Below are positions 1-64,000 of a stretch of DNA of 64,000 bases, one piece after another. Positions within the stretch are counted from its first letter, which is position 1; each line of letters begins with the position of its first letter. The DNA lies in contig NZ_NEGG01000004.1 of NCBI RefSeq assembly GCF_002135295.1, positions 141,994 through 205,993 of the forward strand. Reading direction: 5' to 3'. The notes under the pieces are model-generated. The model made no database searches. It was given only the letters and a program-made list of their open reading frames with translations, and had not been told where the DNA came from. A program made the translations under genes and the position numbers. This stretch comes from Acinetobacter sp. ANC 5054. Lineage in GTDB: Bacteria > Pseudomonadota > Gammaproteobacteria > Pseudomonadales > Moraxellaceae.

Positions 1-543
1 GTAGCTTACTGCCCACACTGTGATGGTCCATTGTTCAAAGGCAAACGTGTTGCCGTCATTGGTGGTGGTAACTCTGGTGTTGAAGCAGCGATTGACCTTG
101 CAGGTATTGTTGAGCATGTAACGCTTGTTGAGTTTGATACTAAACTTCGTGCTGACCAAGTGCTTCAAGATAAATTGAACAGCTTGCCGAACACCACTGT
201 GATTTTGAATGCACTTTCTACAGAAGTGGTGGGTGATGGTTCACAAGTGACTGCATTGAACTACAAAGACCGTGCAACAGATGAAATCAAAACTGTTGAA
301 TTGGCGGGTATCTTTGTACAAATCGGTTTGTTACCAAACACTGATTTCTTAAAAGACACAGCCGTTGAACTTTCAAACCGTGGTGAGATTGTAATTAACG
401 AACGTAACGAAACCAATGTGAAAGGTGTGTTTGCTGCGGGTGACTGTACAACAGTTCCTTATAAACAAATTATCATTGCTACAGGTGAAGGCGCGAAAGC
501 ATCGTTATCTGCATTCGATTACATCATTCGTTCTGGTCAATAA
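1..543 (+). CDS. ahpF: Alkyl hydroperoxide reductase subunit F, C-terminal part (partial at window start)
   Basis: The reading frame is open from base 1, so this is the 3' end of a longer gene. The first residues read [14 protein letters not shown]. The CPHC is the redox-active disulfide of the thioredoxin-reductase-like domain, and the DGPLFKGK context is typical of AhpF rather than TrxB. Next comes a second dinucleotide-binding motif ([12 protein letters not shown]) and a C-terminal FAD-contact block ([15 protein letters not shown]). AhpF takes electrons from NADH through FAD and passes them to the peroxiredoxin AhpC, which reduces organic peroxides and H2O2 in the cytoplasm. The N-terminal glutaredoxin-like domains lie outside the window. 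A hairpin terminator follows about 30 bases after the stop. Confidence 0.93.
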
Positions 544-573
544 GCACTGATACAAATCTAAAGTTAAATTATA

Positions 574-599
574 AAGCCAGTCTTAGGACTGGCTTTTTT
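574..599 (+). terminator. Rho-independent terminator of ahpF
   Basis: A 9-bp stem AAGCCAGTC/GACTGGCTT with a TTAG loop is followed by a run of T, 30 bases after the ahpF stop. Confidence 0.9.
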
Positions 600-773
600 G
601 TAGCTACATTAATCTCTTTTATAACTTTACCCATATTTTAAAATAATGATTTAACAGCAAATAACAGAATATAAGGTCAATCTCTTACACAATGATGCGC
701 AATCCATATCGTTTAAAACTTGTGCAATTTCATTAAAAAGCATTAAGATGAAATAAGTGATCAAGGATTGCTG

Positions 774-1076
774 ATGAATAAAAACTACAAGAATGTTGGT
801 CAGGCCCAAGACTGGAGAATGACGATGCTACACTATCAATATCACTGTGCTTGTTGCAACAAAGTCGTTAATTCAACCGATAAAGAGTGTCCTGAATGCG
901 GCTCACATAATATTCGTAGTCCATTTGGTTTCTGGATATTTTGTATACTCACTTGCCTTGCTGTTGCCATTCTATTTAAAAGCGTACAAGTGTATTTACA
1001 GCAGCATGATACAGACACACCCGCTCAAATGAATATTTTTGAAATTTTACAACACGACGAAAAAACCAATAAATAA
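774..1076 (+). CDS. Small zinc-ribbon-like single-pass membrane protein, function unknown
   Basis: The protein has about 100 residues. AAGGA lies 6 bases before the ATG at 774 and sets the start; an in-frame TTG at 768 is less likely. Near the N terminus are two cysteine pairs, CACC and CPEC, about 17 residues apart, in the layout of a small zinc ribbon. They are followed by one hydrophobic segment (GFWIFCILTCLAVAILF, about residues 50-67) and a polar tail. This suggests a cytoplasmic zinc knuckle tethered to the inner membrane. I do not recognise a named family. The gene stands alone between two terminators, with its own hairpin about 40 bases downstream. Confidence 0.75.
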   Translation: MNKNYKNVGQAQDWRMTMLHYQYHCACCNKVVNSTDKECPECGSHNIRSPFGFWIFCILTCLAVAILFKSVQVYLQQHDTDTPAQMNIFEILQHDEKTNK

Positions 1077-1114
1077 CAGATTTTCCATCAACAGAACTTA
1101 AATTATATTTTTTC

Positions 1115-1146
1115 AAAGCCTGAGTTTACTTGGGCTTTTAGTTTTT
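1115..1146 (+). terminator. Rho-independent terminator
   Basis: A 10-bp stem AAAGCCTGAG/CTTGGGCTTT (two G-U pairs) with a TTTA loop is followed by TAGTTTTT, downstream of the zinc-ribbon gene. Confidence 0.8.
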
Positions 1147-1230
1147 CTACCCTATGGAATACTCAACACCTTAACCTGTGGGCTTTTTTTATTTAAAATA
1201 GCCGCTACAAGATTTATGTAAGTGAATGTC

Positions 1231-1431
1231 ATGGTTCAATTGATAAAGAAAGGTGGTTTACGTGAACGTGCAAATCGCAGTCGTTCGTATAAAGGGTCGG
1301 AAAATACTGAATCGACCCTTAAACCTAATCGCTACCGTGAACATTTAGAACAGACTGAAACCGTAACAACTGATGAGCCACAAAAACAAGACTTATCGGA
1401 TTCAAAAACAACAGAAATGACTCAAAAATAA
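1231..1431 (+). CDS. Small basic/polar hypothetical protein
   Basis: This is a 66-residue frame from the ATG at 1231; GTG at 1222 is an alternative. The N-terminal third is basic (MVQLIKKGGLRERANRSRSY), and the rest is rich in Glu, Thr, Gln and Lys with no hydrophobic segment, so it is probably soluble and largely disordered. No Shine-Dalgarno sequence is clear. Support comes from its isolated position between two terminators and the lack of a better frame on either strand. No family is recognised, and it could be a chance frame. Confidence 0.5.
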   Translation: MVQLIKKGGLRERANRSRSYKGSENTESTLKPNRYREHLEQTETVTTDEPQKQDLSDSKTTEMTQK

Positions 1432-1455
1432 TTACGCTTATAATTTACTTCATCA

Positions 1456-1486
1456 TGAAAAAGCCAAGCAGTTTTGCTTGGCTTTA
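1456..1486. terminator. Bidirectional terminator between the 66-aa ORF and the LysE gene
   Basis: A perfect 11-bp stem AAAGCCAAGCA/TGCTTGGCTTT with a GTTT loop. The T-run is present when read on the minus strand, so it best serves the convergent LysE-type gene. Confidence 0.85.
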
Positions 1487-1513
1487 CAGCATTGAATTTT
1501 ATGTCCTCTGCGC

Positions 1514-2152
1514 TTAAGCACGGAAAAGACTGATAGCATCAAACCACAACCAAATAGCAAAGATCAGGAACAATACACCTGAAATGATATCAATATAACT
1601 TCCTGAACGCTGATACAACACTTTAATTTTTGGCATTGAGACAATCATCATGAGCAGACTGAACACCAAAAAAGTTTGGATGGGAATAATAAATGCCAAT
1701 TGAGTTTTTAAATCCGAACCCGCAGAAGAACTCAGCGCCAAGGAAAATACACTACTAAAATAGATGAGCGTTTTAGGATTGGATAGATTGGTGAATAAAC
1801 CCTGTAAAAAATAATTCTGCGGCTTTCCCAACTCGTCTGAACTGTCCAATGGAACATCTTGCGTAAGCGACTTTAAGCCACCACTCAGCATACCCCAACC
1901 CATTTTTGCTAAAAATAATCCACCAATTAGCATGAGTACTTGTTGAATCCATGGAAACTGTTCAATTAAAACCGTGAAACCGAGTAAAGTCAGCACGACC
2001 CAAACCACAATACCCACTGAAATTCCGGCAATAATTTTTAAAGTATTGGCACGTGTTGTGGAGGCTGCACTTTTAGCAATCAGTAGAACATCTGGACCTG
2101 GGCTAAGCTGCGCCACAAAATGCAGCGCACAAATGGTAAATAACAGAGACAT
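1514..2152 (-). CDS. LysE/RhtB family amino-acid exporter
   Basis: This 212-residue polytopic inner-membrane protein has about six hydrophobic segments. The N terminus carries the LysE/RhtB signature around residues 16-22 (QLSPGPDVLLIAK), and the central region has the NLSNPKTLIYF motif typical of the family. Members export amino acids or their analogues (lysine, homoserine, threonine, leucine) using the proton gradient. The substrate cannot be told from the sequence, and no regulator sits beside the gene. It reads alone on the minus strand into a strong hairpin. The length matches the usual 200-210 residues. Confidence 0.88.
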   Translation of the reverse strand: MSLLFTICALHFVAQLSPGPDVLLIAKSAASTTRANTLKIIAGISVGIVVWVVLTLLGFTVLIEQFPWIQQVLMLIGGLFLAKMGWGMLSGGLKSLTQDVPLDSSDELGKPQNYFLQGLFTNLSNPKTLIYFSSVFSLALSSSAGSDLKTQLAFIIPIQTFLVFSLLMMIVSMPKIKVLYQRSGSYIDIISGVLFLIFAIWLWFDAISLFRA

Positions 2153-2273
2153 GAAGCAATATGTAGAGTGAAATAACCACGATATTATATCGACTGTTCA
2201 AACTAATAACTCGAAATGAGTGCACTTAATTTGAAAATCTAAGTGTTTAAATCTTATATTAAATAAAAGCCAT

Positions 2274-2300
2274 AAAAAAAGCCGAATAGGTATTCGGCTT
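2274..2300 (-). terminator. Rho-independent terminator of fxsA
   Basis: Stem AAGCCGAAT/ATTCGGCTT with an AGGT loop; the T-run is supplied on the minus strand by a run of seven A at 2274-2280. Confidence 0.85.
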
Positions 2301-2316
2301 TCAATTACTGATTAGA

Positions 2317-2892
2317 TTATTTTTGATTTACATCTTTCAGTTCAATTTGTTTCGCATCTGGTGTCACTTCACGTGCTTCGCCATCAATCACACTTGAATC
2401 ACGGCTGCCACCCTGCTGATTTTGCATATCTTGCATTTGACGCATCATGTCCGCGAAAGGATTTTGTCCCTGAGCACCGCCCATGCCTCCCATATCGCCC
2501 ATCATGCCACCCATCATTTTTTCCATCATAGCTTGCTGACGTTTCATCATGGTTTTCATCATGACTGCTTTAAGAGCATTTTGCACAGGTGGAATTAATA
2601 TCAATAGTGCCAATACATCTGAGATTAGACCCGGCAACAGCAACAGAAAACCAGAAATAATTTTCGGTAAATTGCCAGTTAATGCAGGATCACTACTCAT
2701 TTGCCCAGCTTGCATTTGCTGCATTTGTGGCATTAAACCAGTTGAATACTTGCGAATAATATTCAAACCAATGAAAAATGCGATCACGAACCAGAAAAAG
2801 ACGTACCACATACTACCGACGAGGTCGCCCACACCGATCCAGACAAACACTTCGAGGATCAAGCCTGCGAAAATCAGAAGAAATAATTTCAT
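2317..2892 (-). CDS. fxsA: FxsA family cytoplasmic membrane protein
   Basis: The protein has 191 residues. The N-terminal part matches the FxsA layout: two hydrophobic segments at about residues 3-45, a short basic loop, then a third hydrophobic block (SGFLLLLPGLISDVLALLILIP), in which the PGLISD motif is characteristic. The C-terminal 80 residues are unusual in composition: a Met/Gly/Gln-rich stretch (MMEKMMGGMMGDMGGMGG) and an acidic end. In E. coli, FxsA overproduction relieves exclusion of phage T7 by the F plasmid; its normal role is unknown. The gene is transcribed divergently from ruvC. Confidence 0.88.
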   Translation of the reverse strand: MKLFLLIFAGLILEVFVWIGVGDLVGSMWYVFFWFVIAFFIGLNIIRKYSTGLMPQMQQMQAGQMSSDPALTGNLPKIISGFLLLLPGLISDVLALLILIPPVQNALKAVMMKTMMKRQQAMMEKMMGGMMGDMGGMGGAQGQNPFADMMRQMQDMQNQQGGSRDSSVIDGEAREVTPDAKQIELKDVNQK

Positions 2893-3024
2893 GAAAATTA
2901 ATCAAATCTCAGTAAATTAATTTAAGGTGTAACAATCAATTGCTTAATCACTATCAAGCTTTTTTGACACGCTTATGTAACAATATGGGCATTATTTTAT
3001 TTTTAAAGGGCAAATAGGGCAAAC

Positions 3025-3570
3025 ATGTCATTAATTATCGGTATTGACCCAGGTTCTCGCTTAACTGGTTATGGCATCATCGAACAAGATGGTTCAAAAC
3101 TACGTTTTGTCGATGCGGGCACCATTCGTACCGAAACGACTGAAATGCCCGAACGCTTAAAACGTATCTTTGCCGGCATCGACCGTATCGTAAAGTTCCA
3201 TGGCCCAACCCAAGCTGCTGTAGAACAAGTGTTTATGGCGCAGAACCCTGATTCAGCGTTAAAACTGGGGCAAGCACGTGGTGCAGCAATCGCAGCTTTA
3301 ACGAATTTAGATTTGCAAGTCGCAGAATATACCGCGCGCCAAATTAAACAGTCTGTGGTGGGTTATGGTGCTGCGGATAAAGAACAAGTCCAAATGATGG
3401 TGATGCGCTTACTCGACTTAAGCATCAAACCACAACAAGATGCTGCCGATGCCCTTGCTGCAGCCATTTGCCATGCCCATGCCTCTGGTAGTATGAGCAA
3501 AATGGCGGTTTTAAATGCACTTGGTGGTATGGCACGTGGGCGCAGTCGAGTAAGTAGCCGTCGTCGTTAA
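3025..3570 (+). CDS. ruvC: Crossover junction endodeoxyribonuclease RuvC
   Basis: RuvC resolves Holliday junctions by cutting two strands symmetrically, working with RuvAB in recombination repair. The 181-residue frame begins [17 protein letters not shown], the RNase-H-like first strand with catalytic Asp8. Glu67 (AAVEQVF) and Asp139/Asp142 (QQDAADALA) complete the metal-binding set. The C-terminal tail is basic ([11 protein letters not shown]), which suits DNA binding. The start is set by a purine-rich AGGGC about 6 bases upstream. ruvA and ruvB are not in the window. Confidence 0.97.
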
Positions 3571-3643
3571 TACAAATAATTCTGTGTTTGTATCCACCTG
3601 ACAACGAGATGATTTTAAAATCACCTGCTCTTAACGATTAATC

Positions 3644-3919
3644 TTAACGCATCATTTTAAAATCATCATAATCTAAGTCATGCATCGGGATAATGTGCTG
3701 ATCTATTTGAGTAACATTAGCACGTAAAGGCCCAATTTGACTGTGTTTCAGGATTTTATGAATGGCATCTTCGCTGCCTATCACCAGTGCTTCAACATCG
3801 CCTGTCGCTAAATTTTTCACATAGCCTTTGAGATCGAGAGCAATCGCTTGTTGCTCAAACCATCGACGATAGCCCACGCCCTGCACTTTGCCTTGTATCA
3901 ATAGTTTTACTGCATGCAT
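3644..3919 (-). CDS. acyP: Acylphosphatase
   Basis: A 91-residue alpha/beta protein that hydrolyses carboxyl-phosphate bonds such as acetyl phosphate or 1,3-bisphosphoglycerate. The family signature GKVQGVGYRRW occupies residues 10-20, with the phosphate-binding loop and catalytic Arg18. The second catalytic residue, Asn36, lies in GYVKNLATG. The length equals the family norm. Its start codon follows the nnr stop by only one base on the same strand, so the two are very probably co-transcribed with nnr first. Confidence 0.95.
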   Translation of the reverse strand: MHAVKLLIQGKVQGVGYRRWFEQQAIALDLKGYVKNLATGDVEALVIGSEDAIHKILKHSQIGPLRANVTQIDQHIIPMHDLDYDDFKMMR

Positions 3920-3920
3920 T

Positions 3921-5408
3921 TTAAACCTCAGCCATTGAATGGTTCACCACATGATAAACCGCTTGCGCCATATCTTGCGCTTGCAAGCCACGCATGCCTT
4001 GCTGCGCTAAATAGTCTCCAGCAATAGCATGTAGGGTCACGATTTCATGCAGATGAATGTCTTGATGAAATTGAGCTTTTAAACTTGCGACCATTCCTGC
4101 AAGTACATCGCCCATACCACCAGTGCCCATACCTGCATTTCCTGCGGTACAAATCCATAATTCATCTTCCAGAATCAAACTACCTGCACCTTTTAATACC
4201 CACTGTCCTTGGTATTTTTCTTGCAGTTGCTGAATCGCCTGAATACGATCTGCTTCTATTTGTGCAGTTGTTATTCCAAGTAATTTTGCCGCTTCACCAG
4301 GATGTGGCGTTGCATAGCTTTGTGTATTCAACTGAACGGGAAATTCTGCTAAATACCAAAGTGCATCCGCATCTAGAACTATTTCTAAATCTGAATTTTG
4401 AATCAGTGGAAACCACGCCTGAAATTGTTGTTCTGCCCAAGCATCACGTCCCAAGCCCATACCAAAACTAATGGCATCGACATGATCAATCAGTTGCTGA
4501 ATGTCCGATTGATTGAGTTCGTTAATATCTCGTAGCATGATATTTGGCGCACGAGACAATATGGCGGTGTGATGACGTGCATCACATACAACAGTCACTT
4601 TACCAGCACCTGCATGAAAGGCCGCTTCGGCAGCCATTATCACTGCTCCGCCCATGTCGGCATGACCACCGACAATCAACACATGACCATAACTGCCTTT
4701 GTGTCCAAAAGCCTGACGCTGTGGTAGATGAATAGTATGCGAAGAGAGTTGTGCCAGTGGACGAAGCTCGGCATCAGTCGGAATACAATCAATGACACCA
4801 ACCAGACCTGCAAATTCTTTACCTTGACCAGTAAACAGCCCTGCCTTTAAGCCCAAAGCGGTATAGGTATAATCCGCTTGAAATGCAATGGGTAAAGGTT
4901 GCCCAGTATTCGCCTGTAAACCGCTTGGGATATCAATGGCAATTTTCAAACCTGTAGATAGATTGAGCCGTTGGACGATCTGTTGCCAATCTTCAGCTAA
5001 CTCACGGTTTAAGCCAATGCCAAACAAGGCATCAATGTAGACATCGTAAGAATGTTGAAAATTAAAATGTTCATAGATATTTAAGTCAGCAGCTTCAGCT
5101 TCTTTATGCGCCAAATGCAAATCCTTTGACTCACCCAATTCAGCCGCATAAATATCTACTTGAAATCCAGCTTGCTTTAAATATTTCGCTGTTAGATAAC
5201 CATCGCCAGCATTATTCCCCTGACCGCAGCATACCGCGACACGTTGAATTTGTTGTTTTAAAAATAGCGGGATTAGCTGCTGCGCAATCGACCAAGCCAC
5301 CTGCTGCATCAACCCATAACTGCTATTGTGCAAGGCAAACCAACGCTGCTCCCACGCTTGAATACTTTGGCTATGATAAACAGGGCTATGGTAAACTTGC
5401 GGACGCAT
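3921..5408 (-). CDS. nnr: Bifunctional NAD(P)HX epimerase / ADP-dependent NAD(P)HX dehydratase
   Basis: This is a metabolite-repair enzyme that returns hydrated NADH/NADPH (NADHX) to the active cofactor. The 495-residue protein has both expected halves. The N-terminal YjeF_N epimerase domain (about residues 1-215) carries CGQGNNAGDGYL. The C-terminal ribokinase-like dehydratase domain (about 225-495) carries GHKGSYGHVLIVGG near its start and the nucleotide-binding GTGGMGDVLAGM near its end. The start is supported by AAGGA 6 bases before the ATG. The gene is divergent from queG with only 22 bp between the two start codons, and it runs straight into acyP. Confidence 0.95.
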   Translation of the reverse strand: MRPQVYHSPVYHSQSIQAWEQRWFALHNSSYGLMQQVAWSIAQQLIPLFLKQQIQRVAVCCGQGNNAGDGYLTAKYLKQAGFQVDIYAAELGESKDLHLAHKEAEAADLNIYEHFNFQHSYDVYIDALFGIGLNRELAEDWQQIVQRLNLSTGLKIAIDIPSGLQANTGQPLPIAFQADYTYTALGLKAGLFTGQGKEFAGLVGVIDCIPTDAELRPLAQLSSHTIHLPQRQAFGHKGSYGHVLIVGGHADMGGAVIMAAEAAFHAGAGKVTVVCDARHHTAILSRAPNIMLRDINELNQSDIQQLIDHVDAISFGMGLGRDAWAEQQFQAWFPLIQNSDLEIVLDADALWYLAEFPVQLNTQSYATPHPGEAAKLLGITTAQIEADRIQAIQQLQEKYQGQWVLKGAGSLILEDELWICTAGNAGMGTGGMGDVLAGMVASLKAQFHQDIHLHEIVTLHAIAGDYLAQQGMRGLQAQDMAQAVYHVVNHSMAEV

Positions 5409-5425
5409 TGTATTTCCTTGTTATT
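5397..5425 (+). promoter_or_regulatory. Possible queG promoter inside the nnr start region
   Basis: TTGCGG at 5397-5402 and GTTATT at 5420-5425 are 17 bases apart, a sigma70-like spacing. If used, transcription would begin at or next to the queG ATG, giving a leaderless message; no Shine-Dalgarno is seen before that ATG. The boxes are weak matches, so this is inference. Confidence 0.3.
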
Positions 5426-5430
5426 CGATT

Positions 5431-6525
5431 ATGGCCGCTTCTACTCCTGCTCAAAAAATTCCTGTTGATCAATTAGATCCAGAATCCTTAAAAGCATGGA
5501 TTAAAACGCAGGCACTTAATTTAGGTTTTTCTGATTGTGTCATCGCCAAGCCAGATGCTCAAGAGGAACTCCCGCGTTTTAAGGAATATTTAAAACGCGG
5601 CTATCACGGCGACATGAAATTTTTAGAAGAAAATCTCGAAAAACGCGCCAATCCTGCCCTTTTGGTTCCAGGCACTCGCAGTATTATTTGTGTACGTATG
5701 GATTATTTGGTGGAAACTCCGAAGCCTCGCTATGTCCCGCATGAACCGAATGCCGCCATTATTGCGCGTTATGCACGCGGGCGTGATTATCACAAAACTA
5801 TGCGTGGACGCTTAAAAACCTTATCTCAAATTATTCGTGAAAAAGTTGGCGATTTTGAATCACGTCCCTTTGCCGACTCGGCACCCGTATTTGAAAAATC
5901 TTTAGCTGAAAATGCGGGTATGGGATGGACAGGTAAACACACCCTGCTCATTCATAAAAAATCTGGTTCCTTCTTTGTCTTGGGCGAATTGTTCACTTCA
6001 CTGGATTTACCTTTTGATGGGCCAGCCGAAAAACACTGCGGATCCTGTTCAGCCTGTATCGACATTTGTCCAACGCAAGCCATTGTCGAACCTTATATGT
6101 TGGATGCACGCAAATGCATTGCCTACTTAACCATCGAATATAAAGGCATCATTCCAGAAGAGTTGCGTAGAGGGATTGGCAACCGTGTGTTTGGCTGCGA
6201 TGACTGTCAGTTGATTTGCCCTTGGAACAGCTTTGCCAAGAAAACCACCATTGAAGACTTTCACCCGCGTCATGGTTTAGATCAGGTGTCTTTATTGGAT
6301 TTATGGCAATGGGATGAGGCAACATTTTTAAGCTGTACTGAAGGCAGTCCAATGCGCCGCACGGGTTATCAAAGTTTTATGCGCAATATCGCGATTGGAC
6401 TAGGTAATGCTGATTATTCACCAGAAATCATTTCCGCATTAAAGCAAAACCGTGAATTGCATGATGAGATTGTGCAAGTCCATATTGACTGGGCAATCGC
6501 AGAACAACGCGCTAAAGCAGATTAA
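5431..6525 (+). CDS. queG: Epoxyqueuosine reductase QueG
   Basis: QueG performs the last step of queuosine synthesis, reducing epoxyqueuosine to queuosine in the wobble position of GUN tRNAs, using cobalamin and two [4Fe-4S] clusters. In the 364-residue protein, the cluster ligands are seen in CGSCSACIDICPTQAI (about residues 202-217) and CDDCQLICPWN (about 253-263). The N-terminal half matches the cobalamin-binding part of the family (YHGDMKFLEEN, PGTRSIICVRMDYL). No ribosome-binding site precedes the ATG at 5431. The gene is divergent from nnr at 22 bp. No other queuosine genes are in the window. Confidence 0.95.
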   Translation: MAASTPAQKIPVDQLDPESLKAWIKTQALNLGFSDCVIAKPDAQEELPRFKEYLKRGYHGDMKFLEENLEKRANPALLVPGTRSIICVRMDYLVETPKPRYVPHEPNAAIIARYARGRDYHKTMRGRLKTLSQIIREKVGDFESRPFADSAPVFEKSLAENAGMGWTGKHTLLIHKKSGSFFVLGELFTSLDLPFDGPAEKHCGSCSACIDICPTQAIVEPYMLDARKCIAYLTIEYKGIIPEELRRGIGNRVFGCDDCQLICPWNSFAKKTTIEDFHPRHGLDQVSLLDLWQWDEATFLSCTEGSPMRRTGYQSFMRNIAIGLGNADYSPEIISALKQNRELHDEIVQVHIDWAIAEQRAKAD

Positions 6526-6758
6526 GATATATCCATATTGATTCAACAAGTTCGCTTTCAAGTTCAAGGCTAAGTTTGCAAAATTTAAAACTTGAACTGA
6601 CCCATTCCATGCAATATTTAATTTTCATTAAAAAACTTTGCGACTAATTCACAGCAATAATGATTAAGTTTGCAACTAAATATACAATCTTATATTTCAA
6701 TCCATTTAAATGTTTTATCGTTAGATACTATCAAACTTGACGTATATTGCCTTTAGCC

Positions 6759-6786
6759 TTGGCATGCTTTCTGTATGATCTATACA
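6759..6786 (+). promoter_or_regulatory. Probable bioB promoter
   Basis: TTGGCA (6759-6764), a 16-base spacer and TATACA (6781-6786) end 30 bases before the bioB ATG. The rest of the 290-base gap between queG and bioB is AT-rich; an 8-bp stem AGTTCAAG/CTTGAACT with a 22-base loop lies at 6561-6598 just after queG. No convincing BirA operator was seen. Confidence 0.45.
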
Positions 6787-6816
6787 ACGATAAAACAATG
6801 ATGATGGACAGCTAGC

Positions 6817-7806
6817 ATGAATTTACGTAATGACTGGACGCGTGAAGAAATTCAAACTTTATATGAGCAACCTTTTTTAGATTTGGTTTTTGAGGCACAG
6901 CGGGTACATCGTGAGCATTTCCCTGCAAATACCATTCAGGTCAGCACATTACTTTCCATTAAAACGGGTAAATGCCCTGAAGACTGCAAATATTGTTCTC
7001 AGTCAGCACATTATGATTCAAATTTAGAAGCTGAAAAACGCATTGCGGTGGATAAAGTTATTTCTGAGGCCAAAGAAGCTCTTGCCTCTGGTTCTTCACG
7101 CTTTTGTATGGGGGCTGCTTGGCGCAATCCACATGAACGTGACATGCCTTATGTCTTGGAAATGGTGCGAGAGGTCAAAGCACTTGGTCTAGAAACCTGT
7201 ATGACACTAGGTATGCTGAACGAATCGCAAGCGGTACGACTTAAAAATGCTGGACTCGATTACTACAATCACAATCTAGATACCTCTCGCGAGTATTATT
7301 CGCACATTATTAGCACACGTACCTTTGATGACCGCTTAAATACCTTGGAATATGTACGCGGCGCTGGCATGAAAGTTTGTAGTGGCGGCATTGTGGGTCT
7401 CGGTGAAAATCGTAATGACCGTATTGGATTGCTACAAGAACTCTCTACCTTGCCGATTCATCCTGAATCAGTACCCATCAATATGCTGGTACCCATTGAT
7501 GGCACACCACTGGCAGACGTTGAAAAACTCGATGTAACCGAATGGATTCGTACCATTGCTGTGGCACGTATTATTATGCCAAAAAGCTATATTCGCCTAT
7601 CTGCAGGTCGTGAATCCCTTTCGGATTCAGATCAGGCATTAGCATTTATGGCGGGTGCAAATTCACTCTTCTCGGGTGAAAAGCTACTGACCACGCCAAA
7701 TGCGGGTGAAGGTAAAGACCGTCAACTGTTTGACAAACTTGGATTGGTCGCTGAAAAAGCCAAACTCAATGCGGCTCAGCTTTCTGTCGATGCGATGACA
7801 GTTTAA
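6817..7806 (+). CDS. bioB: Biotin synthase BioB
   Basis: A radical-SAM enzyme that inserts sulfur into dethiobiotin to form biotin. The SAM cluster motif appears as [14 protein letters not shown] (about residues 53-66; CxxxCxxC). Other conserved blocks follow: [40 protein letters not shown] and [10 protein letters not shown]. The conserved Arg of the [2Fe-2S] site lies in RLSAGRES. The length of 329 is normal. The gene stands alone here, without the bioFCD genes. Confidence 0.98.
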
Positions 7807-7821
7807 AGATAATAGATATTT

Positions 7822-7850
7822 AAATGCCCCTAGATTGGGGCATTTATTAT
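7822..7850 (+). terminator. Rho-independent terminator of bioB
   Basis: Perfect 9-bp stem AAATGCCCC/GGGGCATTT with a TAGATT loop, 15 bases after the bioB stop. Confidence 0.85.
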
Positions 7851-7879
7851 ATCGTGGCAGTTCATACCTCGTTGCATTT

Positions 7880-8107
7880 TCAAGGCTTAGCAAAATTGTG
7901 TGCCGTAATCAAAATGCCATAACCTGCATTCAGATAGTCGCCTTCTCGGATCACGTCTTGCCCGTTTGCATGTTCCACGACTAACTGCTGCTGTATGGCA
8001 TCGTAGTGAAAAGATTCAAAACAATCCTGATGTTGCAATAGCCACGTAATGGTATCCGCTATATTGGCATCGACCGTATAACGCTCTGCTTGAAAGTCTT
8101 TGGTCAT
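7880..8107 (-). CDS. Small hypothetical protein
   Basis: A 75-residue acidic soluble protein beginning MTKDFQAERYTVDAN, with no membrane segment and no signal peptide. It contains two Cys/His-poor halves: a helical N-terminal part (ADTITWLLQHQDCFESF) and a beta-rich C-terminal part (QQLVVEHANGQDVIREGDYL). The frame is bounded by the bioB terminator and a good terminator upstream of it. I do not recognise a family. Its convergent position behind bioB says nothing clear about its role. Confidence 0.65.
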   Translation of the reverse strand: MTKDFQAERYTVDANIADTITWLLQHQDCFESFHYDAIQQQLVVEHANGQDVIREGDYLNAGYGILITAHNFAKP

Positions 8108-8167
8108 CTCTTATCTAAAATTATAAAATCAACACTCAGTGTACTGAATTCATATATTTCAGACATT

Positions 8168-8195
8168 AAAAAAGTGAGCATTAGCCCACTTTTTT
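8168..8195. terminator. Terminator between two small minus-strand genes
   Basis: Stem AAAAAAGTGAGC/GCCCACTTTTTT (one mismatch) with an ATTA loop; it has T-runs on both strands and most likely ends the 35-residue gene upstream. Confidence 0.75.
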
Positions 8196-8212
8196 TACAG
8201 CAAGATTAATCA

Positions 8213-8320
8213 TTACTTAGTCACACCACACTTTCTGCATTCCTTGTGTGAACCGATCTCTTCCATTTGCTCGTATTCATAAATATGGACGCAAAATAGT
8301 TTTCTGAATAAATGAAGCAT
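8213..8320 (-). CDS. 35-residue Cys-containing microprotein
   Basis: The frame extends upstream to 8398, but the ATG at 8320 is preferred because GGGAG lies 10 bases before it and no site precedes the longer start. The peptide begins MLHLFRKLFCVHIYEYEQ and ends with CRKCGVTK. One Cys/His pair (CVH) plus a terminal CxxC could form a small zinc knuckle. The layout (LFC..H ... C..CG) recalls short phage-type proteins such as DUF1660, but that resemblance is from memory only. Its own terminator follows. Confidence 0.5.
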   Translation of the reverse strand: MLHLFRKLFCVHIYEYEQMEEIGSHKECRKCGVTK

Positions 8321-8567
8321 GTTCTTAAAACTCCCGTTTAATTTAATGTTGTGCTTCTTAATATTTCTTCCTGAAATATTTTGGCTTGTGAAAACCATAA
8401 ATAATTAATAATCATATTTTGCCAATGAGTCAAATTTTTTAGTTTAATTTTCCTTAATTTCAGATAATCGGTTAAGACTTAGACAAAACTAACATTCCAC
8501 TGAGTTCTAAGAGGTTTTATTATTAAAACTAACTTAATAAAAGATCACAACTCAACTAATTCGATAG

Positions 8568-8596
8568 AAAAAAACTCCCCCTGAGGAGAGTTTTTC
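8568..8596 (-). terminator. Terminator of the OsmC-YcaO gene
   Basis: AAAAACTCCCC/GGAGAGTTTTT stem (one mismatch) with a CTGA loop; read on the minus strand it ends in a T-run, 45 bases after the stop of the OsmC-YcaO gene. Confidence 0.7.
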
Positions 8597-8640
8597 TAAA
8601 CATTTATGCCAATCAACTTATAAAGTTGATTAATTTCACA

Positions 8641-10845
8641 CTATGCATTCTGTCCTGCAAACTTTGCACGTGCTGCATGAAGTTTTTTATAGCTATCGAT
8701 CAGACGTAAATGACGATCTAAGCCCTCAAGCTGCATATTGGTTTCAGTGAGACCATAGAAACGAATGCTGCCGTCCATCGAACCAATCACAGCATCCATA
8801 CGTTCATCACCGAACATGCGACGGAAATTTGGCTCATAATCATTGAGATCTAAATCGTCATCCAATTCAACTTCTAAAACGACATTCATACATTGATAGA
8901 ACAAGCCACGTTCTACCGTGTTGGTGTTGTATTGCAAGAAGGTTTCGACCAATTCTTTTGCTTCTTCAAATTCTTGTAGCACAATATAGATCAACAGTTT
9001 TAGCTCAAGAACCGTTAATTGTCCCCACACCGTATTATCATCAAACTCGATACCAATGAGCGTCACAATATCCGTGTAATCATCGACTTCGAGTTCTTCT
9101 AAACGTTCGGCCAATGAAACTAACTCGTCTTCATCTAAACGATGAAGATTCAAGATATCTTCACGGAAGTCCAAAGCTTTATTGGTATTGTCCCAAACAA
9201 GGTCTTCTACCAAATACACTTCAGAATAACCCGGCACCAAGATACGGCAAGCTGTCGCACCTAAGTGTTGATACACTGCCATATAAACTTCTTTGCCCAT
9301 TTCTTCCAAAATCGCAAACATTGCGGCAGCTTCTTCCGCATTGGCATGTTCACCTTCAGATGTGAAATCCCACTCGACAAAGTCATAGTCCGATTTTGCG
9401 CTAAAGAACTTCCATGACACCAAGCCGCTTGAGTCAATAAAATGTTCAACGAAGTTGTTTGGTTCAGTAACCGCATTTGAGCTAAAGGTTGGTTTTGGTA
9501 AATCATTTAAACCTTCAAAACTACGACCTTGTAGTAACTCAGTCAAACTACGCTCTAATGCAACCTCTAGTTTAGGGTGTGCGCCAAAAGAAGCGAATAC
9601 ACCACCTGTACGTGGGTTCATGAGCGTCACACACATCACTGGGTATTGACCACCTAATGAGGCATCTTTTACCAGAACTGGGAACCCTTGCTCTTCTAAA
9701 CCTTTAATGCCTGCGACAATACTCGGATATTTCGCCAATACTTCTGCTGGCACATCTGGTAAAGCCAGCTCACCTTCCAAAATCTCACGTTTCACTGCAC
9801 GCTCGAAAATTTCAGATAAACATTGTACTTGTGCTTCAGCTAAGGTGTTCCCTGCACTCATACCATTTGAAAGGTAAAGGTTTTCAATTAAGTTTGATGG
9901 GAAATAAACGGTTTCACCATCTGAATGACGTACAAATGGTAATGAGCAAATACCACGTTCCGTATTACCTGAGTTGGTATCAAATAAATGCGTGCCTAAC
10001 AACTCATCTTCAGGGTTATAAATTTCACATGTGTAGTCATCTAAGATTTCTACAGGTAACTCGCCTTCTGGACCCGGTTGGAACCATTTTTCATCTGGAT
10101 AATGCACAAAATCTGCATTGGCAATCTCTTCACCCCAAAACTGATCATTATAGAAGAAGTTACAGTTTAGACGCTCAATGAACTCACCCAATGCTGATGC
10201 TAAAGCACTTTCTTTAGTTGAGCCCTTACCATTGGTAAAACACATCGGAGACTGCGCATCACGAATATGCAATGACCAAACATTGGGTACGATATTACGC
10301 CATGACGCAATTTCAATTTTCATGCCTAAACCAGCCAAAATACCCGACATATTGGCAATAGTTTCTTCTAATGGCAGATCTTTACCCGGAATAAACGTCG
10401 TACTTTCTGACGCTAAGTTTGGCATGAGCAAAGCTTGTGCATCTGCATCAATGCTTTCGACTTCTTCAATGACAAACTCAGGACCGGTTTGAATGACTTT
10501 TTTAACCGTACAACGGTCAATTGAGCGCAAAATACCTTGACGATCTTTTTCAGAAATATCAGATGGTAGTTCGACTTGAATTTTGAAAATTTGCTTGTAG
10601 CGATTTTCAGGATCAACAATATTGTTCTGAGATAAACGAATATTGTCGGTAGGAATGTCTCGCGCTGCACAATAGACTTTCACAAAGTATGCCGCACAGA
10701 GTGCTGAAGATGCCAAAAAGTAATCGAATGGTCCGGGAGCAGAGCCATCCCCTTTGTAGCGAATTGGCTGATCGGCAATTACCGTAAAGTCATCAAATTT
10801 CGCTTCTTGTCGAAGGTTATCGAGATAATTAACCTTAATTTCCAT
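8641..10845 (-). CDS. OsmC domain / YcaO domain fusion protein
   Basis: The 734-residue protein is made of two parts. Residues 1-135 are OsmC-like: Cys50 (SSALCAAYF) and Cys112 (DRCTVKKVI) sit where the peroxidatic and resolving cysteines of OsmC/Ohr proteins lie. From about residue 149 the chain follows E. coli YcaO closely (FIPGKDLPLEETIA, NVWSLHIRD, FTNGKGSTKESALASALGEF, SNGMSAGNTLAEA, DSSGLVSWKFF) and extends to a helical C-terminal part. YcaO domains use ATP to activate amide backbones; E. coli YcaO helps RimO methylthiolate ribosomal protein S12. The OsmC part could link this to redox state, which is inference. The gene stands alone and is divergent from the tRNA gene. Confidence 0.93.
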   Translation of the reverse strand: MEIKVNYLDNLRQEAKFDDFTVIADQPIRYKGDGSAPGPFDYFLASSALCAAYFVKVYCAARDIPTDNIRLSQNNIVDPENRYKQIFKIQVELPSDISEKDRQGILRSIDRCTVKKVIQTGPEFVIEEVESIDADAQALLMPNLASESTTFIPGKDLPLEETIANMSGILAGLGMKIEIASWRNIVPNVWSLHIRDAQSPMCFTNGKGSTKESALASALGEFIERLNCNFFYNDQFWGEEIANADFVHYPDEKWFQPGPEGELPVEILDDYTCEIYNPEDELLGTHLFDTNSGNTERGICSLPFVRHSDGETVYFPSNLIENLYLSNGMSAGNTLAEAQVQCLSEIFERAVKREILEGELALPDVPAEVLAKYPSIVAGIKGLEEQGFPVLVKDASLGGQYPVMCVTLMNPRTGGVFASFGAHPKLEVALERSLTELLQGRSFEGLNDLPKPTFSSNAVTEPNNFVEHFIDSSGLVSWKFFSAKSDYDFVEWDFTSEGEHANAEEAAAMFAILEEMGKEVYMAVYQHLGATACRILVPGYSEVYLVEDLVWDNTNKALDFREDILNLHRLDEDELVSLAERLEELEVDDYTDIVTLIGIEFDDNTVWGQLTVLELKLLIYIVLQEFEEAKELVETFLQYNTNTVERGLFYQCMNVVLEVELDDDLDLNDYEPNFRRMFGDERMDAVIGSMDGSIRFYGLTETNMQLEGLDRHLRLIDSYKKLHAARAKFAGQNA

Positions 10846-11186
10846 GTGGGCACCTAAATATTTTTATGTGTCAGTGCAACACATAAAAATGCAAAAACAT
10901 AAGCCAATTTACAGCAGGAAAAGGACTTAAAAAATGAAGCCCGTACACATGGCCACAAACTTGGCAGGTACAGGCGAGAATGGAGCGTATTATAAGGTCT
11001 TTTTGGTTGATTGATAAATTCTATTCTCCCAGACCTTTCAGATTTGGTCGACGCATAGTTTCGTATTCGTGCAAATTTCTTTATAGATCAAGTTTTTTAA
11101 TTGTATTTAACCGACTTACTACACCGCATCAATTTTATTCAAAGCATGGAATTGTTGCGTTAGTGTGCAGCCGTGAAGAAAAAGGC

Positions 11187-11215
11187 TTGTCTTTTAAAAA
11201 AATCTTCGCTAGTAT
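11187..11215 (+). promoter_or_regulatory. Promoter of the tRNA gene
   Basis: TTGTCT (11187-11192), a 17-base spacer and TAGTAT (11210-11215) are followed by a GC-containing discriminator (GCTTTGCG), as in stable-RNA promoters. The tRNA starts 45 bases further on. The remaining gap from 10846 to 11186 shows no convincing gene; a plus-strand frame at 10980-11228 overlaps the promoter and lacks support. Confidence 0.6.
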
Positions 11216-11259
11216 GCTTTGCGTCTGAACTTGTTGATATATAACGCTTTCAGAATATA

Positions 11260-11336
<77 letters not shown>

Positions 11337-11344
11337 TATAAAAC

Positions 11345-11379
11345 AACCTCTTACGTGCATTAATCGTAAGGGGTTTTTT
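11345..11379 (+). terminator. Terminator of the tRNA gene
   Basis: 11-bp stem AACCTCTTACG/CGTAAGGGGTT (one G-U) followed by TTTT, 8 bases after the CCA end. Confidence 0.9.
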
Positions 11380-11672
11380 ATTGCTTAAATCAATGTAAGC
11401 ACTGTATAAGCAAAAATGACTCTAGAATAGCAATTACAAAGGGTTGAATAAAATTAATTGATTAACCGAGAGTTCTGATAGAAATTTAAAAAAGCTTAAC
11501 AAAAACTTTAATTATAAATTCAATTTCAGGGGGACTTTTTTATTATGAATAATTTGACTAGTAGATGAATCACTGATACCTAAAAACGATTACTCAATCT
11601 CTAATAAGTAAAAGTTAAATGATTCATCACCTAAAGATATATTATATTAATCACTCAAATATTGAACAAAAA
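11380..11672. other. AT-rich intergenic region with no gene seen
   Basis: About 290 bases between the tRNA terminator and the microprotein gene. No frame with a ribosome-binding site, no tRNA and no strong hairpin was found. A GGGGGACTTTTTTA stretch at about 11530 is not preceded by a clear stem. Confidence 0.4.
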
Positions 11673-11786
11673 TTAAGATTCAACTTGTTCTGGCTTTCTT
11701 AAATCCAAATAAAATTCGATTAATGACCAAATTGTGATCAAAGCAAACATTACAACAGCAAACATGATAGCAGTTAAATAGATCAT
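11673..11786 (-). CDS. 37-residue single-pass membrane microprotein
   Basis: A short frame beginning MIYLTAIMFAVVMFALITIW, so nearly the whole first half is a membrane helix. It is followed by a charged amphipathic tail ending RKPEQVES. GGAG lies 9 bases before the ATG at 11786, which is good translational evidence for so short a frame. Single-helix peptides of this type often sit as accessory subunits or regulators of membrane complexes (compare CydX or KdpF in general plan), but no partner gene is adjacent, so no role is assigned. It is divergent from the acyltransferase gene. Confidence 0.6.
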   Translation of the reverse strand: MIYLTAIMFAVVMFALITIWSLIEFYLDLRKPEQVES

Positions 11787-12092
11787 GATTGAGTTCTCCG
11801 TCAAAATACAGGATAAAAAGTTAAGCTAATAAAAAACAACCTACGACAAAAGTCTAATAATTATTCATCTGTATGCATAGAGACATTTCTTATTTTTTTA
11901 ATAGTATTTTTATCTCTTATAATAGTTTCCCTGTATAGTTTTAAATCAATTATTATAAATAACGATTAATCAAATGCGGTGAGTGCCGAAATTTTATACC
12001 TTAGGACAGTTCCATAAGCTACCGAAAAGCGCTTGACTCCTTCAACAAACTGGCAGAAATTACACCTTTTTAAAGTCACCGTTTCATTCATT

Positions 12093-12662
12093 ATGTTGAA
12101 AAAGTTTATTGGCGAATCCGCATTTAAATTAGCCGGCTGGAAATACCACGTAGAGCCTGATATTTTAGAAAACAAGCAAGTCATTGTGGGCTTTGAACAT
12201 ACCTCAATGATGGATGCAGTACTATCACTTGCGCTTTGCCAAATATACGATATTAAAATTCATACACTAATCAAAAAAGAACTATTCAAAGGTCCTTTTA
12301 AACCTGTATTAGAAGCCATCGGCGGGATCCCTGTCGATCGTAAAGCCAATAAAGACATCGTGACCCAAATGGTTGAGCACTTTGAAGGCAACGAAAAATT
12401 CAACTTGGTGATTGCACCTGAAGCAACGCGTGCTGAGCGCGGTGAAGCACGTAAACCGATTCGTACTGGTTTTTGGTATATTGCCAAAGCCGCGGGAGTG
12501 CCAATTGTATTCATGTATGCCAACTCTCGAACCAAACAAGGTGGCATTTTCGGGAAAATCTATCCAACAGATTTAGACCATGACTTAGCACTGATGAAAC
12601 AACTGTATAAAGAAAAAGTTGGCTTAGATATCGTGATTCCAGAACCAAAAATTAAAGATTAA
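12093..12662 (+). CDS. 1-acyl-sn-glycerol-3-phosphate acyltransferase family protein (PlsC-like)
   Basis: The 189-residue protein starts at the ATG at 12093, which gives a family-like N terminus; the frame is open to 12033. The acyltransferase motif I is seen as EHTSMMD (HxxxxD, about residues 35-41 of the chosen product). Later motifs are GGIPVDR and IAPEATRAERG, matching the glycerol-phosphate-binding and substrate blocks. There is no strong transmembrane segment, and the protein is shorter than PlsC (about 245), resembling the short acyltransferases of this superfamily. It probably transfers an acyl group to a lysophospholipid or a related acceptor at the inner membrane; the exact substrate is not evident. 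Confidence 0.85.
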   Translation: MLKKFIGESAFKLAGWKYHVEPDILENKQVIVGFEHTSMMDAVLSLALCQIYDIKIHTLIKKELFKGPFKPVLEAIGGIPVDRKANKDIVTQMVEHFEGNEKFNLVIAPEATRAERGEARKPIRTGFWYIAKAAGVPIVFMYANSRTKQGGIFGKIYPTDLDHDLALMKQLYKEKVGLDIVIPEPKIKD

Positions 12663-12671
12663 TCTTTAAAA

Positions 12672-12713
12672 GGGATTTCCATTCGAAAGCATCTACATTC
12701 GAATGGATATCCC
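12672..12713. other. Long perfect hairpin without U-tract
   Basis: GGGATTTCCATTCGAA (12672-12687) pairs with TTCGAATGGATATCCC (12698-12713) over 16 positions with a single T-T mismatch and a 10-base loop. It lies 9 bases after the acyltransferase stop. The following bases are C-rich rather than a T-run, so classical intrinsic termination is not assured. Confidence 0.75.
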
Positions 12714-12950
12714 CCCCCTCACCAACGATCTTTAGCTTGATAACTTTCCTGCTTATTTTATTCAATTAAACTGTTTTGATTTTAGTGATTTGTTCAAAAA
12801 TTAATGCAGCTCATAATTTATCAGAAAAAATCATATCTTTTTAAGCCTTTACCTATTTACATAATTTGTGGTTCTTACTCAAGCGGTATCAATAATCATA
12901 GCAATCTGAACATTTTTTTTTCATCTATTCATTTCCTGAAATCCAGCACT

Positions 12951-12979
12951 TTCACACAAAAAAGCCATTATGGTAGAAT
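12951..12979 (+). promoter_or_regulatory. Probable yebC promoter
   Basis: TTCACA (12951-12956), a 17-base spacer and TAGAAT (12974-12979), 50 bases before the yebC ATG. The rest of the 12714-13028 gap is AT-rich; a 62-codon frame at 12804 has no ribosome-binding site and is not called. Confidence 0.5.
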
Positions 12980-13028
12980 TTGCTCAATTTGATAGGCATA
13001 AGGCCAATCTACAAGGAGCATATTTCGC

Positions 13029-13781
13029 ATGGCGGGTCATTCCAAGTGGGCTAATACTAAGCATCGTAAAGCAAAACAAGATGCGAGCCGCGCTAAAGTA
13101 TTCACAAAATTCATCCGTGAAATCGTTACAGCTGCACGTTTAGGCGGTGGTGATGTTGCCTCTAACCCACGTTTACGTGCTGTTGTTGAAAAAGCATTAG
13201 TTGCAAACATGACACGTGACACCATCAACCGTGCCATCCAACGTGGTGTTGGCGGTGAAGAAAATGCTGATCTAAAAGAAGTAACTTACGAAGGTTATGG
13301 CGTAGGTGGTGTTGCTGTAATTATCGAAACAATGACCGACAACTTGAACCGTACTGTTCCTGATGTTCGCCACTGTTTCTCTAAAACTGATGGTAACTTA
13401 GGTACCGCTGGTTCTGTTGCATACATGTTTACCAAACGTGGTGAGATTACTTTTGAAGATGTTTCTTTAGAAGATCAAATCATGGACATCGCGTTAGAAG
13501 CAGGTGCTGAAGATATCGAAGTGGACGAAGAAGAAATTTTAGTCATTACAACACCTGAAACTTTTGGTGAAGTACAAGATGCCTTAACAGCAGCAGGTTT
13601 AAAATCTGATAACGCCGAAGTAGTGATGAACCCTTCAACTAAAGCGTTGATTTCAGATATCGAACAAGCGAAGAAAATCATCAAAATGATTGATATGTTT
13701 GAAGATCTAGATGATGTTCAAAACGTGTATACCAACGTTGAGTTCACAGATGAAGTAATGGCTGAATTAGAAGCGCTATAA
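13029..13781 (+). CDS. yebC: YebC/PmpR family protein (TACO1-like)
   Basis: The 250-residue protein starts [19 protein letters not shown], the hallmark N terminus of the family. It continues with [26 protein letters not shown] and [19 protein letters not shown]. Members bind DNA and act as transcriptional regulators (PmpR of Pseudomonas), and the family is also tied to relief of ribosome stalling, like mitochondrial TACO1. The start is fixed by AAGGAG 8 bases upstream. In many gammaproteobacteria yebC neighbours ruvC; here the two are 9 kb apart. A strong terminator follows. Confidence 0.95.
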
Positions 13782-13798
13782 TTCAATCGAGTGAAGTT

Positions 13799-13826
13799 AA
13801 AAACGCACCCATTGGTGCGTTTTTTA
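13799..13826 (+). terminator. Rho-independent terminator of yebC
   Basis: Stem AAACGCACC/GGTGCGTTT with a CATT loop and a T-run, 18 bases after the stop. Confidence 0.9.
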
Positions 13827-13872
13827 TTGCAATATCTTTTGTTTATTTCAAATCAAAAGTTAAGACAGTATT

Positions 13873-14343
13873 TTAGAGCTTATTGAGTAAGCCATTACAG
13901 TTAAAGACATTGTATTGTTTAATCACAAAACTGGAATGCAGTGCGACCACATGTTCAATTTTACCAATACGTTTGAGTAAAATTTCACTGTAATTTTCCA
14001 TATCCCGCGCAACCACTTCCACAATAAAATCCGCAGATTGCCCTGTCACTAAAAATGCATTTATCACTTCTGGAATGCTTTCGAGTTCTTCCAAGAATTT
14101 AGCGAAAGTATCAGTATCATGTTTACTCAGTGAGACTTGCAACAACACATGTAAGCTAAACCCCAGCTTCTGATAATTAATCTCACGTTTCAAGCCACTC
14201 ATGATGTTATGGTCAATCAATTGCTTGATACGTCGATGGACTGAACTGACCGATAAATTTACACGTTCTGAAAGCTCATTTAAATTGACATCTTCATGCG
14301 TCAAAATTTCTAAAATTTGTTTATCAAAACGGTCCAGTTCCAT
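13873..14343 (-). CDS. Lrp/AsnC family transcriptional regulator
   Basis: The start is the ATG at 14343, with GGAG 8 bases upstream; the frame extends upstream through a TTG that would include that site, so the shorter 156-residue product is chosen. The N-terminal winged helix-turn-helix reads LDRFDKQILEILTHEDVNLNE then LSERVNLSVSSVHRRIKQL. It is followed by the RAM (AsnC ligand-binding) domain with VNAFLVTGQSADFIVEVVARD-like strands. Such proteins sense amino acids and form dimers and octamers. No amino-acid transporter lies directly beside it, so its target is open. A second Lrp-type gene occurs at 51013. Confidence 0.92.
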   Translation of the reverse strand: MELDRFDKQILEILTHEDVNLNELSERVNLSVSSVHRRIKQLIDHNIMSGLKREINYQKLGFSLHVLLQVSLSKHDTDTFAKFLEELESIPEVINAFLVTGQSADFIVEVVARDMENYSEILLKRIGKIEHVVALHSSFVIKQYNVFNCNGLLNKL

Positions 14344-14824
14344 TTTTATTACTCCAGACAAATTTGAAAACTGCGTGCTAGATTTAAAGTCGACCAGACC
14401 ACGCTTTAAGTTTTCATGTTATTTTTAAATATAAAAGCCAGCAGTTAATTTGCATGTTTTCTCAGGTATAACATGCTTTATTGTAAAAAATAAGTCTTTT
14501 AAAGCTTTTATATATATTATTTCCCAATATTAACCATATTATTTGAATGTTTTTTCATCGGAAGTTAAATTTTAGTTTCTCGTTTGATGATTATGACTGC
14601 AACCGTGAAATGATTAACCACTTATCTGAAGATTGCATTTTTAGACAAACGTATATCAATTTTAATAATTTTAAATCATATATTTATTTTTACTGGAATA
14701 ATCAATATGTGACTGAGTTTACATACTCATTTTTCTCATCCTTTACATCAGCCTTGCATTGAATTAAAAAATATTCGCGGTTCATTTATTAAACAAAAAA
14801 CAATAACGATGGAATACAATAATC
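14344..14824. other. AT-rich intergenic region, no supported gene
   Basis: About 480 bases. A 71-codon plus-strand frame at 14547-14762 is rich in Phe, Tyr and Asn as expected of AT-rich noncoding DNA and has no ribosome-binding site. Promoters for the flanking genes must lie here but none is a clear match. Confidence 0.4.
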
Positions 14825-16144
14825 ATGGCAATTAAATCATTAAGCGCACTGACCTCTAAACTGAGTTCAGTACTCACACCTTCACTACAACTCAGTACAA
14901 TTACAACTACGGTTTCAAACCTACTTGCCCCACTAAAAACCTCAACTATCACTGATTCGCTCACAGGATTACTGGGTAATATCGGAAGCACAAAAAGCTT
15001 TGACTTTAGTGCCTTGACCAAAGCCCTCCCTCAAGTCATTAGCACCATTCAAAATTTGACATCGAATACAGGGTCAAATTCAGATGTCCTAAAAACACTC
15101 ATGAGCACCTTACAGCCTTTGCTTCAAAATTTAGGCAATAGCTCAAGCTCAACTGAAATGAATCAATTGGTTCAATCCTTACCCACCATTGTAAAAAGTT
15201 TACAAGGTTTGATTGGTAGTGCAGGTAATCAAGGAAATTTACCTGAAAATGTCAGCTCAGCAATTAAAGCCATTCAACCTTTACTTGATTTACTAGGCAA
15301 TGCTTCAGGATCTTCGGATTCCACTCAAATTATTGAAACCTTAAAGCAGGTACTGTAATATGCACAACCGATCATCGAATTGGTAGGCAATATCGGCTCT
15401 GGTGATATCGATTACGGCAAGTTAGCACAAGGTGCTACATCGGCCTTATTGCCTTTACTTGCTTCGATTAATAAAGGTGACTCCTCCATTGATATGGACC
15501 AACTTACCCATGTGCTACCAACGGTTGTTGGCAGCGTGACCAATTTAGTCAGCGCAATTTCAAAAGCAAATCAAGGGAATATTCCTGAAACCATTTCAGG
15601 TGTGATTAAAGGACTAAATCCTTTACTCGATATTTTGGCAAAAAGTGATGTAATTGATGCAGACCAAGCTCAAACCGTTAAGGCCGTTTATGATGTCTTA
15701 AACAGTGTAAATACAATTCTAGACTTTGCAAATAATCCTTCATTACTCACCCTTTCGTCTGACTTGGATAATGTGATTGATTCACTTAAACCTGTGATTG
15801 CATTAATGGATAGCAGTGGCGAAGCAAGCCAATTCTTAGACAATATTAACATTCCAAATATTGGAGATTTACTGGCCAATCTTGCACCAGAAAAAATCGA
15901 CTTGGGCTCTCTCAGCGACAAATTTGGACAGATTGGAGACACTATCACTGGTTCACTTCCAGATATCAGCGAACTCCTGCAAAATGTAGGTGGCTCATCG
16001 GGTAATTTCGACATCTCTACTTTGGTACCAAGTATTAGCGACGCATTGGGTCAAATTTTATATCCAATAAGCACCTTGCCGATTGATCACACTACCACTT
16101 CATTCAATCTATTAGATTTAAATACAACTCAATCCTACGTTTAA
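14825..16144 (+). pseudogene. Repetitive helical protein of unknown function, interrupted by an in-frame stop
   Basis: One continuous frame of 440 codons is broken by a TAA at 15356-15358. The upstream part (177 residues) and the downstream part (15359-16144) are in the same frame, and their repeat pattern runs across the stop. The chain is built of helical modules of about 50 residues. The module EMNQLVQSLPTIVKSLQGLI at residues 111-130 recurs downstream as DMDQLTHVLPTVVGSVTNLV, each followed by (N)QGN(L/I)PE and a PLLD(L/I)L block. A more diverged copy lies near residues 60-104. The downstream part has no ATG or ribosome-binding site of its own near 15380, which argues against a second gene. 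There is no signal peptide and no membrane helix. I do not recognise the family. Confidence 0.7.
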
Positions 16145-16177
16145 TAAATTTTAGGTTTAACGTCGAAATGTAGACAT

Positions 16178-16207
16178 AAAAAAACGCATCTTAAGATGCG
16201 TTTTTTA
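16178..16207. terminator. Bidirectional terminator
   Basis: AAAACGCATC/GATGCGTTTT with a TTAA loop and A/T runs on both sides, between the repeat-protein gene and the convergent GST gene. Confidence 0.9.
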
Positions 16208-16209
16208 TT

Positions 16210-16974
16210 TTAAACACCACGCCAATCCACACGAGCATTGCGCTCTGTTGCATAGATACGCCGTACATATTGACCCAAAGGTAAATCATTCAAAATCGCT
16301 TTATAAGCACGAAAATCCTCAGACAATGTCTCACCATGTTCTTTTTCCCATGGCGTGCCTTCAACTTCTAAAAGAGGCGCTAACATTGAACATACCGCGA
16401 TATCGGCCAAACCCAATCGATCACCAACAAAATAACGTCCACCCTGTTCGACCAAACGTAGATTTAATTGCTCGACGATTTCCTCAATCCGTTGACGTGA
16501 TTGTTCAACTTTATCTGTATCGAGCTTATAGCCTTTTGACACTAAAGCTTTAATAATTGGTTTTGAGTATTTTTCAAATTGTCTCAAATAGCCTTTTTCA
16601 CCAATCAAAATATCCAGTGATTCTTCACTTTCATTTAAGGTATGCGCAAGCCCCCATCGACGGACATGCTGACCGAGCTCAACTGTCCATTCATTAATTT
16701 CTAAAGCTTCTTCACGCAGTTTGGGATCTGGACGGATTAGGCTATGTTCTGGATAGACTTCATCTAAATACAGTGCAATTTGCGTCGAATCTGCAACCCA
16801 ATGTTCTTGGTCACGTAAAATAGGTAATTTGTTTTGCCCTGTTTTTAATTGTGCAAATGCCCGATGAACACCCGGCATAAGATTATGGGCAATATAGTCG
16901 AGCTCTTTATGATCGAGCAACCAGCGCGCCTTTTCACAAAAATGTGAGAGTGGAAACTGGTAGAGAGTACGCAT
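16210..16974 (-). CDS. Glutathione S-transferase family protein
   Basis: A 254-residue protein with the two GST domains. The N-terminal thioredoxin-like fold (about 1-75) has PLSHFCEKARWLLDHKEL, in which Ser/Cys sit at the usual glutathione-activating position, and LPILRDQEHWVADSTQIALYLDE, which contains the cis-Pro and the gamma-Glu-binding Asp-Ser. The helical C-terminal domain (about 90-235) contains GRYFVGDRLGLADIAVCSMLAPL, the conserved N-capping box region. It probably conjugates or reduces a small electrophile with glutathione in the cytoplasm; the substrate is unknown. It is longer than the common 200-220 residues. Confidence 0.88.
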   Translation of the reverse strand: MRTLYQFPLSHFCEKARWLLDHKELDYIAHNLMPGVHRAFAQLKTGQNKLPILRDQEHWVADSTQIALYLDEVYPEHSLIRPDPKLREEALEINEWTVELGQHVRRWGLAHTLNESEESLDILIGEKGYLRQFEKYSKPIIKALVSKGYKLDTDKVEQSRQRIEEIVEQLNLRLVEQGGRYFVGDRLGLADIAVCSMLAPLLEVEGTPWEKEHGETLSEDFRAYKAILNDLPLGQYVRRIYATERNARVDWRGV

Positions 16975-17247
16975 AAATGCTCCAATTTTTTGTTGTGACT
17001 GGCGTATTTAAAACCCCAGCAATTTTAGTGAGATACTTTAGTCACAGTCAGCTTTAAACACAATGTCATTTTTACACCAATGCTTCACTGTTTTGGCAAA
17101 CTCATTTGATCAGATAGTAAAATCATATCACCCTTCACCCTTTAGTTTTATGCAAGTTATGAAAACAAAAGCCAGATCACCTGACTTTATTATGGCTTTC
17201 ATGTAAAATCACCCACAATTTTTTTATAATACTTTGTGAGTTCTTTC

Positions 17248-18339
17248 ATGGGTTTTAACTGTGGTATTGTCGGCCTGCCGAACGTTGGTAAATCAACGCT
17301 TTTCAATGCATTAACCAAAGCTGCGATTGCTGCTGAAAACTTCCCATTCTGTACGATTGAACCAAACACAGGGATCGTTCCTGTGCCAGATCCACGTATG
17401 GACAAACTTGCAGAAATTGTAAATCCACAACGTGTTGTTCCAACGACAATGGAATTCGTTGACATTGCAGGTCTAGTTGCTGGTGCATCTAAAGGTGAAG
17501 GTTTAGGTAACCAATTCTTAGCAAACATTCGTGAAACTGATGCGATTGCGCACGTTGTACGTTGTTTTGAAGATGAAAATGTCATTCACGTGAACGGTAA
17601 AATTGACCCACTTGACGATATTGCAACCATCAATACTGAACTTGCACTTGCTGACATGGAAACAGTGACCAAAGCAGTGACACGTTTAGCTAAATCTGCA
17701 AAAGGCGGCGATAAAGAAGCCATTGCGACCAAAGCAGTTTTAGACAAAATTTTACCTTTACTCGATGAAGGCAAACCTGCACGTGCAGCTGATTTAGACG
17801 ATGACGAACGCAAATTGGTTCGTGGTTTTGGTCTAATGACATTAAAACCAACCATGTACATTGCAAACGTTGCTGAAGACGGTTTTGAAAACAACCCGCA
17901 TCTTGAAGCGGTTCAAAAATTAGCAGCTGAAGAAAATGCAATTGTGGTCCCACTTTGCAACCAAATCGAAGCTGAAATTTCATTGCTTGACGATGAAGAC
18001 CGTGCTGAATTCCTTGAAGCACTTGGTATGGAAGAACCTGGTCTAAACTTAGTCATCCGTGCAGGTTATGGCTTACTAGGCTTACAAACTTATTTCACAG
18101 CTGGTGTACAAGAAGTTCGTGCTTGGACAGTTAAAATTGGTGCGACTGCACCACAAGCAGCTGGTGTAATTCACACTGACTTCGAAAAAGGCTTTATTCG
18201 TGCTGAGTGTGTTGCATACAACGACTTCGTACAATACAACGGTGAAGCTGGTGCGAAAGAAGCAGGTAAATGGCGTTTAGAAGGTAAAACTTACATCGTT
18301 CAAGACGGTGATGTTCTACACTTCCGTTTCAACGTATAA
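17248..18339 (+). CDS. ychF: Redox-regulated ATPase YchF (Obg-like)
   Basis: A 363-residue P-loop protein, the same length as E. coli YchF. The ATG at 17248 gives [20 protein letters not shown], with the Walker A motif at about residues 9-16; a GTG four codons upstream is less likely. Further motifs are [18 protein letters not shown] (switch region), a coiled-coil middle and a TGS-like C terminus ([27 protein letters not shown]). YchF prefers ATP to GTP, binds ribosomes and dampens oxidative-stress responses in E. coli. A TATAAT at 17225-17230 may be the -10 box, giving a very short leader. Confidence 0.97.
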
Positions 18340-18348
18340 GTTGAATAC

Positions 18349-18378
18349 ACAAAAAGCCAGCATTACGCTGGCTTTTTT
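18349..18378 (+). terminator. Rho-independent terminator of ychF
   Basis: Stem AAAAAGCCAGC/GCTGGCTTTTT with an ATTAC loop. The same stem sequence is used again at 19121-19150. Confidence 0.9.
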
Positions 18379-18670
18379 TATTATTGAAATTAATTCACAG
18401 CAATTTTCAATACGCCTCATAGATCAATATTTCAATTGTTTTTTAAATATAGAATTCTTTAAATCTGAATACAGTGATACACAATTTATCAGTTCATCCC
18501 TCTAAGCTTAAATAAAGCTTAAGAACTTAAAATCATCTTAAATACAAAAATATATAAACAACATCTATATCTTTTTTTTCCGTTCTTCAACACGCTTACT
18601 ACTTATTATTTATGCTGACTCGATTAAATTAATTTACAGGCGCTAATGCCTGTTTTAAAGAACAATAGCA

Positions 18671-19108
18671 ATGAAAAAAATCAGCACAATACTCGCAACA
18701 GGCCTATTGACTATGCTTAGCGCAACCGCATTTGCATGCCCACAAGGCACCACTTTATCAGGTGGCACAGGCGCAAATCATAAAGGTGGAACCTGCATTA
18801 CTGTGTCTAAAGATGCAAAACATCAAGCACGTACTGCTGGAAATGCAGCAAAAGTTGCACGTCATGATGCTAAAGCAGCTCAACATGATGCAAAAAAAGC
18901 ACAACAATTAGCACAGAGTAAATCGGTTAAAAATGAAAAAGCGGCGCATAAAGATGCAGCCCTCGCTCGTCAAGATGCACAACAAGCAAATAAAGAAGCT
19001 AAAATTTCTGCAAATGCAGCAAAAGCAGCATCTACAGATCTCAAAGTAAAACCTGAAGTACATAAAGTTTCAGCTACTACAGTGAAAACCGCTCCAGCAA
19101 AATCATAA
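18671..19108 (+). CDS. Secreted Ala/Lys-rich protein of unknown function
   Basis: The 145-residue precursor has a clear Sec signal peptide (MKKISTILATGLLTMLSATAFA, cleavage after AFA) and then two cysteines in the first 25 mature residues (CPQGTTLSGGTGANHKGGTC), likely a disulfide. The rest is a long Ala/Lys/His/Asp-rich stretch with heptad-like repeats (ARHDAKAAQHDAKKAQQLA), predicted to be an extended helix or coiled coil. No family is recognised; histidines spaced along the helix could bind metal, which is inference. A 6-bp hairpin ACAGGC/GCCTGT with a T-run lies 18 bases before the ATG, and no Shine-Dalgarno is obvious, so translation could be structure-controlled. Confidence 0.75.
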   Translation: MKKISTILATGLLTMLSATAFACPQGTTLSGGTGANHKGGTCITVSKDAKHQARTAGNAAKVARHDAKAAQHDAKKAQQLAQSKSVKNEKAAHKDAALARQDAQQANKEAKISANAAKAASTDLKVKPEVHKVSATTVKTAPAKS

Positions 19109-19120
19109 AATCAGTCATAG

Positions 19121-19150
19121 AAAAAGCCAGCAACTCGCTGGCTTTTTTAT
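19121..19150 (+). terminator. Rho-independent terminator
   Basis: AAAAAGCCAGC/GCTGGCTTTTTT hairpin following the Ala/Lys-rich secreted protein gene. Confidence 0.9.
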
Positions 19151-19169
19151 TTGCCTAATTCAAACAGGC

Positions 19170-19712
19170 TTATGATGAATGCACAGAATGCAAAGTCTTT
19201 GCATCCATTTCTGCTCTTTGTTTGCGTGCTGAACTCAGCATACGTTGCTCGAGGTCTTTACGAAAACCAAGCAAGAAAACAAATTCTGCTAGAACAAACA
19301 AAGGACCAATAGCCAGTCCAATCACATCATCCATGAAGGCTGGTTTTTTCTTTTCATAATAATGACCAATAAATTGGATAATCCAGCCGACTACAAATAT
19401 CCCAATACTCCACGCCAACCAAGCACCTAAACTCATTGCTGCGACTTTTAAAGCTAAAGGATATACCGCTGCAAAGATCAGCAGCATAATCAAACCAAAG
19501 ATTTTATCCAGACTGAAGTAATAAATCACACTTGCAATCATTAACAAAAAAGCCAAAGTAATTTCGAAACCAGAAAGACTTATAGCTGCACGTGCAGTTA
19601 AACAAATAATTGAAAAGACGATCAGTGGGATACCAATAAAATGCGTAATAATGTTTTTTCGATCTAAATGATATGCTGCATACTGGCTCAGTAAATTTTC
19701 TAATTTATTCAT
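19170..19712 (-). CDS. DUF962/Mpo1-like membrane protein
   Basis: A 180-residue protein with about four to five hydrophobic segments. It begins with LLSQYAAYHLDRKNIITHFIGIPL, where the His-rich HxxxxxxxHFIGIP pattern is the DUF962 signature. A second His lies in WIIQFIGHYYEKKKPAFMDD. Yeast Mpo1 of this family is an iron-dependent dioxygenase acting on 2-hydroxy fatty acids, and these histidines are the expected metal ligands. The bacterial function is not established. The C-terminal 30 residues are charged and probably cytoplasmic. The gene is divergent from the Crp-type regulator gene. Confidence 0.85.
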   Translation of the reverse strand: MNKLENLLSQYAAYHLDRKNIITHFIGIPLIVFSIICLTARAAISLSGFEITLAFLLMIASVIYYFSLDKIFGLIMLLIFAAVYPLALKVAAMSLGAWLAWSIGIFVVGWIIQFIGHYYEKKKPAFMDDVIGLAIGPLFVLAEFVFLLGFRKDLEQRMLSSARKQRAEMDAKTLHSVHSS

Positions 19713-19815
19713 GGCACAACTCCTTGTTCACCCATGCCTTCCACTATATAAAAGAATAAAACTTAAAGTTGTCTTGTAGCAGACAAGTTTAAAGAATTTC
19801 ACATAAGGACATGTT

Positions 19816-20523
19816 GTGATTGAACCGATTCATCAACTCCAGCTCAATAAAAACGTTTGGTACTCAGGCTTAGATGAGCACTTTAAACAATTTATTTGTG
19901 AGCAAGCACACATACAACATATGGAAAAGAATCATCGTGTATTTCTTTCTGGAGATGTATTTAATGGTATTTATGCGGTATTAGATGGGGCTGTGCAACT
20001 GGGCTATATTGATATTCATGGCAAGGAGGCAATTGCAGCAATTGCTGAACCCATCATGTGGTTTGGTGAAATTTCATTGGTAGACTCCCAGCCACGTTCA
20101 CATGATGCTATTTGCTTAAAAAAAACAATCATTTTGCAAATACCTGCGTTGGCCATCCAACAACTACTGAAACAACATCCTGAGTTTTGGTTTCATATCG
20201 CCCAGCTCACCAGTCAAAAACTTCGTTATGCATTTATGGAATTGATTTCACTACAAACACAAAGCCTCAACCAACGTCTAGCACAGCGCTTATTATTTAT
20301 ATTAAATGGTTATGGCAATCATCTAGAAATCCAACTACACACAATTCACATTTCACAGGAACAATTGGCACAGCTACTCAATTGTTCAAGACAATCTGTC
20401 AATCAGTCACTTCAGCATTTAGAAAAATTAAAGATTATTAAAGTGGCATTTAAACAAATTGAAATTTTGGATTTAAACCTTCTGCATCAGATTGCTCATG
20501 CACTTCCTGAGCATGATCACTGA
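19816..20523 (+). CDS. Crp/Fnr family transcriptional regulator
   Basis: A 235-residue protein starting at GTG 19816, with AAGGA 6 bases upstream; the nearer ATG at 19811 meets a stop at once. Residues about 20-125 form the cyclic-nucleotide-like beta-barrel (HRVFLSGDVFNGIYAVLDGAVQLGY ... GEISLVDSQPRSHDA). A dimer helix follows, then a winged HTH (HISQEQLAQLLNCSRQSVNQSLQHLEKL, about 178-205). There are no Cys clusters like those of Fnr. The ligand is unknown and so are the targets; the divergent DUF962 gene, with about 100 bp between starts, is one candidate. Confidence 0.9.
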   Translation: MIEPIHQLQLNKNVWYSGLDEHFKQFICEQAHIQHMEKNHRVFLSGDVFNGIYAVLDGAVQLGYIDIHGKEAIAAIAEPIMWFGEISLVDSQPRSHDAICLKKTIILQIPALAIQQLLKQHPEFWFHIAQLTSQKLRYAFMELISLQTQSLNQRLAQRLLFILNGYGNHLEIQLHTIHISQEQLAQLLNCSRQSVNQSLQHLEKLKIIKVAFKQIEILDLNLLHQIAHALPEHDH

Positions 20524-20621
20524 TACATGGTTGGTTTATTTCGGTGCAATTTAAAGCACCAGTATCGCGCTTATTATTATTTTTGCTACAAATTAAGTCG
20601 TTATTTTAAAAAGCAAAAAAA

Positions 20622-20792
20622 TTAAGACAATAATTGACATACATTGACGCTATCAAAACCATTGGTACATGCTGCAACTTCTTGACTTCCCACATGAGAT
20701 TTGGTTGCTTGTTCGGTTTGAGTGTTAGCTTGAACACTTTGAACTGCTGCAAATGACATCATTAAACTTGCTAAAACCAATACTTTTTTCAT
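20622..20792 (-). CDS. 56-residue secreted Cys-pair peptide
   Basis: A short minus-strand frame beginning MKKVLVLASLMMSFAAVQSVQA, a good Sec signal peptide with cleavage after VQA. The mature part of about 34 residues is polar and has two cysteines near the end (AACTNGFDSVNVCQLLS) that could form a disulfide. The upstream region has only a weak GAGATAAAGAA site. No homologue is recognised. It sits alone, convergent with the Crp-type gene. Confidence 0.6.
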   Translation of the reverse strand: MKKVLVLASLMMSFAAVQSVQANTQTEQATKSHVGSQEVAACTNGFDSVNVCQLLS

Positions 20793-21164
20793 TTCTTTAT
20801 CTCACAATTTAAATATTTCGCTTCATACTACGTATCTTATGAAATCAATAATAACCTCTTTTATCAAAATGTGATAATTCACATTTTTTATAACCTTATT
20901 GTTCGTTTCTATTATTAATACATTTTAAATCTTATATCTTGAGATATAAATTATGTGCCACAGGATAAAAAATACCTAAAAAGTCTTAATAGAAAATTAT
21001 AAAATATTGTTTTATATATTTTTAAATGGTTTTTAAATTTTTAATTTCTTCATTTTTAGCTAAAACTTTTCCTACTAAATACTTCACATATTTATAAATA
21101 ATTTGAATTTAAAATTTTTAAATAAGCTGAGAATAATGCCCTATTTTTATCAAAATAGAAAAAA
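20793..21164. other. AT-rich intergenic region, no gene seen
   Basis: About 370 bases with very high A+T. A 123-codon plus-strand frame starting at 21103 overlaps the lipoprotein gene on the other strand and is a shadow. No strong hairpins or promoter boxes stand out. Confidence 0.4.
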
Positions 21165-21170
21165 TGGCAT

Positions 21171-21199
21171 AAAAAAAGCAGTGACTGAGCACTGCTTTC
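21171..21199 (-). terminator. Rho-independent terminator of the lipoprotein gene
   Basis: AAAGCAGTG/CACTGCTTT with an ACTGAG loop; the T-run on the minus strand comes from the A-run at 21171. Confidence 0.88.
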
Positions 21200-21204
21200 T
21201 TTGT

Positions 21205-21669
21205 TTAAACCCCAATTTTCTTTGGGTCAGTATTCCCAAGGTTAGGGTTATCAATAGCATCCTTACATTGCGCTTTATCACGCTCGTAATCGGTTTGCCT
21301 TTGATTAACTGTACTGCTTTGATCCAAAGTTTCACGCGCCCAGATTTCAAGACTGGTCAATGCTTTGCGGCAAAGTGCATATTTGCCCTCAGTCACAGAA
21401 TCCGTCATTTTCACATTTATACGCCATTCTGTACTCAGCTTACGTGCAGGCTTACGAACTTGCTCATCAATTAAATTGCGCTGCTTTTTATATACAATTC
21501 CATCCACTTGATTAATGAATGTCCAAGCTTTTTCCGCATAAGCTGTCGCATCATTAGTCAGTTTTGGCGCGTCTTTAATTTCAACCTTCGTTTGCTCAGC
21601 ACTTTCATTTCCACAGGCCTGCAGTAACACTGTACTGCACAATAATGAAACAATCAGTATCCCACGCAT
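21205..21669 (-). CDS. Putative lipoprotein of unknown function
   Basis: The start is the ATG at 21669, preceded by AGAGG at 6 bases; the longer frame to 21684 would place this site inside the gene. The 154-residue precursor has a lipoprotein signal (MRGILIVSLLCSTVLLQACG) with the lipobox LQAC and Cys19 as the lipid-modified residue. Gly-Asn at +2/+3 suggests outer-membrane sorting. The mature part is helical and charged, with two more cysteines (KYALCRKAL, KAQCKDA). No family is recognised. It is divergent from azlC. Confidence 0.8.
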   Translation of the reverse strand: MRGILIVSLLCSTVLLQACGNESAEQTKVEIKDAPKLTNDATAYAEKAWTFINQVDGIVYKKQRNLIDEQVRKPARKLSTEWRINVKMTDSVTEGKYALCRKALTSLEIWARETLDQSSTVNQRQTDYERDKAQCKDAIDNPNLGNTDPKKIGV

Positions 21670-21786
21670 CTTTAACCTCTGCATATCAGGCTCGTTTCAA
21701 CAAACATATTCGGCAATATGCTAGTGAATTCGAGTAGAATACTCAATCGTCATTTGACCTGTTGTTTAACTCTTTTAAGGTGTGTC

Positions 21787-22539
21787 GTGTCAGAGCACAA
21801 TTCCTCCACAGCGAAACCTGCGGGTTTTTGGCAAGGTGCTAAAGATAGTCAGGCGATTATTTTTACTTATCTCCCTGTTTCTTTTGCATTTGGTGTTTCT
21901 GCCACTCAATTTGGTTTTAGTGCATGGGAAGCCTTATTTCTTTCCTGTTCAATGTATGCGGGTGCAAGTCAATTTCTTGTGGTGGCTTTACTCGGCAGTG
22001 GTACTTCCATTTGGATGACTGCACTAACGGTAATTGCACTGGATATTCGCCATTTACTCTATGGCCCTGCACTTCAAAACTTAATTCAAGATCGACTCAA
22101 TCTAAAAAAAACCGCCGTTTGGGCTTGGGGTTTAACCGACGAAGTTTTTGCCTCTGGCATGATTAAACTCTCACAACGACGTCAGGAATGGTCAGAATCG
22201 TGGATGTTAGGTTTAAGTCTTTTTAGCTGGCTATCTTGGGCAACAGGTTCATTTTTAGGTGGCTTATTTGCCGATCAGGTCAGTAACTTACCACAGTTCC
22301 TACAAGCTGCTCTCGACTTCCTCTTACCAGCCCTATTCTTAAGCTTCTTATTGGCTGCCTTTGAAAAGAAACACACCTTTATCGTGACTGTGACGATTAT
22401 TGTTTCAGCCATTGCGTGCTATTTCATTGATTTATCTGCTGCGATCTTTATTGGTATTTCGTCAGGAATCATTGCAGGTTTGGTAAAACATTATGTCTTG
22501 AAAAAACCAGACCCTGAACATGTAGGAGAAGCATCATGA
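21787..22539 (+). CDS. azlC: AzlC family (branched-chain amino-acid exporter large subunit), copy 1
   Basis: The start is GTG 21787, with AAGG 6 bases upstream; the frame is open to 21718, but that would add a non-family N terminus. The 250-residue protein has about seven hydrophobic segments and the family blocks FTYLPVSFAFGVSATQFGFS, MYAGASQFLVVALLG and LDIRHLLYGPAL. AzlC/YgaZ works with the small AzlD/YgaH subunit to export branched-chain amino acids or methionine. The azlD start overlaps its stop by ATGA, so the two are translationally coupled. A second AzlCD pair is at 51610-52652. Confidence 0.92.
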   Translation: MSEHNSSTAKPAGFWQGAKDSQAIIFTYLPVSFAFGVSATQFGFSAWEALFLSCSMYAGASQFLVVALLGSGTSIWMTALTVIALDIRHLLYGPALQNLIQDRLNLKKTAVWAWGLTDEVFASGMIKLSQRRQEWSESWMLGLSLFSWLSWATGSFLGGLFADQVSNLPQFLQAALDFLLPALFLSFLLAAFEKKHTFIVTVTIIVSAIACYFIDLSAAIFIGISSGIIAGLVKHYVLKKPDPEHVGEAS

Positions 22540-22877
22540 ATCTCGAAATTATCATGGTCGGCATATTGGTCGGTATTGCCAATTTTGCTTCTCGCTTTGG
22601 ACCATTTTACTTTATTCAAAAATTTCAAAAGAGTTCACAACAACGTGGCTCTCTTTGGCTGAAAATTGCACTTGGTTCAATTGGGATTGCCGCGATTAGC
22701 TCTATGCTTGTCGTAGCAACGTTGCCACCATTACTGGAAACACCGAATAAAAGTATGGCGATGCTGGCAGGTTTTATCGTACTTGCGGGCTTATACTTTA
22801 AATTTAAACAAATTGTTCCAGCCACACTGACCGCAGCCCTCACCTATGGTTTGGTCTATACCTATATGCCTTTTTAA
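22536..22877 (+). CDS. azlD: AzlD family small exporter subunit, copy 1
   Basis: A 113-residue protein with about four hydrophobic segments; the N terminus MNLEIIMVGILVGIANFASRFGPFYF resembles AzlD/YgaH. It overlaps azlC by 4 bases (ATGA), and GGAG lies 7 bases before the ATG, inside azlC. It is the partner of the large subunit in amino-acid export. A hairpin terminator follows at 22926. Confidence 0.9.
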   Translation: MNLEIIMVGILVGIANFASRFGPFYFIQKFQKSSQQRGSLWLKIALGSIGIAAISSMLVVATLPPLLETPNKSMAMLAGFIVLAGLYFKFKQIVPATLTAALTYGLVYTYMPF

Positions 22878-22925
22878 GTTTAAGTCGTTTTAACCCAAAG
22901 TATTTTATCCCGGATAATTATTCAT

Positions 22926-22955
22926 GCGCAGTCTTTATCAAACTGCGCTTTTTTC
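22926..22955 (+). terminator. Terminator of the first azlCD pair
   Basis: GCGCAGT/ACTGCGC with a 9-base loop followed by TTTTTT. Confidence 0.85.
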
Positions 22956-23013
22956 TCTTCTACACATATGACATAGTCAGCACATTATAAAAAAACTATG
23001 AAAAATCGAATAC

Positions 23014-23616
23014 ATGACGACATACCGCTTCGTTCAAGGCAAAATTTTTATTCACTCTAGACGACCGTCTACACTCAGTTGGGGACTGCATAAGCCAGTT
23101 GATAGCATTTATTTTGAGTACATCATTCAGAATCAATTATTTCACGGCAATTTCTGTGGATTGCATTGTCAGCCCGCAGATCAAATTCACGCGATTTATA
23201 GCGAAGATAATCAGAAAAAAACCATTCTTGGTTTATATAACGCGACACAGCAGATCTTGCATTTACATCCAAAGCAGCAGTTATACCCTCAAATTTCTTG
23301 GTCAAAGTTATGGAAAAATTGCATACAGCTGATCAGCTTTCTACTGATTTTTCTATTTGTCGTTTTCAGCTTCAGCGCATGGCAAAGTGCTTCATTTCAA
23401 GTTTTAAACGTACTCACTGATACCCTCTACTTCACCGCTATTTTAGCTGGAATAATATTGATGTTAAGCTTATCTGCTGCCCCTGTGATCTGGCTGCTGT
23501 ACTGGCCCAACTTCCGTCAAACCGCTACACAACTCAAGCTGCTGCAATGTTCAAATCTAGACATTCAAGCATTACCAGCATCCGTACAAACCGCGGCCTT
23601 TTTAAAATTAACTTAA
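23014..23616 (+). CDS. Membrane protein of unknown function
   Basis: A 200-residue protein. The N-terminal 100 residues are soluble and beta-rich, with several Cys/His (FHGNFCGLHCQPADQIHA). Two strong membrane segments follow (CIQLISFLLIFLFVVFSFSAW, about 102-122; YFTAILAGIILMLSLSAAPVIWLLY, about 138-162), then a cytoplasmic tail. There is no signal peptide, so the N-terminal part is probably cytoplasmic. No Shine-Dalgarno is clear. The family is not recognised. It stands alone between azlD and purT. Confidence 0.7.
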   Translation: MTTYRFVQGKIFIHSRRPSTLSWGLHKPVDSIYFEYIIQNQLFHGNFCGLHCQPADQIHAIYSEDNQKKTILGLYNATQQILHLHPKQQLYPQISWSKLWKNCIQLISFLLIFLFVVFSFSAWQSASFQVLNVLTDTLYFTAILAGIILMLSLSAAPVIWLLYWPNFRQTATQLKLLQCSNLDIQALPASVQTAAFLKLT

Positions 23617-23802
23617 ATAAAAACATATGAATAATCATTTCAAAGTTCCTTCAAAAAAGTTCAAGCCCCTTAGCTGCGCTGAGTGTAGAATATATAAATA
23701 AAATTGTTGGACAATATCATTTATTTATGTGAATACGCGCTTAACAGCTAAAGAAGTTCTGCTATGCTTAAAACCCCATAAAATCAAGCATGGATGATTT
23801 AC

Positions 23803-25008
23803 ATGAGCGTAACAATTGGTACTCCACTTCAATCTTCTGCGTTTAAAGTCCTACTTTTAGGTTCAGGTGAACTAGGTAAAGAAGTCGTGATTTCATTACA
23901 ACGACTCGGGGTCGAAGTCCATGCTGCAGACCGCTATGATCATGCACCTGCCATGCAAGTTGCTCATTTTTCTTATACTTTAAATATGGCTGATGCCACA
24001 GAACTCAAACAACTCATCGAAAAAATAAAACCCAATTTAATCGTGCCTGAAATTGAAGCCATTGCGACACAAGTTTTGGTCGAAATTGAAGAACAAAATA
24101 TTGCCACCGTGATCCCATCTGCAAAAGCCGTGAATCTGACCATGAACCGTGAAGGTATTCGTCGGTTAGCAGCTGAAGAACTCGGACTTCCAACATCTGC
24201 ATACCGTTTTGCCGATACCTTAGAATCATTCCGCGCGGCTTGCGACGATATTGGCTATCCAAACTTTGTAAAACCTGTCATGTCTTCATCAGGTAAAGGC
24301 CAATCTCGCGTTAAGGAATTCTCAGAAGTTGATGCTGCTTGGGAATATGCGCAAACAGGTGGACGCATCAATCAAGGCACTGTGATAGTTGAATCACAAA
24401 TTGATTTTGACTTTGAAATTACCTTACTAACGGTTCGTGCTAAAAATGCTGAAACAGGTATGATTGAGACTTCATATTGTGACCCGATTGGGCATCGTCA
24501 AGATGCAGGTGACTATGTGGAAAGCTGGCAGCCACAACAAATGACCACTGTTGCTTTAGACGAAGCTAAGCGCATTGCCAATAAAGTAACCGTTGCTTTA
24601 GGTGGCTGCGGTATTTTTGGCGTGGAACTGTTTGTCAAAGGCGATAAAGTGTGGTTTAGTGAAGTATCACCTCGTCCACACGATACAGGCCTAGTCACGC
24701 TTGCCTCTCAATTCCAAAGTGAATTTGAGTTACATGCACGTGCCATTCTCGGGCTACCTGTAAATACAGCTCGACACAGCACTGCTGCAAGTGCGGTCAT
24801 TTACGCAGGTGTGGATGATACCAATTTATCATTTACTGGCTTAAATCTTGCTTTGGCTAATGCCAACACTGATTTACGTCTTTTTGGTAAACCAGAAGGC
24901 TTTAAACGTCGCCGTATGGGCGTGGCAACTGCACGTGCTGAAACTACAGATCAAGCACGTGAACTTGCTCAACATACTGCACAACAAGTCAGTGTTCAAC
25001 AAAACTAA
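23803..25008 (+). CDS. purT: Formate-dependent phosphoribosylglycinamide formyltransferase
   Basis: PurT uses formate and ATP to formylate glycinamide ribonucleotide in purine synthesis, an alternative to the folate-dependent PurN. The 401-residue ATP-grasp protein carries [69 protein letters not shown] and [10 protein letters not shown]. The start was set at the ATG at 23803, which has GGA about 9 bases upstream; an ATG three codons earlier is also possible. Compared with E. coli there is a small insertion before DPIGHRQ ([12 protein letters not shown]). Confidence 0.97.
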
Positions 25009-25037
25009 GTTTGTAACACCTTAACGGACCACTGTTC

Positions 25038-27704
25038 ATGATCAATACGCTTCCTCTGCTGAATTACATTAAAAGTAACCACGACATTCAAGCCATCAAC
25101 CAATGGCGTACAGATGTTGAAAATCAGCTACAGGAGTGTTTTGAAAATGGACAGTCCATCCGAGAAGTCATTCTTGCACGTTCAAATTTAATTGATGAAG
25201 CCCTCAAGTTTTTGTGGACGCATGCTGAACTTGATGGCACTGATTTAGGCTTATTTGCTGTAGGTGGCTATGGTCGCCGCGAAATGCTGCCCTATTCAGA
25301 TGTCGACATCATGATTTTGTCTGAAGATGACATTAGCCCTGAACAAGAAAAATTGATTTCCACCTTCATCTCTTCACTTTGGGATGTCGGTAACTTCAAA
25401 CCGGGTATCAGTGTACGCACAATTAATGATTGCGTGATGCAAGCTACCAATGATTTAACCGTCGCAACTGCACTGATTGAAGCACGCCTCATTGTTGGTA
25501 ATGAACATTTAGCCAAATGGCCACGTCGTATTGTGTCGCAAACATGGACAGACAAAACTTTCTTTGACGCAAAAATGCAAGAACAAGCCAAACGTCATGC
25601 GCAGCACAACAATACTGAAAGTAATTTAGAGCCCGATATTAAAAATGCACCGGGTGGTATCCGTGACATTAATCAAATTGGTTGGATTGCCAAACGCCAT
25701 TTCCGTGTCAACCGTATTTATGATTTAGTACATTTGGGCTTTATTTCCGAGTTTGAACTTGGCGTCCTTGAAGAAACCGAAAGTTTTCTCTGGGAAATTC
25801 GCCATCATTTGCACCGCTTAACCAAACGCGATGAAAACCGTTTATTGTTCGATTATCAACGTGATATTGCAGCAAAATTTGGTTATCAGCGCGAAGAAGG
25901 TAAGTCACCGAATTATCCAATTGAACAGTTCATGAAGCGCTACTACCGTAGTGCTCAACAAGTGTCAACTTTGAATGAAATGTTATTGGCCTATTTCAAT
26001 GAGTCTGTAATTACACCTCGTCTACCAGACTATGAACGTAATATTGAAGAAATTAATGCCAACTTCAAATTGGTCGATGGTAAATTAGCGGTTCAACATC
26101 ATAAAATTTTCTCGGAAAATCCAAGTGCCATATTAGAAATCTTTTATTTACTGGCAAATCGCCCAGAAATTGAAGGCATTCGTGCACGTACATTGCGTCT
26201 ACTGACATTAGCTGCAAAACGGATTGATCAAAATTATCGCAACAACCCTGCGCATCAAGCTTTATTTATGGCGATCATTCGCTCACCTTACCGTTTATAC
26301 GACACCATGGTGGCGATGAAGCGATATGGTGTATTGGGGAATTATATTCCTGCATTTGGTCAAATTATGGGCCTCATGCAATATGACTTATTCCATATCT
26401 ATACCGTTGATGCTCATACCCTGCTATTACTGCGTAATCTAAATCGCTTTAAAGAACCTGAATTTGCCAAAGATTTCCCTGTCGTAAGTTCGGTATTCCA
26501 GCGTCTTGCACGTCGTGACATTGTTTATCTAGCAGCTATTTTCCATGACATTGCCAAAGGTCGTGGTGGCGACCACAGTGAACTTGGTGCAGCAGATGCC
26601 ATTGAGTTCTGCCGTGCGCATGGTTTTACCGAACGTGAATGTAATTTAGTCGCTTGGCTCATTCAAAATCATTTGCTTATGTCTGTAACCTCGCAGAAAA
26701 AAGATATTTCCGACCCAGATGTAGTGAAAGAATTTGCTGAGAAAATGGGTGATATGGAGCATTTGGATTATCTGTACACCCTGACCGTCGCAGATATTAA
26801 TGCAACCAACCCAACGCTATGGAATACATGGCGTGCCTCGCTCATGCGTCAGTTATACACCCAAGCGCGTGATGTGATTCGCTCTGGTCTCGGTCGCCCT
26901 GTCGATTATCCTATGCTAATTGAAGACACTAAATTTGCTGCAAGCGAACTTTTGGTGAATGATTTTGCCTTATATGACGTAGAAACAGTGTGGCAAGAAC
27001 TCGGTGATGAATACTTCCTTAAAGAATCAGCCGACGAGATTGCATGGCATACCCGCGCGATTTTACAACATGGCAATAATGCTGAACCGCTCGTTCTGAT
27101 GCGTGCCCACCGTAAATTCGCACAAGATGCCGTTCAGATCTTTATTTACACCCAAGATCAGCCAAACTTATTTGCTACAACAGTTGCGATTCTGGACCGA
27201 ATGAACCTCGACGTTCAGGATGCCCGTATTATTACAGCTTCGACCGCCTTCAGTTTAGATACCTACGTCGTGCTTGACCGTTTTGGTACATTACTGACAG
27301 ACCCAGAGCGCGAACAGACTGTGATTGAAGCCCTGAAAAAAGCGCTAAGTCAATCCGACAAATATCCAGGCCTGATGCAACGTCGTATTCCACGCCAGCT
27401 TCGCCATTTTGATATTGAAAATACTGTCGATATCACACTAAATGAAGCCTTACAGCAAAACATGGTTGAAATTGCAACACTTGACCATCCCGGCTTACTT
27501 GCCAAAGTTGGTGGATTATTTATGATGCAAGGCTTAGACATTCACTCAGCCAAAATTGCGACTTTGGGCGAACGTGCTGAAGATATTTTCTATGTCACTA
27601 AAAAAGATGGCTCACCTATGAATGATGCTGAAGCTGAAACTTTTGCTGCACAGCTGAAGTTGGCTTTAGATGAAGCATCAAATCAAGTTTCAGGTCATCA
27701 TTAA
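25038..27704 (+). CDS. glnD: [Protein-PII] uridylyltransferase/uridylyl-removing enzyme GlnD
   Basis: GlnD senses glutamine and adds or removes UMP on PII proteins, setting nitrogen regulation. The 888-residue protein has the expected order. The nucleotidyltransferase domain contains [19 protein letters not shown] (about 77-95). The GlnD-linking helical region has [18 protein letters not shown]. The HD phosphohydrolase domain contains [16 protein letters not shown] (about 502-517). Two ACT domains lie at the C-terminus (from about 715 and 815; [24 protein letters not shown]). It is followed 24 bases later by dapC, the order also seen in Pseudomonas and Neisseria. Confidence 0.97.
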
Positions 27705-27728
27705 CTTAAATTGTTCGGTATTTATTCC

Positions 27729-28898
27729 ATGAATTCCAGTTTGTCATTATTGCACCCTTATCCATTCGAAAAATTGAATAAACTTTTTCAGGATGTTAAG
27801 CCCGCAGATTTGCCTTTAATTCCACTTTCAATTGGTGAACCGAAGCATCCTGCACCAGAATTTGTGAAGCAGGCAATTATTGACAACTTCCAACACCTAT
27901 CGACTTATCCAAATAGCAAAGGTTTACCTGAACTTCGCAATAGCATTGCTCATTGGCTTACTCGTCGTTTTAAGCTGAATAGCATCAGTACAGAAAGCAA
28001 TATTTTGCCTGTATCAGGCACACGTGAAGCGATTTTCTCTTTTGTTCAAGCGTTGATTAAACGTGAAGATGCTCCTTATGTGGTCATGCCTAATCCCTTC
28101 TATCAAATTTATGAAGGTGCAACATTACTCGCTGGTGCAAAGCCTTACTTCATCAACTGTACTGAAGAAAACCATTATCTTGGTGACTTCGATGCTGTTC
28201 CTGCTGAAGTTTGGGAAAAAACTGCTTTGTTATTTGTCTGCACACCGGGTAATCCAACTGGTGCAGTGCTGTCTAAAGAACAGTTTAAAAAGCTCATTGC
28301 GCTGTCAGACCAATATGGTTTTGTGATTGCTTCGGATGAATGCTATTCAGAACTTTGGTTTGATGAAGCCCCTGTCGGTCTACTTGAAGTTTGTGCCGAA
28401 ATGGGTCGTGACGATTATAAAAATTGTGTCGTGTTCCATTCATTGTCTAAGCGTTCAAACCTTCCGGGTATGCGTTCTGGTTTTGTTGCGGGTGATGCCG
28501 CATTGTTGAAACCTTATTTGCAATATCGTACTTATCACGGTGCTGCAATGCCTGTTCAACATCAATTGGCATCGATTGCTGCTTGGGACGACGAAGCACA
28601 TGTTGAAGAAAACCGTGTGCAATACCGTGCGAAATTTGATTTATTCCAACGCGAACTTGGTCACTTGCTCCCACTACAAAAGCCAGATGCAGGATTCTAC
28701 TACTGGTTAAAAGTGGATAATGACGAAACTTTTGCCAAAATGCTGATGGAAAAAGCACACGTTAAAGTGTTGCCTGGTCGTTATTTATCGCGTGATACAG
28801 AACAAGGCAATCCCGGTGAAAACCATGTTCGTCTCGCATTGGTTGCAGACATTGCGCAATGTGAAGAAGTGATTCGACGTTTAAAAGCAGTGCTTTAA
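27729..28898 (+). CDS. dapC: Succinyldiaminopimelate transaminase DapC
   Basis: A PLP-dependent class I/II aminotransferase for the N-succinyl-2-amino-6-ketopimelate step of lysine and peptidoglycan precursor synthesis. The 389-residue protein starts at the ATG at 27729 (MNSSLSLLHPYPFEKL). PLP contacts are SGTREAIF, NPFYQIYEG, CTPGNPTGAVL, ASDECYSELWF and the Schiff-base lysine in FHSLSKRSNLPGMRSGF. The assignment as DapC rather than ArgD or AspC rests on the N-terminal HPYPFEKL block and the position beside glnD. lysC, the first enzyme of the pathway, is 30 kb away in the window. Confidence 0.92.
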   Translation: MNSSLSLLHPYPFEKLNKLFQDVKPADLPLIPLSIGEPKHPAPEFVKQAIIDNFQHLSTYPNSKGLPELRNSIAHWLTRRFKLNSISTESNILPVSGTREAIFSFVQALIKREDAPYVVMPNPFYQIYEGATLLAGAKPYFINCTEENHYLGDFDAVPAEVWEKTALLFVCTPGNPTGAVLSKEQFKKLIALSDQYGFVIASDECYSELWFDEAPVGLLEVCAEMGRDDYKNCVVFHSLSKRSNLPGMRSGFVAGDAALLKPYLQYRTYHGAAMPVQHQLASIAAWDDEAHVEENRVQYRAKFDLFQRELGHLLPLQKPDAGFYYWLKVDNDETFAKMLMEKAHVKVLPGRYLSRDTEQGNPGENHVRLALVADIAQCEEVIRRLKAVL

Positions 28899-28920
28899 AT
28901 GATTTGAATCGTTCTGCTCA

Positions 28921-28952
28921 AAAAAATGCCCCAGATTTGGGGCATTTTTTTG
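28921..28952. terminator. Strong bidirectional terminator after dapC
   Basis: AAAAAATGCCCCA/TGGGGCATTTTTT with a GATT loop; it serves dapC and the convergent receptor gene. Confidence 0.95.
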
Positions 28953-28985
28953 ATTCCTTTTTTAACAATCATTCAGAGATAATCG

Positions 28986-31175
28986 TTAGAAATCAAATGT
29001 GGCACTCAGTTTAAAAGTTCGAGGTTCGCTCAGTGACAAATATGTATAGTCGTTAACAGATGCTGAAGCCCAATAATCTTTATCTAAAACATTGGTCACA
29101 CTAAAATTCAAACTGGTCGGTACACTTTTAATCTGCGTTTTATAGTTTGCACCTAAATCCACACGTGTCCAATCTTTGAGTTTCAATGTATTGGCATTGT
29201 TCGCATAGGTTGAACCCGTATATACAACACGCCCATTTACACTGATATCTTGCTCAATTGGTAGTTTCCAGTCCGCTTCGACATTGGCCTGAAACTCTGG
29301 CACACCAATGACACGATATCCATCAAATAAACCTTGGTACGTATCTTTTTGTTCCGTATCAATCCAAGTCGCGCCACCCAATATTTTGATTGAATCAGTT
29401 AATTGACCATAGGCATTAAATTCTAATCCTTGGTGGATATTTGTCGCTTGACTGATTTGTGCTGTGCCTGAGGCATTCACTGAGGCTTTTTGTCGATCTG
29501 TATAGAAATAACTTAGTGTTCCGCCAATCAAGCCATTTTCATATTTCAATCCCAGTTCTTTTTGTTTCGACACAAATGGATCGGCAATAAAGTTATTGCC
29601 TTCGCTATCCAAAATCGCTTCACCCTGAACCAAAGCTTCGATGTAATTGGCATACATAGACCATTCAGGTGTTAATTTATAGCTCACACCCAATGCCGGA
29701 GTGAGCTGATTTTTATTAATATTGTATTTATACGTTCCATAAGAATAAACATCCTGATCAACTTCCTGATAACGCGCACCAAGCATGAGGGTCAAACGAT
29801 CATCTAACATCGAAATATTGTCGCCCAAAGCGAAACTTTTCAAAGTACTTACACCCGCTTTCGGATATGTACCTTCCACACCCAACCATTTATCAATGTT
29901 TGAATTTTCAGTGTAAATCGGATCATAAAAATTATCATTCAAACTGGTGGCATAGCCATAGCTATAACGTTTATCTGCACGATATAAAGAACCAGAAGCG
30001 ACCACTTGATGTTTTAAAGCACCTGTTTCAAATTTAGTTTTGACACCTAGTTCTGCTGAGTGGTTGCGATCTTTACGCGGAATCATCGATGCCGAGAGTT
30101 TTGCTGTTCCTGCTGCGGTATCACTTAATTGCTGGCTTGAGTAAACACCTGCTTCTTCTGATTTGCGGAAACCATACGCTGCATAGGCAGTCGTTGCATC
30201 AGTTAAGTCATATTCTGCACGTACACTTCCGAATAAATCTTCTTCGTTTGAATAAGTCCACGCTTGACCATGATAATTGGCATATTGAGCAGCACTCGGA
30301 AGCTGTGTAACCGCATTGGTTAAACGTAAACTCGGTCGATTTTCTGAAAGGCGGTTATTGTTATAACCCAAATCACCAGATAGGCGGAAACGATCACCTT
30401 TGTAGTCCGCAGAAATTAAAGCCAATCCAAGTGTTTTATTTTCTTGATCAATCTCGGTTCCGCTATCATGGTAAGCGGTATTTACCCGCACCCCAAATCG
30501 ATCTTCTGTCCCAAAGCGACGAGATACATCCGATGCAACATAGGCACCATTGAAGTTTGTACCCACCGTCACACGTGTTAATGGATCATTACTGGCACGC
30601 TTTGGCAGTAAGTTAATCGAACCACCAATTCCTGTTCCACCCGGTATTGCACCATTTAAAAATGCCGAAGCCCCTTTGAAGACCTCTACCCGTTCAAACA
30701 GCTCAGTTGGAATATATTGACGTGGCAAAATACCATACAGGCCGTTGTATGCCGTATCATCTGATGCCAGTGCAAAACCCCGAATAAAATAGGCTTCTTG
30801 AAAGTTCCCATAACCTTTAGCAGTTCGCACACCTGCGTCTGCTTGTAGCACATCCCCTACGCTTTTCGCTTGGCGGTCTTGGATATATTGCTGGGTATAA
30901 CTGGTGATATTAAATGGTGTATCTAAATTCTTCTGATTACCGAAAATACCCACTTTACCGCCTGTCGCGACTTGACCGCCTGCATAAGGCTTCATCAAAC
31001 CATTTGCAGAAGCATCTGCACTCACGACCACATTAATGGCTTCTAGCGTTTGAACTTCTGTACTATCCATATTGGCAGCGGGATGTTCCATTTCAGCGAT
31101 TTCATTCGCATAAACATAAGTAAACCCTTGTGTAGCACATGTAATCATCACACAGAGCTGCTTCATTTTTAACAT
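28986..31175 (-). CDS. TonB-dependent siderophore receptor
   Basis: An outer-membrane beta-barrel of about 729 residues (start ATG 31175, AGGA about 11 bases upstream; the frame is open to 31229). A signal peptide ends near YVYA. The plug domain includes LDTPFNITSYTQQYIQDRQAK-type strands, VGDVLQADAGVR and GASAFLNGAIPGGTGIGGSINL. The barrel ends with SEPRTFKLSATFDF, with the C-terminal Phe of outer-membrane proteins. No N-terminal signalling (STN) domain is present, so it is a transporter without a FecR-type relay. The TIGR01783-type siderophore class fits; the ligand is not identifiable. A Fur box lies just upstream, so iron limitation should induce it. Confidence 0.92.
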   Translation of the reverse strand: MLKMKQLCVMITCATQGFTYVYANEIAEMEHPAANMDSTEVQTLEAINVVVSADASANGLMKPYAGGQVATGGKVGIFGNQKNLDTPFNITSYTQQYIQDRQAKSVGDVLQADAGVRTAKGYGNFQEAYFIRGFALASDDTAYNGLYGILPRQYIPTELFERVEVFKGASAFLNGAIPGGTGIGGSINLLPKRASNDPLTRVTVGTNFNGAYVASDVSRRFGTEDRFGVRVNTAYHDSGTEIDQENKTLGLALISADYKGDRFRLSGDLGYNNNRLSENRPSLRLTNAVTQLPSAAQYANYHGQAWTYSNEEDLFGSVRAEYDLTDATTAYAAYGFRKSEEAGVYSSQQLSDTAAGTAKLSASMIPRKDRNHSAELGVKTKFETGALKHQVVASGSLYRADKRYSYGYATSLNDNFYDPIYTENSNIDKWLGVEGTYPKAGVSTLKSFALGDNISMLDDRLTLMLGARYQEVDQDVYSYGTYKYNINKNQLTPALGVSYKLTPEWSMYANYIEALVQGEAILDSEGNNFIADPFVSKQKELGLKYENGLIGGTLSYFYTDRQKASVNASGTAQISQATNIHQGLEFNAYGQLTDSIKILGGATWIDTEQKDTYQGLFDGYRVIGVPEFQANVEADWKLPIEQDISVNGRVVYTGSTYANNANTLKLKDWTRVDLGANYKTQIKSVPTSLNFSVTNVLDKDYWASASVNDYTYLSLSEPRTFKLSATFDF

Positions 31176-31214
31176 TGGGAGAGTTATCCTAGAAAATACG
31201 CTCACATCATAAAT

Positions 31215-31233
31215 GATAATGATTAACATTTAT
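31215..31233 (-). promoter_or_regulatory. Fur box upstream of the siderophore receptor
   Basis: GATAATGATTAACATTTAT at 31215-31233 is a near match to the 19-bp Fur consensus GATAATGATAATCATTATC. It lies 40-58 bases before the chosen receptor ATG. The three NAT-type hexamers are in register. Confidence 0.82.
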
Positions 31234-31502
31234 TCTTTCATTTCAAATTTTACGATGCTTTTTATTTATTACTTTTTATTTTTTAATTGTAATTTTTTAT
31301 AAAGTACAACTTAACCAAATACCCCTCTTATTATTGATAAGAGATTTAATTCATCAAATACACAGGGGGATCATGCAGTTTTATAGCCACTTGCGAAATC
31401 AATAACCACTTATCAATTCAACATGTTAAAACTCTAACAATCAATGACAGATCATTCAGATAATTTGAATACAATCCTCAAGACATTTTTTATTGTATGG
31501 GA

Positions 31503-32033
31503 CTATTGAGGTGGGTTAATAGCAAAGTCATGTTCAACTCTATAACTGAGGTTTTTATCCACCATTGGAATTGGATCTAAACGAGCAACTTGCAGTGCTT
31601 TTTGTATTTTTTCATCGGCACGTTTTGAACCCGAACTTTGTAGAATACGCGATTCACCAATATAACCCGTTGCAGCAATCACAGTAAGTTTCATTTTCAC
31701 TGGACGCTTAAAACCCTTCATGTCTTGTGCATTCAACACATATTGTGGTGCATTTACCCACGACACTTCAAAGGTTTTTATTTTGGTTTGAGGCTTAATG
31801 ACATCTGAAACTCGAGTCGGTTGATAATCAGGCACAGGTGTTTTCAATAGCTTGAGTAAGTCGGTAATGCGAGAGTCTGTTGCTTCAGTCTGTTGTTTTT
31901 GAGAGTTATCAACTTCAGAGCTCACCAGACTATGTTGCATATTCGATTGTGTTTCCGCCCTGCTCTGCACACTAAAACCACATGATGTGATAAATAAAAT
32001 ACCTACGCATCTGCCGAAAAATATACCCAACAT
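31503..32033 (-). CDS. Exported protein with a TonB C-terminal-like domain
   Basis: A 176-residue protein. The N-terminal MLGIFFGRCVGILFITSCGFSVQSRA is a signal peptide or a short membrane anchor. A polar linker follows without the usual Pro-rich spacer of TonB. The last 90 residues resemble the TonB C-terminal fold (VKMKLTVIAATGYIGESRILQSSGSKRADEKIQKALQVARLDPIP-like region, seen in parts). It lies 274 bases upstream of the receptor on the same strand, which hints at a link with iron uptake, but ExbB/ExbD are absent and a TonB lacking the spacer could not reach the outer membrane by the usual model. It may instead be a TolA/TonB-like periplasmic helper. Confidence 0.7.
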   Translation of the reverse strand: MLGIFFGRCVGILFITSCGFSVQSRAETQSNMQHSLVSSEVDNSQKQQTEATDSRITDLLKLLKTPVPDYQPTRVSDVIKPQTKIKTFEVSWVNAPQYVLNAQDMKGFKRPVKMKLTVIAATGYIGESRILQSSGSKRADEKIQKALQVARLDPIPMVDKNLSYRVEHDFAINPPQ

Positions 32034-32076
32034 AAACCAACTCTAAAAAATATCCTGCTTAGTATAAACCTGAACT

Positions 32077-32102
32077 AAAAAATAAAGGCGCCGTAGCGCC
32101 TT
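32077..32102 (-). terminator. Terminator of the msrB-gpx operon
   Basis: AAGGCGC/GCGCCTT with a CGTA loop; on the minus strand it runs into TTTATTTTTT. Confidence 0.85.
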
Positions 32103-32123
32103 AGATTTCCATCGAATAATTAT

Positions 32124-32606
32124 TTATTGTGCTAAAGCTTTTTCAATATCTTCAGTCAAGGTTTCAGGTTTGGTCGTAGGTGCATAACGGTTAATCACTT
32201 GACCATTTTTACCGATCAGAAATTTAGTGAAATTCCATTTAATACCACTACCTAAAATTCCTTTACTGTTATTGGTCAGAAAGCGAAAAATCGCATGCGC
32301 CTCTGGACCTTTCACATTTACCTTGGCAAACATTGGAAATGAGACACCATAGTTTTTCTGACAAAATGCGCCGATTTGATCATTTGAACCCGGATCTTGC
32401 CCGCCAAATTGGTTGCATGGAAAGCCTAAAACTTCCAAGCCTTGTGCTTTGTACTGTTCATAAATTTTTTCTAAGCCTGCAAATTGTGGAGTAAAACCAC
32501 ATTTACTTGCTGTATTTACAACCAATAATACCTTGCCTTCATAATCTGCAAACGATTTATTGGTTCCGTCCAATAACTCTGCTTCAAACTGGTGAATGGT
32601 GGTCAT
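32124..32606 (-). CDS. Glutathione peroxidase (Cys type, thioredoxin-like peroxidase)
   Basis: A 160-residue thioredoxin-fold protein that reduces hydroperoxides. Catalytic Cys36 lies in [12 protein letters not shown], in place of the selenocysteine of animal GPx. Gln and Trp of the catalytic tetrad are in [12 protein letters not shown] and KWNFTKFLI. The Cys in FPCNQF is the likely resolving residue, so the enzyme may prefer thioredoxin to glutathione, as E. coli BtuE does. Its ATG overlaps the msrB stop by 4 bases, so the pair is translationally coupled as a small oxidative-damage operon. Confidence 0.95.
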
Positions 32607-33022
32607 GGATAAGTTTCCTCATCATTTTTTTCTTTTGTTTCTAATTCTAAAGAGGCCGAATTGATGCAATAACGTAATCCGGTCGGTTGAGGTCCATCAG
32701 GAAAAACATGCCCTAAATGTGCGTCACAATGATGACAAACAATTTCTGTTCTGACCATACCATGCGTCGTATCTACATTTTCTTCAACTGCAGCAGCTTC
32801 AATAGGCTTATAAAAACTTGGCCAACCACAGCCACTTTCATATTTCGTTTCCGAAGAAAAAAGTGGCTCACCACAGCAGCGGCATACATAGGTCCCTGAT
32901 TGTTTCGTATTCCAATATTTCCCCGTAAAAGCTGGTTCAGTGCCCTTTTGACGTGTGATGCGAAACTCCTCAGGCGACAATTCTCTTTGCCATTCTCTTT
33001 CTGTTTTATTGAGTTTTCCCAT
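32603..33022 (-). CDS. msrB: Peptide-methionine (R)-S-oxide reductase MsrB
   Basis: MsrB repairs the R epimer of methionine sulfoxide in proteins. In the 139-residue protein, two CxxC pairs bind structural zinc (CRCCGEPLF at about 48-51 and [10 protein letters not shown] at about 97-100). GCGWPSF and the catalytic Cys in [11 protein letters not shown] are present. The ATG at 33022 begins [20 protein letters not shown], and a GGGACGTC stretch upstream gives a possible ribosome-binding site. It is the first gene of an overlapping msrB-gpx pair. Confidence 0.97.
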
Positions 33023-33250
33023 GATGACGTCCCTTTATATTGTGCTATTTAAAATAGGATAATCCTATATTTACGTCATTCAATCTTAAATTTCTAGTCT
33101 TTATTCAACAATTTACAAAATCAATATAATGCTCCAAAAAAGCAAAAAGTAAGCAAAAATTAAAATCAGTGAGCAATTATAAATATTAAATGCTTTTTTG
33201 TGAGCAAAATAAGTGATAATCTTATTCTGACTCTTGCTCAGGATTAAAAA

Positions 33251-34681
33251 ATGTCGCAGAAAAAGAGCGTAATTTTTAAAAATCTGCTGCCCGTGATTAA
33301 GCAATATCAACAGGCAGGGTTTACGCATGAAAAAATTGTTGCTTTACTTAAAGATGAACACCATCTTGATTTGGTAACAACAGAGACATTTAAAAGCTAT
33401 TTATACCGTTATGCAAAAGAGACTTCCACTCCTTCCGAGACTATAAAAATGCCGAACACTATCAACACCCCACGCGAAATTAAGAAATCGTCTAAGCTTG
33501 AGCATGTATGCTACGACATTCGCGGACCAGTGTTACGAGCAGCCAATGAAATGGAAGAAGCTGGCCACAAAATTATTAAACTGAATATTGGTAACCCTGC
33601 TCCATTTGGCTTTGAAGCACCGCAAGAAATTATTAACGACGTTGCGTTAAACCTACCGAATGCGATTGGTTATACCGACTCAAAAGGGATTTTCCCTGCG
33701 CGTAAAGCCATCTGTCAGTATTACCAACAAAAAGGCATCCTCAACATGCACGTTAATGACGTGTATGTGGGCAATGGCGTATCTGAACTGATTGTTATGG
33801 CCATGCAAGGCTTGCTCGATGATGGCGATGAAATGCTCGTACCGATGCCTGACTATCCACTTTGGACAGCAGCAGTTAACCTCTCTGGTGGTACAGCAAT
33901 TCACTATAAATGCGATGAAGAAAATTTCTGGTATCCAGACATTGCTGACATGGAAAGCAAAATCACACCGAATACGCGCGGTATCGTGATCATTAACCCA
34001 AACAACCCAACAGGTGCAGTATATCCACGTCATGTGCTTGAGCAGATTGTTGCTTTAGCTAAAAAATATGATTTGATTTTATTTGCTGATGAAATTTACG
34101 ACAAAATCGTTTATGACGGCATTGAACATGTATCAGTTGCTGCATTAGCGGGTGACCAACTTTGCGTATCCTTCAACGGTCTCTCTAAGGCTTACCGTAT
34201 TGCAGGTTACCGCTCAGGTTGGATGGCAATTACTGGCGATAAATCACGTGCTCTTGATTACATCGAAGGCTTAGACATGTTGGCGTCTATGCGTCTTTGT
34301 GCGAACCATCAAGCACAGTATGCGATTCAAACAGCTTTGGGTGGTTACCAATCGATTAATGACTTGATCCGTCCGGGCGGTCGTTTATACGAGCAGCGCA
34401 ACATTGCTTGGGAAATGTTGAATGATATTCCTGGCGTGTCATGTGTTAAACCTGAAGGCGCGATGTATTGCTTCCCGCGCTTAGACCCTGAAGTGTATCC
34501 AATTCAAGATGATGAAAAATTCATGCTGGATTTCTTAAAAGCTGAAAAAGTCCTATTAGTACAAGGTACAGGCTTTAACTGGCCAACGCCTGATCATTTC
34601 CGTGTAGTGTTCTTACCTGCTGAAAATGAACTGCGTGAAGCTTTAACACGTTTAAGCCGTTTCTTGGCAAAAATGCGTTAA
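33251..34681 (+). CDS. alaA: AlaA-type glutamate-pyruvate aminotransferase with an extra N-terminal domain
   Basis: Residues about 79-476 follow E. coli AlaA closely (SSKLEHVCYDIRGPVL, LNIGNPAPFGF, GNGVSELIVMAMQ, NPNNPTGAVY, FADEIYDKI and FNGLSKAYRIAGYRSGWM with the PLP lysine). AlaA makes alanine from pyruvate and glutamate. The first 78 residues are extra: KNLLPVIKQYQQAGFTHEKI and TTETFKSYLYRYAKE look like a small helical DNA-binding-type domain of the kind found in plasmid mobilisation proteins. The start is well supported by AGGA 7 bases before the ATG at 33251. An internal ATG at 33449 would yield an almost normal-length AlaA. Confidence 0.93.
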   Translation: MSQKKSVIFKNLLPVIKQYQQAGFTHEKIVALLKDEHHLDLVTTETFKSYLYRYAKETSTPSETIKMPNTINTPREIKKSSKLEHVCYDIRGPVLRAANEMEEAGHKIIKLNIGNPAPFGFEAPQEIINDVALNLPNAIGYTDSKGIFPARKAICQYYQQKGILNMHVNDVYVGNGVSELIVMAMQGLLDDGDEMLVPMPDYPLWTAAVNLSGGTAIHYKCDEENFWYPDIADMESKITPNTRGIVIINPNNPTGAVYPRHVLEQIVALAKKYDLILFADEIYDKIVYDGIEHVSVAALAGDQLCVSFNGLSKAYRIAGYRSGWMAITGDKSRALDYIEGLDMLASMRLCANHQAQYAIQTALGGYQSINDLIRPGGRLYEQRNIAWEMLNDIPGVSCVKPEGAMYCFPRLDPEVYPIQDDEKFMLDFLKAEKVLLVQGTGFNWPTPDHFRVVFLPAENELREALTRLSRFLAKMR

Positions 34682-34701
34682 TGTGACAAAAGCTTAAGTT
34701 T

Positions 34702-34730
34702 AAAAAACCGCACAGTGTGCGGTTTTTTTA
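34702..34730 (+). terminator. Rho-independent terminator of alaA
   Basis: AAAAAACCGCAC/GTGCGGTTTTTT, a 12-bp perfect stem with a 3-base loop. Confidence 0.93.
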
Positions 34731-34892
34731 TGCCAATCTTTTTAACAGCCTTATGCTGAGATCGTTTGCTTTTTTCAACAATCACACATATTTAACCACT
34801 ATAGACTTTAGTTCGACATTCAAACAATGTTGAATATTCAAAAGCTTATTTATGTTAATTTTTAACCAATCATAAAATAATATGAGCACAGG

Positions 34893-36074
34893 ATGTTCTC
34901 AAACAAAATCAAACTCAGCCTCTTTCTCTGTCTGAGCATGTGCCTAGGTATCGGGATACTTCGCTTTTCTTATACCGCCCTACTTCCTTCGACCCGCGAA
35001 GCTTTTGGCTGGAGTGCAGGTTTTGCCAGTATGCTCGGTAGTGCAAATTTATTGGGTTACTTGATTGGTGCATTTTGGGCAATGAAACTCCCTCAAAATA
35101 AGACCATGACCACTTATATTCAAATTGCAGCAGCTTTTGGAACCCTAAGTTTAGCAAGCTGTGCTTGGGGTGGATTCCCTGAATTTTGGTATGTATTTTG
35201 GCGAATCATTTCTGGCATCAGTGGTGGGTTATTAATGATTTTATCACCAAGTGTAGTTGCTCAGTGTAGCCAACTACAGGACCGTTTTAAAATTAACTTT
35301 GTCGGGTTTAGCGGGATTGGACTGGGTGTGTTAATGGCAACCCTCTTTTTACCCTATATTAAGCAAATTTCAATTCAGTATGCTTGGCTCATTCTATTTT
35401 CGTTTGCTTTAACAATTTGTATTTTTTTAAGTTATCTAATAAAAAACCTTAAAAAACAATTACATGAACAAGTAGCTGCTATCCAAACTGAAGAAAAGCT
35501 TGGTGGCATATTTTATTGTCTTTTACTGGTATACAGCACGAGTGCATTTGCCTATGTGCCACATTCTTTATTTTGGATTGATTACCTCAGCCATACGCTT
35601 CAACTTTCCCCGCTCGGGATTAATTTCAACTGGATTTTATATGGTATAGGCAGTGCCTTAGGCGCTTTTACTGCATACGCCTTTGCACAAAAATTTGGCA
35701 ACATCACCGCTTTAAAAATTTTATATAGCACCTATGTCATCGCAATTTTTGTTGCTGTACTAAATTTTAATCCTTTATTTACTTTTATCTCCTCATTTTT
35801 AACTGGGTTATTAAACCCCGCTGTGGTTTTTCTAACCTCGTATACGATTTTACAAATCTATGGCGCTGCCTATAAAAAACTTTGGAGTATCGCCACCTTA
35901 TGTTTTGCAATCGTACAACTGGTAGGTGGTCTGAGTTTTAGCTTTTTACAACATATCGGCGCCAGTTATTCACAGCAATTTATTTTGGCTGCAGCAGTGC
36001 TATTGATTGGCACATTACAACTTTTTTGGTTTACACGCCGAGAACAAGGCTTACAGCCCCCTCATACGCAATAA
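34893..36074 (+). CDS. YbfB/YjiJ-type MFS transporter
   Basis: A 393-residue protein with about 12 hydrophobic segments. The N-terminal GIGILRFSYTALLPSTREAFGWS matches the GxxRFxYTPLLP block of the YbfB/YjiJ group within the major facilitator superfamily. A cytoplasmic loop lies near residues 185-205 (KNLKKQLHEQVAAIQTEEK). The substrate is unknown and neighbouring genes give no hint. The ATG at 34893 has only a weak upstream purine stretch. Confidence 0.85.
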   Translation: MFSNKIKLSLFLCLSMCLGIGILRFSYTALLPSTREAFGWSAGFASMLGSANLLGYLIGAFWAMKLPQNKTMTTYIQIAAAFGTLSLASCAWGGFPEFWYVFWRIISGISGGLLMILSPSVVAQCSQLQDRFKINFVGFSGIGLGVLMATLFLPYIKQISIQYAWLILFSFALTICIFLSYLIKNLKKQLHEQVAAIQTEEKLGGIFYCLLLVYSTSAFAYVPHSLFWIDYLSHTLQLSPLGINFNWILYGIGSALGAFTAYAFAQKFGNITALKILYSTYVIAIFVAVLNFNPLFTFISSFLTGLLNPAVVFLTSYTILQIYGAAYKKLWSIATLCFAIVQLVGGLSFSFLQHIGASYSQQFILAAAVLLIGTLQLFWFTRREQGLQPPHTQ

Positions 36075-36090
36075 ACTTTCAAGCTCAACA

Positions 36091-36116
36091 GAAAAGCCTG
36101 CAGATGCAGGCTTTTC
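36091..36116 (+). terminator. Terminator of the MFS gene
   Basis: AAAAGCCTGCA/TGCAGGCTTTT with a 2-base centre; the T-run is short. Confidence 0.8.
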
Positions 36117-36138
36117 GTTATTCAATATGTTAATTGGG

Positions 36139-36246
36139 CTACAACTTTTTAAGTTGCTTCTTAATTTTCTTCAAAGCCGAATTATGCTTTGAAATTTTAT
36201 TCAACCTCGCTTTCATTTCCTTTTTCAAAGATTTCTTTTTAGACAA
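36139..36246 (-). CDS. 35-residue Lys-rich microprotein (TTG start)
   Basis: A short frame with an excellent GGAG 6 bases before TTG 36246. The peptide reads MSKKKSLKKEMKARLNKISK and ends in KKLKKL-like residues (KKIKKQLKKL); about 14 of its 35 residues are lysine. It would be a cationic amphipathic helix, perhaps nucleic-acid binding. It follows the Gln-rich microprotein gene on the same strand by 102 bases, so the two may share a transcript. No family is recognised. Confidence 0.6.
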   Translation of the reverse strand: MSKKKSLKKEMKARLNKISKHNSALKKIKKQLKKL

Positions 36247-36348
36247 TGTACTCTCCTTTTCGTCTACTGAAAAAATAGATTTCATCTTAATTTTAAAATG
36301 AAATTTCAATATCTAAATGGGCAAATGCATCAATACTTGAGTCACAAT

Positions 36349-36519
36349 TTAATGTTGCTGCCGCTGATTTCTTTGATGCGGCTGCTGTTTTTGTTTCTTC
36401 TGTTGTTGCTGATCATCTTGCGGTTGCTGTTGCTGCTGTTGCTGATCGTCTTGTTGATCTCTTTGATGCTTTTGATCGGATTGTTGATCTTGTTGCTGCT
36501 GTTGTTGTTTACGAGTCAT
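36349..36519 (-). CDS. 56-residue Gln-rich microprotein
   Basis: A frame with GGAG 7 bases before the ATG at 36519. It starts MTRKQQQQQQDQQSDQKHQR, and more than half of its 56 residues are Gln; the rest are mainly Asp, Lys, His and Arg, with no hydrophobic residues after the start Met. It is expected to be disordered. On the other strand the same bases read as a Leu-rich 98-codon frame, which is a shadow and lacks a ribosome-binding site. The function is unknown. CAA and CAG codons are mixed, so it is not a pure trinucleotide slippage tract. Confidence 0.65.
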   Translation of the reverse strand: MTRKQQQQQQDQQSDQKHQRDQQDDQQQQQQQPQDDQQQQKKQKQQPHQRNQRQQH

Positions 36520-36825
36520 TGCATTTCTCCGTTACCAACTAAAAAAGTATCATCAAGTATTTCTACTGTAGGACAACAACCAATGTACCGCTAATACCTT
36601 AAGAACCAAGTCATGAAATGTTTCGAAATACGTCATTGTAAAATGTAACGACGATAATTATTTGCAAATCAATCCACATGCTTTTTTGTAATTACGAAAG
36701 TTCACTCGATTGGTATGCTTATATACTTTTAGTAACATGATTGGGCGACCTAATCCCTGATGCTTAACCCTTTTAAATCACTTTTGGTGTCTAGCTTCAC
36801 TTGAGTAAAGAACAAGGATCAAACA
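36520..36825. other. Intergenic region, no gene seen
   Basis: About 300 bases between the icd terminator and the Gln-rich gene. It must hold the promoter of the microprotein pair, but no clear boxes were recognised. Confidence 0.4.
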
Positions 36826-36856
36826 TAAAAAAGGACCGATCAATGAACAGTCCTTA
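36826..36856 (-). terminator. Terminator of icd
   Basis: AGGACCG/CAGTCCT stem (one G-U on the RNA) with a 9-base loop; a T-run on the minus strand follows. Confidence 0.75.
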
Positions 36857-36882
36857 ATGAAATATCAAATTTGTTTGGCAAA

Positions 36883-38136
36883 TCAGTCCATATGATCAAT
36901 GATGGCTTGTCCAAATTCAGAACAGCGCAATAATTTTGCACCTTGCATCAATCGCTCAAAATCATAGGTCACTGTTTTTGCTTCTATCGCAGCTGAAATA
37001 CCTTTAATGATTAAATCTGCTGCTTCAAGCCAGCCCATATTACGTAACATCATTTCTGCTGAAAGGATAATTGAACCCGGATTGACTTTATCCAGTCCTG
37101 CGTATTTAGGTGCTGTGCCATGTGTAGCTTCATAGACTTGGACGGCACCACCGATATTCGCGCCCGGCGCAATACCGATTCCCCCCACTTCAGCAGCAAG
37201 TGCGTCCGAAATATAATCACCATTTAAATTTAAGGTCGCAATCACCGAATAATCCGTCGGACGCATGAGGATCTGCTGTAGGAAAGCATCGGCAATGACA
37301 TCTTTAATAATGATGTCTTTACCTGTCCGAGGATTTTTAATTTTCACCCAAGGCCCACCATCTAGTAATTCCCCACCAAAACGCTCTAATGCAACTTCGT
37401 AGCCCCATTCTTTAAAGGCACCTTCGGTATATTTCATGATATTACCTTTATGCACTAAAGTGACATTCGGCTTATCATTTTCAATAGCGAATTGAATCGC
37501 CTTACGTACCAAACGCTGCGACCCCTCTTTTGAAACAGGTTTAATCCCAATACCGCAGTTGTCTTCAAAGCGGATTTTTGTCACACCCATTTCTTCTTTA
37601 AGGAGTTTAATAATCTTTTTCGCTTCAGGTGAGTCTGCTTGCCACTCGATTCCAGCATAAATATCTTCTGAATTTTCACGAAAAATCACCATATCAGTAC
37701 TTTCAGGATGCTGCACAGGTGAAGGTACACCTTTAAACCAGCGCACTGGGCGTACACAGACGTATAAATCAAGTTCTTGCCGCAATGCGACATTGAGCGA
37801 GCGAATACCGCCACCGACTGGTGTGGTTAATGGACCTTTAATCGATACGACATAATCACGGAGTGCTTCAAAAGTTTCCTCAGGCATATACGTGCCATAA
37901 ATCTTATTGGCTTTTTCTCCACAATAAATTTCCATCCATTCTATGGCACGTTTTCCGCCATAGGCTTTTTGAACAGCGGCATTCACCACATTTTTCATTA
38001 CGGGGGTAATATCCCCCCCGATTCCATCACCTTCAATATATGGAATAATTGGGTTATTGGGAACATTAAGTGATAAATCTGAATTGACGGTAATTTTAGT
38101 CCCATCCACTGGAACGACAATTTTCTGATAACCCAT
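36883..38136 (-). CDS. icd: NADP-dependent isocitrate dehydrogenase (dimeric type)
   Basis: This TCA-cycle enzyme oxidises isocitrate to 2-oxoglutarate and makes NADPH. The 417-residue protein aligns with E. coli Icd ([99 protein letters not shown]). The regulatory Ser lies in GGGIRSLN, the site of AceK phosphorylation in E. coli. The ATG at 38136 is chosen for its match to known N termini; a TTG two codons earlier is closer to the GGGAG box. It is divergent from rluE. Confidence 0.97.
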
Positions 38137-38330
38137 AATCAAGGTTCTCCCTGAGTTGTGAGTGAAATGAAAAAATAAATGCCAATAGGCAACACTTTTA
38201 ATTGGTCTTCACGCATAATACTCTAATCCAAATCCACCCTATTTGAGATTTAGATGGGAAATAGCTGAATTTCCCAATTGAATAAATCTTCACCAATTTA
38301 AATTATTGTTATTTACAGAAGTTATTTACT

Positions 38331-39119
38331 ATGAAAATCGTCATCTTAAATAAACCATTTGACGTGCTCTCCCAATTCCGTAAAGACGAAGCACATATGA
38401 CGATCTCCGACTTTGTCGATGATCCTACGCTTCGTATTGCTGGTCGTTTAGACATGGACTCAGAAGGTCTTGTGTTTCTAACCGATCACGGCGGTTTAAA
38501 CCAATACATTACCAATCCAGCCAACAAAAAGTTTAAAACTTATGTCGTTCAACTCGACGGTGATGTTACAGAAGAAGCACTTGAGCAACTTCGTAAAGGG
38601 GTTGAACTTAAAGATGGTATAACCCTACCAGCGAAAGCAATCAAAATTCCACAACCAGAATGGCTTTGGGATCGAGATCCTCCGGTTCGTTTCCGTGCCA
38701 ACATTCCAACGTCATGGGTTGAAATTCAAATTTGTGAAGGTCGTAACCGTCAAGTGCGTCGTATGACTTCTGCTGTTGGCTTCCCAACCCTGCGATTAAT
38801 TCGTACACGTATTGGTGGCATTGACATCATACAAATGGGTCTTGAACCTGGCGAGACCAAAGATATCGAACCATTGTTATACCCTGACTTCCAAAATGTT
38901 CCAGCAGAAGAGCCATACCGTTCACGTTCTTATGTGAAAAAACCAGGTGGTACAGGTGGTAAACCTATGGTTCGCAAGAACAAAGATGGTTCTGTTAAAA
39001 AATCTGGTACTAAACGTATTTGGCAAATGGATGACAGCGAGAAACCAAAACGCCGTACCAATGGTACAACGCGTCCAAATACCAAAGCGCCACGTGGTCG
39101 CGGACGTAATGGTCGTTAA
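38331..39119 (+). CDS. rluE: 23S rRNA pseudouridine synthase RluE-like, with a basic C-terminal tail
   Basis: An RsuA/RluB/E/F-family enzyme. The catalytic Asp is in AGRLDMDSEGLVFLTDHG (about residues 36-53), followed by KTYVVQLDG and EGRNRQVRRMTSAVGFPTLRLIR. There is no N-terminal S4 domain, as in RluE, which modifies U2457 of 23S rRNA. At 262 residues it exceeds the usual 210-220. The extra C-terminal 65 residues are Lys/Arg/Gly-rich (KKPGGTGGKPMVRKNKDG, APRGRGRNGR) and probably help RNA binding. A terminator follows closely. Confidence 0.92.
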   Translation: MKIVILNKPFDVLSQFRKDEAHMTISDFVDDPTLRIAGRLDMDSEGLVFLTDHGGLNQYITNPANKKFKTYVVQLDGDVTEEALEQLRKGVELKDGITLPAKAIKIPQPEWLWDRDPPVRFRANIPTSWVEIQICEGRNRQVRRMTSAVGFPTLRLIRTRIGGIDIIQMGLEPGETKDIEPLLYPDFQNVPAEEPYRSRSYVKKPGGTGGKPMVRKNKDGSVKKSGTKRIWQMDDSEKPKRRTNGTTRPNTKAPRGRGRNGR

Positions 39120-39137
39120 AGCCTTATAACTAAGTCC

Positions 39138-39168
39138 AAAAATCCCACTCATGAGTGGGATTTTTTAT
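39138..39168 (+). terminator. Rho-independent terminator of rluE
   Basis: AAATCCCACTC/GAGTGGGATTT with a 2-base loop and a run of T. Confidence 0.9.
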
Positions 39169-39271
39169 TTTCATTTTTGTAATAACAGTAACAATAATTT
39201 AAGAAAATTTTCATATTTCATCTCTAGAATAAGCTATAACATTAGAAACGTTGATTATTTAAACAGCAAAA

Positions 39272-40300
39272 ATGCACAGCATATCAAAGCAAAACAGAAG
39301 TAAAGTTTTAGTCATTCACGACAATCGTATTGGGCATTTAAATCCATCCCTTGCAGTCGCAGAAATGATCGAAAAACGCTTTTATCTCCATCCGGAGCAG
39401 TTTGCAATACCAACACTGCCTAAACGGACTGTGAGTATTTTTAAGAAATTGTCTCATTTCCCACGTCTGTTTAATGCGCTTGGGCGTTTATATTTTAAAT
39501 TTCTGCCTAAATCCTTAGAGCATACGGATGTCATCGTCTGTTCAGGCATGCCGAATTTGATTTACGGTGCCTATTTATCTCAACGTTTTAACATTCCTCT
39601 CATCTATGCTGGTGGTACACGAAAATTTAATTGGCGTTTAATTGACTGGACCATTACCACGATTCCAGAAAAGCATACTGGTCGACAAATTATTATCCCT
39701 ACTGGTGCTGTACCATCAAAAATTACTCGTTTAGCGCATATTCCATCAGAACATGAAGCATGTTTGCTGATTGGTGGGCCTACACACGAATATCCTTTTA
39801 CTGCACAAGATTTTAGTAAAATGATTACTGAGTTCAGCAAATTTGTAGATCAACACAAAATGAAAGCTACTGTCGTGATATCGCGAAGAACTCCTGCGCT
39901 TTCAGCCGAATCGATTCAATTACTTGAAACCAAACACATTGAACTGGTTTGTCCATCATCTAAAACTTCGATTTGTGATGTATTAAAACGTAGTGAGTAT
40001 ATTTTTGTCACAGAAGATAGTGCAACGATGCTCTCTGAATCAATTCAAACTGGTCGCATTGTGATTTCAGTTTGTCGTGAAGATTCTGTAGCAGATGAAA
40101 TGATTCAAGGTTATCTAGAACAACAATTGATTCAAAGAAAATCCATTTCAAAATTAACTGAAGCAGAGGCAATTAAACCTAAACTTCAAGCACAGCAAAT
40201 TGAGCAGATAATTACTCAGCATTTAGCAGATGATTTGAACACAATGAGTCAAGATTTGAGTTTTTATAATTGTCATGCGCGGAAAGTGGTAGTGTATTAA
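39272..40300 (+). CDS. ELM1/DUF1022 family protein, putative glycosyltransferase-like
   Basis: A 342-residue protein with the layout of the mitochondrial-fission ELM1 group, whose fold is that of GT-B glycosyltransferases. Motifs seen are VIHDNRIGHLNPSLAVAEMI near the N terminus, VICSGMPN-like segment, LLIGGPTHEYPF, VVISRRTP and the late block FVTEDSATMLSESIQTG that resembles a nucleotide-sugar site. Bacterial members often sit in lipid A or envelope gene clusters, and an envelope glycan role is possible; no such genes adjoin here. There is no signal peptide. The function is inferred only. Confidence 0.8.
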   Translation: MHSISKQNRSKVLVIHDNRIGHLNPSLAVAEMIEKRFYLHPEQFAIPTLPKRTVSIFKKLSHFPRLFNALGRLYFKFLPKSLEHTDVIVCSGMPNLIYGAYLSQRFNIPLIYAGGTRKFNWRLIDWTITTIPEKHTGRQIIIPTGAVPSKITRLAHIPSEHEACLLIGGPTHEYPFTAQDFSKMITEFSKFVDQHKMKATVVISRRTPALSAESIQLLETKHIELVCPSSKTSICDVLKRSEYIFVTEDSATMLSESIQTGRIVISVCREDSVADEMIQGYLEQQLIQRKSISKLTEAEAIKPKLQAQQIEQIITQHLADDLNTMSQDLSFYNCHARKVVVY

Positions 40301-40365
40301 AAACTTACTAAATAGTAATTTTTTAATCGCTTTGCTAACGATTTTATACATTGATCAAGTTAAAT

Positions 40366-40393
40366 AAAAACCCATACCGAAGTATGGGTTTTA
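40366..40393. terminator. Bidirectional terminator
   Basis: AAAACCCATAC/GTATGGGTTTT with a CGAA tetraloop, between two convergent genes. Confidence 0.92.
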
Positions 40394-40417
40394 TATGAGC
40401 AGTCATTTCGATTCAAA

Positions 40418-42121
40418 TTAAGCTTTCAGCCATTTTTCAACTTTAGCTTGATCTTCTACTTTCAGTTCCACTTCAGTCAGTTCTGAACCTGCTGCTGTCA
40501 CATCAAAACGCATTAACTCATCACGGCGGAATGCCAGCACAGTGTAGCTGCCATCTTGTTTGGCATATTTTTCAGCCAATTTCACCGATGCTTTTAGACC
40601 ATCAATCGCAATAATCACGTCATTGGCAGACAATCCTGCTTTTGCTGCTACACCATCACGACGAGCTGACTGAACCAACACACCTTCAGGTTTATCGGCC
40701 AGTTTTAAACCAAATGGCAATGATTTGTCATTTTTTAGCGTATAGCTCAGACCAAACTCAGGGAACAGCTGATCTAGCGGCAATTCATCGGTAGTATTAA
40801 TCAAGTGATTAATTTGCTCTAACCAGTTATCGCCAGTAAGCGCATTACACAACTCAAAAATAGTACGCTCGTTGACTTGAATGCCATTTTGCGCATTTTC
40901 ATACAGCTTACGCATTAAGGCATCAAGGCTAGAACCGCGCAAGCGAAGTCCTAAGTCTAAACATAAGGCAACAAGACAACCTTTATTGTAGTAGCTTGTA
41001 CCTGCATTATTTGAGTTTTCATCCTGACGGTAGAATTTCACCCACGCATCAAAACTTGATTCTGAAACGCTTTGAATTTCACGACCCGGATTTTGCAAAT
41101 AACGATCAATCTGTGCTTTTAACAGCTTGATATATGATTCTTGATTGATCACACCACTACGAAGCAAGATCAAGTCATCGTAATAAGAAGTAAATCCTTC
41201 AAAAATCCAAAGCAAAGAAGTATAGCCTTCTTTGTTCAAATCATAATTCACGAAATTTTCTGGACGAATAAATTTCACTAACCATGAATGGAAATATTCA
41301 TGACTGCAAAGCCCTAAGAAACGCTGATAATCTGCCGATGGTTCTTCTAGCTCATTGGCTTTCGGCAAATCATCACGCGGTGTGATGAGACTAGTACTGT
41401 TCGGATGTTCCAAACCACCATAGCTGTTGCCAGTTGCCATGGTCATAAAGGTATAGTCTTTAAATGGTGCTGAACCAAACATTGAAATTTCAGTCGAACA
41501 AATTTTTTCAATGTCTTTTTGCATGCGCTGTGCATTCATTGCATGTTGACCAGACACCACAAATTCGTGTGGAATGCCATTAGCCTCAAAACTAAAACGA
41601 GTTTGATCTGCCAACTCAAATGGTGCGTCGATCAATTGTGCATAATTAGCCGCATATAATGTAAAACGACCTTTGACCAAGCTTTTAGATTTAAGCCCTG
41701 TTGCCAATTGGAAATGTTTTAGTTCAGGCGGCAAGAAGACTTCGACTTCAATTGCAGACTCTTCCTGCCCTTCTAAACCTAAACATGCACATGCTGGATT
41801 GACATATAAACGGTTTTGATCGACATAAGCGCCGCGCACTGAAAGATCAAACACATAGACATCATATTCAACCGTTATAAGTTCATGATCGGTATTAAAT
41901 AATCGCCATTTATTTTTCTCAAACTTTTGAATCTGTAGCAAACGACCATCTTCATCATACGCACGGACAGCTTCAATGTGCTTTGAAAACTCCCGAATCA
42001 AATAACTTCCGGGTATCCACGATGGTAAAGAAAGAACCTGTGTTGGATTTGCCAAGAAGCGTGCAGTCACATGGACTAAATGCTGACGATAATCGTCAAA
42101 TTCGATTTGATAATGCAACAT
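40418..42121 (-). CDS. M61 family metallopeptidase (glycyl aminopeptidase type) with a PDZ domain
   Basis: A 567-residue protein. The N-terminal beta-rich part has LPSWIPGSYLIREFSKHI, typical of M61. The zinc site HEYFHSWLVKFIRPENF holds the HExxH, and the third ligand Glu is expected in LLWIFEGFTSYYDD. A PDZ domain lies near residues 465-535 (GVAAKAGLSANDVIIAIDGLK). There is no signal peptide, so it is probably cytoplasmic. The Sphingomonas enzyme of the family removes N-terminal Gly or Ala from peptides. It is divergent from the carboxypeptidase gene. Confidence 0.92.
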   Translation of the reverse strand: MLHYQIEFDDYRQHLVHVTARFLANPTQVLSLPSWIPGSYLIREFSKHIEAVRAYDEDGRLLQIQKFEKNKWRLFNTDHELITVEYDVYVFDLSVRGAYVDQNRLYVNPACACLGLEGQEESAIEVEVFLPPELKHFQLATGLKSKSLVKGRFTLYAANYAQLIDAPFELADQTRFSFEANGIPHEFVVSGQHAMNAQRMQKDIEKICSTEISMFGSAPFKDYTFMTMATGNSYGGLEHPNSTSLITPRDDLPKANELEEPSADYQRFLGLCSHEYFHSWLVKFIRPENFVNYDLNKEGYTSLLWIFEGFTSYYDDLILLRSGVINQESYIKLLKAQIDRYLQNPGREIQSVSESSFDAWVKFYRQDENSNNAGTSYYNKGCLVALCLDLGLRLRGSSLDALMRKLYENAQNGIQVNERTIFELCNALTGDNWLEQINHLINTTDELPLDQLFPEFGLSYTLKNDKSLPFGLKLADKPEGVLVQSARRDGVAAKAGLSANDVIIAIDGLKASVKLAEKYAKQDGSYTVLAFRRDELMRFDVTAAGSELTEVELKVEDQAKVEKWLKA

Positions 42122-42301
42122 AATGGGCGATATAAAATAAATAAAAGATAACTTATCAATTAGATTAACATTTTTTACAACTGAATGCGGAACTGTCGCA
42201 ATTGTCTACAATTATGACTAGTCAGCAGAAAAAAAAAGGCATAGCATGCCTAAAAATTTTTTCGTTTTACCACCAACGGAATGGTTGGTTAAGGAACCTC
42301 A

Positions 42302-43615
42302 TTGAAACACGTGATCTACCTCATCGCGGCGCTCAGCTTTTTGTGCTCCACGATCGCAAATGCAGCCCTCTTAAATATCGTACCTGAAACTGTTGAAGCG
42401 GAAGCTTGGACAATTCTTGACCCCCAATCGGGTCAAGTCATTGCTGAACATAATAGCCATGTTCAACGTGCTCCTGCCTCACTTACTAAAATGATGGTGG
42501 CGTATATTGCTTTAAAGGAAATTAAAGCTGGTCATTTGCGCAAGGATGAAATTCTCACTGCGACGCCTGTAGTACAAGTGGTGCAATGGGACGAATCACA
42601 AATGTATTTGAAGCAAGGCGAACAAATTTCTATAGATCAACTTCTTGCTGGTTTAGTGGTAATGTCGGCAAATGATGCTGCGGTCACTTTAGCTGAACGG
42701 ATTTCAGGTGACATTCCTCGCTTTATTGAACGTATGAACAAAGAAGCCAAAGCTTTGGGCATGAATGACACCCATTTTCAAAACCCAGCCGGTATCACGA
42801 TGCCTGAGCATTACTCATCTGCTGCCGATTTAGCGCGTTTAGGTCAAGCCTTAGTGACTGAAACACCAGATTATTTAAACTATTCAAAACAACAAAGTTT
42901 TAGCTATAACCAACATTTCCATCGTGCAACCAACATCCTACTCAAACAAGATCCTACTGTAGATGGCTTAAAAACTGGATTTACCAAAGCTGCAGGCCAT
43001 AATCTTGCCTTAACAGCCAATCGTCTTACAGGTCATCCAGATGCTCCAGAGCGTCGTTTAATTGTGGTAGTGCTCGGTACGAAAAGCGGGCTAAAACGTG
43101 CTGAAGTTGCGCATCGCCTAATGAACTTAGCCTACACCTATACTCGCAATGAAGTTGCAATTAAAGATCGCCAACTCATTGCCGAACTCCCTGTGGTGAA
43201 ATCAACACTTAAAATGTTTAAGGTTGAAACTCAACAACCCAAACTGATTACTACATCATTATACGATCAAGCTTACGCCATCGATTTACAGGCTTTTGAC
43301 CAAGCACAGCAGCGTATTATGCTCAATACTGGAAATAGTCAAATTCAGGCAATTGAACCTTTGCATGAAACACAGACTAAACTGAATGTCGAAATGAACG
43401 CAAAACAGCTCACTGCGCCGTTGGCTGAAGTAATGAAATTAGCAACGGTGAATGTTTATCAAAACAACCAGCTGATCAACAGCTTTGATATTGAAGATGA
43501 TGTACAAATTGAAGAAGCCAATATTTTCGAACGCTTCTTTATGTGGATTAAAAGTTTGTTCAGTATCTTTTCTAGTGATACTTCCGAGCTTAAAACCTAC
43601 CCTGTAGGTCAATGA
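42302..43615 (+). CDS. dacC: D-alanyl-D-alanine carboxypeptidase (PBP5/6, DacC-like)
   Basis: A low-molecular-mass penicillin-binding protein that trims the terminal D-Ala of peptidoglycan stem peptides. The start is TTG 42302, with AAGGA 7 bases upstream. A signal peptide follows (MKHVIYLIAALSFLCSTIANA). Active-site motifs are SLTK (SxxK, residues 60-63), SAND (SxN, about 121-124) and DGLKTGFT (KTG, about 222-229). The C-terminal domain is followed by an amphipathic end (FERFFMWIKSLFSIF) that anchors the protein to the inner membrane, plus a short tail. The length of 437 is somewhat longer than E. coli DacC (400). Confidence 0.95.
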   Translation: MKHVIYLIAALSFLCSTIANAALLNIVPETVEAEAWTILDPQSGQVIAEHNSHVQRAPASLTKMMVAYIALKEIKAGHLRKDEILTATPVVQVVQWDESQMYLKQGEQISIDQLLAGLVVMSANDAAVTLAERISGDIPRFIERMNKEAKALGMNDTHFQNPAGITMPEHYSSAADLARLGQALVTETPDYLNYSKQQSFSYNQHFHRATNILLKQDPTVDGLKTGFTKAAGHNLALTANRLTGHPDAPERRLIVVVLGTKSGLKRAEVAHRLMNLAYTYTRNEVAIKDRQLIAELPVVKSTLKMFKVETQQPKLITTSLYDQAYAIDLQAFDQAQQRIMLNTGNSQIQAIEPLHETQTKLNVEMNAKQLTAPLAEVMKLATVNVYQNNQLINSFDIEDDVQIEEANIFERFFMWIKSLFSIFSSDTSELKTYPVGQ

Positions 43616-43655
43616 TGTGATTATGTAACTTGTAAGACAATTCAATATTGCGAGT

Positions 43656-43692
43656 AAAAAGAAGATGGCATACTGATGCCATCTTCTTTTTT
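43656..43692 (+). terminator. Strong terminator of dacC
   Basis: A 16-bp stem AAAAAGAAGATGGCAT/ATGCCATCTTCTTTTT with an ACTG loop. The ndh ATG follows 24 bases later. Confidence 0.93.
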
Positions 43693-43715
43693 TACAATAA
43701 TAAATAGGTATTTCA

Positions 43716-45017
43716 ATGAATAACGTGGATAACACCAAGTTACATCATATCGTGATCGTCGGTGGTGGCGCAGGTGGTTTAGAACTTGTTACGCAACTGG
43801 GAGATTTAATTGGTAAGAAAAAAAAAGCTCGCATTACCTTGGTCGATATGAAACTAACCCATGTTTGGAAACCGCTATTACATGAAATTGCTGCGGGCAC
43901 GATGTCCGTCAGTGAAGAAGAAATTAATTATTTTGCACATGCGGCAAAACATCATTATGAATTTGTATTGGCCAAATTTGAAAATGTTGACCCAGTAAAC
44001 AAACAGATTCAACTCAGTACAATACAGCTTGGTAAATATGAATCAGCACAGGAACAGCTCACTTTAAACTACGACACTCTCGTTTTAGCTGTGGGTTCTG
44101 TCTCTAATGATTTTAATACACCTGGCGTATATGAACACTGCCATTATCTTGACAGCTTACAACAGGCGGAAATTTTTCAGCAAGATCTACTGCAGCTCTA
44201 TTTAGATGCTCAAAACAATAATACTGAACGTGATTTAAAAATCGCCATTATTGGCGCAGGTGCAACTGGTGTTGAATTGTCTGCCGAGTTGGTTGAGGCT
44301 AAACATAATTTTTACAAATATGGCTTGAATAAAATCCATCCCAAAAGTGTGCAAATCAATTTAATTGAAGGTGCAGATCGAATACTTCCTGCACTGCCTG
44401 AAAAAATGGCTGAACATGCGCAGCAGCAACTACAACGCATGAAAATTGAAGTACTCACATCTAAGCGAGTTGAAAAAGTTGATGCTGAGAATGTTTATTT
44501 TAATGATGGCAGTCGTATTAAAGCAGAATTAAAAGTCTGGGCTGCAGGCATTAAAACACCTGAAGTCATATCCAAACTGGAAGGTTTTGAAAAAGACCGC
44601 ATGGGGCGTTTAAGTGTCTATGCCACTTTACAAACTAAAGCCTATCCCGACATTTTTGCCTTTGGTGATTGTGCACAATGCCAGCCACGTGCGGATGAGC
44701 CTGTACTTGGACCACGTGCGCAAGTTGCAAGCCAACAGGCTTCTTTTCTTGTCGATTGCTTAAAAGCACGAATACGTGGTCAACAGCTACCCATGTTTGT
44801 ATTTTCAGACAAAGGCTCATTGGTTTCCCTGAGTAAACGTAAAGCTGTAGGTGAACTACTTGGGCAAGTCAATATTCAAGGTTTCGTGGCAAAGTCGATG
44901 TACGTTTCGCTCTACCGTATGCATCAAGCGACAATCTACGGTTATGCCCATGCAGGTTTACTGACAGCCAAAGATTTTGTTACACGAAAAATTGCGCCAA
45001 AAATTAAATTGCATTGA
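43716..45017 (+). CDS. ndh: Type II NADH:quinone oxidoreductase (NDH-2)
   Basis: A single-subunit FAD enzyme at the inner membrane that moves electrons from NADH to quinone without pumping protons. In the 433-residue protein the FAD-binding Rossmann motif is IVIVGGGAGGLELVTQLG (about 12-29). The NAD motif is IAIIGAGATGVELSAELVEA (about 178-197), and the third FAD block is DIFAFGDCAQC. The C-terminal basic, partly hydrophobic stretch is the likely membrane contact. It is separated from dacC by a strong terminator, so it must have its own promoter or depend on read-through. Confidence 0.93.
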   Translation: MNNVDNTKLHHIVIVGGGAGGLELVTQLGDLIGKKKKARITLVDMKLTHVWKPLLHEIAAGTMSVSEEEINYFAHAAKHHYEFVLAKFENVDPVNKQIQLSTIQLGKYESAQEQLTLNYDTLVLAVGSVSNDFNTPGVYEHCHYLDSLQQAEIFQQDLLQLYLDAQNNNTERDLKIAIIGAGATGVELSAELVEAKHNFYKYGLNKIHPKSVQINLIEGADRILPALPEKMAEHAQQQLQRMKIEVLTSKRVEKVDAENVYFNDGSRIKAELKVWAAGIKTPEVISKLEGFEKDRMGRLSVYATLQTKAYPDIFAFGDCAQCQPRADEPVLGPRAQVASQQASFLVDCLKARIRGQQLPMFVFSDKGSLVSLSKRKAVGELLGQVNIQGFVAKSMYVSLYRMHQATIYGYAHAGLLTAKDFVTRKIAPKIKLH

Positions 45018-45153
45018 AATTTTAATTTTCGCCCCTATTAATGAAAAAAGCACCATAAACACCTGAAAATTGCATTTTTTTGATAAATTTAGTCTACAAA
45101 AATGTAATTTCACTTTATGATGTAACCCTTAAAAAATTGAATGGATCAATAAC

Positions 45154-45636
45154 ATGACTGCTATTGCAAATAACTCTGTGGTTTCTTTCCACTACACATT
45201 GACTAATGCAGAGGGTGAAACTCTCGACCAATCTCAAGGTGAGCCACTAGCATATTTGCACGGCGCTGGTAACATCATCCCAGGTCTAGAAAAAGCACTT
45301 GAAGGCAAAACAGTTGGCGAAAAATTCACTGTAAACGTTCCTGCAGCTGAAGGTTATGGCGAATACAACCCTGACCTAGTTCAAGAAGTTCCTGCTCAAA
45401 TGTTCCAAGGCGTGGACAACATCCAAGCTGGTATGCAATTCCAAGCTCAAACTGATGACGGCGTTCAAATCGTTACTGTTAAAGCAGTTGAAGGCGACAA
45501 CGTTGTTGTTGATGCTAACTTCCCACTTGCTGGTCAAGATTTGACTTTCGAAGTTGAAATCGTTGAAATCCGTGAAGCTTCTGCTGAAGAACTTGAACAC
45601 GGTCACGTACACGGTGTAGGTGGTCACCACCACTAA
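45154..45636 (+). CDS. slyD: FKBP-type peptidyl-prolyl isomerase SlyD
   Basis: A 160-residue folding helper. The FKBP domain is split by an insert-in-flap chaperone domain (about 70-125). Motifs seen are VVSFHYTLTNAEGETLDQS, PLAYLHGAGNIIPGLEKALEG and a second FKBP part near VDANFPLAGQDLTFEVEI. The C-terminal end is His-rich (HGHVHGVGGHHH) and can bind nickel or zinc, as in E. coli, but it is shorter. Strong codon bias and a single-gene terminator suggest high expression. Confidence 0.96.
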   Translation: MTAIANNSVVSFHYTLTNAEGETLDQSQGEPLAYLHGAGNIIPGLEKALEGKTVGEKFTVNVPAAEGYGEYNPDLVQEVPAQMFQGVDNIQAGMQFQAQTDDGVQIVTVKAVEGDNVVVDANFPLAGQDLTFEVEIVEIREASAEELEHGHVHGVGGHHH

Positions 45637-45656
45637 GATCTTTTAGATCGACATCG

Positions 45657-45687
45657 AAAAGGCAAAGTTTTTACTTTGCCTTTTTTT
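45657..45687 (+). terminator. Rho-independent terminator of slyD
   Basis: AAAAGGCAAAGT/ACTTTGCCTTTT with a TTTT loop and a T-run. Confidence 0.93.
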
Positions 45688-45783
45688 ATTGCTGAATTTA
45701 GATCATTTTATGCCCACAAGATCTTTTCAATTTAATACCTACAATTTTGTCATTCAAAAATAGGCAAATAATTTTAAAGCATT

Positions 45784-45808
45784 AAAAAAGCAGGCGATTG
45801 CCTGCTTT
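45784..45808 (-). terminator. Terminator of the first M48 lipoprotein gene
   Basis: AAAGCAGGC/GCCTGCTTT with a GATT loop; T-run on the minus strand. Confidence 0.88.
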
Positions 45809-45826
45809 AATTCAGTTGCCTCAGCA

Positions 45827-46606
45827 TTATTTACGTTGGTTATAAACTTGCTGTGCTGCAGGTAAGTTTTTGCGCATCGCATCAATACGTTGTGAGTTCG
45901 AAGGGTGAGTCGAAAGGAACGATGCTCCGCCCGCACCTTCAAGTTTATTCATTTTTTCCCAAAGGGTAATAGCCGCTTGTGGGTTATATCCTGCACGCGC
46001 CATCAGCATTAAACCGCCTTGGTCAGCACGGCTTTCTAGTGAGCGCGAATAAGGTAGACCTACACCAATTTGACTACCCAATTGTGCAGCTGCTGTGCCT
46101 AACTGACCTACATTACTGCCTGCTGCATTTAAACCGATGTTTAATGCAAGGTCTGTCAGGGCTTGTGCACCCAATTTACTTTTCGCATGTTCTTCAAGTG
46201 CATGCACCATTTCATGGCCCATTACTGCCGCAATTTCAGCATCCGTTAAATTGAGTTTGTTCACAATGCCTGTATAGAACACAACCTTACCGCCTGGCGC
46301 AACAAAGGCGTTAACTTGATCTGATTTCATCACAGCAAGCTGCCATTGGAATGCTTGACCTGTTTGGTTCATTTGGTTCGCAACTGGGCGAAGTTTTTGG
46401 AATACAGTATTAATACGTTTATAGGTATTTGATGAGGTATCCAACTGGTTTTTAGAACGCGCTTCAGTGACCATTTGGTTATAACTTTGCGTTGCTTGGG
46501 CATTTAAAGTTGCAGAATCAGCACCTGCCATATCTGCAAACGTTGCACAGCCCGAAATAGTGATCACACTCGCCATACAAACGCTCGCGAAAATTATTTT
46601 TTTCAT
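45827..46606 (-). CDS. M48 family zinc metalloprotease lipoprotein, paralogue 1
   Basis: A 259-residue protein from the ATG at 46606 (GGAG 8 bases upstream). The lipoprotein signal is MKKIIFASVCMASVITISGC, with the +2 Ala favouring the outer membrane. The protease core has MGHEMVHALEEHAKSK (HExxH, about 139-143) and the third zinc ligand Glu in SLESRADQGG, then STHPSNSQRID, all typical of the LoiP/YcaL/BepA group. It probably degrades misfolded envelope proteins. The gene at 47128 encodes a close paralogue, and a small membrane protein gene lies between the two. Confidence 0.94.
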   Translation of the reverse strand: MKKIIFASVCMASVITISGCATFADMAGADSATLNAQATQSYNQMVTEARSKNQLDTSSNTYKRINTVFQKLRPVANQMNQTGQAFQWQLAVMKSDQVNAFVAPGGKVVFYTGIVNKLNLTDAEIAAVMGHEMVHALEEHAKSKLGAQALTDLALNIGLNAAGSNVGQLGTAAAQLGSQIGVGLPYSRSLESRADQGGLMLMARAGYNPQAAITLWEKMNKLEGAGGASFLSTHPSNSQRIDAMRKNLPAAQQVYNQRK

Positions 46607-46719
46607 CAAGGTTACTCCAGACCATTAAAATATAAGTAAATAATTTCAATATTATATTCTTATGACATGGAGCTTAAAGCGAATATATAGCGTTAAATAA
46701 TAGTATTTATGTAACTTTC

Positions 46720-47028
46720 TTAAACCAAAAACTGCAGCGCCAACCAGTAAACTAAACAAATAACATTCAAGCCAAGATAAACATTCAGCATCGGCTTTAT
46801 TTTAATTTCTAATTGTTCATCTTTACGTTTAAAAAATAGGTAGGCATTTTGAATCAGAATAATTGGAACCAAAATACAGGCAATAATTACCGATAATCCA
46901 ATCAAAGCTTGATACACAATTGCAGGATCTTGAGTTTGCGCACGAATAATCATCATTGCAATGGTCGGTGCCCCGCCCATTGCAAACAACAAAGAATAAA
47001 AAATGGTTGTTGATATATTTTTTTGCAT
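46720..47028 (-). CDS. Small three-helix membrane protein of unknown function
   Basis: A 102-residue protein with three hydrophobic segments (TIFYSLLFAMGGAPTIAMMII, ALIGLSVIIACILVPIILIQ and VYLGLNVICLVYWLALQFLV), separated by a charged loop (FFKRKDEQLEIKIKP). It is located between two M48 protease genes on the same strand, with about 100-base gaps, so co-transcription is possible. It might be a partner or substrate of the proteases; this is inference. No family is recognised. Confidence 0.72.
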   Translation of the reverse strand: MQKNISTTIFYSLLFAMGGAPTIAMMIIRAQTQDPAIVYQALIGLSVIIACILVPIILIQNAYLFFKRKDEQLEIKIKPMLNVYLGLNVICLVYWLALQFLV

Positions 47029-47127
47029 CCAGCAATAACTCTTCCGACTTTAAGTATGCATTTTAGCAACTTCACCTGTGGTGTATAGCTGACTAAAATG
47101 CAACTTTAGTCTTGAAATTGTGGCGAA

Positions 47128-47931
47128 TTAACGACGTACACTCGAAGGTGTCGCATTTTTATAATACTGCTGTGCTTCTGGCATCATTTTTTGCATCGCA
47201 GCAATACGGTCATTATTACTTGGGTGAGTTGACATAAACTTGCTGAGTGCATCATTTCCACTGTTGTCATTCGCGTTCATTTTTTTCCACAATGAAATGG
47301 CTGACTCTGGGTTATAACCCGCCTTCGCCATCATCACCAAACCACCTTTATCTGCACGACTTTCTAAATTACGCGAATATGGTAAGCCCACACCAAACTG
47401 GCTACCCAAATCCAGTAAAGTTGCACCATAACCACCTGCTGCATTACCTACATATTGCGCACCAATGCCTACGGCTAAGTTGGTTAATGCGGTTGCACCA
47501 ATTTTATTTTTTGCATGCTCTTCTAAAGCATGCACCATTTCATGCCCCATGATTGCAGCCACTTCATCATCGGTCAGTTTTAAAGTTTCAACAATCCCTG
47601 TGTAAAACACCACTTTGCCACCTGGTGCCACATAGGCGTTAATTTCTTTAGATTTAATAACGGCCACTTTCCAATCAAATGCCTGCCCTGTTTGGTTCAT
47701 TTGATCTGCAAAAGGTTTCATTTTCAAAAATACACGATTTACTTTTTGATATGTCGCAGACTTTGTATCAAGAACTTGTTTGCTTTGTGCATCTTTCAGC
47801 ATAGCATTATAAGATTGTGTGGCTTGTAAATTTAATGATGCTGAATCAGCACCGGCCAAATCGGCAATTGTGGTACAACCTGATAAAGAAGCTGCTACGG
47901 CAAAACATGCCAAAGATTTTTTATAATTCAT
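47128..47931 (-). CDS. M48 family zinc metalloprotease lipoprotein, paralogue 2
   Basis: A 267-residue protein from the ATG at 47931; a GTG one codon earlier is also possible. The lipoprotein signal is MNYKKSLACFAVAASLSGC. The core repeats the paralogue at 45827 almost motif for motif: QMNQTGQAF, APGGKVVFYTGIV, MGHEMVHALEEHAKNK, GLPYSRNLESRADKGG, STHPSNNDRI. The C-terminal tail (YYKNATPSSVRR) differs. Both belong to the LoiP/YcaL group of envelope quality-control proteases. A local duplication is the simplest origin. Confidence 0.94.
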   Translation of the reverse strand: MNYKKSLACFAVAASLSGCTTIADLAGADSASLNLQATQSYNAMLKDAQSKQVLDTKSATYQKVNRVFLKMKPFADQMNQTGQAFDWKVAVIKSKEINAYVAPGGKVVFYTGIVETLKLTDDEVAAIMGHEMVHALEEHAKNKIGATALTNLAVGIGAQYVGNAAGGYGATLLDLGSQFGVGLPYSRNLESRADKGGLVMMAKAGYNPESAISLWKKMNANDNSGNDALSKFMSTHPSNNDRIAAMQKMMPEAQQYYKNATPSSVRR

Positions 47932-48087
47932 CACGATCTCTAATTATTTATAAAGAGTGTCAAATATATACAAAAAATGTCACTTCTCAAGATTTTTGTG
48001 ATTAATTTTTCAATTTTGTTAATTATCCATTATTTAAATTTAACAATTTATTAAATTCTTAATTTTACTTGAAGAGTTCAAGCAATA

Positions 48088-48116
48088 AAAAGCCCCGCAA
48101 ATGCGAGGCCTTTTTA
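48088..48116 (-). terminator. Terminator of the hisZ-purA unit
   Basis: AAAAAGCCCCGCA with TGCGAGGCCTTTTT forms a stem with one bulge and one mismatch; T-run on the minus strand. Confidence 0.75.
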
Positions 48117-48137
48117 CATCATAGATTCAAATGCAAA

Positions 48138-49472
<1,335 letters not shown>

Positions 49473-49522
49473 TCATGCTGTTAAAATTGAAAAAAGTTTG
49501 TGCTCCGAAAAGCACAACGCGA

Positions 49523-50689
49523 TTAAATTTTTTGGATTGTCCACTCACCATTCGCATTCACAAGTTGATGTGTTGCATGTGGAACAGAGTTTAAATCATC
49601 ATTACCTAACAACTGAACCACACTAAACCCTTCAGTTCGTGCTGCTTCAATTGCATCTAACAAATCTGTTTCGATACCTTTCGGTGCTGCCAAAACTTGG
49701 GTTTTCTGAACTTGACCTGCGGTTAACGCATATAAGTCACATGAGAAACCTGTCGCTGGACGTGCACGACCAAAGTGTTCACCGATACCATCATAACGCC
49801 CGCCTTTAGCCAAAGGTTCAGCGCGGTTTGGTGCATAAACTGCATACATTAAACCAGTGTGGTAGTGATATGAACGAAGTTCAACGACATCAATACCAAT
49901 TTGGAGTTCTGGCCAACGCGCTTGGATTGCAGCTTGGGTTGACTTAACCGCGTCAAATGCCAGTTTAAACGCTTCGTCGTTCAGCACTTCAGCACTTAAA
50001 TTTGCTTGAAGCGAGTCTAAGTCACTTGAGAAACGACCCAAGGTATAAAAATCTTGACCAAAAGGAAGTGTTTGCGTGAACTCAGCCAGCTCTGGTAAAG
50101 CCTTACGTTGATACAAGTCAGAAAGTTGACGCTCAATCGCTTTGCTCAAACCAGCTTGCTTCACTAAGCTACGGAATAATCCGACATGCCCTAAATCTAG
50201 ATGGATACCGTCTGCATGACCTGCTGTTTTAAGCAAGTTAATCATGACATCGATCAATTCAACGTCAGCATCAATGCTGTCGGAACCGAAAAGTTCTGCA
50301 CCTAATTGTAAAGGTGCACGCGTGGTATTAAATCCCTGAGGCTTAGTATGTAGTACTGTACCAGCGTAGCAATAACGAGCTACCCCTTCGACAGGATGTA
50401 CATGCGCATCAATACGAGCCACTTGTGGTGTCATATCGGCACGCACACCAAGTAAACGACCTGAAAGTTGATCGATTACTTTAAAAGTGGCTAAGTCTAA
50501 ATCTTGATTCGATTCTGAAAGAGAAGATAGAGATTCGATGTATTCAATGAATGGCGTGTACACCAACTGATAACCTCGAGATGCGAGGAAATCTAATGCT
50601 TTACGACGCAAAGATTCAATCACTTGCGCCTGTTCTGGCAGTACATCAGCTACACCATCAGGTAATAACCATGTCTCTGAAATGGGCAT
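49523..50689 (-). CDS. hisZ: ATP phosphoribosyltransferase regulatory subunit HisZ
   Basis: HisZ is a histidyl-tRNA-synthetase-like protein without charging activity. It pairs with the short form of HisG for the first step of histidine synthesis and carries feedback regulation. The 388-residue chain shows class II synthetase-like blocks: LPDGVADVLPEQA, RADMTPQVARIDA, RYCYAGTVLHTKPQG and GGRYDGIGEHFGRARPATGFSCDL. hisG is not in the window. Two hairpins lie in the leader between 50715 and 50757, upstream of the ATG. purA follows downstream. Confidence 0.95.
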   Translation of the reverse strand: MPISETWLLPDGVADVLPEQAQVIESLRRKALDFLASRGYQLVYTPFIEYIESLSSLSESNQDLDLATFKVIDQLSGRLLGVRADMTPQVARIDAHVHPVEGVARYCYAGTVLHTKPQGFNTTRAPLQLGAELFGSDSIDADVELIDVMINLLKTAGHADGIHLDLGHVGLFRSLVKQAGLSKAIERQLSDLYQRKALPELAEFTQTLPFGQDFYTLGRFSSDLDSLQANLSAEVLNDEAFKLAFDAVKSTQAAIQARWPELQIGIDVVELRSYHYHTGLMYAVYAPNRAEPLAKGGRYDGIGEHFGRARPATGFSCDLYALTAGQVQKTQVLAAPKGIETDLLDAIEAARTEGFSVVQLLGNDDLNSVPHATHQLVNANGEWTIQKI

Positions 50690-50714
50690 GTTGTAAACCT
50701 AAATTCATGTCAGC

Positions 50715-50757
50715 GCGGAACGAATCCGCATAAAAAAATCGGGAGCACACCCGATTT
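50715..50757 (-). promoter_or_regulatory. Two hairpins in the hisZ leader, the first terminator-like
   Basis: Read on the minus strand, AAATCGGG/CCCGATTT (8 bp, 6-base loop, followed by a T-run) comes first and GCGGA/TCCGC (5-base loop) second, 26 bases before the hisZ ATG. It could be a terminator for the upstream Lrp gene, 255 bases away, or an attenuator for hisZ. Confidence 0.6.
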
Positions 50758-51012
50758 CTCCTAGTTTAGCACGATAGTTTTCAGCTTGCACACCACTTTT
50801 TCACAAAAGATGCACAACCACTTATAGAATAATCAAACTTACTTTTAATTAACTATAAGCATTTGTTTATATGATAATTTTCAGTCTCATTATTCATTAT
50901 GTTTTCAACCATTTGATAAAAAATAATTCATTAATTTATTCAACAATTGCAAGCTAAAACACTTTTGATAAAAATTAATAGAGTTCAAGCATTTAGATTT
51001 TTGCTGAAAACT

Positions 51013-51468
51013 TTAGCCCAAAGGGAGTGCTGTGGTCTTTTTCACGGTCTGTAAAGGTATTTCAGTTTTGACATTTTGCACGCATTCGATCTGCGTTAAA
51101 TGGTGAATTTGAAATTTACGATAAGCCTCTAAATCCTCTACGACTATTCTTAAGAAAAAATCACAGTCCCCTGCCATAAGCTGGCATTCAACCACTTCTG
51201 GCATACCCCGAATTGCATCAACAAAAGTATTAACTGTATGAGCATCTTGACCTTTTAACCAAATTCGCGCAAATACGGTTAAACCGAGTTTCAACTTAGA
51301 TGAATTAAGCAAGGCCACATACTTTTCAATATAACCATCGTCCTCAAGTTGTTTTACGCGACGTAAACACGGTGAAGGAGACAAACCAACCAATTGAGCA
51401 AGTTCATTATTTTGTAATTTTCCATTCTGTTGTAGTTCTTGCAAGATACGTTTATCAATCTGATCCAT
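51013..51468 (-). CDS. Lrp/AsnC family regulator, divergent from azlCD copy 2
   Basis: A 151-residue protein from the ATG at 51468 (MDQIDKRILQELQQNGKLQN); a TTG seven codons upstream, with GGTGA before it, is an alternative. The HTH reads LAQLVGLSPSPCLRRVKQLEDDGYIEKY, with the SPSPCLRRV recognition helix of the Lrp/Bkd group. The RAM ligand domain follows (VVECQLMAGDCDFFLRIVV). It lies back to back with the second azlC gene, with about 140 bp between starts, as is common for amino-acid-responsive control of AzlCD or BrnFE-type exporters (for example Lrp and brnFE in Corynebacterium). Confidence 0.93.
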   Translation of the reverse strand: MDQIDKRILQELQQNGKLQNNELAQLVGLSPSPCLRRVKQLEDDGYIEKYVALLNSSKLKLGLTVFARIWLKGQDAHTVNTFVDAIRGMPEVVECQLMAGDCDFFLRIVVEDLEAYRKFQIHHLTQIECVQNVKTEIPLQTVKKTTALPLG

Positions 51469-51609
51469 CAACTCAGCACTATATTCCAAATATTCACCAA
51501 ATCTAGCAATATAATGTCTTTTTGTCTGTATTTCTTGCTTAATTGAACGCCAAATTTCATAAATTTATACATAAAATACTCATCTTGCATTTTTTCATTG
51601 GAAAACGTC

Positions 51610-52356
51610 ATGCAGATGTTTAGAAATACCACTGCCAATACTCATGCTACTGACAATATGATTGAGTTTAAACGTGGACTAAAAACATCAATTCCAATGC
51701 TCCTTGGAATCATTCCTTTTGCTTTAGTGCTGGGGACACAAGCGACACAAAAAGGATTTTCCAGCCTCGAAGTACCGCTGCTGACAGGTCTCAATTTTGC
51801 TGGGGGTTCTGAGTTCGCCATTTTAGAAGTCTGGACCAACCCTCCCAACATTCTCATGTTGATGTTTATCACGTTTTTGGTAAATAGCCGACACATCTTA
51901 ATGGGGGCCAGTTTAGTACCTTATTTACGTCATTTACCCAACAAAACAGTTTATAGCGCTTTGTTTTTTATGGTGGATGAAAGTTGGGCGATGAGTCTGG
52001 CAGATGCACAAAAAAAAGCACATCATGTTGGCTATCAACGCGCATTTAGTATGATGTTTTATGCTGGTCTATGCTTTGCACTGTATTGCATGTGGGTAGG
52101 ATTTACGACATTAGGTGCTGTGATTGGCCCCATACTTGGCGACGTACATCGTTTTGGTTTTGATATGGCATTTCCAGCGGTGTTTTTAGTTTTGTTACGT
52201 GGCATGTGGAAAGGTATGAAAGCCGCTCGACCTTGGCTCATCAGTTTGCTTGCTGCAGCAATTGCCTATGTGTATTTACCTTCGGGTTGGTATGTGCCGA
52301 TTGGCGCGATCAGTGGGATTATCTCCGCATTTTTCTTGATTGGAGATGAGGCATGA
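51610..52356 (+). CDS. azlC: AzlC family exporter large subunit, copy 2
   Basis: A 248-residue protein; the ATG at 51610 has GGA about 8 bases upstream, and TTG 51598 or ATG 51616 are alternatives. There are about seven membrane segments, with FKRGLKTSIPMLLGIIPFALVLG, LTGLNFAGGSEFAILEVW and FLVNSRHILMGASLVPYL, in which the NSRH/RHxLMGAS block corresponds to the DIRHxLYG of copy 1. It overlaps its small partner by ATGA. The two copies differ enough to suggest different substrates rather than a recent duplication. The divergent Lrp-type regulator probably controls it. Confidence 0.93.
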   Translation: MQMFRNTTANTHATDNMIEFKRGLKTSIPMLLGIIPFALVLGTQATQKGFSSLEVPLLTGLNFAGGSEFAILEVWTNPPNILMLMFITFLVNSRHILMGASLVPYLRHLPNKTVYSALFFMVDESWAMSLADAQKKAHHVGYQRAFSMMFYAGLCFALYCMWVGFTTLGAVIGPILGDVHRFGFDMAFPAVFLVLLRGMWKGMKAARPWLISLLAAAIAYVYLPSGWYVPIGAISGIISAFFLIGDEA

Positions 52357-52652
52357 TCAATTCAGCTACACTCATCACTATCGCCTTCATTGCCTTAACC
52401 ACTTATCTCACTCGAGTATTAGGCTATATCTTGCTGAAAAATCGCACCTTGACCAACAAGCAGCGGCAAATCATGGAAGTCATCCCTGGTTGTGTATTGA
52501 TTTCAGTGATTGCGCCCTATTTTGTAAAAGATAATCCAGCCGATATGATTGCCATGATGATTACCTTATTTGCGGCTTCTAAATTTTCCTTACTGCCTAC
52601 AGTGGTGATAAGTATGCTCTCTGCTGCGGTTTTACGTTTAGTTTTGGTCTAA
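52353..52652 (+). CDS. azlD: AzlD family exporter small subunit, copy 2
   Basis: A 99-residue membrane protein overlapping azlC by 4 bases. It begins MINSATLITIAFIALTTYLTRVLGY, the AzlD N-terminal pattern with TYLTRVLGY, followed by a charged loop (NRTLTNKQRQIMEVIPGCVL) and two more hydrophobic segments. GGAG lies inside the end of azlC, 7 bases before the ATG. A terminator follows within 20 bases. Confidence 0.92.
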   Translation: MINSATLITIAFIALTTYLTRVLGYILLKNRTLTNKQRQIMEVIPGCVLISVIAPYFVKDNPADMIAMMITLFAASKFSLLPTVVISMLSAAVLRLVLV

Positions 52653-52668
52653 CAGGTATCAATCATGC

Positions 52669-52704
52669 AAAAAACCCATGATCATTTAAGTTCATGGGTT
52701 TTTA
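52669..52704 (+). terminator. Terminator of the second azlCD pair
   Basis: AAAAACCCATGA/TCATGGGTTTTT with a 10-base loop. Confidence 0.9.
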
Positions 52705-52717
52705 TTGATTCTTTAAT

Positions 52718-53026
52718 TTAGTCCTGAGCTGGCTTTACCACTTTTGCTAATAGGTTCACTAATTCTGCATTCTGTAATTCAACTTGTTGTAATTTATGCG
52801 TCGTTTGATCGAGCACTTCTTGTTGCGTATGCATTTTCTTCGCAAGATCTTGCATAATTTCCAAGGTCTTTTTTAAGTTACCTTCTAAATGCACCACTTT
52901 CTCTTCAAGCGGCAAAGTTTCATGTGCTGTCGATTGTGAAACGTCACGATTAAATTGCAACCAAATCAGAAAGATGACTGCTAATGATAATAATAAAATG
53001 AATCCCCAAAGTAACATCAGCATCAT
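52718..53026 (-). CDS. Single-pass membrane protein with a coiled-coil tail
   Basis: A 102-residue protein (ATG 53026). The N-terminal hydrophobic segment MMLMLLWGFILLLSLAVIFL anchors it with the rest on one side. Residues about 40-95 have heptad-like Leu/Val/Ile spacing with many Gln, Glu and Lys (LEGNLKKTLEIMQDLAKKM, LDQTTHKLQQVELQNAELV), a likely coiled coil. The layout resembles small envelope or division scaffolds such as YhcB or PspB types, but there is no firm family match. It is convergent with azlD. Confidence 0.7.
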   Translation of the reverse strand: MMLMLLWGFILLLSLAVIFLIWLQFNRDVSQSTAHETLPLEEKVVHLEGNLKKTLEIMQDLAKKMHTQQEVLDQTTHKLQQVELQNAELVNLLAKVVKPAQD

Positions 53027-53167
53027 GATCAAGACTCTTTATAAATATATTTGCTTTTATCTTAACTAAAAAATCAGTGAACACTGTGAATATTTTAATG
53101 TTTTCAATATTATTCGACCAAAACTGATGCATTTAATTTTTTAAACAGCACAATATTTTCAATCTCA

Positions 53168-53193
53168 TAAAAAAGCACCCATTTCTAGATGCT
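53168..53193 (-). terminator. Terminator of the GAPDH/Epd-like gene
   Basis: AGCACC/GATGCT stem (one G-U on the RNA), with a T-run on the minus strand. Confidence 0.7.
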
Positions 53194-53213
53194 CATTCAT
53201 TTAAATTTAATCT

Positions 53214-54242
53214 TTAAGTCAAATGAAAGCTTTCACATAAGTCCAATAAACGATTTGCATAACCCCATTCGTTGTCATACCACGCAAAGACTTTGACTTG
53301 ATTACCCACCACCATCGTTTGAGTTAAATCGACAATTAAAGAATATGGTGAATGATTAAAATCAGACGACACTAATGGTTCATCTGTGACTTGCATAATT
53401 TCAGCATAGTCATGCTGAGCAGATTTGACCAATACTTCATTGATCCGATGCACCGTTACAGGCGATTGTGCAATAAAGGTTAAATCAATTGCAGCAACAT
53501 TAATGGTCGGTACTCGAATTGAATAACCATCTATCCGTCCTTCCATTTTTGGCATCACACGTTTTAATGCACCCAAAGCAGAAGAAGTCGTTGGAATAAT
53601 ATTATGCCCTGAAGCACGTGCACGACGTAAGTCACGGTGCGCATGATCCAATACTGCTTGATCTGCAGTTACAGCATGGATTTCAGTCATCAACGCTGTT
53701 TCTATCCCAAACGCATCGTCAATAATTTTAACTAATGGCACCAAAGCTTGTGTAGTACACGACACACTGGAAATAATTTGGTCTACTGCTTTCACGTCCT
53801 GATGATTCACACCATAGACAATTGCAGCATCCACCGTATCAAAAGGAGCTGCGCCAATAATGACACGTTTAGCGCCTGCTGTGATGTGCTGAGTCGCTGC
53901 TTCGCGTGAACGGAATAAACCCGTACATTCAAGTACAACATCTATGTTAAGTTGATGCCAAGGTAAATTTACAGGTTCCGCTTCATTTAACACTTGGACT
54001 TTTAGATGTGCTTGAGCACAAGAGATCTCTAGAAAAATAGCACCATCTTGTTCAATGATTTCGACTTGACCTGCAAAACGACCATGCGTGGTGTCGTACT
54101 TAAACAGATGAACCATTGTTTCAACATCAGCAATATCGTTAATGGCAACAATTTCAAAATGAAATTCTTTCGGATTTTCAAACCATGCACGTAAAACATT
54201 ACGTCCGATTCGACCAAATCCATTAATTGCCACTTGTTGCAT
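53214..54242 (-). CDS. Glyceraldehyde-3-phosphate/erythrose-4-phosphate dehydrogenase family
   Basis: A 342-residue protein with the Rossmann start VAINGFGRIGRNVLRAWFE and the NAD-selecting NDI. The catalytic Cys is in SSVSCTTQALVP. The common enzyme has NASCTTN here, so the Asn after CTT is Gln. The catalytic His is in TEIHAVTADQAVLDHAHRDLRRARASG. The DLRRARA stretch is closer to Epd (vitamin B6 pathway) than to glycolytic GapA, and RVPTINVAAIDLTF and FAWYDNEWGYANRLLDL are shared by both. The start has an AAGGAAAGGG box just before the ATG. Substrate choice between glyceraldehyde-3-phosphate and erythrose-4-phosphate is open. Confidence 0.88.
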   Translation of the reverse strand: MQQVAINGFGRIGRNVLRAWFENPKEFHFEIVAINDIADVETMVHLFKYDTTHGRFAGQVEIIEQDGAIFLEISCAQAHLKVQVLNEAEPVNLPWHQLNIDVVLECTGLFRSREAATQHITAGAKRVIIGAAPFDTVDAAIVYGVNHQDVKAVDQIISSVSCTTQALVPLVKIIDDAFGIETALMTEIHAVTADQAVLDHAHRDLRRARASGHNIIPTTSSALGALKRVMPKMEGRIDGYSIRVPTINVAAIDLTFIAQSPVTVHRINEVLVKSAQHDYAEIMQVTDEPLVSSDFNHSPYSLIVDLTQTMVVGNQVKVFAWYDNEWGYANRLLDLCESFHLT

Positions 54243-54417
54243 GCCCTTTCCTTCACATTAAAACATTGATAAAGCGCCTTTATATTAAAGGATTTCAACC
54301 ATAATTCGTAATCATTAATTCTCTTAATACTTATTAAAATGGGTGTTGAGTGAAAATATTCAAAATAGCTTTTCGACTTTATAATGAAGAAAAATATTCT
54401 ATAGACCAAAAATCACA

Positions 54418-55233
54418 ATGAAGAAGCAATCACAACAAGCATTATATTTTTTCTGGCAAAAGCTTAAATCTACAATGCAAATTTACGTCTCTAGCTCACT
54501 CTTTTTTATATTTCTCATTGGTTCAACTGAAACTAAAGCTCAACTCTATCAACACTGCTCATCATCAGAGATACAAAAATTACAACGCCTATTCCCAGAC
54601 AATGACAATGACAATGACAAGCAACCTGCATTTCAGGACTGCATTCAACTTCAGTATAGTCATCGGTTATTAGCCCTTTCAAGCAATGCAACTGGCGTAA
54701 TTCAAGACAATGCGGGCAATTATGATCTAAAGCTTTACCTTTTAGATAAAGACACATTACAAGTACTAAAGGTTTTTAAATCACCTAAGGGCATTGTGCC
54801 TACGACACGTTTAGACAATGTTCAATTTGATCTCAACGCCTATGCAAAAGATCAGGAGTTAGTGGGTATTGCTTTAAAACAATCGCACATAGGCGGCATT
54901 AATTCATCAAAACGACTACTCAACCTTTATGCTATTCATACGGATTCAAAAATTTCAGTTGTCTTAAATGGATTGATGACCAACTATAACAGCAGCACAC
55001 AAAGTGCTTGTGATGACTGGAATACTGAGGAATTTAAGCGAAGCTTACATATCAGCAATCAAACCTATAAGGGCTACCCTATTTTCCTTATTAAAGAGTC
55101 GAGCATTAACAGCCATTACAATCACCAAAACTGCAAAGCGATCGTTGAACATGACCAAGGTCGTTATCAGCTTAAATTTGATGGCAAGGAATATCCGATT
55201 CAACACATTAAAAAGAATGATCCCGACTTATAA
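54418..55233 (+). CDS. Exported protein of unknown function
   Basis: A 271-residue precursor. A hydrophobic segment at about 20-37 (MQIYVSSSLFFIFLIGSTETKAQ) is a likely signal peptide, preceded by a basic start; the internal Met at residue 20 could also be the true start. The mature part has four or five cysteines, a DNDNDNDK run coded by a 6-base repeat, and mixed beta/alpha content. No family is recognised. It is divergent from the GAPDH/Epd-like gene. Confidence 0.7.
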   Translation: MKKQSQQALYFFWQKLKSTMQIYVSSSLFFIFLIGSTETKAQLYQHCSSSEIQKLQRLFPDNDNDNDKQPAFQDCIQLQYSHRLLALSSNATGVIQDNAGNYDLKLYLLDKDTLQVLKVFKSPKGIVPTTRLDNVQFDLNAYAKDQELVGIALKQSHIGGINSSKRLLNLYAIHTDSKISVVLNGLMTNYNSSTQSACDDWNTEEFKRSLHISNQTYKGYPIFLIKESSINSHYNHQNCKAIVEHDQGRYQLKFDGKEYPIQHIKKNDPDL

Positions 55234-55560
55234 GCTGATTCATTAACGTCTTTAAAATTTGAAAATGCGTTTAGGATTTCAGTCAAAATTCCATCATAAA
55301 TTTGATCCTGAATTTATAAATAAACCAAAGTGCCGTTGAATAAAAATAGCCAAAATTTTCACAACTATAATGAAAATGAATCAATTCAAATGAATTATAT
55401 AAAAAGTCATATAGTTCATTGAAAATCATTGGTCGCTACGCCTTTTTCCGTTATAATTTAGCGTTTTTAAATTTTATGTCAGCATCTCAAGCCAGCTTTA
55501 AAATTTTGTAAGACTTGCTTGATATGCTATTACCAAATCGAAATTAGGAGAGACTTGGTT
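55234..55560. other. Intergenic region upstream of alaS
   Basis: About 330 AT-rich bases with no supported gene. The alaS promoter must be here, but no boxes were clear. AGGAGAG at 55547-55553 is the alaS ribosome-binding site. Confidence 0.45.
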
Positions 55561-58254
55561 GTGAGTACTCGTTTTATGACATCAGCTGAAATTCGCGAAG
55601 CTTTTTTAAGCTACTTTGAATCGCAAGGGCATACACGTGTCGCGTCGAGTTCTCTGGTACCTGCCAACGATCCAACATTATTGTTCACCAACGCAGGTAT
55701 GAACCAGTTCAAAGACTGTTTCTTAGGTTTAGAAAAGCGTGACTACGTACGTGCAACATCATCACAAAAATGCGTACGTGCAGGCGGTAAACACAACGAC
55801 TTAGATAACGTTGGTTATACAGCACGTCACCACACATTCTTTGAAATGTTGGGTAACTTCTCATTTGGTGATTACTTCAAACGTGATGCCATTAAATTCG
55901 CATGGGACTTTTTAACTGGCGAAGAATGGTTAGCGCTTCCTAAAGATAAACTCTATGCCACTGTTTATCATACCGATGACGAAGCTTTTGATATCTGGAA
56001 CAAAGAAATTGGACTAGATGCTTCACGTATCATCCGTATTGGTGACAACAAAGGCGAAAAATACGCATCAGATAACTTCTGGGCAATGGGCGATACAGGT
56101 CCTTGCGGTCCATGTTCTGAAATTTTCTTTGACCATGGCGACCATATTTGGGGCGGCTTACCGGGCACTCCTGAAGAAGATGGCGACCGTTTCATTGAAA
56201 TTTGGAACAACGTATTCATGCAGTTCAACCGTACTGCTGATGGCGTACTGCATGAACTTCCAGCACCATCTGTAGATACAGGTATGGGCTTAGAACGTAT
56301 TTCAGCAGTTTTACAACATGTAAACTCAAACTACGAAATTGACCTATTCCAAAACTTATTGAAAGATGCGGCAGAAATTATCGGTTTAGATACCACTGAT
56401 CTTGAAGCTGCTGCTAAAGAAGCTGGTAAGCCAGTTGAATACCCTGCTTCACTTAAAGTTGTTGCTGACCACGCGCGTTCATGTTGTTTCTTGATTGCTG
56501 ACGGTGTAAACCCTTCAAATGAAGGTCGTGGTTATGTACTTCGTCGTATTATCCGTCGCGCAGTACGTCACGGTAACAAATTAGGTGCGACTGGTTCATT
56601 CTTCCATAAAATGCTTCAACCGCTAATTAACGTGATGGGTGCTGCATATCCTGAACTTGAAGCACAAAAAGCGCGTATCGAAGCACAGCTTTTGAAAGAA
56701 GAAGAACAATTCGCTAAAACTTTAGAGCAAGGTTTGAAATTGCTTGAAGGCGAATTGGCTCAACTGAAAGGTTCAGTGATTCCGGGCGAAACTGTATTTA
56801 AACTCTATGACACTTACGGCTTCCCGACTGACTTAACTGCTGATATTGCTCGTGAACGTGATTTAACCATTGATGAAGCTGGCTTTGAAGTTGAAATGGC
56901 TGCTCAACGTCAACGTGCACGTGATGCAGGTAAATTCGCTGTCGACTACAACTCAATTGTGAAAGTTGAAGGCGAAACTCAATTTGATGGCTATGACGCA
57001 ACTCAAGGTCAAGGTCAAATTGTTGCGATCTATAAAGATGGCGAACAAGTTAACGAAGTATTTGAAGGCGACGAAGCACTGATCGTATTGAACCAAACTC
57101 CTTTCTATGCAGAAAGCGGTGGTCAGGTTGGTGATACAGGTCTATTCAAAAACGATACAGGTATTTTTGAAGTTCAAGATACCAAAAAATCTGGTGGCGC
57201 TTTTGTACACCAAGGTATCGTGACGATGGGTAACCTTAAAGCCGCTCAATCTGTAGAAGCGACTGTTAAAGCAGACATCCGTGATGCAACTGCACGCAAC
57301 CACTCTGCGACTCACCTTCTACACGCTGCCCTTCGCCAAGTTTTGGGTGCACACGTTCAGCAAAAAGGTTCATTGGTTGCTAGCGAACTGTTACGTTTTG
57401 ACTTTGCCAATGATCAACCTGTGTCATTTGAACAGCTTCAAGAAATTGAACGTATTGTCAATGCTGAAGTGATTGCCAACACAGCGGTTTCAACTGAACT
57501 TTTAGACATCGATGCTGCCAAAGAAAAAGGCGCAATGATGTTGTTCGGTGAGAAATACGGTGATGAAGTACGTGTACTTTCAATGGGTACAAGCAAAGAC
57601 GATAAAAACTTCTCTATCGAACTTTGTGGTGGTATTCACGTAAAACGTACAGGTGATATCGGCCTATTCAAGATCACTTCTGAAGGTGGTGTTGCTGCGG
57701 GCGTTCGTCGTATTGAAGCGGTTACAGGTACGAAAGCGGTTGAAGCTGCTCAAAAAGCTGATCGTGACATTCACGCAATCAACGATTTGCTCAAAGCACA
57801 GAAAGATCAAACGTTAGAAAAAGTGGAAGCACTTTCTCACACTGCATCTAGCCTGCAAAAACAAATTGAACAATTGAACCAAAAATTAGCGAGCTTCCAA
57901 GCGGCTGAGCTTTTAGGTCAAGTTCAAGAGATTGCAGGTCGTCAAACTTTAATCACGACTGTGAACAATGTAGATGCGAAATCACTTCGCAACCTACATG
58001 ACGGTGTGAAATCTAAGTTAGACAATGCTGTGATTGTGATTGCTGCTGTAGATGCTGACAAAGTGAGCTTGATTGCTTCAGTTGCTAAAGAATATACAGC
58101 AACTGTAAAAGCAGGTGACATCATCAAACACCTTGGTCAAGAACTGGGTGGTAAAGGTGGTGGTAAACCTGATATGGCTCAAGGTGGTGCACCATATAGC
58201 GACAAACTTGAAGCTGTAATGACTGACCTTGTTGCATGGTTAGCTGCAAAATAA
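55561..58254 (+). CDS. alaS: Alanyl-tRNA synthetase
   Basis: The start is GTG 55561, with AGGAG 9 bases upstream; the frame is open to 55519, and an ATG at 55576 is the other option. The 897-residue enzyme has the class II catalytic core ([34 protein letters not shown], read in parts; [27 protein letters not shown]). The editing domain has [12 protein letters not shown], with the zinc-binding HxxxH, and [13 protein letters not shown]. The C-terminal oligomerisation part has [14 protein letters not shown]. It precedes lysC and csrA, the order also seen in Pseudomonas. Confidence 0.97.
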
Positions 58255-58270
58255 GACCAAAAGTCCTATC

Positions 58271-58546
58271 GCTGAAGGTCTAGCGCCTTCAGCACATCAA
58301 CACCATTCAGCAGTGTGTTTTTTAATGCTGGATCCTACTGAATGGATGTTGAGCGTGTAAGCGCAAACTCAAGCATCATATGGAAACTACAGTTAAATGC
58401 TGGCCTATGATGAAGATGGAGTCTAAAAGGCTGAGTTTATTTAAACTCCCTGCGGACACAAAGTATCAATTGAATTGCACCGCTGGATTACACAGCATGC
58501 TGTTCAGGAGCTACGTGGTATATTAAAACCGCACAATTATAGCGGT
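58271..58546 (+). ncRNA. Structured intergenic RNA region between alaS and lysC (candidate lysC leader)
   Basis: The 350-base gap holds several good stems. GCTGAAGG/CCTTCAGC (58271-58293, 7-base loop). TCAACACCATTCAG with CTGAATGGATGTTGA (58297-58352, 14 pairs with one bulge, then two more pairs past a mismatch). GAGTTTA/TAAACTC (58433-58448). CCTGCGG/CCGCTGG with one T-T mismatch (58449-58486). ACCGC/GCGGT (58528-58546). No T-run marks any of them as a plain terminator. The lysine-riboswitch motifs (AGAGGxGC and others) are not seen. It could be a leader of lysC or a small RNA made from the alaS 3' region. Confidence 0.5.
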
Positions 58547-58604
58547 CTTAAAATATGTGTAAGTGCTTTAAGTCTTAGGACTTATTTACTTGGTAAGGAT
58601 AGTT

Positions 58605-59885
58605 ATGGCATTAATCGTTCAAAAATATGGCGGTACCTCAATGGGTACTCCCGAGCGCATTTTAAATGTTGCTCGTCGTGTAAAGCGTTGGCATGATCAC
58701 GGTCACAAAGTTGTGGTTGTTGTATCGGCGATGAGTGGCGAAACCAATCGTCTACTTGCTTTAGCGAAAGCCATTACCGAAACCCCTGATCCACGCGAAT
58801 TAGACCAAATGGTGTCTACAGGTGAACAGGTAACGATTTCTATGTTAGCAATGGCACTAAACTCTATTGGTGTTGAAGCTAAATCATTAACAGGTCGTCA
58901 AGTTGGTATTAAAACCGACAGCGCATTTACCAAAGCACGTATTGAAGCAATTGACACTGATGTCATGACTTCACATCTCGATGCAGGCCGTGTGATTGTC
59001 GTTGCTGGTTTCCAAGGCTTTGACGCTGAAGGCAATACAACTACACTTGGTCGTGGTGGTTCAGACACTTCAGGTGTTGCACTTGCTGCTGCACTTAAAG
59101 CAGATGAATGCCAAATTTACACAGATGTGGACGGTGTTTATACCACTGACCCACGTGTCGCTCCAAAAGCAAAAAAAGTTGATCGTATTTCTTTTGAAGA
59201 AATGCTTGAAATGGCATCACTTGGTTCAAAAGTACTTCAAATTCGCTCTGTCGAATTTGCAGGTAAATACCAAGTGCCTTTACGCGTATTATCAAGTTTT
59301 GATAATGACGATGATGGCGCATTCGACGAAAATTTCAAACAAAACGTCGGAACACTAATCACCACTGAAGCGGAAGACAACATGGAACAACCAATTATCT
59401 CAGGTATCGCGTTTAACCGTGACGAAGCAAAATTAACTATTTTAGGTGTTCCTGACAAACCAGGAATTGCCTCAAATATCTTGTCACCTATTGGCGATGC
59501 AAACGTTGAAGTGGATATGATTATCCAAAACGTTGAAGAAGACGGTACAACTGATTTCACGTTTACTGTAAACCGTGGTGAATTACCAAAAGCAAAAGCA
59601 ATTTTAGAAGCTACTGCTCAAGAAATTGGTGCGCGTGAAGTCGCTACACGCTCTGACATCGTTAAAGTGTCAATCGTAGGTGTTGGTATGCGTTCACACG
59701 CAGGTGTTGCAAGCAAAATGTTTACTGCCCTTGCGAAAGAAGGTATCAACATTCTCATGATCTCAACCTCTGAAATTAAAATTTCAGTAATCATCGATGA
59801 AAAATACCTAGAGCTTGCTGTACGTGCTCTACACACTGCATTTGGTTTGGATCGCGAATCAGGCGAATCTAGCGTTCGCGCATAA
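58605..59885 (+). CDS. lysC: Aspartate kinase (lysine-sensitive type with two ACT domains)
   Basis: This enzyme phosphorylates aspartate at the entry to lysine, threonine and methionine synthesis. The 426-residue protein starts at the ATG at 58605 (AAGGA 6 bases upstream). The kinase domain has ALIVQKYGGTSMG, VVSAMSGETNRL, TTLGRGGSDTSGVALAAAL and the TDVDGVYTTDPRV loop. Two ACT domains follow (from about 263, ILGVPDKPGIASNILSPI; and from about 345, VSIVGVGMRSHAGVASKMF), as in feedback-inhibited Pseudomonas-type enzymes. An internal start giving a separate beta subunit is possible, as known in the family. csrA follows after a terminator. Confidence 0.97.
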   Translation: MALIVQKYGGTSMGTPERILNVARRVKRWHDHGHKVVVVVSAMSGETNRLLALAKAITETPDPRELDQMVSTGEQVTISMLAMALNSIGVEAKSLTGRQVGIKTDSAFTKARIEAIDTDVMTSHLDAGRVIVVAGFQGFDAEGNTTTLGRGGSDTSGVALAAALKADECQIYTDVDGVYTTDPRVAPKAKKVDRISFEEMLEMASLGSKVLQIRSVEFAGKYQVPLRVLSSFDNDDDGAFDENFKQNVGTLITTEAEDNMEQPIISGIAFNRDEAKLTILGVPDKPGIASNILSPIGDANVEVDMIIQNVEEDGTTDFTFTVNRGELPKAKAILEATAQEIGAREVATRSDIVKVSIVGVGMRSHAGVASKMFTALAKEGINILMISTSEIKISVIIDEKYLELAVRALHTAFGLDRESGESSVRA

Positions 59886-59950
59886 TTTAACCATGTTCTG
59901 TGTCAAAATTTGTCATTGTTAGACAGATTTTGAAAAACATCGTAAAAATA

Positions 59951-59990
59951 CAGAGCCACTATAGTTTTTTTTATAGTGGCTCTGTTATAT
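59951..59990 (+). terminator. Strong terminator of lysC
   Basis: CAGAGCCACTATA/TATAGTGGCTCTG, a 13-bp perfect stem with an 8-base T-rich loop, 65 bases after the stop. Confidence 0.85.
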
Positions 59991-60137
59991 TAACTTTGAG
60001 GATTTTGAAAATATAATAGATTTGTATCTGCTACAACGATTGTCACAGATACGCTGTTATTATTTTTTTGCTTTTACAGGTTATGATTTTTACATAACAG
60101 ATCAATTGCAGGTTTTGCATTTTGCAAGGAGATAAAC

Positions 60138-60392
60138 ATGCTGATTCTGACTCGTCGTGTCGGAGAAACATTAATGATTGGGGACCAAGTTAGCGTGACT
60201 GTACTTGGTGTAAAAGGTAATCAGGTTCGTATTGGCGTGAATGCTCCAAAAGAAGTATCTGTTCATCGTGAAGAAATCTACCAACGAATTCAACATGAAC
60301 GCGCGATGCACGAACATCTCCAAAACATTGATCAAGAATATCAGCCATCGTTTGAAGAGACTGATTTTTCTCAAAACAACTTTAATCGCTAA
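60138..60392 (+). CDS. csrA: Carbon storage regulator CsrA (RsmA) with an extended C terminus
   Basis: CsrA is a dimeric RNA-binding protein that recognises GGA motifs in hairpin loops of mRNA leaders and controls translation and stability. Residues 1-48 match the conserved core ([42 protein letters not shown], with Arg44 and Val42 for RNA contact). At 84 residues it is about 20 longer than E. coli CsrA; the extra part is Glu/Gln/Asn-rich ([20 protein letters not shown]), probably flexible, and known in Acinetobacter. The start is set by AAGGAG 7 bases upstream. The leader has two weak hairpins (GTATCTG/CAGATAC and GTTATG/CATAAC). Confidence 0.96.
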
Positions 60393-60412
60393 GATTAAGT
60401 TTGTTTGAAAAT

Positions 60413-60441
60413 AAAGCGGCTGATTAGGCCGCTTTAAATTT
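60413..60441. terminator. Terminator between csrA and rnhB
   Basis: AAAGCGGC/GCCGCTTT with a 7-base loop followed by AAATTTTT; it could serve csrA and the convergent rnhB. Confidence 0.8.
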
Positions 60442-60468
60442 TTGGGGGACTTTAATTGTCTCAGCGCT

Positions 60469-61047
60469 TTAGTTTAAACCCTGCGCTTCTAAAACTTTAC
60501 GTACGGGTCCAAAACTACGTCGATGTTCATCTATCACACCAAATTCAGCAATAGCTTCAAAATGCGCCTTGGTTGGGTAGCCTTTATGCTTAGCAAAACC
60601 GTATTGCGGATATTTTTGATCAAGCTCCACCATTTCATGGTCACGTGTCACTTTCGCTAAAATACTTGCTGCGGAAATTTCTGGATGGATTGCATCACCC
60701 CCCACGACCGCATCACAGCTCATGCTTAAGCCTTGTGGTACTTTATTGCCATCTACCAACAAATGGTCAGGCTGAATATTTAATTTCTCTACGGCACGGC
60801 GCATTGCCAGTAACGATGCTTGTAGAATATTAATTTCATCAATTTCTTGCGCCGAACTTTCAGCAATCGCCCAAGCTAAGGCTTTTTCTTTAATTTCAAT
60901 GAATAACTTTTCACGTTTTTTTTCAGTTAACTTTTTAGAATCGTTCAATCCTTCAATTGGATTTTCTGGATCTAATATCACTGCCGCCGCAACCACAGAA
61001 CCAACCAATGGACCACGACCAGCTTCATCTGCGCCCGCAATTTTCAT
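60469..61047 (-). CDS. rnhB: Ribonuclease HII
   Basis: RNase HII cuts RNA of RNA-DNA hybrids, including single ribonucleotides in DNA. The 192-residue protein starts at the ATG at 61047 ([23 protein letters not shown]); a GTG two codons earlier is possible. The catalytic set is D/E in ADEAGRG (about 6-12), Asp in LLVDGNK and Asp/Glu in the later [21 protein letters not shown] block. Motifs SILAKVTRD and [11 protein letters not shown] are typical of HII. The gene begins just past the complex terminator of the upstream lipoprotein gene. Confidence 0.97.
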
Positions 61048-61064
61048 CTTCACTTCTCTCTAAC

Positions 61065-61121
61065 CATAAAAAACGATCCTTAATGGACTCAAAAATTGAT
61101 TTATTGAGTTTTAAGGATCGT
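61065..61121 (-). terminator. Large two-step hairpin terminator of the lipoprotein gene
   Basis: The outer stem ACGATCCTTAA/TTAAGGATCGT (11 bp) encloses an inner stem ACTCAA/TTGAGT. On the minus strand the hairpin is followed by a T-run. It lies 15 bases after the lipoprotein stop and ends 18 bases before the rnhB start. Confidence 0.85.
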
Positions 61122-61135
61122 ATTAAACATTTATC

Positions 61136-61525
61136 TTATTTTTTGAATGTTTCAACTACACATGCATTTAAAGTATTCGTTACGATTTTAGCAGCCAAAT
61201 TTGCTTGTGACGTTTTATCCATCGCAGCAACAACAAGATCAGTTGCAGTTACGCTTGTCGTCGCTTTTTCACCAACACATGAACATACTTCAGTTTGAAG
61301 TTCAGATTTCTGAGTTTCAGTTAAAAGTTTTGAACCTGTTTTCCAGTAAGTGTTGTTATTTAACTCAGTTACACATTTCGCTTGAACACCTACTTTAACT
61401 GCCATCATTGCTAAGCTATTTGCCGATGTTGCAGCAGTAGTTGTACCTGTACCCGTAGTACCTGTAGCAGCACATGCAGTAAGAACTAATGTAAGAGGTG
61501 CAAGTACAGCAACTAATTTTTTCAC
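61136..61525 (-). CDS. Cys-motif lipoprotein, paralogue A
   Basis: The start is GTG 61525, with AAAGGA 7 bases upstream; the frame runs on to 61594 without support. The 129-residue precursor has a lipoprotein signal ending LVLTAC. The mature protein has a Thr/Gly/Ala-rich linker and then a helical domain with the cysteine pattern C (AKCVTEL) - about 37 - CxC (VCSCVGEK) - about 38 - C (NACVVE). The gene at 62359 encodes a related domain: both share the C..EL, WK, (V/I)CxCV, A.DL..AAM and N.L..C positions. Two disulfides are likely. The family name is not known to me. Confidence 0.8.
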   Translation of the reverse strand: MKKLVAVLAPLTLVLTACAATGTTGTGTTTAATSANSLAMMAVKVGVQAKCVTELNNNTYWKTGSKLLTETQKSELQTEVCSCVGEKATTSVTATDLVVAAMDKTSQANLAAKIVTNTLNACVVETFKK

Positions 61526-61736
61526 AGATAAATCCTTTGTTATGTTAATAAACATGTGTATTGTGCCCCAATTGGCACCTTTCAAGATATGCATATTTTA
61601 AATGAATTTCGGTAAATGTGCAGTTATTCATCAGACCAGTTGTTGCATATTTTCAACACTGTGTCTCATATTCATACTTCGTGTTTGCCACCCACTTGAT
61701 TTAAAATATTGGGAACTAAAATGCAGCTCATTCCCC

Positions 61737-62294
61737 ATGAAAAACAATTCCACCTACTACACACGTACCGCTCAGTTACTCCATTGGATTATGGCGCTGA
61801 TCTTTATTGCAGCTTGGATTATCGGGTTTTATAGTGGAAATTTTCTAAGCTATGATGTCGATGGCAGTTTTAAAGGACAAGTCATTACCCTACATAAAAA
61901 TATTGCGACTACGATTATCTTTTTGGTCGTGATTCGAATTTTCTGGCGATACACCCACCCTGCACCAGAGCTGCCTGCGACGATGTCGCCACTGATGAAA
62001 AAATTGGCACATTTAGGTCATTTAGCACTGTATATGGTTTTACTGGCATTACCGATTACAGGCTGTTTATTTAGCTGGAGTGCTGGCCACCCTGCACCAG
62101 TCTTGTATTTGTTTGAGATTCCACGTTTAGTCCAAGATAACCCAGAACTTTTAAGCATCGTTAAACCACTTCATATTTGGATTTCATGGGCAGCGGGTTT
62201 ATTGTTAGTTGGCCATATTCTTGCAGCACTTAAACATCATTTTATTGATAAAGATCATGTACTCAAAAGCATGACCAGACAGCCTAAAAGCTAA
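61737..62294 (+). CDS. cybB: Cytochrome b561 family protein
   Basis: A 185-residue inner-membrane protein with four hydrophobic segments (start ATG 61737; the longer frame to 61602 adds a non-family Cys-rich stretch). Heme-ligand histidines are expected in LLHWIMALIF, VITLHKNIATT, HLGHLALYMVLL and PLHIWISWAAGLLLVGHILAALKHHF. Members pass electrons between quinones and periplasmic or membrane partners; E. coli CybB is a superoxide:ubiquinone oxidoreductase. It lies between the two Cys-motif exported-protein genes. Confidence 0.92.
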   Translation: MKNNSTYYTRTAQLLHWIMALIFIAAWIIGFYSGNFLSYDVDGSFKGQVITLHKNIATTIIFLVVIRIFWRYTHPAPELPATMSPLMKKLAHLGHLALYMVLLALPITGCLFSWSAGHPAPVLYLFEIPRLVQDNPELLSIVKPLHIWISWAAGLLLVGHILAALKHHFIDKDHVLKSMTRQPKS

Positions 62295-62319
62295 TGTAAT
62301 TTTAAATTTGCGACACAAT

Positions 62320-62346
62320 AAAAAAGCCACTTCATGTGGCTTTTAT
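62320..62346. terminator. Bidirectional terminator after cybB
   Basis: AAAAGCCAC/GTGGCTTTT with a TTCAT loop, between convergent genes. Confidence 0.9.
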
Positions 62347-62358
62347 GTTATGCATCAT

Positions 62359-62727
62359 TTAGCTCAAAGCTTGTTGAGCACAACCACGTAAGCTATTCAG
62401 TACTGCTTTAGAAATTAATTTATTTTTTTCAGTCTCATTCATTGCTGCTGTCATTAAGTCTTTAGCGCTCATGTCATCCATTGCATGATTACTCACACAT
62501 TCACAAATGGCCGTTTGGTTATCCTTTTTTTGCTGCGCATTCATAAACATCGCAGCCCCTTTCCACACTTTTGAAGCATTCAGCTCTTGCCCACATTGAT
62601 ATTCAATCACAGGCTTCAACATTTTTTGGCTTAAACTTTGTGATTTATCCGCCATTGCAGTTGATGTAAAACAAAGAAATGACATTGCTAAGACTAAGAT
62701 TACAGCATGAGAACAACTAAATTTCAT
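62359..62727 (-). CDS. Cys-motif exported protein, paralogue B
   Basis: A 122-residue precursor with a Sec signal (MKFSCSHAVILVLAMSFLCF ... AMA; cleaved after AMA, about residue 26). The mature domain has the same cysteine spacing as paralogue A: C (EYQCGQEL), CxC (AICECVSNH), C (LRGCAQQ), plus shared WK, A.DL..AAM and N.L positions. It lacks the lipobox, so it should be a soluble periplasmic protein. Its function is unknown. It and paralogue A flank the b561 gene, which suggests an envelope or redox context (inference). Confidence 0.8.
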   Translation of the reverse strand: MKFSCSHAVILVLAMSFLCFTSTAMADKSQSLSQKMLKPVIEYQCGQELNASKVWKGAAMFMNAQQKKDNQTAICECVSNHAMDDMSAKDLMTAAMNETEKNKLISKAVLNSLRGCAQQALS

Positions 62728-62744
62728 GGTATTTACTTCAAAAA

Positions 62745-62773
62745 GAAAAAAGGCAGTGATAAATCACTGCCTA
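62745..62773 (-). terminator. Terminator of the adenine deaminase gene
   Basis: AGGCAGTGAT/ATCACTGCCT with a 2-base loop, T-run on the minus strand. Confidence 0.92.
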
Positions 62774-62791
62774 GACATTATATGCCGTTTA

Positions 62792-63811
<1,020 letters not shown>

Positions 63812-63825
63812 TTAAGTTCAGAAAA

Positions 63826-63858
63826 TAAAAAAGGGTGTAAACAACGTTTACACCCTTG
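63826..63858 (-). terminator. Terminator between the permease and adenine deaminase genes
   Basis: AAGGGTGTAAAC/GTTTACACCCTT, a 12-bp perfect stem with an AAC loop; T-run on the minus strand. It reads after the permease, so the deaminase needs its own promoter or read-through. Confidence 0.93.
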
Positions 63859-63873
63859 ATGGCTTAGGGTGAA

Positions 63874-64000
63874 TTAACCACCAAACATCGCAAATTTAAG
63901 TGTCCAAAGCGCTGCAATAATCCATACCATATACGGTACAGTTGCTGCTTTGCCAGTGAACAATTTCACTAGTGCATAACTAATGAAGCCCATTGCGATA
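63874..64000 (-). CDS. NCS2 family purine permease, C-terminal end (partial)
   Basis: The frame is open to the window edge on the minus strand, so only the last 42 residues are seen: AMGFISYALVKLFTGKA, then a hydrophobic helix (VPYMVWIIAALWTLKFAMF) ending in GG. The GFISYxLVKL block and the last helix match the AzgA-like guanine/hypoxanthine/adenine permeases. The neighbouring adenine deaminase supports a purine substrate. The rest of the gene lies beyond base 64000. Confidence 0.8.
   Translation of the reverse strand, partial: IAMGFISYALVKLFTGKAATVPYMVWIIAALWTLKFAMFGG

Follow-up and report, generated by a model that had tools for sequence, protein, structure and literature searches.

A conserved RNA element of Acinetobacter that probably forms the 5' leader of lysC and appears to derive from a small protein gene

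The alaS and lysC genes of Acinetobacter sp. ANC 5054 are separated by 350 bases (58255 to 58604, plus strand) of the window, by which we mean the whole stretch of 64,000 nucleotides that was analyzed; alaS ends at 58254, and the ATG of lysC stands at 58605. An initial annotation of this DNA placed a structured RNA in the gap and offered two readings of it, a new leader that controls lysC or a small RNA, which raises the question of what such an RNA does and where it came from. We consider it probable that the gap RNA is a cis-acting 5' leader of lysC (aspartokinase; 58605 to 59885, plus strand; the presumed target) that arose within the 3' half of a gene for a small secreted-type protein and outlived that gene in most of its carriers.

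The gap, which would hold the whole leader, is predicted to fold strongly on its plus strand (-108.4 kcal/mol for the RNA), in agreement with the structured 350-base gap first described; 100 dinucleotide-shuffled versions gave -85.5 ± 5.0 kcal/mol, none of them as low (z -4.56). Since folding of the minus strand is no weaker (z -5.65), the strand of the gap RNA is not fixed by energy alone. At least five stems had been reported, and the folds contain at least seven, including the imperfect 14- to 16-bp hairpin noted at 58297 to 58352, which was found at exactly these coordinates (hairpin B). It is flanked on the plus strand by the 9-bp hairpin A (58271 to 58293) and by helix C, in which CATCATA (58374 to 58380) pairs with TATGATG (58406 to 58412); hairpins A and B lie 5' of the core common to 22 species. 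When the sequences were compared by reading, the arms of both hairpins differed in L002 and L003 and yet still paired; for hairpin B, CCATTCAG/CTGAATGG in L001 compared to GGTTTAAG/CTTAAACC in L002 amounts to four pairs altered on both sides. GGAGT (58418 to 58422) and ACTCC (58445 to 58449), which had been suggested to pair alternatively, are both present, but the pairing is not conserved and is probably incidental, because L002 and L003, the closest relatives, lack ACTCC at the corresponding position. No lysine riboswitch core had been visible by eye, and RF00168 had no match either at the gathering cutoff in the whole window, where Rfam returned tRNA only, or at an E value of ≤10 in 58200 to 58700; no credible Rfam match of any kind was obtained in the gap even at that threshold. 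Full-text literature searches, as far as titles and the openings of abstracts go, returned no title on this element. Absent from Rfam and from those search results, the putative leader family appears to be new, and its origin is unusual and traceable.

DNA similarity to the gap was detected in 22 genomes of the genus, including that of the window; in 3 of them the similarity spans the whole gap, and in the others it covers the 52 to 150 bases nearest to lysC. A further, 23rd match (G148) covered 25 bases and lay away from lysC. A covariance model built on the 3' core (R1) was used to scan 175 genomes of the genus and 299 genomes of the family. R1 recovered the same 22 of the 175 genus genomes, with a single copy in each and E values below 1e-16, and all 22 confident matches end at the lysC ATG, with position and orientation fixed. 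The conserved element makes up the last ∼190 bases of the gap in the window. Weak matches in the genus were G129 (E value of 0.0068), which on inspection was the small protein gene described below, without lysC, and G109 (E value of 0.45), which was set aside as weak. Among the 299 family genomes, R1 found no confident match in any other genus, and the sole match outside Acinetobacter (G184; E value of 0.62) was likewise set aside as weak. An exact 20-mer at the end of the element occurred in 13 records, all from Acinetobacter, in a collection of 84,980 species genomes from which records close to the window were possibly excluded.

Read 5' to 3' on the plus strand, the element opens with hairpin H0 (58421 to 58457), which has a GUC...GAC base and is supported by the phylogenetic null and by the shuffles described below. 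It continues with the conserved AAGUAUC (58461 to 58467), the candidate 5' strand of a helix P1 whose candidate partner (58598 to 58604) lies at the Shine-Dalgarno sequence, and with hairpin P2 (58470 to 58507), which is supported by the window's own fold and by the family statistics; its arms are misaligned for the window in alignment A4, and P2 of the window was therefore taken from its own fold. Hairpin P3 (58512 to 58561) combines a near-invariant base (UACGUGGUAUNUU/AAAUAUGUGUA) with a variable tip, and within its span lies TGGTATATT (58516 to 58524), of which TGGTATNT is invariant in 22 of 22 sequences in A4. Hairpin P4 (58562 to 58590), with AAGUG(CUUU)AAGUC...GACUUAUUUACUU, is conserved in sequence. 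A candidate helix P5 (UUUAC/GUAAG; 58585 to 58597), whose pairing is conserved and nearly invariant, is mutually exclusive with outer P4, and the lysC Shine-Dalgarno sequence UAAGGA, assigned from the sequence, occupies 58594 to 58599. With a CsrA-bound leader in mind, in which GGA would be expected to recur in loops and at the Shine-Dalgarno sequence, GGA was counted by hand in A4; it is found at the Shine-Dalgarno sequence in 22 of 22 species and upstream, before H0, in 14 of 22. Besides the P2 and P3 stems, the leader sequence CGUGGUAU is named as a target for mutation.

Covariation was assessed on A4, a structure-blind MAFFT alignment of 22 sequences from which the consensus structure was also derived (RNAalifold with RIBOSUM-type scoring). 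In A4, 87.4% of the pair cells held standard pairs, compared to 82% when the letters of the 3' arms were shuffled, and sliding the partners by 1 to 3 columns lowered the proportion to 28 to 45% in A4 and A3; double changes occurred in 78 cells, versus 30 in shuffles. Related sequences can mimic covariation, and the helices were therefore also compared to a phylogenetic null of 200 simulations, in which each column evolved on the tree with its own substitution count. On A4, H0, P2, and P3 each exceeded all simulations (0 of 200 as high) in pairing, double changes, and the G statistic, and P2 and P3 did so again (0 of 200) on the model-fitted alignment A6, which does not include H0. P4, whose inner stem is paired in every sequence (22 of 22), stood out in pairing only (2 and 8 of 200 as high) and is too invariant for a covariation test. 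An R-scape-like test of single pairs, of low power and run with our own simulated null on the 22-row MAFFT alignment, gave 0 of 17,766 pairs at an E value of <0.05 (best, 0.10). With default scoring, RNAalifold returned P3 and P4 only (A2) or P4 only (A3 and A4); H0 and P2 require other scoring settings. A shuffle test that needs no alignment of the arms, although its segment borders come from the same consensus fold and mildly favor it, showed that H0 folds better than its own shuffles (P < 0.05) in 22 of 22 species, P2 in 19, and the P3 tip in 18, with pairwise identity averaging 41%, 39%, and 47%, respectively; whole P3 and P4 each did so in 13 of 22 species, and 9 of 176 random alaS segments did so as a control. 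The initial annotation had made its case depend on compensatory base changes across species, and these were found at the level of whole helices: H0, P2, and P3 are conserved as RNA secondary structures that covary across species.

Sequence conservation was measured in the 16 carriers without a readable open reading frame (ORF; see below), among which L020, with its weak remnant, was counted. In these species, four-fold degenerate sites of alaS were 50% identical, compared to 85 to 98% for four core blocks, namely, CGUGGUAUNUU (93%), AAUAUGUGUAAGUG (86%), P4 (85%), and the 20 columns before the ATG, including the Shine-Dalgarno sequence (97.6%). Two flanking blocks that also look conserved were lower (GACACAAAGUAUC, 68%, and GAGCUACGUGG, 70%; UAUC alone, 85%), and the hairpin arms were 33 to 40% identical. 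This is the pattern of an RNA in which the core is fixed and the stems are free to vary.

Part of this core could also be read as DNA. The sequence TGGTATATT at 58516 to 58524 resembles an extended -10 promoter element, the motif of which is TGnTATAAT. If lysC were transcribed from there (TGGTATNTT), transcription would start near 58531, and most stems would fall outside the leader, leaving P4 alone inside a 5' untranslated region (UTR) of ∼75 nt; the core would then mainly be a lysC promoter plus a conserved translation start region, and the upstream hairpins would belong to the 3' UTR of alaS. The presence of TGGTATNT, itself similar to TGnTATAAT, in 22 of 22 species fits this explanation, as does its absence from both ORF copies that lie away from lysC (which read TGGTGTATT and TGGCACATT instead). 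It is weakened by the covariation of H0, P2, and P3 as RNA helices, by P3 spanning the supposed start site, and by a simple consensus scan that detected no promoter on the plus strand, an extended -10 element without a -35 element being outside the model of that scan; taken together, we regard a mainly DNA-level function as unlikely. Because H0, P2, and P3 covary, transcription would also come from upstream.

The tandem hairpins of variable sequence might instead stabilize or protect the 3' end of the alaS mRNA or the 5' end of the lysC mRNA, or yield a processed small RNA, without any regulated switch, and the lack of support for a Shine-Dalgarno gate (see below) would agree with that. A conserved core that extends up to the Shine-Dalgarno sequence exceeds what stability needs, and we consider this explanation improbable. 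A separate small RNA, the second reading of the initial annotation, has less support than a leader, as the consensus scan of 58100 to 58700 contained neither a promoter-like site on the plus strand nor a terminator-like site. The first reading, a new leader, is the best supported, both by the compensatory changes and by the single copy directly before lysC in 22 of 22 carriers; that it controls lysC itself is what we infer.

A cis-acting leader of lysC might work as follows. Transcription would enter from upstream, by read-through from alaS or from an unmapped promoter. Three hairpins of variable sequence (H0, P2, and the P3 tip) would hold in position a conserved core, made up of P4, the base of P3, the linker, and the Shine-Dalgarno sequence. 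This core probably interacts with a ligand, a protein, or the ribosome, and lysC translation would be tuned by alternative pairings in the region of P3, P4, P5, and the Shine-Dalgarno sequence. Two more specific schemes, either of which could serve as the expression platform of a riboswitch, were considered and are not supported in their general form. Sequestration of the Shine-Dalgarno sequence by P1 would involve conserved sequence, but P1 pairing had no covariation support (85 of 200 simulations as high in both A4 and A6), and accessibility is not lowered, with an unpaired probability of the Shine-Dalgarno sequence of 0.42 compared to 0.37 with shuffled upstream sequence (0.44 in short leaders); we keep it as a possibility. 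A bistable switch between P3b plus P5 and outer P4, which are mutually exclusive, is not a general feature, since P3b plus P5 is worse by a median of 4.3 kcal/mol and comes within 1.6 kcal/mol in only 6 of the 22 species (L001, L002, L003, L005, L012, and L015, with the window among the six).

A point missed by the initial annotation is that the sequence of the leader in the window appears to derive from a protein-coding gene. The long gap of L004, L005, and L011 consists of an intact ORF of 132 to 133 codons with a signal peptide-like start, and its dN/dS values among these three (0.14 to 0.17, at dS of 1.05 to 1.18) argue for a real protein. Broken pieces of the ORF are recognizable in L007 (G036) and L014 (G008), with weaker remnants in L009 (G112) and L020 (G151). 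In the window (G000), the small ORF is gone, with no match in an ORF scan or a protein search, and the RNA core is kept; by alignments and the ORF scan, 58415 to 58580 on the plus strand is the homologue of the 3' half of the ORF (WSPKG to LRGILK to ICVSALSR), and the RNA core CUACGUGGUAU...AAUAUGUGUAAGUG would be the former code for LRGI...ICVSA. Residual similarity in a decaying pseudogene is a very improbable account of the region, for all its clear homology to the intact ORF and the existence of broken copies, since the four core blocks lie far above the identity of alaS four-fold sites in the 16 species with a dead ORF, and the arms diverge but remain paired.

Intact relatives of the ORF are also found 3' of alaS in genomes in which lysC lies elsewhere, directly in G129 and with one ORF between in G148. 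In these two copies, the H0 and P3 segments folded no better than shuffles, and P2 folded better only in G129 (P = 0.018; segments chosen by hand). Since the hairpins are mostly absent there, the protein probably predates the RNA structure, which would belong to the lysC-adjacent copies. At codons for the same amino acid, the RNA half was more conserved than the other half in the three lysC-adjacent genes (Fisher P values of 0.055, 0.088, and 0.0036, which are not independent), and no such excess was seen in comparisons with G129 or G148; this extra conservation is suggestive only. The RNA would have arisen in the 3' half of the secreted-type protein gene between alaS and lysC and would have been kept after the gene decayed, as in the species of the window. 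We put forward, tentatively and at slightly less than even confidence, that a regulator evolved inside a bacterial protein gene, served for a time as code and RNA element together, and finally took the place of the gene; each stage (the protein by itself, protein plus RNA, and RNA by itself) would still be represented by living species.

Database comparisons of the small protein gave little. Pfam returned one match below the curated cutoff for the L004 protein (E value of 0.089) and none for those of L005 and L011, NCBIfam had no match, and the best hit of a PDB sequence search with the protein alignment had an E value of 0.039. A Foldseek search with an AlphaFold model (pLDDT of 73.5) returned nothing at an E value of ≤0.001, the best match being the lysozyme inhibitor PliG (E value of 0.006; TM score of 0.36 to 0.40), and the model shows only a weak beta-sandwich resemblance. 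A plasmid or phage origin was considered and dropped, as tblastn found no match. A family-wide protein search identified G220, from another genus (E value of 1.4e-19), and G029 (E value of 7.5e-4). Members of this Moraxellaceae family of small secreted-type proteins occur in L164 (1471 to 1881), L165 (1471 to 1890), and L182 (1489 to 1905); in two Acinetobacter genomes the gene follows alaS, and in another genus its neighbor is a murC-like ORF.

Most of the loci measured carry a different sequence before lysC. We fetched 123 loci (22 by DNA similarity, 100 picked by hand from the list of LysC matches, and L023), and L023, L035, L063, L096, L103, and L109 yielded no gap. The remaining 117 comprised 22 long gaps (291 to 494 bases) and 95 short ones (93 of 60 to 68 bases, plus 129 and 142), so that 95 of 117 loci have no long element; these counts are not rates, as the long loci were chosen by similarity and the others by hand. 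LysC matches were present in 173 genomes, 51 of which lay outside the gap measurement (the sequence upstream of lysC was inspected by eye in G129 and G148, and the rest were scanned with R1 only). The 93 short gaps (among L024 to L123, e.g., L036 and L050; 64 distinct sequences) have a common consensus hairpin, UUUUGUGUAACUGACC...GGUCAUGGCUUAUAUGGAA, whose upper stem shows compensatory changes, and as far as these alignments tell, the short gap is a second, different lysC leader. Its lower stem would join the Shine-Dalgarno side with UUUUGUGU; it is nearly invariant and was formed only by L036 and L050 among nine sequences folded singly. Both leaders contain UGUGUAASUG, followed by a hairpin, ∼50 bases before the ATG (49 in the window, at 58556 to 58565, and ∼53 in short leaders), and because of this shared motif, the short leader may descend from the same ORF as a deletion product.

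On both the AlaS tree (118 rows) and the lysC tree (42 genomes), long leaders are scattered among short ones, and L015 and L037, sisters on both trees, have one long leader and one short. Recombination at the alaS-lysC spot would be the simplest account; repeated loss seems less likely, given that a single sequence type is common to the 93 short leaders. Two observations concern neighboring sequences. Strong hairpins occur just 3' of alaS in L013, L016, L015, L019, and L021, followed in L013 and L016 by a short T run and then a TATAAA-like sequence, which suggests a separate lysC promoter in those species. Between lysC and csrA in the window stands a long inverted repeat whose loop is a T run (AGAGCCACTATAG...TATAGTGGCTCT; 59935 to 60000); it is perhaps a terminator, so that csrA may have its own transcript.

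The element is an undescribed candidate control point at which the lysine and threonine pathways begin in Acinetobacter, and two different leaders appear to have been exchanged before one gene, lysC. The origin of new regulatory RNAs is largely unknown, and here a single genus lets species with the protein alone, with protein plus RNA, and with RNA alone be compared.

Among known systems, the lysine riboswitch (RF00168) is likewise a structured leader before the aspartokinase gene lysC, but the present element does not match it even at an E value of ≤10 and has a different architecture and core. The short Acinetobacter leader (60 to 68 nt) precedes the same gene, with a hairpin between UGUGUAASUG and the Shine-Dalgarno sequence at a similar distance from the ATG, but lacks H0, P2, and P3 and has another Shine-Dalgarno region (AUGGAACAACU). 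Orphan gammaproteobacterial leader motifs in Rfam have a conserved core, variable covarying hairpins, one adjacent gene, and a narrow taxonomic range. The layout, the single gene, and the narrow range are all found again here, whereas no Rfam family matches and the core overlaps relic coding sequence. Xist and other RNAs descend from former protein genes, and the Acinetobacter element would similarly be a functional RNA from a dead coding gene; unlike Xist, it would be a bacterial cis-acting leader, with species that retain the intact protein surviving as intermediates.
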